Shown here: positions 1-33,449 of the stretch, one piece after another | Layout: the number at the start of each line of letters is the position of its first letter | How positions within the stretch are numbered: position 1 is the first letter of the stretch | Source: Chloroflexota bacterium | GTDB taxonomy: Bacteria > Chloroflexota > Dehalococcoidia > Lucifugimonadales > UBA1127 | NCBI GenBank assembly: GCA_026713825.1 | Contig: JAPONS010000017.1 | Span: 1 to 33,449, forward strand | Length of the DNA stretch: 33,449 bases | Reading direction: 5' to 3' | Program-made: the position numbers and the translations under genes | Notes under the pieces: model-generated | Databases searched by the model: none | What the model was told of the DNA's origin: nothing | What the model saw: only the letters and a program-made list of their open reading frames with translations

Positions 1-133
1 CTGTGAAACCATGATCGCCTGACGTATTTCATCTCCGTTGCCATTCTCACGTACGTTATCTCCGGCTGCCGCACATCAAGGGCTACACCTCCAGCTTGAA
101 CCGCACCGTGAAAGTTCTTGATTTTATCAAGTC
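1..133. other. Window edge, no assignable gene
   Basis: No tRNA, rRNA or recognisable protein is visible. On the minus strand a GTG near 52, with a GGAGA about eight bases upstream, opens a frame that runs off the left edge after about 17 codons. It could be the start of a gene, but the peptide is too short to identify. Confidence 0.2.
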
Positions 134-210
134 TGGTGGGCGGCACAGGACTCGAACCTATGACCCCTTGCGTGTAAAGCAAGTGCTCTAACCAACTGAG
201 CTAGCCGCCC
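134..210 (-). tRNA. tRNA-Val (anticodon UAC)
   Basis: The minus strand folds as a complete cloverleaf. The acceptor stem GGGCGGC pairs with GCCGCCC, the D arm begins GCTC, the anticodon stem CTTGC/GCAAG closes the loop TTTACAC (anticodon TAC), and the T arm contains the GGTTCGAGTCC-type loop. The 3' CCA is encoded. It is the last of three tRNA genes in a row on this strand, 13 bp after tRNA-Arg, and the three are probably one transcript. Confidence 0.96.
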
Positions 211-223
211 GTGAAGAAGAAAG

Positions 224-300
224 TGGCGCGCTTGGCGGGATTCGAACCCACGACCTCTGCCTCCGCAGGGCAGCGCTCTATCCTGCTGAGCTACAAGCGC
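224..300 (-). tRNA. tRNA-Arg (anticodon GCG)
   Basis: Complete cloverleaf with acceptor stem GCGCTTG/CAAGCGC, anticodon stem CTGCC/GGCAG, loop CTGCGGA (anticodon GCG), a TTCGAAT T loop and encoded CCA. GCG reads CGC and CGU. Most bacteria use ACG, edited to inosine, for this codon box, so a G34 tRNA is a minority solution. It lies 7 bp after tRNA-Leu. Confidence 0.93.
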
Positions 301-307
301 ACTTTCG

Positions 308-393
308 TGGTGCCGAAGGAGGGATTTGAACCCACACGGGCTGCTGCCCACTACGCCCTGAACGTAGCGCGTCTACCGTTCCGCCACTTCGGC
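308..393 (-). tRNA. tRNA-Leu (anticodon CAG)
   Basis: Class II tRNA with a long variable arm. The acceptor stem GCCGAAG pairs with CTTCGGC, the anticodon stem CTACG/CGTAG closes the loop TTCAGGG (anticodon CAG), the variable arm is about 14 nt with a small GGGC hairpin, and the T loop is TTCAAAT. The 3' CCA is encoded. It is the promoter-proximal tRNA of the three. Confidence 0.95.
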
Positions 394-538
394 ATCTTTC
401 GGGTCAAGCGCCCCTGAAACACCGGCCAATCCAGGGAATTGGCCCATAGCAGGCCCCTGCCCTCGCCGTATCCATCATACCCCGACGCCGACACGCCCGG
501 CAACCCGCGGCGACCCTCCACCGGCCCCCGCGCCGCGC

Positions 539-567
539 TTTCCACCGCTCTGGCCACCGGGTAAAAT
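539..567 (+). promoter_or_regulatory. Candidate sigma70-type promoter of fumC
   Basis: TTTCCA (539-544) and TAAAAT (562-567) are separated by 17 bp and lie about 60 bp upstream of the fumC start. The -10 matches consensus at five of six positions and the -35 at four. The rest of 394-626 holds only an imperfect GGCCAAT/ATTGGCC inverted repeat (424-444). Confidence 0.4.
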
Positions 568-626
568 GGACGCGAGCAACCCATCGCAACCGGCCACCTG
601 CGAACTATGTCAAAGGAGCAGCAACC

Positions 627-2045
627 GTGACCGCAATCAACACCCGCATCGAACGTGACTCCATGGGCGAGATGGAGGTCCCTGAGGACGCATACTTCGG
701 CGCCTCCACCATGCGCGCCGTCCTCAACTTCCCCATCAGCGACCTCCGCTTCTCACGAGGCTTCATCCGCGCCCTCGGCCTCATCAAGCAGTCCGCCGCC
801 CAGGCCAACGTCAAGCTCGGCCTGCTCGACTCCGCCCTGGGCCGCGCCATCGAGTACGCAGCGCAGGAGGTCATCGACGGCGACCTCGACGAGCATTTCG
901 TCCTCGACATCTTCCAGACCGGCTCCGGCACCTCCACCAACACCAACGCCAACGAGGTCATCGCCAATCGCGCCACCGAGCTCCTCGGCGGCGACCGCGG
1001 CGACCGCCTCGTCCACCCCAACGATCACGTCAACATGTGCCAGTCCTCCAACGACGTCATCCCCACCGCCATCCACATCGCCACCCTCGCCGCCATCGAG
1101 GAGGACCTCGCCCCCGCCCTCCGCGAACTGCACGCCGCGCTGGAGGCCAAGGCCGAGGAGTTCTGGCCCATCGTCAAGACCGGCCGCACCCACCTGCAGG
1201 ACGCCACGCCCGTGCGCCTTGGCCAGGAGTTCCGCGGCTACGCCGGCCAGGCCGAACGCTCCCTCCGCCGCCTCGAGCACGCCGCTGCCGAACTCTCCGA
1301 GGTCGCCCTCGGCGGCACCGCCGTCGGCACCGGCGTCAACGCCCACCCAGACTTCTCCGCCAACGTCTGCGCCCTCCTCTCCCGGAAGCTCGGCGTCGAC
1401 GTCCGCGAGACCGACAACCACTTCCAGGCCCAGAACACCCTCGACTCCGTCGTGGAGGCCAGCGCCACCCTCCGCACCATCGCCATCAGCCTCTACAAGA
1501 TCGCCAACGACATCCGCTGGCTCGGCTCCGGCCCCCGCGCCGGCATCGGCGAGATCATGCTGCCAGAGGTCCAGCCCGGCAGCTCCATCATGCCCGGCAA
1601 GGTGAACCCCGTCATCACCGAGTCCGTCATCCAGGTCGTCGCCCAGGTCATCGGCAACGACGCCGCCGTCGCCGTCGCCGGTCAGGGCGGCTACTTCGAG
1701 CTCAACATGATGTTCCCCGTCGCCGCCCACAACATCCTGCAGGCCGCCTCCCTCCTCGCCGCCTCGGCCCGCAACTTCTCGCGCCAGTGCGTCGTCGGCC
1801 TCGTCGCGACCACTGCCGGACCCGACCTCGTCGAGAAGGGCCTCATGCTTGGCACCGCCCTCGCGCCCGCCATCGGCTACGACAAGGCCGCCGCCATCGC
1901 CAAGACCGCCGCCGCCGATGACCGCACCATCCGGGAGGTCGCCCGAGAGCAGTCCGGCCTCTCCGACGAGGAGCTCGACGTCCTCCTCAAGCCCGATGAA
2001 ATGACCGAACCCGGCCTCGGCAAGAGCGCGGGCGGCGGTGGGTAA
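627..2045 (+). CDS. fumC: Class II fumarate hydratase
   Basis: Catalyses reversible hydration of fumarate to malate in the TCA cycle; cytoplasmic and a homotetramer in the family. The 472-residue length is normal. The three superfamily blocks are present: GSGTSTNTNANE near residue 98, TGRTHLQDATP near 186 (catalytic His) and the signature GSSIMPGKVNP near 318, whose Ser lies on the mobile active-site loop. The start is GTG with AAAGGAG about eight bases upstream. The protein ends in a Gly-rich tail. Other members of the fumarase/aspartase superfamily are possible, but the spacing and motifs fit FumC best. A HAD phosphatase gene follows after 39 bp on the same strand. Confidence 0.95.
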   Translation: MTAINTRIERDSMGEMEVPEDAYFGASTMRAVLNFPISDLRFSRGFIRALGLIKQSAAQANVKLGLLDSALGRAIEYAAQEVIDGDLDEHFVLDIFQTGSGTSTNTNANEVIANRATELLGGDRGDRLVHPNDHVNMCQSSNDVIPTAIHIATLAAIEEDLAPALRELHAALEAKAEEFWPIVKTGRTHLQDATPVRLGQEFRGYAGQAERSLRRLEHAAAELSEVALGGTAVGTGVNAHPDFSANVCALLSRKLGVDVRETDNHFQAQNTLDSVVEASATLRTIAISLYKIANDIRWLGSGPRAGIGEIMLPEVQPGSSIMPGKVNPVITESVIQVVAQVIGNDAAVAVAGQGGYFELNMMFPVAAHNILQAASLLAASARNFSRQCVVGLVATTAGPDLVEKGLMLGTALAPAIGYDKAAAIAKTAAADDRTIREVAREQSGLSDEELDVLLKPDEMTEPGLGKSAGGGG

Positions 2046-2084
2046 CCCCGTGACGTCCTTGTCGGGCAATGGTCGGCGTAGCGC

Positions 2085-2765
2085 ATGATCCGCGCCCTCA
2101 TCTTTGACTTCGACGGCCTCATCGTCGATACGGAAACCCCAGCCCTGCAGAGCTGGCAGGAGATCTTCAGCGAGCATGGCCAGGAGCTGACCATGGACTG
2201 GTGGGCTCAGTTCGTCGGGCGCGGCGAGTCCGCTAGTACCGCCGTATACCTCGAACAGCTTGTCGGCCGCACCCTGGACGCCGAGGCCCTGACCGCCCGG
2301 CGACGGGCACGTCACGTCGAAATGGTAGAGGCGCAGCCCATCCTGCCCGGCATCGAGGACCGCATCGCCGACGCCCAGCGCCTGGGCCTCAAGCTCGGCG
2401 TCGCTAGCAGCTCCCCGCGAACGTGGGTCACCGGCCACCTTGAGCGCATCGGCCTCCTCCCGCACTTCCACGCCATCCGCTGCCGCGACGATTCCGACGT
2501 GTTGGTCGGCAAACCGGACCCCACCGTCTACCTCGCCGCCCTCCGCGCGCTGGACGTCGCCCCCAACGAGGCCATCGCGTTCGAGGACTCCCCCAGGGGC
2601 GTCGAGGCCGCCGCGAGGGCCGGCATCTTCACCATCGCCGTCCCCAACGGCATCACCCGCCGCATGGGCGACGCCGCCGCCGACCTCGAGTTGGCTTCAA
2701 TGGCCGACATGTCGCTTGAGGAGATGATTCAAGCGGCAGAGCAAGCGCACGGTGCGCCGGGGTGA
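2085..2765 (+). CDS. HAD-superfamily hydrolase (beta-phosphoglucomutase-like)
   Basis: 226-residue cytoplasmic protein. Motif I, DFDGLIVDTE, puts the nucleophile at Asp8 and the general acid at Asp10. Motif II is the VASSS block near residue 107. The KPDP block with its catalytic Lys lies near 143, and motif IV is FEDSPRGVEAA near 166. The region between motifs I and II has the size of the helical cap of the phosphoglucomutase/phosphatase subgroup. The substrate cannot be told from sequence; sugar phosphates and phosphoglycolate are the usual ones. It sits 39 bp after fumC and may be cotranscribed, although no functional link is evident. Confidence 0.88.
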   Translation: MIRALIFDFDGLIVDTETPALQSWQEIFSEHGQELTMDWWAQFVGRGESASTAVYLEQLVGRTLDAEALTARRRARHVEMVEAQPILPGIEDRIADAQRLGLKLGVASSSPRTWVTGHLERIGLLPHFHAIRCRDDSDVLVGKPDPTVYLAALRALDVAPNEAIAFEDSPRGVEAAARAGIFTIAVPNGITRRMGDAAADLELASMADMSLEEMIQAAEQAHGAPG

Positions 2766-2845
2766 GGCCGGATGTAGAGCGTTTACGGCTGACCGCATCC
2801 CGGAGAATCCCCTGGAATGTGCTACGATAGCACTGGAGGTGCCCG

Positions 2846-3085
2846 ATGATTGCGAAACTCCACGTCTGCACGATTGACGGCGGTTTGGCCGTCCGCATCC
2901 CGGAAGACGTCGCCGAGCAAATGGGCCTGTGCGACGGCGCAGCAATCGAAATTGAAACGACGGACGACGGCTCCACCTTGCGCAGGGACCTTCCCAACAT
3001 TGCGGAACTGGTGAACAAGATCACCCCGGAGAACAACCACCCAGAGGTCGATTGGGGTCCCGCCCGGGGCGCTGAAGCGTGGTAG
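2846..3085 (+). CDS. mazE: MazE-like antitoxin, AbrB/SpoVT fold
   Basis: 79-residue protein. The N-terminal half reads as a swapped-hairpin AbrB domain: alternating hydrophobic strands, a GLAVRIPEDVAEQMGL block near residues 13-29 and an acidic strand IEIETT. The acidic C-terminal tail would wrap the toxin. Antitoxins of this type bind MazF and repress their own operon. GGAGGT lies six bases before the ATG. The stop overlaps the GTG of the downstream toxin frame, typical of translationally coupled toxin-antitoxin pairs. The partner toxin gene is frameshifted, so the antitoxin may now be an orphan. Confidence 0.85.
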   Translation: MIAKLHVCTIDGGLAVRIPEDVAEQMGLCDGAAIEIETTDDGSTLRRDLPNIAELVNKITPENNHPEVDWGPARGAEAW

Positions 3086-3433
3086 GGCAATCTCCGGCGC
3101 CCGGCTACGTGCCGGAACGCGGCGACATCGTATGGCTTGGCTTCACTCCGCAGGCTGGGCACGAACAGGCCGGACACCGCCCCGCCTTCATTCTCAGCCC
3201 CTCTTCCTGCAACGGCAGGATAGGCTTGGCCTTGTGCAGTCCTGTCAACTCTCAGATTAAGGGCTATCCTTTTGAAGTTTTGCTCCCGGACGGCGTCCCG
3301 GTCACGGGGAGCAGTGCTGGCGGATCAGGTAAGAAGTCTGGACTGGCGAGCAAGGGGCGCTCGGTTTGCTGCACGTGCAAGTCCGCAGATGTCCGCAGCC
3401 GTCGTGGCCTTGGCCCTCACCCTCTTGGAATGA
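3079..3433 (+). pseudogene. mazF: MazF-family endoribonuclease, frameshifted
   Basis: The first 77 residues read as MazF: PERGDIVWLGFTPQAGHEQ with the conserved G-D-I-V-W and the Gly-His-Glu-Gln region, then RPAFILSP, and LCSPVNSQIKGYPFEV near 52-67. After V75-T76-G77 (3301-3309) the original frame degenerates. Reading one base later, from about 3311, restores the family C-terminus, AVLADQVRSLDWRAR then GARFAARA, and ends at TGA 3431-3433. The span is 355 nt, one base more than 118 codons, as expected for a single inserted base within the GGGGAG run. Active MazF cleaves mRNA at short motifs; this copy should yield an inactive chimeric tail unless ribosomes shift frame. A sequencing error is the main alternative. 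Confidence 0.85.
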
Positions 3434-3532
3434 CCCTGTGCAGCCGTGGACGCCACCAAATCGGAATTGGTAATCCATGTCCCGAAACGTAGCTGAAAAC
3501 AGTTGCGAGAACCCGCATTTTCAAGAATCCGC

Positions 3533-3561
3533 TTGACACAAGCCCCATTCATGGATAGAGT
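3533..3561 (+). promoter_or_regulatory. Promoter of ftsZ
   Basis: A perfect -35 TTGACA (3533-3538), a 17-bp spacer and TAGAGT (3556-3561) lie about 60 bp before the ftsZ start. ftsZ therefore has its own promoter, outside any division-gene cluster. The remainder of 3434-3620 shows nothing else. Confidence 0.7.
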
Positions 3562-3620
3562 GATAAGACGAAAGCGTTTCGGGCTGCCTCAGCGCCGAAA
3601 CCCAATTGGAGGGTTTAGCT

Positions 3621-4742
3621 ATGCCAAGTAAGCGGTCGCGTTCTACCACACAGGTCATTCCCCTACCCAACATGCCTATGCCGCAAGCAGGCCCCGCGTC
3701 GATCTGCGCCATTGGTGTCGGTGGCGGGGGCTCCAACGCCATCATGCGCATGATGCGCGCCCGGCCCGTTCCCGGCGTCACCTACGCCTGCGTCAACACA
3801 GACATCAAGGCCCTGGGCCAGGTCGAGGGGGCGCACGTCATCCACATCGGCGAGAACCTCACCCGAGGCCTCGGCGCCGGCGGTGACCCTGAGATGGGCG
3901 CCATGGCCGCCAGCGAGTCCAAGCAGTCGCTCAAGAACGTCGTTGCCGGCGCGGACCTCGTCTTCCTCGCCATCGGCATGGGCGGCGGCACGGGCACCGG
4001 CGCCGCCCCCGTCGTCGCCGAGATCGCCCGGCAGTCCGGCGCCCTCGTCGTCGCCGTCGCCACCACGCCCTTTAGCTTTGAGGGCGCGCGGCGCCTCGAG
4101 ACCGCCCACTCCGGCATCACGCAACTCAAGCCCTACGTGGACAACCTCATCGTCATCCACAACGAGCGTCTTCTCAGCCTCTTCCACGGCGATACGTCCA
4201 TGGACGACGCCCTCCGCATGGCCGACGACGCCGTCATGCTCGGCGTCCTCTCCGTCGCCGAGCTGGTCAACCTCCCCGGCGAGATCAACGTCGACCTCGC
4301 GGACGTGAAGGCAATCATGAAGGTCCCCGGACGCGCCATGATGGCCATCGGCGAGGGCCACGGCAAGGGCGGGCCCCTGCAGGCCGCCAAGCAGGCCGTC
4401 AACAACCCGCTCCTGGACCTCTCGCTGGAGGGCGCGAAGGGTGTGCTCTTCAACGTCACCGGCGGCCCGTCCATGACCCTGGGTGATGTCAACGAGGCCG
4501 GCGCCTACATCGCCTCCCAGGTCGACCACCGTGCCATGATCTTCTTCGGCATGGTCAACGGCGAACCCGGCAGCGACGTCGCCCGCGTGACGCTCATCGC
4601 CACCGGCATCTCGGACGACGAGGAGATGACGCGCTTCACCTCTGACCCCTCGTCCTTCAGCGGCCGCTACCTCAACAACACCCGCGAGCAGTCGACGGAC
4701 CTTGACCTGCCCCCGTTCCTCCGCCGCACCATCATCCGCTAG
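3621..4742 (+). CDS. ftsZ: Cell division protein FtsZ
   Basis: Tubulin-like GTPase that forms the division ring. The GTP-binding block IGVGGGGSNAI is near residues 31-41, the tubulin signature GMGGGTGTG near 119, the PFSFEG block near 150 and the T7 loop NVDLADVK near 223 with both catalytic Asp residues. The C-terminal end DLPPFLRR matches the conserved FtsZ tail that binds membrane tethers. The length is 373 aa with a short linker. The ATG at 3621 is chosen because GGAGGG (3608-3613) is correctly spaced before it; a TTG at 3606 is in frame but overlaps that site. No ftsA, ftsQ or mur genes are adjacent. Confidence 0.94.
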   Translation: MPSKRSRSTTQVIPLPNMPMPQAGPASICAIGVGGGGSNAIMRMMRARPVPGVTYACVNTDIKALGQVEGAHVIHIGENLTRGLGAGGDPEMGAMAASESKQSLKNVVAGADLVFLAIGMGGGTGTGAAPVVAEIARQSGALVVAVATTPFSFEGARRLETAHSGITQLKPYVDNLIVIHNERLLSLFHGDTSMDDALRMADDAVMLGVLSVAELVNLPGEINVDLADVKAIMKVPGRAMMAIGEGHGKGGPLQAAKQAVNNPLLDLSLEGAKGVLFNVTGGPSMTLGDVNEAGAYIASQVDHRAMIFFGMVNGEPGSDVARVTLIATGISDDEEMTRFTSDPSSFSGRYLNNTREQSTDLDLPPFLRRTIIR

Positions 4743-4764
4743 CTTCTACAAGCTCATGGTGAGG

Positions 4765-4794
4765 GAAGGGCCCGCCGTTCGCGGCGGGCCCTTC
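4765..4794. terminator. 13-bp hairpin with UUCG loop
   Basis: A perfect 13-bp inverted repeat, GAAGGGCCCGCCG and its complement, closes a TTCG tetraloop between convergent ftsZ (+) and the minus-strand membrane protein gene. There is only a weak T tract on either side, but position and stability suggest a bidirectional terminator. Confidence 0.8.
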
Positions 4795-4833
4795 TAATTC
4801 CTGCGGACACAAGCAGTGTCAACCGCTTAATCG

Positions 4834-6423
4834 CTACCCCGCCGACGACTCCACGATGGGCTGCGCCAGGATCCACAGGCTCACCATCGTGTACGCCACC
4901 ATCAGCGCAAGCATCGGGTACTGGCTGCGCAGCGCGTGACGCCGCTCCGGGATCTCCCGCAGCGCCGTCACGTGCGCGAGGTACACTGCCGCCACGTGCC
5001 CCACGACGATCGCCGCCACCGACAGCAGCCACACCGTTCTCGCTCCGATGATGCCGATGTCTATCTCGTATCCTGCGGTGCCGAAGATGTCCCACCCCAG
5101 ACCAAACGGGTCCGAGGCCAGCGGGATGACGTTCTGCCCCTGGATGAGCAGGAACGAGAAGAAATGCGCCAGGTGGTAGGCCAGTGCGATGGGGATTAGG
5201 GGCAACACAAAGAATTTCGCCGCCTCCGCGGAAAGCAGCCGGTAGCCGCTGGCTGCGGACATGAGCCCGGCAAACGTCATGTAGACCGCGATGACCGTTG
5301 TGAAGAACCCCAGCAGCCCTATGGTGCCCACGGTATTGGCGTCCCGGAACACGTCGAACAGCGCGTTGAACAGCCGCCCCCACGCAGGCGTCGCGGAGAA
5401 CCCGTCAAAGCTCACCGTGGACAGCAGCAGCAACACGAACACCATAACGGACGTCGAGCGCCCCTCGCCCCGCAGCAACCCCACCACGTACGGCCGCACG
5501 TTCAGCTCCCGTTGCTCCGGCGCCGCCGCCGTGAAGCACGCGGCGCAGTCGACGCACCCGTCGTCCTCGCCGCGGCAGTCCACCGAGCATTCCTCGCACA
5601 CCGAGTCGTCCGTCACCCGCAGCTCCGTCGGCGAAAACCGCGCCAGGAACCCGAAGACCAGCGAGAATGCGTCGCCATGCCGCAGCCACGCCTCGCGCCC
5701 GAACATGAACATGCCCGCCCACATGTACACCGTGTACAGCAGCGCAAACTGCGTGATGCGCCCCGGCAGCGGCGACTCGATGTAGACAATCTCCACCCAT
5801 GCGAAGACCAGAAAAGCCAGCGCCCCGGGCCAGACCCCAAGCGATGCCGGATACCTCAACCCCATGCCTAGCTCGCCGTCCCCGCTGATGGCCCGGTATG
5901 CCCGCTCCGCCCACGCGAACGTCGCGTTCCACGGGTTCATCAGCCGCCAGACGTTTCCGGCAAGTGCTGAGACGTACGCCATCCCCACCCACCAGATGAC
6001 CCACACCAGCGTCGGGGATATGTTCATCGACGCTTCCGGTGTGCCGGACAACCCCGCGGCAACGGCAAACGACTCCAACGCCGGCCCCCAGGTATTCACC
6101 AGACCCGCGGCGATGACCAGCGCCAGCACGCCCACCGAAGCCGCCTGCACCGCCGTCACGACCGCCGGGTGCACCGCGAAGCGGACCGCTCGCCACCGCA
6201 AAAGGTTGAAGCGAGGGTACCCACCGCCGCCCTCCGCGCCCCTGACAAAGACCCCCATGATGACGAAGGACAGCGCCACGGCCGCACCCGCGCCGACTAC
6301 GTACAGGCTCAGCGGCACCGGCAGGTCGTACCGCTCCCCAAAGCCGTGGGCCGCCGCGGGGTAGACGGCCAGCGCCACCCCCACGGCAACCGCGATAATC
6401 GAGATCCTGCTGAGTATCCTCAC
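4834..6423 (-). CDS. Polytopic membrane protein with six-Cys loop
   Basis: 529 residues with a cleavable-looking N-terminus ending PAAAHGFGERYDLPVPL and about eleven further hydrophobic segments. The HG-GERYDLPVPL start resembles actinobacterial membrane proteins that databases label fenitrothion hydrolase; that name has little functional meaning. A hydrophilic loop at about residues 275-297 carries six cysteines in the spacing C-x2-C-x3-C-x6-C-x2-C-x2-C among acidic residues, suggesting a bound metal or Fe-S centre. The gene starts at GTG with GAGGG upstream and is the last of four on this strand, after a cupredoxin-like lipoprotein and a His-rich protein, so a role in copper or other metal transport is inferred. 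No substrate can be named. Confidence 0.7.
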   Translation of the reverse strand: MRILSRISIIAVAVGVALAVYPAAAHGFGERYDLPVPLSLYVVGAGAAVALSFVIMGVFVRGAEGGGGYPRFNLLRWRAVRFAVHPAVVTAVQAASVGVLALVIAAGLVNTWGPALESFAVAAGLSGTPEASMNISPTLVWVIWWVGMAYVSALAGNVWRLMNPWNATFAWAERAYRAISGDGELGMGLRYPASLGVWPGALAFLVFAWVEIVYIESPLPGRITQFALLYTVYMWAGMFMFGREAWLRHGDAFSLVFGFLARFSPTELRVTDDSVCEECSVDCRGEDDGCVDCAACFTAAAPEQRELNVRPYVVGLLRGEGRSTSVMVFVLLLLSTVSFDGFSATPAWGRLFNALFDVFRDANTVGTIGLLGFFTTVIAVYMTFAGLMSAASGYRLLSAEAAKFFVLPLIPIALAYHLAHFFSFLLIQGQNVIPLASDPFGLGWDIFGTAGYEIDIGIIGARTVWLLSVAAIVVGHVAAVYLAHVTALREIPERRHALRSQYPMLALMVAYTMVSLWILAQPIVESSAG

Positions 6424-6444
6424 AATGCCCTCGCTCCCACCATG

Positions 6445-7215
6445 CTAGGGCCTGACCTCAAACCGCCCAAGCTCCGCCTCGACGGTTGCCGCGTCCTCCG
6501 CGCCCTCATCGTGCCCGCCCGTGTCGTCCCCGCCCGGCACGGTCACGGTGATTGTATCCTCGACCACGTTGCCGCCGACGGTGTACTCCGAGTGGTTGTT
6601 CGCGTTCAGCGTCACGCGGACTGTCCGCTCCCCCGGCTCAACCGGGCTGACGTGGTAGTGCTCGCCGTACGGCCGGCCCACCTTCACGCCGTCCACGTAG
6701 ACGTGCGCGTGCCCGTTGCCCTGCACGTGCGCGTCGCCCACCTGCTCCGGCGCGAAGGTGAAGTTCGTCGTCGATATCCGCACGTTCAACCCCGCCACCG
6801 AGTCCGGCACGGCCTCAACCGACACGCTCATCCCCTCCGGAGCCTCCACCCCTGCCGCATGGTCGGCCTCGTGGTCACCTGACGCCATTCCTGGCGCGGC
6901 GTGGTGGATGGTGATGGGGAAACTGCCCGTCGCGTTCGCCGTGAAGATGAACGTCGCCGGATCGCCCGGCTCGATGTTCTCCTCGAAGTCGTAGCCGTGC
7001 AGGTGGAAGTTGACCGGCTCGTCGGACCGCACGATCATCGTGACCCTGTCGTCCGCGTTGACCTGCCACCCTGACGTGCTTCCGGCAAGCTGACCTCCCT
7101 CCAGCTCGATGTTGATCGTGTGCTCCTGCGGTTCTCCCCCGCCGCCGCATGCGGCCATCGCCAGCGACAACGCCAGCGCGGCCGCCGCCGCCAGGAGCAT
7201 TCTCATTCGCTTCAT
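6445..7215 (-). CDS. Cupredoxin-like lipoprotein, His-rich
   Basis: 256 residues with a lipoprotein signal ending in LAMAAC-GGGG, so probably anchored on the outer face of the membrane. The first domain (about 30-125) has cupredoxin-type strands, with FHLHGYDFE and FPITIHH as likely metal ligands. A Gly/His/Glu linker (GDHEADH) leads to a second beta domain with a GNGHAHVYVDG strand, GEHYH and NANNHSEY, a pattern seen in exported copper-associated proteins. The start ATG at 7215 follows GGAGAGAGC. The stop is 21 bp before the membrane protein and the start 13 bp after the YtkA-like gene, so the cluster is probably one operon. Copper binding is inferred from the ligands and not shown. Confidence 0.72.
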   Translation of the reverse strand: MKRMRMLLAAAAALALSLAMAACGGGGEPQEHTINIELEGGQLAGSTSGWQVNADDRVTMIVRSDEPVNFHLHGYDFEENIEPGDPATFIFTANATGSFPITIHHAAPGMASGDHEADHAAGVEAPEGMSVSVEAVPDSVAGLNVRISTTNFTFAPEQVGDAHVQGNGHAHVYVDGVKVGRPYGEHYHVSPVEPGERTVRVTLNANNHSEYTVGGNVVEDTITVTVPGGDDTGGHDEGAEDAATVEAELGRFEVRP

Positions 7216-7228
7216 TGCTCTCTCCGAT

Positions 7229-7798
7229 TCAACTCTGAGGGCGGCGTCCGCGAGCCCGTCGCCGCCGCCCAAACATTCGATTGCCCAGCGTAAACCCAAA
7301 GATCCCCAGCGCCACCACAATGAGCGCAATCAGCGTCAGACTCGCCCCGCCGGCCTCCACCACCGGGACCGCGAAGGTCGCCCGCTCGCTCCCAAGCGCG
7401 GAGTCGACGGTCAGCGTGAACTCCCACAGCCCCGCCGTCTCAATTGGCAGGTCCGCCGCGTACCAGAGCGGCCCCTCCAGCGTCCCGTACCCCTCGACCG
7501 GCCCCACATCGAGGCCCCCATCGCCGGTGAACGCGCCCTGCATCGTGATCGCGGGGTCCGCGACCGCCGTTTCCTCTCCCGCGGTCGCAAGGAAGATGAT
7601 GAAGTGCATCGGCCCCGTGACGGGCGTCGTCGACACCGTCAGCCGGTACGCCCCAACCTCTCCCGCGAAGACCTCGCGGCTGCCGACGTGCACCCCGTTC
7701 GCGTCCGCCGGCGCCGCCGAGCTCAGCAGCAGCACGACGCCAATCACGACGCCGAGCGTCATGCGCATGCCGAGGACAAGTGCACCGGTCGAGGTCAT
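7229..7798 (-). CDS. YtkA/FixH-like exported protein with C-terminal anchor
   Basis: 189 residues: a signal peptide ending near ADA at about residue 33, an Ig-like beta domain (GEVGAYRLTVSTTPVTGPMHF to LWEFTLTV), and a C-terminal transmembrane helix (LTLIALIVVALGIFGF) followed by an Arg-rich cytoplasmic tail. Size and strands fit the YtkA-like/CopC-like group, but the paired His/Met ligands of CopC are not obvious. The start at 7798 is chosen over 7828 because GGGAG lies just upstream. The stop is 13 bp from the lipoprotein start, supporting cotranscription. The function is unknown and association with metal handling comes from context only. Confidence 0.6.
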   Translation of the reverse strand: MTSTGALVLGMRMTLGVVIGVVLLLSSAAPADANGVHVGSREVFAGEVGAYRLTVSTTPVTGPMHFIIFLATAGEETAVADPAITMQGAFTGDGGLDVGPVEGYGTLEGPLWYAADLPIETAGLWEFTLTVDSALGSERATFAVPVVEAGGASLTLIALIVVALGIFGFTLGNRMFGRRRRARGRRPQS

Positions 7799-7869
7799 TC
7801 TCCCGCTCTCTCTCAACGCGGCATTCAAGCCGCCTCGAACGCTGTTGCTGCCACTAGCCGTGGTCGTAA

Positions 7870-8295
7870 TCAGAGAGCGGGGCGGGGCGGAGGCGTGTCG
7901 ATGCCCGGCGTGAACCGCGAGAGCGTGTCGCGCCAGGGGGTTCGAACCAGAATGAAGAGGGCCGGGGCAAGCAACGCCAGCGTGGCCGCCTCGCCCAGCG
8001 AGACAAGGTTGAAGACGCTTGCGCCCGTTATGTCATTGGTGGCGGGCACGATCACCACGCCATCCGCCGAGACGGGCATGCCTGCTGCGTGCCCGTGCTG
8101 CGTCTCGTGGCCGTGGTCGTGCTCGACGGCGACGCCGCCGGGGAAGAGGTGGCCGTGCTGCGGGTGACGCTCGACGGCGTGGTGGTCCATCGCGGGAGCG
8201 AGCGCGGGGAACAGCGCCGCCCACACCACCGCCATGAACAGCGCCGTGAACACGGCGCTCGCGCTGCGGCGCGTGGCAATTCCGGGCAATATCAT
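7870..8295 (-). CDS. His-rich membrane protein
   Basis: 141 residues. A hydrophobic N-terminal segment (14-35) is followed by a His-dense stretch with ten histidines between residues 38 and 69, including DHHA, HPQHGH, HDHGH and TQHGH. A second hydrophobic segment (about 100-120) and a polar tail complete it. Such stretches bind Cu, Ni or Zn; which metal cannot be told. It is the first gene of the minus-strand cluster. The ATG at 8295 precedes the signal-like segment, whereas the ATG at 8364 would put about 23 polar residues in front of it and approach the divergent pyrD start. No family name is recognised. Confidence 0.6.
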   Translation of the reverse strand: MILPGIATRRSASAVFTALFMAVVWAALFPALAPAMDHHAVERHPQHGHLFPGGVAVEHDHGHETQHGHAAGMPVSADGVVIVPATNDITGASVFNLVSLGEAATLALLAPALFILVRTPWRDTLSRFTPGIDTPPPRPAL

Positions 8296-8381
8296 ACCTA
8301 GAGAATAGCTGCGGCCCGTCGCAAGCGTCAACGGCCTTGCCCGCCTTTGGGGCGTATGGAACAATTGAAGGCGAGGTGCGC

Positions 8382-9356
8382 ATGCCCAAGCCTGACATGT
8401 CCGTCAACATCGCCCCTGGCCATGAGTCCGGCCTGCTCCTCCGTGCCCCCGTCATGATCGCCTGCGGCACCTTTGGGCAGGACGGCTACGGCGATGGCAT
8501 GCCCCCCGGCAGCGATTGGCAGACCCTTGGCGCCGTCGTCGCCAAGACCGCCACCGTCCGCGAGCGCCTCGGCAACCCCCGCCCGCGCATCGCCCACGGC
8601 CGCGCGTGGACCATGAACTCCATCGGCCTCGCGAACCCTGGCATCGACACCGTCCTCCGCGACTACGCCCCCAAGTGGACCGCGTGGCAGGTCCCCGTCA
8701 TCCTCAGCATCGCCGGCGAGAGCGTCGACGACTTCCACGCCCTCGCCTCAGCCGTCGACGGCACGCCCGGCGTCGCCGCCATCGAGATCAACGTGAGCTG
8801 CCCCAACGTCGCCGGCGGCCTCGATTTCGCCCAGAGCCCCGAACTCACCGCCGGCGTCGTCCGAGCCGTCGTCGGCGCAACGTCCCTGCCCGTCATCGCC
8901 AAGCTCTCGCCCAACGTCGCCGACATCGTCCCCATCGCCCAGGCCGCCGAGACCGCGGGCGCCCACGCCCTCACCCTCACCAACACCCTCATCGGCATGG
9001 CCCTTGACCGCGATACCGGCGGCTCCGTCCTCGGCGCCGTCACCGGCGGCGTCTCCGGCCCCGCCCTCAAGCCCATAACCCTCGCGATGGTCTACAGGAC
9101 CTACCGCGCCGTCGGCATCCCCATCATCGGCGTCGGCGGCATCGAGTCGACCGATGATGCCCTCGACTACCTCCACGCCGGCGCGGCGGCGGTCCAGGTC
9201 GGCACGGCGAACTTCACCAACCCGCGCGCCCCCGTCGAGGTCCAGTCTGGCCTTGAGCGCCGCCTCGCCCGCCGCAGGCTCGCGTCTGTCTCCGCCCTGA
9301 CCGGCCTCGCCCACCGCGATGCCCCTTCCCCCGCGCAGGCGCCCGTTCAGGCATAG
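8382..9356 (+). CDS. pyrD: Dihydroorotate dehydrogenase, class 1B
   Basis: Oxidises dihydroorotate to orotate, the fourth step of pyrimidine synthesis, using FMN. About 324 residues form a TIM barrel. N137-V-S-C140-P-N contains the catalytic Cys typical of class 1 enzymes (class 2 has Ser). MNSIGLANPG near residue 77 is the FMN/substrate block, and IPIIGVGGIES plus AAAVQVGTA near the end bind the FMN phosphate. Class 1B enzymes usually work with a PyrK electron-transfer subunit, which is not in this window. The ATG at 8382 is preceded by GCGAGGT; an upstream TTG at 8337 is less likely. The C-terminal tail is Ala/Pro-rich. Confidence 0.92.
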   Translation: MPKPDMSVNIAPGHESGLLLRAPVMIACGTFGQDGYGDGMPPGSDWQTLGAVVAKTATVRERLGNPRPRIAHGRAWTMNSIGLANPGIDTVLRDYAPKWTAWQVPVILSIAGESVDDFHALASAVDGTPGVAAIEINVSCPNVAGGLDFAQSPELTAGVVRAVVGATSLPVIAKLSPNVADIVPIAQAAETAGAHALTLTNTLIGMALDRDTGGSVLGAVTGGVSGPALKPITLAMVYRTYRAVGIPIIGVGGIESTDDALDYLHAGAAAVQVGTANFTNPRAPVEVQSGLERRLARRRLASVSALTGLAHRDAPSPAQAPVQA

Positions 9357-9359
9357 CTG

Positions 9360-9388
9360 TTTACACCGCCGTATGCCTGTGCTATAGT
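9360..9388 (+). promoter_or_regulatory. Promoter of the infC-rpmI-rplT operon
   Basis: TTTACA (9360-9365), a 17-bp spacer and TATAGT (9383-9388), each five of six matches to consensus, lie immediately after the pyrD stop. The predicted transcript start is near 9395, leaving a leader of about 25 nt with AAGGAG before the infC start. Confidence 0.75.
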
Positions 9389-9418
9389 CGGAAGGCATTT
9401 CGCAAGGAGTGGTAAAAC

Positions 9419-9988
9419 ATAGCGGGCAGAGACTACCGCATTAACCAACAAATACGAGTCCGGGAAGTCCGGCTGATTGGGGACGCCGGTGAGCAGATCG
9501 GTGTCATCCCAACGCTCGAGGCCATTAACATGGCGCGCGAGCAGGGCCTGGACCTGGTGGAGGTGTCGCCCAACGCGGTCCCTCCCGTCTGCCGCCTCCT
9601 CGATTACGGTCGGTTCCGCTACTCGCAGACCAAGCGGGAGCGGGAGGCGCGAAAGACCCAGAAGACCAACGTCGTCCGGGAAGTGCGCTTCCGGCCCCGC
9701 ATTGCCACGCATGACCGGGCCTCGAAGATCCGCCGCATTCAGGAACTCCTGGGTGACGGCAACAAGGTAAAGGTCAGCGTCCTCTTCCGCGGTCGGGAGA
9801 TCTCCCACCCGGAGCTTGGCGTGACCCTCCTGCGGGGCGTCGCGGAACAGTTGAAGGATGAGGCAAAGCTTGAGGCCCCTCCCCTGATGGAAGGGCGGCG
9901 ATTGAACATCGTGCTGGTGCCCGGTGCGGCGCCGGCGCCGAAGGCCGCTAAGGCGGTCGTGGCGGAGGAGAAGCCCGTTGGCCAGTAA
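9419..9988 (+). CDS. infC: Translation initiation factor IF-3, probable AUA start
   Basis: IF-3 binds the 30S subunit and checks the start codon and initiator tRNA. Both domains are present: the N-domain with RINQQIRVREVRLIG and DLVEVSPNAVPPVCRLLDYG, and the C-domain with VREVRFRPRI, RGREISHPELG and a C-terminal Ala/Lys tail. No ATG, GTG or TTG can supply the conserved N-terminal residues: the first ATG in frame (9530) would delete about 37, and a TAA at 9413 closes the frame upstream. The only well-placed codon is ATA at 9419, nine bases after AAGGAG (9404-9409). Rare start codons (AUU in E. coli) let IF-3 repress its own synthesis, so AUA is plausible here. ATT at 9440 is a weaker alternative. 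Length 189 aa. Confidence 0.88.
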   Translation: MAGRDYRINQQIRVREVRLIGDAGEQIGVIPTLEAINMAREQGLDLVEVSPNAVPPVCRLLDYGRFRYSQTKREREARKTQKTNVVREVRFRPRIATHDRASKIRRIQELLGDGNKVKVSVLFRGREISHPELGVTLLRGVAEQLKDEAKLEAPPLMEGRRLNIVLVPGAAPAPKAAKAVVAEEKPVGQ

Positions 9989-10196
9989 GCAGCCCAAGAA
10001 GTACAAGCTCAAGACCCACAAGGCGTCGGCCTCCCGCATCCACGTGACCGCGGGCGGGCGGATGTTCCACCTCCACGGCCAGCGGAGCCACCTCCGGCGC
10101 AAGAAGAACCAGTCGCTCAAGCAGGGCTACGACCAGAAGGAACCCGTCGCGATGGGTACGGTCAAGCGTCTCCGCAAGCTCCTCCCCTACTCCTAG
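9978..10196 (+). CDS. rpmI: 50S ribosomal protein L35
   Basis: 72 residues, very basic, beginning MASKQPKKYKLKTHKAS with the conserved K-x-K-T-H-K-A-x2-R-I core and RSHLRRKK, and ending RLRKLLPYS. The start is TTG at 9978 with GGAGGAG seven bases upstream, and it overlaps the end of infC by 11 bp, so translation is probably coupled to IF-3. It belongs to the classical infC-rpmI-rplT operon. Confidence 0.92.
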   Translation: MASKQPKKYKLKTHKASASRIHVTAGGRMFHLHGQRSHLRRKKNQSLKQGYDQKEPVAMGTVKRLRKLLPYS

Positions 10197-10203
10197 CGGC
10201 GGC

Positions 10204-10236
10204 GGTGAGCGGTTCGTTGCCCTGAGCGCTCTCACC
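10204..10236 (+). promoter_or_regulatory. Hairpin in the rplT leader
   Basis: GGTGAG (10204-10209) pairs with CTCACC (10231-10236) in the 96-bp gap before rplT, followed by a second GC-rich self-complementary stretch around 10258-10276. Ribosomal protein L20 represses its own operon through leader RNA in other bacteria, so this is a candidate binding site; no known consensus is matched. Confidence 0.3.
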
Positions 10237-10292
10237 AATCGAGCACACAACCAGGCGCCGTGCGCAGCGCGCGGCCACCAAAGAGGTAAGGC

Positions 10293-10658
10293 ATGGCAAG
10301 GGTTAGCAACAGCGTCCCCAAGAAGCGCCGGCACAAGAAGGTCTTGGCGATGGCCAAGGGCCACTACAGCGTGCGGCACCGCCACTACCGGCGCGCCAAG
10401 GAATCCGTCATGCACGCCCTCGCCTACTCCTACGCCCACCGGCGCGAGCGCAAGGGCGACTTCCGTAAGCTCTGGATCCTCCGCATCGGCGCGGCCGCCC
10501 GGGGCCACGGCATCAGCTACAGCCGTCTCATCCACGGCATCAACGCCGCCGGCATCGCCCTAGACCGCAAGGTCCTCGCAGACATGGCCGTCCGCCAACC
10601 CGAGGGCTTTGCCGCCGTAGTGGAGCAAGCCAAGTCCGCACTGCCTGCCAACGCCTAG
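10293..10658 (+). CDS. rplT: 50S ribosomal protein L20
   Basis: 121 residues, normal length. Starts MARVSNSVPKKRRHKK, then AKGHYSVRHRHYRRAKESV, YAHRRERKGDFRKLWI and the globular end GISYSRLIHGIN with ALDRKVLADMAV. It binds 23S rRNA early in 50S assembly and is the usual autoregulator of this operon. AAGAGGT precedes the ATG. A strong intrinsic terminator follows 24 bp after the stop. Confidence 0.96.
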   Translation: MARVSNSVPKKRRHKKVLAMAKGHYSVRHRHYRRAKESVMHALAYSYAHRRERKGDFRKLWILRIGAAARGHGISYSRLIHGINAAGIALDRKVLADMAVRQPEGFAAVVEQAKSALPANA

Positions 10659-10682
10659 CCAGACCAACCGTCAAGAAGCAAT

Positions 10683-10717
10683 AAGAGCAAGGTTGCAACC
10701 TTGCTCTTCCGCTTTTT
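10683..10717 (+). terminator. Intrinsic terminator of the rplT operon
   Basis: AAGAGCAAGG (10683-10692) pairs perfectly with CCTTGCTCTT (10699-10708), the TTGCAA loop is itself palindromic, and a run of five T (10713-10717) follows. This is a textbook rho-independent terminator. Confidence 0.92.
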
Positions 10718-10776
10718 CTGGGGCAAGTGAATCAAATGAGCCGCAATGGGAAAAAGATAGACGATGGAAATTACAG

Positions 10777-11415
10777 GTGAGTAATACCCTCTACTTATTC
10801 CTTGACGAATCAGGTGACTTGGGCTTTGGCCCAAAGGCCTCCCGATTCTTCGCCTTAACTAGCGTTGCAATGTACAGGCCGTTCCAAGGTGGCGCTGCAC
10901 TGGATGACCTCAGATACGATCTTCTTGAGAAGGGTGTGGCTCTGGAGCAATTCCACTGTGCCAACGACAATAGGCACGTCCGCTCACAGGTGTTCGAGGT
11001 CATAGCCGAGAACCTGGGGAACTGGCAGATTGACACCTGTGTCATTGAGAAGCGCAAGACGCACCCTTCGCTGCACCAACACTCCTCTTTCTACACTGCC
11101 ATGTTTGCTGCCTTCCTTAATTCAGTCTCGTGGCCGGACATGGTGCGGGATGCCCACGAGGTGATCATCATCACAGATGCACTGCCAGTACGGGGCAAGC
11201 GCAACGCAGTCCAGAAGGCCCTGCAAGGAGTAATGGCACATACCATGCCCAACACCATCAAGTACAACCTGCTGCACCACCAATCAAGCTCTCACTACGG
11301 GTTGCAGATTGCGGACTATTGTGGATGGGCGGTTTTTCGGAAGTTTGAGTATGGTGACCCAGAGGCGCACAACAAATTGCGCCATGCTGTCAACAGCGAG
11401 ACTCTCATTCCATGA
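10777..11415 (+). CDS. DUF3800 family protein
   Basis: 212 residues from GTG 10777. The N-terminus LYLFLDESGDLGFG carries the DUF3800 hallmark D-E-S-G-D. Further family blocks are FHCANDNRHVR, a central VIEKRKTH strand, IITDALPVRGKRN and the C-terminal QIADYCGWAVFRKFE with its acidic residue. The fold is thought to be RNase H-like, so nuclease activity is possible but not established. DUF3800 genes are often found with mobile or defence genes. This one is alone, has visibly lower GC and less C-ending codon use than its neighbours, and is followed by two structured repeats. No strong ribosome-binding site is seen, so the start is uncertain; the frame is open back to about 10693. Confidence 0.82.
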   Translation: MSNTLYLFLDESGDLGFGPKASRFFALTSVAMYRPFQGGAALDDLRYDLLEKGVALEQFHCANDNRHVRSQVFEVIAENLGNWQIDTCVIEKRKTHPSLHQHSSFYTAMFAAFLNSVSWPDMVRDAHEVIIITDALPVRGKRNAVQKALQGVMAHTMPNTIKYNLLHHQSSSHYGLQIADYCGWAVFRKFEYGDPEAHNKLRHAVNSETLIP

Positions 11416-11430
11416 ACCGGGGGTTTGCGC

Positions 11431-11507
11431 AAAAAACGACCCCCCCGACTACTCCCGTCGCCGGGAGAGGACCCCTTGGGCCCTTGTCATCAGGGGGGAA
11501 CCTTTAG
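11431..11507. repeat. Structured 77-bp repeat, copy 1
   Basis: Begins with A6, then C-GAC-C7 and ACTACTCC, a hairpin CTCCCG-TCGC-CGGGAG, a second stem of about seven pairs with one mismatch, CTTGTCATC, G6 and AACCTTTAG. The C7 and G6 runs can pair and enclose both hairpins. On the minus strand the element ends in a G run followed by T6, like an intrinsic terminator. Confidence 0.8.
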
Positions 11508-11572
11508 CCACCAACCTCATTATAGGGCATCGGGGAAAGTCGTCAACACCACAGCTAAGGTCACGCAAACAC

Positions 11573-11648
11573 AAAAAATGACCCCCCCAACTACTCCATT
11601 GCTGGAGAGTGCCTCCAGGGGCACTTGTCATCGGGGGGGAACCTTTAG
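11573..11648. repeat. Structured 77-bp repeat, copy 2
   Basis: Direct repeat of the element 142 bp to its left. Outer blocks (A6, GAC-C7, ACTACTCC, AGAG, CTTGTCATC, G7-AACCTTTAG) are kept. The first hairpin changes to CTCCA-TTGC-TGGAG and the second to AGTGCCT-CCAG-GGGCACT, both still paired. Paired changes in both stems point to selection on RNA or DNA structure. On the minus strand it is the first such element met after the ctaA-ctaB gene. Confidence 0.8.
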
Positions 11649-11697
11649 AAGCAATATTATTGCCCCTATCCGTTCTCGCCGTGTCTACCCCCACCCG

Positions 11698-13524
11698 CTA
11701 CAACGCCCCGTCCCCCATGATCACCGCAAACAGCAGCGCCAGGTACAGCAGCGAGTACCGGTATATCGGCGCAGCCGCCCGGGGCCCGGTCTGCCGGAAC
11801 AACCGCAGCGCGTACCCGATGAACCCCAGTCCGAGCACACTCGCGCTCACCAGGTACACCAGCCCCAGGCTGTCCGTCGCCAGGTAGAGCAGGATCGTGA
11901 GCATCGTCAGCGCCAGCGTGTACAGCAGGATGTGCCGCCGTGTGCTCTCCTCGCCCGCGACCACCGGCAGCATCGGCACGCCCGCCTCCGCGTAGTCGCG
12001 CCGGATCAGCAGCGCCAGCGCCCAGAAGTGCGGCGGCGTCCAGAAGAAGATGATGGCGAACAGGTAGAACGCAGGCAGCGTCAGCCCGCCCGTCACCGCG
12101 GCCCAGCCCACCAGCGGCGGCACCGCCCCCGCCGCTCCGCCGATGACGATGTTCTGCGTCGTCGTCCGCTTGAGCCACTTGGTATAGACCAGCACGTAGA
12201 AGACGGACCCCGCCATGGCCAGCGACGCCGCCAGCAGGTTCGCGCCCCACAACAGCAGCGCGAACGCCAGCACGTTCAGCGCGAGCCCGAACACCAGCGC
12301 CTGCCGTCCCGACCCCCGCTCGCTCGCGACCGGCCGCGACGCTGTTCGTCCCATCTTTCGATCGATGTCCCTGTCGAGCCAGTGGTTGAGCGCGCTCGCC
12401 CCCCCGGACGCCAGCGCGCCCCCGAGGATTACCGTCGCGATGAGCCCCGCCCCCGGCAGACCCTCCGCCGCCAGCACCATGCCGCCGAACGCCGTCACCA
12501 GCAGCAACGACATCACGCGCGGCTTTGTCAGCGCCACGTAGTCGCCGATGACCGTGCGAAGCGTACCGCCCGGAGCCTCTGTGGCCGCGGAACTCGCCCC
12601 GCCATCACTTGTCGGCGAAGCCGCGGCGCCCTCCTCCGGCGGCATCCGCGCCGCCACGACAGCCATCGCGATCAGGTGCCCCCACAGCGCCGACGCCAGG
12701 CTCAGGTGGACCACCCGCGCCGCCGCCGCGAATTGGAACCACGGGTTGGCCGCCCCCGCCAGCACCTGCGCGACAACCAGCGCCGCCGCGCCTATGCCCA
12801 TGCCCGCCAGAGCCCGCGACCGCCCCTTGAGCCGTCTCGCCTGCAGCGCCGCCACGATGATGTACACCCCGCCCAGGCCCGCGATGGCCCGGTGCGCCAT
12901 GTGCTCCCACTGCAGCCCGAAGTTGGGCAGCCAGTCGCTCGTGCACAGCGGCCACGAGGGGCAGATCGTGCTCGCGCCGCTCCCCACGATGTAGGTGCCC
13001 GACAGCAGGATGACCATCGACACCGTCGCCATTGTGATGACCGTCTTGAAGTACGGGTCCCGCTGCCCGCGCGGCCCCTCCGCCGTCGCCGGGCGCGCAA
13101 TCAGCAACGCCACGATCAGCATCGCGAACAGCGTCTCGGCGGCGAACAGGTGCAGCGTGACTATCGGCGCCGGCAGCTCCGTCAGCACCGTGATGCCGCC
13201 CAGCACCACCTGCACCGCCAGCGCCACAACGGCGACGGCCATGAGCCGCTTCAGCCCCGTCGACTCGCGGTGCCGCGTCCACACCAGCATGGCGCACGCC
13301 GCCACCAGCACGCCGACGACGCTCGCAACAAGCCGGTGGGAGTATTCGATCAGGACGTGGTACTCGAACGGGGGGATGATCTGTCCGTGGCAGAGCGGCC
13401 AGTCGGGGCAGCCGAGTCCCGACTCCGTCGCGCGGACCAGGCCGCCCAGCGTGATGAGGCCAAACGTCACCGCAACTGTGACGGCGAGGAGGACTCGCAA
13501 ACTGACGAAGGATGAAGCGTTCAC
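11698..13524 (-). CDS. ctaA-ctaB: CtaA-CtaB fusion: heme A synthase / protoheme IX farnesyltransferase
   Basis: 608 residues joining two enzymes. The N-terminal half is CtaA/Cox15-like: GGLVRATESGLGCPDWPLC near 30, EYSHRLVAS near 60 and EHMAHRAIAG near 205 supply heme-ligand His residues, with a second CPSWPLC cysteine pair near 188. A Ser/Ala/Gly linker (about 303-325) leads to CtaB/Cox10: LTKPRV, the prenyltransferase block NHWLDRDIDRKMGRT near 380 with its Asp pair, YTKWLKRTT, and FFWTPPHFWALA. Heme B is farnesylated to heme O and then oxidised to heme A for the adjacent oxidase. The order in the protein is opposite to that of the pathway. GTG at 13524 is preceded by GGTGG; a TTG at 13539 is possible. 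The gene is last in the cox operon, 66 bp after coxIV. Confidence 0.93.
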   Translation of the reverse strand: MNASSFVSLRVLLAVTVAVTFGLITLGGLVRATESGLGCPDWPLCHGQIIPPFEYHVLIEYSHRLVASVVGVLVAACAMLVWTRHRESTGLKRLMAVAVVALAVQVVLGGITVLTELPAPIVTLHLFAAETLFAMLIVALLIARPATAEGPRGQRDPYFKTVITMATVSMVILLSGTYIVGSGASTICPSWPLCTSDWLPNFGLQWEHMAHRAIAGLGGVYIIVAALQARRLKGRSRALAGMGIGAAALVVAQVLAGAANPWFQFAAAARVVHLSLASALWGHLIAMAVVAARMPPEEGAAASPTSDGGASSAATEAPGGTLRTVIGDYVALTKPRVMSLLLVTAFGGMVLAAEGLPGAGLIATVILGGALASGGASALNHWLDRDIDRKMGRTASRPVASERGSGRQALVFGLALNVLAFALLLWGANLLAASLAMAGSVFYVLVYTKWLKRTTTQNIVIGGAAGAVPPLVGWAAVTGGLTLPAFYLFAIIFFWTPPHFWALALLIRRDYAEAGVPMLPVVAGEESTRRHILLYTLALTMLTILLYLATDSLGLVYLVSASVLGLGFIGYALRLFRQTGPRAAAPIYRYSLLYLALLFAVIMGDGAL

Positions 13525-13590
13525 GCCGCACCACCGCAACGGTTGCGCAGGAGATGCTCCTTGGTGCGGACGGCGTGCAAGGCTTCTCTG

Positions 13591-13905
13591 CTAAATGATG
13601 ATGCTGAAGAGTAGCAGCAACAGAATCATCAGAAACGTTGCCAGCACCAGTCCAAAGGTGAATAGGACTTTGAAGATCCCGGCGTCGAACTTGAGGTGCA
13701 TATAGAACATGGCCACGTAGTAGAACTTGACCGCTGATAACACAAGGAAGATCCAGAGGAAGTAGTCCTGGAGCGCATCGACGTAGTAGATCAGCACCTC
13801 GAAGATGGTGATGAGCGTCAGGTACGTCGCTATGAGGATGTATTTCGCCGGAGACGGGTGCGCGCTCTCGTGCGGGACCGCTCCGTGTTGCTCTTGCTCT
13901 GCCAT
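13591..13905 (-). CDS. Cytochrome c oxidase subunit IV (prokaryotic type)
   Basis: 104 residues with a short polar N-terminus (EQEQHGAVPHESAHPSP) and three hydrophobic helices (about 22-44, 49-70, 79-103). The middle helix carries KFYYVAMFYMHLKFD, where Y-V-A-x-F-Y-M-H-L-K-F is the conserved block of the COX4_pro family. The subunit helps assemble and stabilise subunits I-III in the membrane. It lies 25 bp after coxC and before the heme A synthase fusion. Confidence 0.88.
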   Translation of the reverse strand: MAEQEQHGAVPHESAHPSPAKYILIATYLTLITIFEVLIYYVDALQDYFLWIFLVLSAVKFYYVAMFYMHLKFDAGIFKVLFTFGLVLATFLMILLLLLFSIII

Positions 13906-13930
13906 GCGCCTCTCCCTGTGGTGCCGGTCT

Positions 13931-14548
13931 CTATGTGGCCGGCGGTTCTAGGCTGCCAATCAGGTATACCACCGTGAAGATGACCACCCAGACTATGTCC
14001 ACAAAGTGCCAGTACAGACCCATCAACTCGACGTCCAGGCTCTTCTCCGCCGGCAGTCCGTGCTTGAATGAGTAGAAGAAGAGCGACATCAGCCAGATGA
14101 CCCCGACGGTCACGTGCGCGCCGTGGAAGCCCGTCAGCGTGAAGAAGCTCGCCCCAAAGACGTTGGTCTTGGGCGTGAGCCCGTGGATCACGAACTCGTA
14201 GAACTCGTACACCTGGAACCCCAGGAACGTCGCGCCCAGGAACGCCGTCGCGAAGATCCAGAACCGCGCCGACACCACGTCGCTGCGCTGCACCGCCGCG
14301 AGCGCCAGCACCATCGCCAGCGAGCTCGTCAGCAGCACGAACGTGCTCGTGCTCGTCACCGGGATGTTCAGGATCTCGTGCGGCTTTGGCCCCACCACGC
14401 TCGCGTCCTTGTACAGCAGGAACGTCGCGATGAGCGCGCCGAAGAAGAGACACTCAGACGCCAGGAACAGCCACATCAGGAGCTTGCGATGGTCAAGCCC
14501 CGTCGTGGTGGCCAGGTGACTCTCGTGTGCCGTGGTGTTTGTTGTCAC
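13931..14548 (-). CDS. coxC: Cytochrome c oxidase subunit III
   Basis: 205 residues, the short five-helix form lacking the first two helices of mitochondrial-type subunit III. Recognisable blocks are WLFLASECLFFGALIATF with the conserved Glu, a central LGATFLGFQVYEFYE with the conserved Glu of the family, LTGFHGAHVTVGVIWL, and GLYWHFVDIVWVVIFTVVYL at the C-terminus. The subunit supports proton uptake and stability of the catalytic core. The start lies 10 bp after the coxA stop. Confidence 0.94.
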   Translation of the reverse strand: MTTNTTAHESHLATTTGLDHRKLLMWLFLASECLFFGALIATFLLYKDASVVGPKPHEILNIPVTSTSTFVLLTSSLAMVLALAAVQRSDVVSARFWIFATAFLGATFLGFQVYEFYEFVIHGLTPKTNVFGASFFTLTGFHGAHVTVGVIWLMSLFFYSFKHGLPAEKSLDVELMGLYWHFVDIVWVVIFTVVYLIGSLEPPAT

Positions 14549-14558
14549 GACTTCCCCT

Positions 14559-16409
14559 CTAGTGGTGCTCGGGCCCTGCCGGCTCGAAGACCCATCCGTA
14601 GATGCCCAGCACGCCGATGACTGCGCCGATGGACGCCAGCCACGGGTTGACGATCACCAGCCCCGCCGCCAGCGCCGTCCCGAATGCCACGACGATCGGC
14701 CAGTAGGACGGGTTCGGCATGTGAATGGACTCTTCCGCCCCTTCATCCGCGCCTCCCGCGATGACCGGCGGCGCGTCGTGCTTCAGCTCCGGGTGCTTCT
14801 GGTCCCAGAGCGGCTCGTTGCTGTGCACCACCGGTATCCGCGCGAAGTTGTACTCCGGAGGCGGCGAGGCGATTGACCACTCCAGCGTGCGGCCGTCCCA
14901 CGGGTCGTCCCCTGCAGGCTCGCCGCTCTTGACGCTCTTGAAGAAGTTCACCAGGAACACCACCACGCTCAGCGCGATGATGAAGGCCCCCACCGTCTCG
15001 ATCTGGTTCAGGAGCTCCCAGCCCATGCTCTCGTCGTACGTGTTGATGCGCCGCGGCATCCCGTCGATGCCCACCAGGTGCATCGGCCCGAACGTCACGT
15101 TCATGCCGATGAACATCAGCCAGAAGTGCAGCTTGCCCCAGCCCTCGCTCAGCAGCCGGCCCGTCATCTTCGGGAACCAGTAGTAGATGCCGCCGAACAG
15201 CCCCATGATGCTCCCGCCGAACAGCACGTAGTGCGGGTGCGCCACCACGAAGTACGTGTCCTGCTGCTGCGTGTCGACCGGCGGTGAGGCGTGCATCACC
15301 CCGCTCAGTCCGCCGATGACGAACAGCGCCACGAACCCCAGCGCAAACAACATCGCCGTAGTGAACTGTATCGACCCGCCCCACAGCGTGGCGATCCAAT
15401 TGAAGATCTTGATGCCCGTCGGCACCGCGATCAGCATCGTACTCGCTGAGAACGCCGCCAGCGCGATCGAGCCCAGCCCCACCGTGAACATGTGGTGCGC
15501 CCACACCGCGAAGCCCATGAAGCCGATGGCCACGCCCGCAAACACCACCGTCGAGTACCCGAACAGCGGCTTTCGCGAGTACGTCGGCAGGATCTCCGAG
15601 ACAATGCCCATCGCCGGCAGGATCAGGATGTACACCTCGGGGTGGCCGAAGAGCCAGAAGATGTGCTGCCACAGCAGCGGGTCCGCCCCCGCTTCCGCCG
15701 AGAAGAACGGCATGCCGAACTCCCGCCAGAACAGCAGTTGCACAAGTCCCACCGTCAGGATGGGCAGCGCGAACACCAGCAGGAAGGACACCACCAGCGT
15801 CATCCACGTGAACACCGGCATCCGCATCAGCGTCATGCCCGGCGCCCGCATGTTGAGGATGGTGATGATGAAGTTCAGCGCCGCGGCCAGCGAGGACACA
15901 CCCAGCACCAGCATGCCGAGCGCGAAGAAGTCGACCGCGCTGCTCGGCGAGTACTCCAACGCCGTCAGGTTGGCGTACGCGAACCACCCCACGTCCGGCG
16001 CCCCGCCGAAGATGAAGCTCGAGTTCAACAGGAGCGCGCCGAACAGGAACAGCCAGTAGCTCAGCGCGTTCAACCGCGGGAACGCGACGTCCCGCGCGCC
16101 GATTTGCAGCGGCACGATGAAGTTGAAGAAAGCCGCTCCCAACGGCATGATCGCCAGGAAGATCATCGTCAGCGCGTGCATCGTGAACAGTTGGTTGAAC
16201 AGCCCGGCGGCAATGAGCGTGCTCTCCGCCTCCGCCAGTTGCAGTCGAATCAGCAGCGCCTCGAAGCCACCAATAAGGAAGAAAGTGACGGCCGTCACCC
16301 CGTACAGGATGCCGATGCGCTTGTGGTCGACGGTGGTGATCCAGCTCCACACGCCGCTCTTGGAAGCGGCGTGGTCCGCTCCACCAAATGCGCCTACTGC
16401 CGTTGCCAT
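14559..16409 (-). CDS. coxA: Cytochrome c oxidase subunit I
   Basis: 616 residues; the catalytic subunit of a heme-copper oxidase that reduces O2 to water and pumps protons. TMHALTMIF near 76 contains a heme a ligand. FGHPEVYILI near 253 has the CuB His, the D-channel Glu and the cross-linked Tyr of A-family oxidases. WAHHMF near 303 gives the CuB His pair, PTGIKIFNW the K-channel Lys region, and VVAHPHYVLFGG the ligands of the a3 and a hemes. A hydrophilic stretch (about 515-570) precedes two extra C-terminal hydrophobic segments. The motifs indicate an A-type pump, not a ba3 or cbb3 enzyme. The gene lies between coxB (54 bp) and coxC (10 bp). Confidence 0.97.
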   Translation of the reverse strand: MATAVGAFGGADHAASKSGVWSWITTVDHKRIGILYGVTAVTFFLIGGFEALLIRLQLAEAESTLIAAGLFNQLFTMHALTMIFLAIMPLGAAFFNFIVPLQIGARDVAFPRLNALSYWLFLFGALLLNSSFIFGGAPDVGWFAYANLTALEYSPSSAVDFFALGMLVLGVSSLAAALNFIITILNMRAPGMTLMRMPVFTWMTLVVSFLLVFALPILTVGLVQLLFWREFGMPFFSAEAGADPLLWQHIFWLFGHPEVYILILPAMGIVSEILPTYSRKPLFGYSTVVFAGVAIGFMGFAVWAHHMFTVGLGSIALAAFSASTMLIAVPTGIKIFNWIATLWGGSIQFTTAMLFALGFVALFVIGGLSGVMHASPPVDTQQQDTYFVVAHPHYVLFGGSIMGLFGGIYYWFPKMTGRLLSEGWGKLHFWLMFIGMNVTFGPMHLVGIDGMPRRINTYDESMGWELLNQIETVGAFIIALSVVVFLVNFFKSVKSGEPAGDDPWDGRTLEWSIASPPPEYNFARIPVVHSNEPLWDQKHPELKHDAPPVIAGGADEGAEESIHMPNPSYWPIVVAFGTALAAGLVIVNPWLASIGAVIGVLGIYGWVFEPAGPEHH

Positions 16410-16463
16410 GTATTCGCCTCCAAACGCCCGCCGGACCGCTCCGGCGCTACGCTCTCGAATGCG

Positions 16464-17522
16464 CTACTGCAATGTCTGAAGATACGCCACCAGCGCGCCG
16501 ATGTCCGCATCCGTCAGTGCCAGGTCCGGGTTCTTGTAAGCCTCGGCTTCCTTGTACATGATGTTGCCGGGCTTGATCTCTTCCGGGTTGTCCAGCCACG
16601 CCGTCAGGTTCGTGGCGTTGTTCTCCATTATCGCCCCGGCCAGGGTCACCCGCGAACCGAAGCCCGTCAGGTTGGGCGCCGGGAACAGCCCCGCCGCGTC
16701 GTATGCCCCGTTGATGCTGTGGCATACCGTGCAGCCCTTGGTCGAGAACAGCTCGTGCCCCGTCGCCGCCACGCCCGATGGCTCCGGCGCTGGCGACTGC
16801 AGCCCCGCGGTCCACGCGGCGAAGTCATCAGGGCTGTCGACGAAGATGCGCATGCGCATGTTTGCGTGCGAGAGTCCGCAGAACTCCACGCACTGCCCCA
16901 GGAACATCTGCCCCTCGGTCTCCGCGTCCGGCGTGAACCACACCGTGTTCGTCCTGCCCGGCACAAGGTCAATCTTGCCGAACAGCGCCGGCACCCAGAA
17001 GCTGTGCAGCACGTCCTCCGTCTCCAGGTTGAAGCCGATGGTGCGGTCGGACGGCACGCGGATCTCGTTGGCGGTCACCAGGCCGACGTCCGGGTACTCG
17101 ACTTCCCACCACCACTGGTGGCCCGTGACGTTGATGATGTACGACCCCGCCGGGATGTCGTCCGTCCGGAAAATCGTGATCCACGTCGGCACGGCGATGG
17201 CGATCAAAATCAGCGCGGGAATGATGGTCCAGGTGACTTCGAGGACCATGTTGCCCTCGGTCTGCTTCGGCATGCCGGAGTTCGGGCGGCGGCGGTAGCG
17301 GAACACCGCGTACACCAGCGCGCCCTCGACAACGACGAACACCACAACCGACACCCAGAAGATGAACGCGTACGTGCCCTGAATCTCCCGTGCGACGTCC
17401 GACTGCGGGTTAATGGTGGTCTGCGCCGAGTCGACGGTGCCGCAGGCTGCGAGGATGGGTAAAACTACTAGGGCGAGGAGTACGAGCAGGGACTTAGGGC
17501 GGATGTGTTTTCGGTTCGCCAT
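16464..17522 (-). CDS. coxB: Cytochrome c oxidase subunit II with fused cytochrome c (caa3 type)
   Basis: 352 residues. A lipoprotein signal ends LPILAAC; two membrane helices follow (about 50-75 and 95-115). The cupredoxin domain carries the VTGHQWWWEVEYP block near 133 and the CuA site GQCVEFCGLSHANMRM near 208 with both Cys, His and Met. The C-terminal cytochrome c domain (about 245-352) has C-T-V-C-H near 262 and a probable distal Met in NIMYKEA near 320. The fusion passes electrons from a soluble cytochrome c to CuA. The ATG follows GAGAGGA. It is the first gene of the cox operon, 3' of its own promoter. Confidence 0.96.
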   Translation of the reverse strand: MANRKHIRPKSLLVLLALVVLPILAACGTVDSAQTTINPQSDVAREIQGTYAFIFWVSVVVFVVVEGALVYAVFRYRRRPNSGMPKQTEGNMVLEVTWTIIPALILIAIAVPTWITIFRTDDIPAGSYIINVTGHQWWWEVEYPDVGLVTANEIRVPSDRTIGFNLETEDVLHSFWVPALFGKIDLVPGRTNTVWFTPDAETEGQMFLGQCVEFCGLSHANMRMRIFVDSPDDFAAWTAGLQSPAPEPSGVAATGHELFSTKGCTVCHSINGAYDAAGLFPAPNLTGFGSRVTLAGAIMENNATNLTAWLDNPEEIKPGNIMYKEAEAYKNPDLALTDADIGALVAYLQTLQ

Positions 17523-17650
17523 GGTCCTCTCTCAATGTCGTTGTGACCGGTTGCTGCCGTCCCCATGAGCGCTGAGAGGCTGTTCGCGTCGAGGTCTCCG
17601 GAGCCTTCCGTGCTGGCACGGGCATGCAGACCCCTTTGCAGCAGCCACAT

Positions 17651-17678
17651 TCTATAGGCGTGAAACTTTCGTAGTCAA
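17651..17678 (-). promoter_or_regulatory. Promoter of the cox operon
   Basis: On the minus strand TTGACT (17673-17678) and TATAGA (17651-17656) are separated by 16 bp, about 130 bp before the coxB start. Both boxes match consensus well, in a locally AT-rich patch. The intervening leader contains no clear structure. Confidence 0.7.
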
Positions 17679-17729
17679 TGGGTTGGTGAAAAATCGCGCA
17701 AAGTTTTTCGCCCTCAACCCCTCGACACC

Positions 17730-17780
17730 GTTAAGGCGTTGACGCCGTCAAGACGTTGACGCCGTCAAGACGTTGACGCT
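17730..17780. repeat. Three tandem 17-bp palindromic units
   Basis: Three back-to-back copies of GTCAAGACGTTGACGCC; the first has two or three changes and the last one. Each of units 2 and 3 contains GTCAA-GACG-TTGAC, a 5-bp hairpin. They sit one base beyond the ctaG stop, between it and the coxB promoter. The array may end ctaG transcription or bind a protein. Confidence 0.85.
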
Positions 17781-17781
17781 G

Positions 17782-18636
17782 CTACCACCGTCGCGGCCCG
17801 CTCACCGCCCGCCCCTCCAGCCGCCGCATCCGCTGGTCGTCCCGGTGCAGCATGACAAAGAACAGTATCGTCAACACCGTGAAGTAGATGCCCGCCCCCG
17901 GTATCCACATGATCAGCCCCGCAATCATCTGGTCCTCCCCCGGCGTTAGCCCCCACAGCCGTGGCACGCCCAGGTAATACGTGTACAGCACGTCCTCAGA
18001 CAGCGTGATGATCGCCGCCAGCGCCGTGCTCTGCAGCGTCGCCAGAAAGAGGTACAGCAGCCGCAGCGCGTACGAGAGTCTCGGCTTGAGCGGCACCGGA
18101 TCGATGGCCGTCCACCAGAAGAACACCGCCGCGCTGACGAACATCATGTGTTGCAGGAAGTGCAGCGCCTCGTTCGTCACCGCCTCGTTGTACAGCGCCG
18201 GGATGTGCCAGATCCATACAGTGAACACGAAGACCAGCCATGCCGTAAGCGGCGACGCCAGGAAGTTCAGCGCCTTCCGCACCCGGCGCATCTGCAGCAG
18301 CGGAATCGCCAGGTCGTCGCGAAGGATACGCGGCAGCCCCCGCAGCGCCGGCACCACTGGCGCGCCAACCAGAATCAGCGGCGGCCCCACCATCATCATC
18401 AGCATGTGCTGGATCATGTGCATCAGGAAGAGGTCGTCGGAGAGCCCGTCGACGGGCGAGACCGCCCCGAGCAACAGCGCGCTCCACCCGGTGTAGAACG
18501 CGGTCGGCCGCCACCATGGAAAGAGGTCGCCTGAACGCCCCCGGCTGCGCCATAACCCGCGAGTATAGAGCGCAATCAGGACAAGCAGCCCCGCCAGCGT
18601 AAACGGATCAAAGGTCCACGTGTTCCAGAAGGTCAT
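17782..18636 (-). CDS. ctaG: Cytochrome c oxidase assembly factor CtaG (caa3 type)
   Basis: 284 residues with about seven membrane helices. Family blocks are TAFYTGWSALLLGAVSPVDGL, the His/Met-rich LFLMHMIQHMLMMMVGPPLILVGAP near 70-92, a VFTVWIWHIPALYNEA block near 138 and ALHFLQHMMFVSAAVFFWW near 160. This family helps deliver copper to caa3 oxidases in Bacillus and relatives, consistent with the caa3-type operon beside it. The C-terminus is cytoplasmic and Arg-rich. It is transcribed in the same direction as the cox genes but separated from coxB by hairpin repeats and a promoter. Confidence 0.92.
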   Translation of the reverse strand: MTFWNTWTFDPFTLAGLLVLIALYTRGLWRSRGRSGDLFPWWRPTAFYTGWSALLLGAVSPVDGLSDDLFLMHMIQHMLMMMVGPPLILVGAPVVPALRGLPRILRDDLAIPLLQMRRVRKALNFLASPLTAWLVFVFTVWIWHIPALYNEAVTNEALHFLQHMMFVSAAVFFWWTAIDPVPLKPRLSYALRLLYLFLATLQSTALAAIITLSEDVLYTYYLGVPRLWGLTPGEDQMIAGLIMWIPGAGIYFTVLTILFFVMLHRDDQRMRRLEGRAVSGPRRW

Positions 18637-18644
18637 AGATTATG

Positions 18645-18845
18645 TTGCACCGGCCCCTTCCCCCACTGGCGGAAGGCTGGAATGGGGGCCTGCCCCTGAA
18701 ATTGTGGGCGCCCGTCCCCGCCTCAACCGTCATACCGGCGAATGCCGGTATCCAGGGGCGCCCGCCCCAGCCATCCCCACACGGCGTCCCCCCGTTCACC
18801 CTGGGCCTGTCGAAGCCTGTCCTGAGGGCTCACGAAGGGGGCGCC
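18645..18845. repeat. Intergenic palindromic repeat cluster
   Basis: A CCCCTTCCCCC-type repeat starts the segment. ATACCGGC (18732-18739) pairs perfectly with GCCGGTAT (18744-18751) around GAAT, followed by CCAGGGGCG, a common REP-like form. TCGAAGCCTGTCCTGAGG (18810-18827) recurs exactly at 33388-33405. No gene is seen between ctaG and the VOC protein. Confidence 0.7.
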
Positions 18846-18850
18846 GCCCC

Positions 18851-19279
18851 CTACGAGGACGCCTGCGCATCGGTGTTGCTGACCATCCAGTTGATCCCGA
18901 ACTTGTCCGAGCAAGCGCCGAAGTAGTCGCCCCAGAACATGTCTCCCAGCGGCATGGTGACGTTGCCGCCCTCGGAGATCTTGGCGAAGAGGTCTTCCGT
19001 CTGCTCCCGGCTCTCGGTTTGCAGCGAGATGGAGAAGTTGTTGCCCATCTCGATGGGCATGCCCCAGTTGCTCGGCACGTCGCTGCCCATCAGGGTCGTT
19101 CCCCCAATGTCGAACGACACGTGCAAAACGTTGTCCATCTCATCTTCTGGTACGCCCATGTCCTCGGGCAGCTCGCGGAAGGTCCCCAGGTAGTTGAACT
19201 CTCCCCCAAACACGGACCGGTAGAACTCGAAGACCTCGCGGCAGTTGCCGTTGAAGTTCAGATACACGTTGAGAGGCAT
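18851..19279 (-). CDS. PhnB-like VOC-superfamily protein
   Basis: 142 residues of the glyoxalase/bleomycin-resistance fold, PhnB/DUF899-like subgroup. It begins MPLNVYLNFNGNCREVFEFY, continues SVFGGEF and VLHVSFDIGGTTLMGSD, and ends MPLGDMFWGDYFGACSDKFG-NWMV. The W-G-D-x-F-G-x-x-x-D-x-F-G block is typical. Members are often annotated as 3-demethylubiquinone methyltransferases without evidence; the real substrate is unknown. AGGAGGG lies upstream of the ATG, and TATACT (minus strand, 19315-19320) is a possible -10. It is divergent from a second VOC gene. Confidence 0.85.
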   Translation of the reverse strand: MPLNVYLNFNGNCREVFEFYRSVFGGEFNYLGTFRELPEDMGVPEDEMDNVLHVSFDIGGTTLMGSDVPSNWGMPIEMGNNFSISLQTESREQTEDLFAKISEGGNVTMPLGDMFWGDYFGACSDKFGINWMVSNTDAQASS

Positions 19280-19411
19280 GGAATCCCTCCTGGTAATATC
19301 TTGGTCTGATAACCAGTATACTCAAGTCAGGTCGGGGTGGGCCACAGCCAATTCGCGCACCGCGGGCGCCCGCCTGGCCCTTAAGTGAACTAGCCAAAGG
19401 AGCGTTGCAAC

Positions 19412-19783
19412 ATGGAACTGGGTGCATTCTCGGTCAGCCTCGCCGTCAAGGACATAGAGGCGTCACGCGACTTCTACACCAAGCTGGGATTCGTGATCAT
19501 CGGCGGTGACCAGGCCGAGAACTGGCTCATCCTCCAGAACGGCGCCGCAACCATCGGCCTCTTCCAGGGCATGTTCGACAAGAACATCCTGACCTTCAAC
19601 CCCGGCTGGAACGCCGACGCCCAAAAGCTCGACGCCTTCACCGACATCCGCAGCATCCAGCGCCAGATCAAGGGCCAGGGCATCGCCCTCATCAGCGAGG
19701 CCAACGAGACCACCGCCGGTCCCGACAGCTTCGTCCTCGAAGACCCCGACGGCAACCCTATCCTCTTCGACCAGCACGTCTAA
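19412..19783 (+). CDS. Glyoxalase/VOC-superfamily protein
   Basis: 123 residues. [22 protein letters not shown] is the classic first beta-alpha-beta-beta-beta module, with [13 protein letters not shown], and the second module ends [16 protein letters not shown]. Metal-binding His/Glu residues of true glyoxalase I are only partly present, so the activity is unknown. AAAGGAG precedes the ATG by about ten bases. It is divergently arranged with the PhnB-like gene; the two are different subgroups and not recent duplicates. Confidence 0.85.
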
Positions 19784-19846
19784 CCCAACAGCCACCGTCC
19801 ACCCACACCCCCATCGTCACACCCGCGAAAGCAGACCCTCGCATAA

Positions 19847-19897
19847 CCCCTTCCCCCCTCAGGGGAAGAGCCAGCCCCGTACTCGATACGGGGCTGG
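19847..19897. repeat. Two adjacent palindromes
   Basis: CTTCCCC (19850-19856) pairs with GGGGAAG (19862-19868). CCAGCCCCGTA (19871-19881) pairs perfectly with TACGGGGCTGG (19887-19897) around CTCGA. The first resembles the repeat inside uvrA at 31026-31050; the second resembles 23586-23607. They may also terminate the upstream VOC gene. Confidence 0.75.
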
Positions 19898-19905
19898 GAT
19901 CGGGG

Positions 19906-20237
19906 AGCTGGGGTTTGGCGGACAGCGGGCCGGGGCCGGCGGCCAGCGTGGAGACGGTGCTGGCGGAGGGGCTGCGGCTGGCGGGGGCGTCGCCGGTGCA
20001 CCTGGCATTGCGGGGGCGGCGGCGAGATCGGTGGGGTGCGAGTGGCGGGGGACCGCGCGGACGGGGTGCGTGCCGCCCGGCCTGCGGGAGGTGGCCGACA
20101 GCGACCTGGATAGTCTGGGTATCCCGTATTGCGACGCGACGGCCCCGGTGGTGAGCGCGGAGGACGTGGACACCGGGCTCATTGGCGACCTCATAGCCCT
20201 TGTGGACATGATCATCAGTTGGTTCAGCGGGTCGTGA
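19906..20237 (+). pseudogene. Fragment of a repeated module, frameshifted
   Basis: From 19921 to 20013 the DNA matches 23023-23115 at roughly nine bases in ten by eye, encoding DSGP-PAASVE-VLA-GLRLAGASP. The frame then shifts near 20010-20020, and the continuation reads ECEWRGTART-type sequence (here VGCEWRGTARTG), LREVADSDLDSLGIPYCDA and a C-terminus ISWFSGS ending at 20237. There is no start codon or signal peptide, so this is a 5'-truncated, frameshifted remnant. The module recurs in secreted proteins of uncultured marine Chloroflexi as I recall it; its function is unknown. G-ending codons dominate, unlike fumC or uvrA. Confidence 0.6.
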
Positions 20238-20251
20238 GGGGAGAGAGCGCG

Positions 20252-21247
20252 ATGAAGAAAAAGCGGCTTGTCACTGGCACCCTGGCACTCCTGCTGGTCG
20301 TCGCGGTCGGGATGGCCTCGGCGCTGGCGTGGCAGGCGACCCGCACCGCTCCGGCGAGCGTGACAGAGGAATGTGATCTCAACACCTACGACACCTTGGC
20401 GACTATGGCATTTCCGGACAGGACGGTGACATGGCAGGTGCGCCACCTGAAAGGCGACCGGCATGAGGTGCTGACTCACACCGCCCCGGACGGGACGCTG
20501 ATCGGCAGGGGTGAGAAGATTTACAAGGACGGCATGCTGTACTTGCGGGAAACCCTGGAGGAAAACCCGGAGGTGTACGGCGCGTGGCGAGTAAACCCCT
20601 CAAATATTCAAGGGCATCCCTTGCTTGGGTGCCTGGCGCCTCCAGCCGCGGGCGCCTCCGGCCATTCAGATGCGCCCCACTATACGACCGACACCTTCCT
20701 GTCGGAGGAGGAGGGGTCGATGCGGCGGGAGGTGTGGGTGGACGTCGTCGGGCAGCCAGTCCGGGAGCGGCGGACCTTCTATGGGCCGGACTATGACGGG
20801 GTGACCAACACCGATACGACGGTGATGGAGCTCACCTACAAGGACCACGGGGAGCCCAACGTGATCAAGGCCCCATGCGCCGATGCGGTGCCGGACCAGG
20901 CCAACAACCCATCGCTCATGCTGGACTGCATTGCATTGCTGGCGGCCAAGGACGGACTGCGGGGAACGGGGACGCTGAACTGGAGCGTCGACGTCGCCAT
21001 CGGGAGCTGGGACCGGGTGACGACGGCGGGGACGCCGAGCCGGGTGACGAAGCTGCTGATGTCCAACAAGGGCCTGAACGGGAGCATTCCCGTGGAACTG
21101 GGGCGGCTGAGCGGCCTGCAGGAGCTCAAGCTGTCAGGGAACGCGCTGACGGGGTGCATCCCCATCGCGCTGAAGGATGTCCCCACCAACGACCTCGCGT
21201 CGCTGAACCTCCTCTACTGCCGCCCCCCGGCGCCGGACACGCCTTAG
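20252..21247 (+). CDS. Secreted protein with C-terminal leucine-rich repeats
   Basis: 331 residues: signal peptide (KKKRL, then a hydrophobic stretch to about residue 27), a central domain (about 35-210) rich in beta-strand pattern with WQVRHLKGDRHEVLTHTAPDG, REVWVDVVGQPVRERRTFY and paired Cys, then an LRR end. The latter begins LDCIALLAAKDGLRGTGTLNW, continues TPSRVTKLLMSNKGLNGSIP, and has two plant-type LRRs (SGSIP/LTGCIP spacing) capped by Cys. The central domain resembles outer-surface LolA/LppX-like folds only loosely. The ATG at 20252 follows GAGGGGAGAGAG. No function is assigned; surface binding is likely. Codons are G-ending, unlike the core genes. Confidence 0.65.
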   Translation: MKKKRLVTGTLALLLVVAVGMASALAWQATRTAPASVTEECDLNTYDTLATMAFPDRTVTWQVRHLKGDRHEVLTHTAPDGTLIGRGEKIYKDGMLYLRETLEENPEVYGAWRVNPSNIQGHPLLGCLAPPAAGASGHSDAPHYTTDTFLSEEEGSMRREVWVDVVGQPVRERRTFYGPDYDGVTNTDTTVMELTYKDHGEPNVIKAPCADAVPDQANNPSLMLDCIALLAAKDGLRGTGTLNWSVDVAIGSWDRVTTAGTPSRVTKLLMSNKGLNGSIPVELGRLSGLQELKLSGNALTGCIPIALKDVPTNDLASLNLLYCRPPAPDTP

Positions 21248-21403
21248 GTATTACGGGAGGTACAACCGGAACAGATCAAGGCCGATTCCACCCGCATATC
21301 ATAGATTCGGTTATGATCGTCAATCAGAATGCCGAACTGCGGTGTTCGCCTCACCCGTTCGATATCATGGCGGTCTACGCCCTCTACCAAACGAGGTGAC
21401 GTT

Positions 21404-22813
21404 ATGGCGTGGTGTTCGGTTGTGACCCTCCTGGTAGTCTTGACGCTGCTGCTGGCGGCCTTTGGCTGCACACAGGATGCGGCTCCTGCTCCTAACCCAG
21501 AAACTACTGCTTTGGACAGCCCAAGCCCTGACGCTTGCAGTACGTACTTCCTAGAAGACCTCGAGAAGCACTTCCTTCATTGGTCTTCGGACGGCTCTTT
21601 CCTCGTGTTCGACGTTGATGGCGCCATATGGTCTATGGATATTGAGGGCGGCAGGCTGCACGAGGTCAACGCTGAGGTGGTACCCTCCGGGTCGCCACCC
21701 GCCGATCCGCGCGGGTACGGAATCTACGCCGACGTGTCGCCGGACGGCTCCCAAATCGTCTACGCCACCTGCAACTACATGCCCGAACCGGTTCACGAAT
21801 CAATCTACGGCCCTATCAGGAACTACGAGATAGCCGTAGCGAATATAGACGGGACCGGGAAGCGGCGGTTAACGACAAACGATTACTTCGACCACTTCCC
21901 GGCATGGTCTCCCGACGGAACAGAGGTCGCTTTCCTGGGGCATGGGACACGGACTGACTACGCCAGAGAGTATCCGAAGTACTCCGACCTCATGGTCAAA
22001 GCTACGGAGTGGGTAGGCTGTCAGGTTTCTCCAGGCGGCGATGCAGTCGCCGTCGGGCCCCCGTACAGGGTCGGCCCATACCCCCCGGTGTGGTCTCCCG
22101 ACGGCCAGAACCTGGCGTTCATCGCATTGGAGTGGGAGAGGAAAAGGGTCCCCAGATTACAAAACATTTTCCACCGCATCCTCCATACCGTCAGAATCGT
22201 CAAGGAGGGAAGGAGCGACCGTCCTAACGATTGTTGGGTCCGGCCTGAGCGTGTATACAGGATAGGCGAGACAACGGCGCCGCCAGCTTGGTCGCCGGAC
22301 AACGGGGAGTTGGCCTTCCCCTCATTGGAAGGAGAGGAGGTCATGATCTACGCGGCGGAGCCTGACGGCACAGGACGGCGCACCATCTGGCGCGGCCGGC
22401 CTGACGGCCCCACCCTGCCAATCACCCAGGTGTCCTGGTCACCGGACGGAACGGAGTTGCTGTTCGTCTCCGACCGGGTGTATCTCATATCGGTGGACGG
22501 TGAAGACCTACGCTCGTTGCCTCACGTTCGTCCCGCGGCTACCCCAGCTATCCGGGCCGCATGGTCGCCGGACGGGTCTAGGGTGGCCCTCTACTATCCT
22601 GGCTTTCCTTACCGAGACCCTGACTCCGAGTCCTTCACAGCCTCCGGCTACACCCGCTCCTACACAAGTGGCGCCTTGGCCACCATATCCCCAGACGGAA
22701 GTGACCTGCGCGTCTTGGTGGAAATGGATGATGACGGAATACCCCGCCTGGTATCCCTTACTGCTCTTACTACCAATGGGAACAGCGTTCCAGCAGAAGG
22801 GGGCACGCCATGA
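21404..22813 (+). CDS. TolB-like beta-propeller lipoprotein
   Basis: 469 residues. A lipoprotein signal ends LLLAAFGC at about residue 22. The body contains eight or nine PD40/WD40-like units of the form WSPDG followed by a short strand: HWSSDG, DVSPDGSQIVYA, AWSPDGTEVAFLG, VSPGGDAVAVG, VWSPDGQNLAFI, AWSPDNGELAFP, SWSPDGTELLFVS, AWSPDGSRVALYY and ISPDGSDLRVL. This predicts a TolB-type propeller displayed outside the membrane, probably for protein or ligand binding. ATG 21404 has GAGGTGA four bases upstream; an earlier in-frame ATG at 21329 would bury the signal. The stop overlaps the next ATG by four bases. Confidence 0.82.
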   Translation: MAWCSVVTLLVVLTLLLAAFGCTQDAAPAPNPETTALDSPSPDACSTYFLEDLEKHFLHWSSDGSFLVFDVDGAIWSMDIEGGRLHEVNAEVVPSGSPPADPRGYGIYADVSPDGSQIVYATCNYMPEPVHESIYGPIRNYEIAVANIDGTGKRRLTTNDYFDHFPAWSPDGTEVAFLGHGTRTDYAREYPKYSDLMVKATEWVGCQVSPGGDAVAVGPPYRVGPYPPVWSPDGQNLAFIALEWERKRVPRLQNIFHRILHTVRIVKEGRSDRPNDCWVRPERVYRIGETTAPPAWSPDNGELAFPSLEGEEVMIYAAEPDGTGRRTIWRGRPDGPTLPITQVSWSPDGTELLFVSDRVYLISVDGEDLRSLPHVRPAATPAIRAAWSPDGSRVALYYPGFPYRDPDSESFTASGYTRSYTSGALATISPDGSDLRVLVEMDDDGIPRLVSLTALTTNGNSVPAEGGTP

Positions 22814-23151
22814 ACGCCACCGTCAAGAGGTCTCTGGGTGTCGTGGGTCTGCTGGCCCTGGTTCTGCTCGGGGCAGCTGTTGTGTTCAACGGCCAGAGCG
22901 GGGGACGGCAGGCCGTCGCGGCGGAGCCGTGCGCGGCGACGGAGGAAGCGCGGGATCCGTGCGCGGCGCGGGACGTGAGCGGGTTCACCCTCTTCACGGG
23001 GTCGGGGAGCGGGAGGTTGACAGACAGCGGGCCGAGGCCAGCGGCCAGCGTGGAGGCGGTGCTGGCGCAGGGGCTGCGGCTGGCGGGGGCGTCGCCGACG
23101 CACTTGGCGATCCGGGAGCCGCAGGCCCAGATGGGAGTCCCCCCACCCTGA
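22810..23151 (+). CDS. Small exported protein, truncated module
   Basis: 113 residues with a signal peptide or anchor (SLGVVGLLALVLLGAAVVF), Cys-containing stretch EPCAATEEARDPCAARDV, then FTLFTGSGSGRLTDSGP and the module PAASVEAVLAQGLRLAGASPTHLAIRE before a short Pro-rich end. The module's homology to 19921-20013 stops near 23115, so the protein has probably lost its C-terminal domain. It overlaps the propeller gene by ATGA and is likely cotranslated. No known function. Confidence 0.55.
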   Translation: MNATVKRSLGVVGLLALVLLGAAVVFNGQSGGRQAVAAEPCAATEEARDPCAARDVSGFTLFTGSGSGRLTDSGPRPAASVEAVLAQGLRLAGASPTHLAIREPQAQMGVPPP

Positions 23152-23742
23152 CACAACCCCCTCGCGCGAACGCCGCATCCCCCATTACCCTCTCCCCATG
23201 CAAGCGCTCACCACCACCGGCACGCAGCCCATCGCCATCGGCGCACGCGTCTTCACGACGGTGAGCCCCTCGTCCAATGTCATCGTCGTGGCCCTGCCCG
23301 ACGGTTCCAGTGAAGGGGCAGCCGGCCCCAAAAAAGTAAATTACTTGACTTATAGCTGGAATGCGACACATTCCCTACAAAACAAAGGCGAAACAACCTC
23401 GGCCGCAACTACGGGCAAAATGAGGACAAATCCAAACGAATGGCAGGCGCTCATATCCCCACGCATGGCGCACAGTCGGACCAGCCCCCTACCCCACCAC
23501 CCCCGCCGCCGCATGCGTCCCGGCAATCCGCCCGAAGACCCCACCCCCCAACTCCTTCACCCCCAGCGTCATTCCTGCGAAGCTTGCCCCGTACCCCGAT
23601 ACGGGGGCAGGAATCCAGAGGGGCCGAGGGCCGGGGGCGCCTCCTCCACCACCGCCCATAGCCGCCGCACCAACCCTGCCCACCCCTCTTGACAAGAACA
23701 TATATTCTAAATACCCTTCTCTCATCACAGAGGGAGGGGCCC
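23152..23742. repeat. Gene-poor 590-bp spacer with palindromic repeat
   Basis: No convincing gene. An AT-rich patch (23330-23410) contains GTAA-A-TTAC. A two-level palindrome lies at 23571-23614: outer ATTCCTGC (23571-23578) pairs with GCAGGAAT (23607-23614), and inner GCCCCGTA pairs with TACGGGG-GC. It is the same REP-like type as at 18732. TTGACA at about 23691 followed 17 bp later by TACCCT is a weak promoter candidate for the radical SAM gene. Confidence 0.6.
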
Positions 23743-24645
23743 ATGTCCCATCATGCCAAGTACATGGACACACAGTGCCGCACCGCGCTCAACCGCGTCC
23801 GCGGCATGGGGTTCCGTTGGTCGCTCAACCCCTACCGCGGCTGCGTCCACGGCTGCCACTACTGCTTCGCCCGCCGCTACAACGCCTTCAACGACCTCAA
23901 TCCCTCCGACGACTTCTCCGGCCTCGTCTTCGTCAAATCCAACATCGTCGACGTCCTCCGCGCCGAGCTCTCCCGCCCCTCGTGGCCCCGCGATGTCGTC
24001 GCCATCGGCACCGCCACTGACCCCTACCAGCCCATCGAGGGCGCCCGCCGCCTCACCCGCGGCTGCCTCGAGGCCCTCGCCGAGCGTCGCACCCCGCTCC
24101 AGCTCGTCACCAAGGGCACCCTCGTGCAGCGCGACGTCGATGTCCTCGCAGACGCCTGCCGTCGCGCGGGCGCGTCCGTCTCCTTCAGCATCACCACCCT
24201 CGACCCGGACCTCTGGCGCGATCTCGAACCCGGCACCCCGCCTCCGTGGAAGCGCCTGCAGGTGATGGAGCGGCTCGTCGCCGCAGGCGTTCGCGCCGGC
24301 GTCCTCCTCGCCCCCGTCGTGCCCGGCGTCACTGACAGCCATGAGAGCCTCGCCGCCGTCGTAGAGGCCGCCGCCGCTCACGGTGCCCACTTCCTCCACC
24401 CCAACGTCCTCCACCTCCAACCCGGCACGCGGGAACACTTCATGGACTACCTCTCCCGGCGCAACCCCAGGCTGCACTACGCCTACCAGCGCCTCTACAC
24501 CGAGCCCTTCGCGCCCAACGCCCTCCGCCGCGATGTCGAAGGCCGCGTGTCGGAGCTCATGGACACCCACGGCCTCCGGCAGCGCCGCCACGATTGGTGG
24601 CAGCCCCCGCAGCCGGCACGGCAGCTCGCCCTCGCCGGCGTATAG
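23743..24645 (+). CDS. Radical SAM protein, SPL/Rv2578c type
   Basis: 300 residues. C34-x3-C38-x2-C41 (GCVHGCHYC) binds the radical SAM 4Fe-4S cluster. The N-terminal SLNPYRGC and FVKSNIVDVLRAEL, then IGTATDPYQPIE, TRGCLEAL and VTKGTLVQRDVD, are shared by spore photoproduct lyase relatives and the Rv2578c group. The C-terminus LPHVL-type region is HPNVLHLQPGTREHFMDYL. The substrate is unknown; a DNA-lyase function cannot be assumed because non-spore bacteria carry many such proteins. GAGGGAGGGG precedes ATG 23743; 23689 is an in-frame earlier start without support. No partner gene is adjacent. Confidence 0.88.
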   Translation: MSHHAKYMDTQCRTALNRVRGMGFRWSLNPYRGCVHGCHYCFARRYNAFNDLNPSDDFSGLVFVKSNIVDVLRAELSRPSWPRDVVAIGTATDPYQPIEGARRLTRGCLEALAERRTPLQLVTKGTLVQRDVDVLADACRRAGASVSFSITTLDPDLWRDLEPGTPPPWKRLQVMERLVAAGVRAGVLLAPVVPGVTDSHESLAAVVEAAAAHGAHFLHPNVLHLQPGTREHFMDYLSRRNPRLHYAYQRLYTEPFAPNALRRDVEGRVSELMDTHGLRQRRHDWWQPPQPARQLALAGV

Positions 24646-24723
24646 CGCCCAACCCGGCCGTCTCAACGAGAGATCGCCCACCTGTGATACCCTGAAGATG
24701 GGGCAGGCTTCACAGGGGACGGC

Positions 24724-26751
24724 ATGGAAGGCCGCACATTCAACAACGGGACCTTGGGGCGGTGCGTGGTGGCATCGACGCTCTTGACCGCTCTGCTGCT
24801 TCTCGCGGCCCTCGCGGCGTGCCGGTCCCAGCCGCCCCAGCCCGCGCCCGGCGCCGCCCCGTCACCCACCGCGGTGCCCGCTCCCAACCCGGACCGCGAG
24901 ACGCCCGTACCCGCCGAAGCGCCGGCCCTCGCCCTCAAGCCGTCCCTGTCGCCGACGGCCCCCGCCGCCGGGCAGCCGCCAACGTTGGTCGCGCCCGCGC
25001 ATTTCGCTCCCCCGCCGCCCAGTGACCTCATTGCCCTCGCCCGCCGCTTCCGTCCCGGCCAGGACGCCCGCCTCGCCGTCGCCCCCGTCCTCGGCCCGGC
25101 CGACGTCGGCCGCGTAGAGGACTTCTGGGTCGTAGACCTCGCCCGCCAGCGCATAGAGAAGGTGCGGGCAACCCTCCGGCTCGTGACGCCCCACGCCCTC
25201 TGGTACACCGCCGCCGGCGTGAACGCCGATAGCGCCCAGCTCGAAGAGTTGGCCGCCCAGTTCGAGGAGCGCGTCTACCCCTCCGTCTCGCAGGCCACCC
25301 TCGGCCGCGTCCCGGAGCGGTCAACCGAGGGCTTCGGCGCCCCGGCCGCCATGCTCATCACCCCCCTCAGCGGCGCGGCCGGCTACTTCTCCTCCGGCGA
25401 CTACTACACCCCGGGCGTCTTCCCCTACAGCAACGGCCGTCCCATGCTCTACCTGGACGCCCGCGTCGTCCGTGCTGGCCCCGGCGCCTTCCGCAGCCTC
25501 ACCGGCCACGAGTACCAGCACCTGCTCCACCACCTCGCTGACCCCACGGAGCACACCTGGGTGAATGAGGGCATCTCGGAGGTCACCGCCGGCCTCGTCG
25601 CCCGCGGGCGCGCCGTCACGCCGCCCGGCTTCCGGGATGAGGTTTCCCTCACCAACTGGCCTCGCTTCGGCAGCGGCGTCGGCAGGCACTACAACGCCGC
25701 CCACCTCTTCTTCATCTACTTCACCCAGCGCTACGGCATAGACGCCCTCGCCCCCCTCGTCGCCCGCCCGGAGGACGGCGCCGCCGGCATCAAGGCCTAC
25801 CTCCGCGAAGCCGGCCACGACGTGACTTTCGCCCAGCTCTTCATGGACTGGTCGACCGCCAACCTCCTCGGCGAACGCGCCCCCATGCCCTACGGCTACG
25901 CCGACGACTCCCCCCTGTCGCTCCTGTCCCCGCCGCGCGCCCTCTCCCCGGATCAGCGCCTCAGCGGCAGCGTCGCCCCCTTCGCCACCGGCTACGTCCG
26001 CCTCGACGTCCCCGCGTCCGGCGGCCTGCTGCGCTTCTCCGGCGACCCCACCGCCGCCATCCTCGACACGTCGCCCTACAGCGGCCAAGCCTGCTGGTGG
26101 AGCAACCGCGGCGACTCCTCCCACTCGCGCCTCACCCACGAGTTCGACCTGTCGCAGGTATCCTCCGCCGCGCTGACCTTCCGCATGTGGCACAACCTGG
26201 AGGAGCTGTGGGACTACCTCTACGTGACTGCATCCGCCGACGGCGGCGAGACCTGGCGCGTCCTCCCCGGCACGCACACCGTCACAGACGACCCCATCGG
26301 TGCGACGTACGGCCCCGGCATCACCGGCCAGAGCCAGGGCTGGGTGGTGGAGCGCGTGGACCTCACCCCCTTCACCGGCGCAAGCGTCCTCGTCTCCTTT
26401 GAGCAGGTGCTGGACGCCGCCATCAGCCTCGACGGCGCATGCATTGACGACATCGCCGTCCCGGAGATCGGCTTCTTCGACGACGCCGAGACCGGCGGCG
26501 ACTGGTCGGCCGACGGCTTTGTGCGCACCGGCAACGTCCTTCCCCAACGCTTCGGCGTCCGCCTCGTCATCGACCGCGGCGAGGGCAACGTCACCGTCAC
26601 TGACGTGCCTCTGGACGCCATGAACGCCGGTAGTCTGCCCATCCCTGCCCTCGCCCCTGGCGAGTCCGCCACCGTCCTCGTGGCCTCGCTCACGCCCCAC
26701 ACCCGCCTGCCCGCGGACTACGAGCTGCGCCTTGTGACACAACCGTCATAG
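24724..26751 (+). CDS. Exported zinc-peptidase-like lipoprotein
   Basis: 675 residues. A lipoprotein signal (LLLLAALAAC, Cys near 37) is followed by a Pro/Ala-rich linker to about residue 95. The catalytic domain has H262-E-Y-Q-H266 and E282 in W-V-N-E-G, the zincin arrangement seen in immune-inhibitor-A-like and related exported metallopeptidases. LFFIYFTQRYG and MDWSTANLL follow. The C-terminal part (about 440-600) is a beta-sandwich with SSAALTFRMWHNLEE, YLYVTASADGGETW and a CIDDIAVPE end, like the jelly-roll of peptidase M6 proteins. It probably degrades extracellular protein. ATG 24724 is upstream of the signal; GTG 24769 would also leave a lipoprotein signal. Confidence 0.75.
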   Translation: MEGRTFNNGTLGRCVVASTLLTALLLLAALAACRSQPPQPAPGAAPSPTAVPAPNPDRETPVPAEAPALALKPSLSPTAPAAGQPPTLVAPAHFAPPPPSDLIALARRFRPGQDARLAVAPVLGPADVGRVEDFWVVDLARQRIEKVRATLRLVTPHALWYTAAGVNADSAQLEELAAQFEERVYPSVSQATLGRVPERSTEGFGAPAAMLITPLSGAAGYFSSGDYYTPGVFPYSNGRPMLYLDARVVRAGPGAFRSLTGHEYQHLLHHLADPTEHTWVNEGISEVTAGLVARGRAVTPPGFRDEVSLTNWPRFGSGVGRHYNAAHLFFIYFTQRYGIDALAPLVARPEDGAAGIKAYLREAGHDVTFAQLFMDWSTANLLGERAPMPYGYADDSPLSLLSPPRALSPDQRLSGSVAPFATGYVRLDVPASGGLLRFSGDPTAAILDTSPYSGQACWWSNRGDSSHSRLTHEFDLSQVSSAALTFRMWHNLEELWDYLYVTASADGGETWRVLPGTHTVTDDPIGATYGPGITGQSQGWVVERVDLTPFTGASVLVSFEQVLDAAISLDGACIDDIAVPEIGFFDDAETGGDWSADGFVRTGNVLPQRFGVRLVIDRGEGNVTVTDVPLDAMNAGSLPIPALAPGESATVLVASLTPHTRLPADYELRLVTQPS

Positions 26752-26768
26752 CCCCGTTCACACACTGC

Positions 26769-26777
26769 TGATATAAT
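26769..26777 (+). promoter_or_regulatory. Extended -10 element upstream of selD
   Basis: TGATATAAT (26769-26777) is a perfect TATAAT with the TGn extension, 61 bp before the selD start. No good -35 is present at 17 bp, as is common with extended -10 promoters. Confidence 0.6.
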
Positions 26778-26838
26778 GCGGTCATTCATTGGGCCGCTGT
26801 GCATTCGTAGTCGCCGTGCGGGTGTTGAGGGGGAGGAT

Positions 26839-27882
26839 ATGGCACAGAGTCCTGTCAGATTGACAGAGCTTGCCCACTGCGCCGGCTGAGCCGCCAAGTT
26901 CAGCCCGGAGGATCTGGGCCAAATTCTCAGTCAACTGCCCCGCATGACCGACGCCGACCTTCTCGTCGGCACCGAGACCGGGGACGATGCCGCTGTGTAC
27001 CGCATCTCCGACGACCTGGCCATCATCCAGACCGTGGACTTCTTCCCGCCAATCGTCGATGACCCCTACGCCTACGGCGCAATTGCCGCGGCCAACTCGC
27101 TCTCAGACGTGTACGCCATGAACGGCATGCCCATCATCGCATTGAACATCGTCGGCTTCCCCGTTTCCCTCGACAAGCAGATCCTGACCACGGTGTTGAA
27201 GGGTGGTTATGACAAGGCCGCGGAGGCCCATGTGCTCATCGCCGGCGGTCACACGGTCGACGATGCCGAGCCCAAGTACGGGCTCGCCGTTACCGGCATC
27301 GTCCGCCCCGGCGACCACATCACCAACGCCGCGGCTCGTCCCGGCGACGTCCTCGTGCTCACCAAGCCCATCGGTACCGGCATCATCACCACCGGCGCCA
27401 AGGCTGGAGTGACCCCTGCGAGCGTCCTTGACGAGGCCGTCAAGCACATGGCGGCCCTGAACGCCAACGCCGCCGAGTCGATGCGTCCCGCCGGCGTCAA
27501 CGCCTGCACGGACATCACCGGTTTCGGCCTGCTCGGCCACCTGCGCGGCATGGTCGCGGCGAGCGGAGTGGCTGCGAAGCTCTCCCTCGGCGCCGTCCCC
27601 GTGATGGACGGCGCGTGGGACCTGTTGGAGCAGGACATTGTGCCGGGCGGCACCCGCCGCAACCTGGAGTCAATGGCAAGCACAGTCCGCTGGGATGAGG
27701 GAATATCGGACGCGGCCAAGCTGCTGCTCTGCGACGCCCAGACCTCCGGCGGCCTGCTCATGTCCTTGCCCCGGCAGCGCGCGCCCGGGTTGATCGACTC
27801 CCTGAAGTCCCACGGCGCCATGGGCTACCGCATCGGCGAGATAGTCAAGTCCCGCGACACCTACATAGAGGTGACCTCGTAG
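26839..27882 (+). CDS. selD: Selenide, water dikinase with in-frame UGA (Sec17)
   Basis: Makes selenophosphate from selenide and ATP, the selenium donor for selenocysteine and selenouridine. The frame from ATG 26839 (GGGGAGG just upstream) reads MAQSPVRLTELAHCAG, then TGA at 26887-26889, then AAKFSPEDLGQIL and the whole of SelD without another break. The TGA is codon 17 and Lys is codon 20, the positions of catalytic Cys17 and Lys20 in E. coli SelD, so selenocysteine is the natural reading. Downstream motifs fit the family: TGDDAAVY, TVDFFPPIVDDP, ANSLSDVYAMNG, GGHTVDDAEPKYG and TDITGFGLLGHL. Length 347 aa. The first ATG after the TGA (26944) would delete the active site. Its own product is needed to make its Sec, a natural feedback. 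Confidence 0.93.
26887..26929 (+). promoter_or_regulatory. Candidate bacterial SECIS hairpin
   Basis: Starting at the UGA, the RNA can pair UGAG (26887-26890) with CUCA (26926-26929), AAGUU with AAAUU apart from one G-A mismatch (26896-26900 / 26921-26925), and GCCC (26903-26906) with GGGC (26916-26919). This leaves the apical loop GGAGGAUCU. Bacterial SECIS elements sit directly 3' of the UGA with a G-rich loop about 16-37 nt away, as here. Pairing was done by eye and no energy was calculated. Confidence 0.65.
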
Positions 27883-27977
27883 GTCGGCCCCCGGCCGGAT
27901 AGGTCGGCCCCCGGCCGGATAGGTCGGCCCCGACCGCATAGGTCGGCCCCGACCGGGTAGGTCGGACAGTGACCGCT
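27880..27977. repeat. Five tandem 19-20-bp palindromic units
   Basis: Units starting at 27880, 27900, 27920, 27939 and 27958 read TAGGTCGGCCCC followed by CGGCCGGA, GACCGCA or GACCGGG; the last is degenerate. Each can form a GGTCGG/CCGACC-type hairpin. The first unit supplies the selD stop codon. The array lies between convergent selD and a universal stress gene and may act as a bidirectional terminator. Confidence 0.85.
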
Positions 27978-27987
27978 TGGCCACGCT

Positions 27988-28917
27988 CTAGCGCCGCGCC
28001 CTCACGACGAGCGCCGGATGCCCCGAGTGCCTCGCCAGCCGGTCAGTCACGCTGCCCATCACCGCTCGGCCCACCCCGCTCCGGCCATGCGTGCACGCGA
28101 GGATCATGCTGTCCGGCGTCGTCCTCGCCAGATCCTCTATCTGCTCCGCCGCAATGCCGCGGACCACCGTTGTGTGTACGTCTGCGGCGCCGGTCTTCCG
28201 CAGGTTCTCGGCTTTCTCTCCAAGGTACGCCGCCGCTTCGCCTTCCTCCCGCGTCGCCTCGCTGACGCCCGACGCCGCCAGTTCATTCACGTTCAGTGAG
28301 GACCTGCCCGGTTCGTCCAGCACCCGCGTCAGGAGCACGCTCGCCCCGGTCGCCGTCGCGACCCCGCCCGCGATAGGCAACACAGCCTCGGCAAGGTCGG
28401 AACCGTCCAGCGGCACAATGAGCGTCCCCACCTTGGCGACACTGTCCACGGCCGGCCCTCCCCGCTCGGGATGCACCACCAGCAGCGGCGTCAATGTCGT
28501 GTGCAGCACCCGGTCCGTGACGCTTCCCATGACCCACCGGCCCAGCCCGGCGCGTCCCCGCGTCGACATGGCGATGAGCGTGTCTTCATCCTTCTCGGCT
28601 TCCGCCACAATCTGTGTCGCCGGATGCCCGTAGCGGACTAGGATCCTCGTCTCCACACCCAAACCGCTCAGACCCTCGGCAATCCTTGAGAGATAGGCTT
28701 CAGAAAGGTGTTGCAGCCGCACGTTCAATGGCTCAAGCGCCGCCGTGATCGACGCCTGCTCCGTGTCCTCCAGTTGCTCAAGTTCGTACCTCGCCTCCGT
28801 GTGCATCCGCAGCAAGTCCACCCGCGCGCCGAGTGCCGGAGCCAGCGCGCGCACGTACGGCAGAATGCCCTCGGAAAGCTGCGATCCGTCCAGCGGGGTC
28901 AAGATTCGCTTGAACAT
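27988..28917 (-). CDS. Tandem universal stress protein (two UspA domains)
   Basis: 309 residues made of two UspA domains. Each starts with an I-L-x-P-L-D-G-S strand ([19 protein letters not shown] at 2-20; LIVPLDGSDLAEAVLPIA near 162) and ends with the ATP-binding G-x2-G-x9-G-S/T block (STRGRAGLGRWVMGSVTD near 133; [17 protein letters not shown] near 285). It is therefore an ATP-binding type. Cytoplasmic; these proteins help survival under stress or slow growth, with ill-defined partners. GGAGGAG lies before ATG 28917, and the promoter is at 29098-29126. It is a close paralogue of the next USP gene, same length and orientation. Confidence 0.93.
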   Translation of the reverse strand: MFKRILTPLDGSQLSEGILPYVRALAPALGARVDLLRMHTEARYELEQLEDTEQASITAALEPLNVRLQHLSEAYLSRIAEGLSGLGVETRILVRYGHPATQIVAEAEKDEDTLIAMSTRGRAGLGRWVMGSVTDRVLHTTLTPLLVVHPERGGPAVDSVAKVGTLIVPLDGSDLAEAVLPIAGGVATATGASVLLTRVLDEPGRSSLNVNELAASGVSEATREEGEAAAYLGEKAENLRKTGAADVHTTVVRGIAAEQIEDLARTTPDSMILACTHGRSGVGRAVMGSVTDRLARHSGHPALVVRARR

Positions 28918-28962
28918 CCAACTCCTCCCCAGCCCAAGTCCTCAATCTCGCAAGAGAAAAGA

Positions 28963-29042
28963 CGCCTTCCACTGGCGCCTGCCGTTTCGCCCCTTCCGTC
29001 ATCTGCCTGTGTCTGGGGCAGCCCCCAACCATGTGGAAGGCG
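28963..29042. repeat. Long-range 10-bp inverted repeat in USP leader
   Basis: CGCCTTCCAC (28963-28972) and GTGGAAGGCG (29033-29042) are perfect complements 60 bp apart. Between them CTGCC and GGCAG can form an inner hairpin. The element lies in the predicted 5' leader (about 170 nt) of the minus-strand USP gene and could be a structured leader or a small palindromic insertion. Confidence 0.5.
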
Positions 29043-29097
29043 CCCGTCCCACAAGAGCATGCCGCCATTACGGTCATGCCTTTTCTGGACAATGGGA

Positions 29098-29126
29098 TTT
29101 ATACCGCCGCTGAACGGCGTTGTCTA
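29098..29126 (-). promoter_or_regulatory. Promoter of the first USP gene
   Basis: On the minus strand TAGACA (29121-29126), a 17-bp spacer and TATAAA (29098-29103), each five of six matches to consensus. This gives the USP gene at 28917 its own promoter, separate from the upstream paralogue. Confidence 0.65.
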
Positions 29127-29155
29127 GGGGTGAAACAGGCCGGGAGCCCGCCGCA

Positions 29156-30085
29156 CTAGTGCGGCGCACGCACAATGAGCGCCGGATGCCCTGAGTGCCT
29201 CGCCAGCCGGTCCGTCACGCTGCCCAGCACCGTCCGGCCCACGCCGCTGCGCCCGTGCGTGCACGCGATGATCATGCTGTCCGGCGTCGCCCGCGCAAGC
29301 TCCTCTATCTCCGCCGCCGCCGTTCCCCGTGTCACGCTGGTGCGCACGTTCTGCACCCCAAGCCGCCTGATCTCAGCCGCCCGCGCTCCCAGGTACTCCT
29401 CCGCCTGGTCCTCCATCTGGCTGACGATCCCGACGCCCAACGCCCCGACGCTGTCCTGATCGGGGTAGTAGCCGGAGGGCACGCCCACCGTCTCCGCCAG
29501 CAGGACGCCGGCGCCCGTCGCCTTTGCAACCTCTGCCGCGACCGGCAGCACCGTCTCCGCCAGGTCCGACTCGTCGAGCGGCACAATGAGCGTCCGGATG
29601 TCCGCCGTGCTGTCGACCGACGGCGCCCCGCGCTCCGGGTGTACCACCAGCAGCGGCGCATTCGTCGTGTGGAGCACCCGGTCTGTCACGCTGCCCATGA
29701 TCCAGCGTCCCAAACCCGTGCGCCCGTGCGTTGACATGGCGATCAGCGTGTCTTCCACCTCCTCCGCCTCGGCGACGATAATGTCGGCGGCGGGCCCTGA
29801 CCGCACCATCAGGTACGTCGGCACGCCAAGTGGTTTCAGCGAGCCCGCAATCCGATCGAGGTAGTTCTCCACCTGGTTGTGCAGCCGTCTCGCAATCGGC
29901 TCCAGCGCCGTCATGACCGACGCGCTGTCGAGGTCATCTGAGGGCGTAAGTTCATACGCCAGGTCCTGGTACGTTCTCAGCAGGTCCACCCTCGCGCCAA
30001 GGGCGGGCGCCAGTGCTCGGATGTACGGCAGGATGCCCTCGGAAAGCGTGGAACCGTCCAGGGGAGTAAGGATGCGCTTGAACAT
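29156..30085 (-). CDS. Tandem universal stress protein (two UspA domains), paralogue
   Basis: 309 residues with the same two-domain plan: [19 protein letters not shown] at 2-20 and [18 protein letters not shown] near 162, with nucleotide-binding blocks [18 protein letters not shown] near 133 and [17 protein letters not shown] near 285. The start ATG at 30085 is preceded by GGGAGGGG; a TTG at 30103 would erase that site. The two genes share strand, length and both ends of their sequence ([12 protein letters not shown] and [11 protein letters not shown]), evidence of a local duplication; the middles differ more. -10 TATAAT lies at 30124-30129. It is divergent from uvrA. Confidence 0.93.
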
Positions 30086-30123
30086 GGATGCCCCTCCCAA
30101 CACATATACGTCGAAACAGTGCC

Positions 30124-30129
30124 ATTATA
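30124..30129 (-). promoter_or_regulatory. -10 box of the second USP gene
   Basis: Perfect TATAAT on the minus strand about 40 bp before the ATG at 30085. No clear -35 is seen. In the same divergent region TACAAT at 30236-30241 is a possible -10 for uvrA on the plus strand. Confidence 0.5.
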
Positions 30130-30298
30130 CAGGACAAGCGGCCTCCATAGCTGCGCCCCAAACTACGCCCTTCATCCATGCCCGGACCCGGCGCTTCTCC
30201 GGCGTCCCGGCCCGCATTCCCCAGCCGCGCAGTGCTACAATGCTGAGAGGCCACAATTCACCTGCACAGGCGGCGCCTGCCGGAGGACAAGCGGTTCT

Positions 30299-33340
<3,042 letters not shown>

Positions 33341-33370
33341 GGACAACCCTCACGGCCGCCACCCGCCCCC

Positions 33371-33449
33371 GTTCGTCCTGAGGGAAATCGAAGCCTGTCC
33401 TGAGGTTCTCGAAGGGGATGAACGGAAGCCCCCGTCGTTCATCCCCGAC
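33371..33449. repeat. Repeat cluster at right edge
   Basis: GTTCGTCCTGAGGGAAATCG (33371) is the copy of the repeat inside uvrA. TCGAAGCCTGTCCTGAGG (33388-33405) repeats 18810-18827 exactly. GGGGATGAACGG near 33415 and its near-complement CCGTCGTTCATCCCC form a long hairpin reaching the window end. It probably serves as the uvrA terminator region; no gene is seen. Confidence 0.75.

What the first reader, a model, noticed from the sequence alone, without database searches (positions are those of the whole stretch)
4834..8295. Four-gene membrane cluster with His-rich, cupredoxin-like and six-Cys proteins: possible copper system
Genes are close and codirectional: a protein with ten His in 32 residues, a YtkA-like protein, a lipoprotein with two His-rich beta domains, and an ~11-helix protein with a C-x2-C-x3-C-x6-C-x2-C-x2-C loop. 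Together they look like capture of a metal outside the membrane and transfer through it. The oxidase encoded 4 kb away needs copper. None of the four has a firm functional name, so this may be an undescribed metal transporter.
Basis: inference. Interest (0 to 1): 0.6.

Follow-up and report, generated by a model that had tools for sequence, protein, structure and literature searches.

The report
Undescribed bacterial copper-handling gene set
Four neighbouring genes in an uncultured bacterium appear to encode a small copper-handling system whose central membrane protein belongs to a widespread, unnamed family related to iron-sulfur electron-transfer proteins but with histidines in place of their cysteines, which matters because few bacterial copper-uptake routes are known.

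Summary
Four codirectional genes (A His-rich, B weakly YtkA-like, C cupredoxin-like lipoprotein, D polytopic membrane protein with a six-Cys loop) lie at 4834-8295, minus strand. The order A-B-C-D recurs in 15 Dehalococcoidia loci with differing flanks; C-D recurs in other phyla. D has no Pfam or NCBIfam name and no PDB match above noise. H420, H476, H484 and M508 are invariant in 110 relatives. C keeps H-x-H. The Cys loop is all-or-none.

The copper reading gains strong circumstantial support. In eight genomes lacking His-type D, gene A heads A-X-CopC/CopD instead. CopC-CopD fusions sit inside some D operons. D lies beside copper monooxygenase genes on actinobacterial plasmids. Copper genes flank 23 of 40 Chloroflexota D-superfamily loci against 0 of 40 random regions.

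D is the His branch of a superfamily whose other branch is NapH-like; its six Cys align with six of eight ferredoxin Cys. C is homologous to that branch's CuA-type partner. Both lack the redox ligands and carry His instead. D is not CopD.

I favour a copper-binding lipoprotein feeding a copper permease. Copper handling is likely (about 0.75); transport is plausible (about 0.5). It is a new variant; function is not shown.

The parts
7870..8295 (-). Gene A: small membrane protein (about 141 aa) with DHH-x2-ER-x-P-x-H-x-H motif and His-rich tail
   Evidence: family alignment A4 with H37, H38, P44, H46, H48 invariant or nearly so; no Pfam hit; in genomes lacking His-type D it precedes X-CopCD
8089..8184 (-). 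Ten His in 32 residues of A
   Evidence: direct reading of translation
7229..7798 (-). Gene B: secreted or C-terminally anchored protein, weakly YtkA-like
   Evidence: 26 relatives aligned, 6 hit YtkA PF13115 weakly
6445..7215 (-). Gene C: two-domain lipoprotein; first domain cupredoxin-like, homologous to CuA-type proteins but without CuA ligands
   Evidence: H71, H73, G74, Y75 and G97 invariant in 45 relatives, H104 nearly so
6988..7005 (-). H-L-H-G-Y-D motif of C (residues 71-76), candidate copper ligands
4834..6423 (-). Gene D: polytopic membrane protein, His branch of a NapH-like superfamily
   Evidence: AlphaFold2 model pLDDT 90.6; superfamily relatives in 75 of 301 Chloroflexota genomes and other phyla; hhalign to Fe-S branch E 4.4e-44
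5536..5598 (-). Six-Cys loop of D (residues 276-296), aligned with six of eight ferredoxin Cys of the Fe-S branch
4900..5166 (-). Stretch holding invariant H420, H476, H484 and M508 of D (TM8-TM10)
   Evidence: 110 of 110 relatives; helices
8302..8331 (-). Weak sigma-70-like promoter match just upstream of A (9 of 12)
   Evidence: consensus match only

Best explanation
A-B-C-D is an extracytoplasmic copper-handling operon. C, a cupredoxin-like lipoprotein outside the membrane, binds copper through three His (H71, H73, H104). It hands the metal to D, whose outward-facing H26/E211/D340 and membrane-embedded H420/H476/M508 and H484 form a path through the membrane. The loop on the opposite (inferred cytoplasmic) side, where it is kept, offers six Cys. 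A and B are accessory outer-face copper binders. D occupies the slot that CopD takes in related operons but is not CopD; it is built on a NapH-like scaffold that lacks the Fe-S ligands and carries His/Met instead. Shown: operon conservation, residue conservation, homologies, copper-gene context. Inferred: copper binding, direction (import or supply to copper enzymes), topology.
For: Order A-B-C-D in 15 loci with differing flanks; C-D overlap by 4 nt in Actinobacteria. Invariant His/Met in D and HxH in C. A precedes X-CopC/CopD in eight genomes lacking His-type D, one of them cut off after X; A-B-X-CopCD-D hybrids; CopC+CopD+cytochrome c fusions in the D operons of L045, L047, L097, L152. CuMMO clusters in M. 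dioxanotrophicus, M. chubuense NBB4 and Rhodococcus WAY2; CopC, metal-sensitive regulator, COX III and COX assembly genes in M. gallinarum. Copper genes near 23/40 D-superfamily loci vs 0/40 random regions, p=2.6e-9. CtaG directly beside D in several families. Paired absence of CX2CP/CX3CP in D and of CuA ligands in C, with His in both.
Against: No biochemical data. Proteobacterial and Nitrospinota C-D pairs mostly lack copper-gene neighbours (10 of 80 named loci have any) and sit by catabolic, YncE-like or EamA genes. Three His, a Met and cytochrome c fusions would also fit a redox protein. No coordinates were available to test whether the invariant residues line one path. seeds came partly from D loci, and 9 of the 23 positives are Fe-S-branch PCYCGC loci. 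Gene calls were made by a simple home-made finder.
Confidence: 0.5

Rival explanations
1. D is a membrane reductase or electron-transfer protein (CcoG/NosR-like in role) that reduces Cu(II) or passes quinol electrons to the periplasmic partner C; the invariant His would bind heme b in place of Fe-S clusters.
For: Homology to the NapH-like Fe-S branch; NosR and NapH share this module (PMC5928378); CcoG, with two tetranuclear Fe-S clusters, reduces Cu(II) (PMC7558416); a heme-type PepSY_TM protein supports copper oxidases in Bordetella (PMC13038864); CcoG is absent in 121 Chloroflexota; cytochrome c fused to CopCD and to one C (L087).
Against: All CX2CP/CX3CP Cys are gone in 110 of 110; most members lack the ferredoxin loop; C has no CuA ligands left.
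Confidence: 0.22
2. The module does not move copper across the membrane but loads copper into membrane copper enzymes (oxidase, CuMMO) from outside, in the manner of CtaG, Sco or PCuAC proteins.
For: CtaG adjacent to D in several families; CuMMO clusters; COX1 in 71 of 75 D+ vs 180 of 226 D- genomes, p=0.002.
Against: The invariant residues lie deep in several helices, unexpected for a mere docking protein; D is absent from most oxidase-bearing genomes.
Confidence: 0.18
3. The metal or substrate is not copper (Zn, Ni, Hg or an organic ligand), with the copper neighbours reflecting only general metal stress islands.
For: Catabolic and non-copper contexts in Proteobacteria, Nitrospinota and haloarchaea; a CbtA family protein near D in M. 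rufum.
Against: Specific CopC/CopD replacement beside A; CuA/cupredoxin ancestry of C; CuMMO context.
Confidence: 0.1

Closest known systems
CopC/CopD (PcoC/PcoD, YcnJ) copper uptake or resistance proteins
   Same: Outer copper-binding beta protein plus His-bearing polytopic membrane protein; occupy the same operon slot next to gene A; co-occur in hybrids
   Different: No detected sequence relation: C lacks PF04234, D lacks PF05425, hhalign D vs CopD E 0.42
NapH / NosR / CcoG membrane Fe-S proteins
   Same: Homologous scaffold through the Fe-S branch found here; linked to copper enzymes (NosZ, cbb3 oxidase) in the literature (PMC5928378, PMC7558416)
   Different: D lacks every CX2CP/CX3CP Cys and at least two ferredoxin Cys; has invariant His/Met instead
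CuA domain proteins (COX2, NosZ C-terminal domain, L061 partner)
   Same: C aligns with the CuA partner of the Fe-S branch, E 3.8e-14
   Different: CuA Cys/His/Met ligands absent; HxH...H instead
CtaG (Caa3_CtaG) oxidase assembly factor
   Same: Polytopic; copper-oxidase context; sometimes adjacent to D
   Different: D has no PF09678 match; the window encodes a separate CtaG at 17782-18636

Membership tests
CopC/CopD | CopC domain PF04234 in the periplasmic partner | tested here: not met
   C and 44 relatives give Cupredoxin_1 and Cu-oxidase hits, no CopC among the families listed
CopC/CopD | CopD domain PF05425 in the membrane partner | tested here: not met
   No Pfam hit in D and 79 relatives beyond one DUF2917; hhalign vs CopD alignment E 0.42
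NapH/NosR/CcoG | Two CX3CP motifs in the membrane module | tested here: not met
   0 of 110 His-branch members have a CX3CP motif, 17 of 17 Fe-S branch members have at least one
NapH/NosR/CcoG | Two 4Fe-4S ferredoxin motifs (eight Cys) | tested here: not met
   Six or no Cys in D; the fourth Cys of the second motif is Ala or Ser where the loop is kept
NapH-like superfamily (common descent) | Full-length profile similarity | tested here: met
   A8 vs A7 hhalign 100%, E 4.4e-44, 438 columns; Fe-S members hit TIGR02163 up to 4.6e-17, below its curated cut-off
Cupredoxin / CuA | Cupredoxin-like sequence | tested here: met
   24 of 45 relatives hit PF13473, best 2.7e-12; the window protein itself is below the curated cut-off
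Cupredoxin / CuA | CuA ligand set (H, C-x3-C, H, M) | tested here: not met
   Alignment with CuA partners
Caa3_CtaG | PF09678 in D | tested here: not met
   No hit in D
YtkA | PF13115 match for B | tested here: inconclusive
   6 of 26 relatives, best 6.3e-5; window B none
Known membrane folds in PDB | Significant fold match of D | tested here: inconclusive
   Best Foldseek E 0.03 with TM about 0.13; VIA best Z 5.6, rmsd 9.9, 136 aligned
Copper transporter | Copper binding and transport | not testable with these tools
   Needs biochemistry

The most novel reading that the evidence does not exclude
D is the founder of an undescribed class of copper permease that arose from a NapH-like Fe-S electron-transfer membrane protein. 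It and its CuA-type partner lost their redox ligands together and gained His/Met copper ligands, so an electron-transfer pair became a copper-transfer pair now spread over Chloroflexota, Proteobacteria, Actinobacteria, Nitrospinota and haloarchaea.
Probability: 0.35. Interest if true: 0.78.

Novelty: new variant of a known kind. Interest (0 to 1): 0.6.

Why it matters
Inner-membrane copper import in bacteria rests on very few characterised proteins; a 2020 review names CcoA-type MFS importers and says others likely exist but are uncharacterised (PMC7558416). A widespread, unnamed C-D pair that stands in for CopC/CopD would give a testable candidate for copper supply to oxidases and hydrocarbon monooxygenases. 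The paired loss of redox ligands would be a clear case of an electron-transfer scaffold turned into a metal-transfer one.

Tried and rejected
Cys loop as the conserved functional core: rejected, because it is all-or-none and absent in more than half of relatives. D as a CopD homologue: rejected. A cleaved N-terminal His brace at H26: not general, since several relatives carry HGF near the N terminus without an obvious signal peptide. Operon link to the nearby oxidase: rejected as general, since proximity recurs in few loci. My recollection that relatives of D are annotated 'fenitrothion hydrolase' found no support in papers or plasmid annotation, where listed hits are 'hypothetical protein' or unannotated. 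PDB sequence search with the D profile gave nothing. Foldseek and VIA matches of D are at noise level. First alignment was too diverse for the collection scan. Literature searches for SAR202 copper, the actinobacterial hmo cluster and novel copper transporters gave no description of the system.
Full report
Observation. The window carries four codirectional minus-strand genes: A 7870-8295, B 7229-7798, C 6445-7215 and D 4834-6423, with gaps of 71, 13 and 21 nt. A has ten His in 32 residues. D has C276-x2-C279-x3-C283-x6-C290-x2-C293-x2-C296. Neither A, B nor D of the window matches Pfam or NCBIfam; C has weak cupredoxin and multicopper-oxidase hits. The AlphaFold2 model of D from 80 sequences is confident (pLDDT 90.6, pTM 0.89): a signal-like helix at 2-19 and ten long helices. 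C is predicted as two beta domains behind a signal helix (pLDDT 87, pTM 0.54).

Conservation of order. D-superfamily relatives occur in 75 of 301 Chloroflexota genomes, on actinobacterial, rhizobial, Variovorax and haloarchaeal plasmids, and in Dehalococcoidia/SAR202, Nitrospinota, Rokubacteria, Tectomicrobia and Proteobacteria. Around 80 named-genome loci plus the window, A-B-C-D is complete in 15 loci, all Dehalococcoidia-type or unplaced Chloroflexota; B-C-D occurs in 6 more; C lies directly before D in most others. Flanks differ (trpB, purine genes, DHODH and others), so the set travels as a unit. In the window genome D is single copy. In actinobacterial plasmids C and D overlap by 4 nt.

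Residues. Over 110 relatives, H420, H476, H484 and M508 are invariant; Y416 and D340 occur in 109, E211 in 108, and H26 in 104 of the 105 rows that cover it. From the helices, H420, H476 and M508 fall mid-helix in TM8, TM9 and TM10, and H484 lies about two turns further along TM9; that they line one path is inference, because no coordinates were available. In C, H71, H73, G74, Y75 and G97 are invariant and H104 nearly so in 45 relatives; mycobacterial C keeps H-x-H as HVHSVPEH.

The Cys loop. It is present with all six Cys in about 40 of 110 relatives and mostly deleted in the rest, scattered over the tree (10 changes). Another branch of the same superfamily (L059-L068, L073-L076, L078) has CX2CP and CX3CP motifs and an eight-Cys ferredoxin loop; members hit Fer4_5 and NapH models. 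Profile comparison of loop-bearing D with that branch gives E 4.4e-44 over 438 columns, with the six Cys of D on six of the eight ferredoxin Cys. D lacks the CX2CP and CX3CP cysteines in every member: position 163 is mostly Asn and position 251 is always Glu or Asp. NapH, NosR and RdhC are known to share a membrane module with two CX3CP motifs (PMC5928378), and CcoG, with two tetranuclear Fe-S clusters, is a cupric reductase needed for full cbb3 oxidase activity (PMC7558416).

The partner changed in parallel. In the Fe-S branch the neighbour is often a CuA-type protein (L061_13 hits CoxB and NosZ models). C is homologous to it (hhalign 98%, E 3.8e-14) but has none of the CuA ligands and carries H-x-H...H instead. 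Thus both members of the pair lack the redox ligands that their relatives have, and both have new conserved His. That the Fe-S state is ancestral is inference, since no NapH outgroup was placed in the tree.

Copper context. (i) A occurs in Dehalococcoidia genomes without His-type D, and in eight such loci it precedes X and CopC/CopD (L206-L211, L214; L212 is cut off after X) (CopC and CopD Pfam hits in L206). L213 is unclear. (ii) Hybrids carry B (and A in some), X and a CopC-CopD-cytochrome c fusion just before D (L152, L103/L215, L097; L092 without visible A or B), and in another class CopC-CopD fusions, in one case also a second CopC, precede C-D (L045, L047). (iii) On plasmids D lies by copper monooxygenase genes in M. 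dioxanotrophicus, M. chubuense NBB4 and Rhodococcus WAY2, and by CopC, a metal-sensitive regulator, COX III and a COX assembly gene in M. gallinarum. (iv) Copper-related genes lie within about 9 kb of D in 23 of 40 Chloroflexota loci (both branches) against 0 of 40 random regions of the same or sister genomes (p=2.6e-9); seeds came partly from D loci, nine of the positives are Fe-S-branch PCYCGC loci, and related genomes are not independent. (v) COX1 is in 71 of 75 D-bearing and 180 of 226 D-less Chloroflexota (p=0.002). Against: named proteobacterial and Nitrospinota loci mostly lack copper neighbours (10 of 80 named loci have any).

Mechanism. I judge copper handling likely (about 0.75). Within it, a lipoprotein C delivering copper to a permease D fits best: D takes CopD's place beside A, has invariant His and Met inside the membrane, and has acidic and His residues on the H26 side. 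D is not CopD (hhalign E 0.42). A reductase role with heme, or enzyme loading from outside, remain real rivals.

Novelty. The family lacks a Pfam or NCBIfam name and a PDB relative by sequence, and gives no fold match above noise (the tool warns that this does not show a new fold). I found no paper that describes it, within the open-access library searched. It works like CopC/CopD in context but is of different descent. I file it as a new variant of a known kind.

Limits. Gene calls outside annotated records came from a simple home-made finder. No coordinates were available for distance tests. Function rests on context and conservation only.

Noticed in passing
window 26824-27882 (+): selD gene with an in-frame TGA at the catalytic site (HCAGUAAK), so probably a selenoprotein; the ordinary ORF call starts too late at 26944. 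The genome has a tRNA-Sec above the Rfam cut-off.
   Followed up: partly
window 11698-13539 (-): CtaA and CtaB fused into one 613-aa protein (COX15-CtaA plus UbiA domains).
   Followed up: no
L206-L212, L214 (X gene, e.g. L207:9243-10289): Unnamed secreted protein X (about 205-350 aa, mature start near AHExRDVG) follows gene A and precedes the CopC-CopD-cytochrome c fusion, with a tiny membrane protein beside it in several loci.
   Followed up: partly
L059-L066, L073, L074: Fe-S branch of the D superfamily sits mostly with PCYCGC lipoproteins and CuA-type proteins, and in some loci HMA chaperones: an unnamed candidate electron-transfer or copper operon.
   Followed up: partly
L101, L119, L121, L125, L136, L137, L145, L151, L154, L155: In Proteobacteria a YncE-like beta-propeller gene lies divergently beside C-D in ten loci; meaning unknown.
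   Followed up: no
window 10693-11415 (+): DUF3800 gene between the ribosomal protein L20 gene and the oxidase cluster.
   Followed up: no
L087:6768-7772: A C-type cupredoxin domain fused to a cytochrome c domain upstream of D, hinting at a redox step.
   Followed up: no
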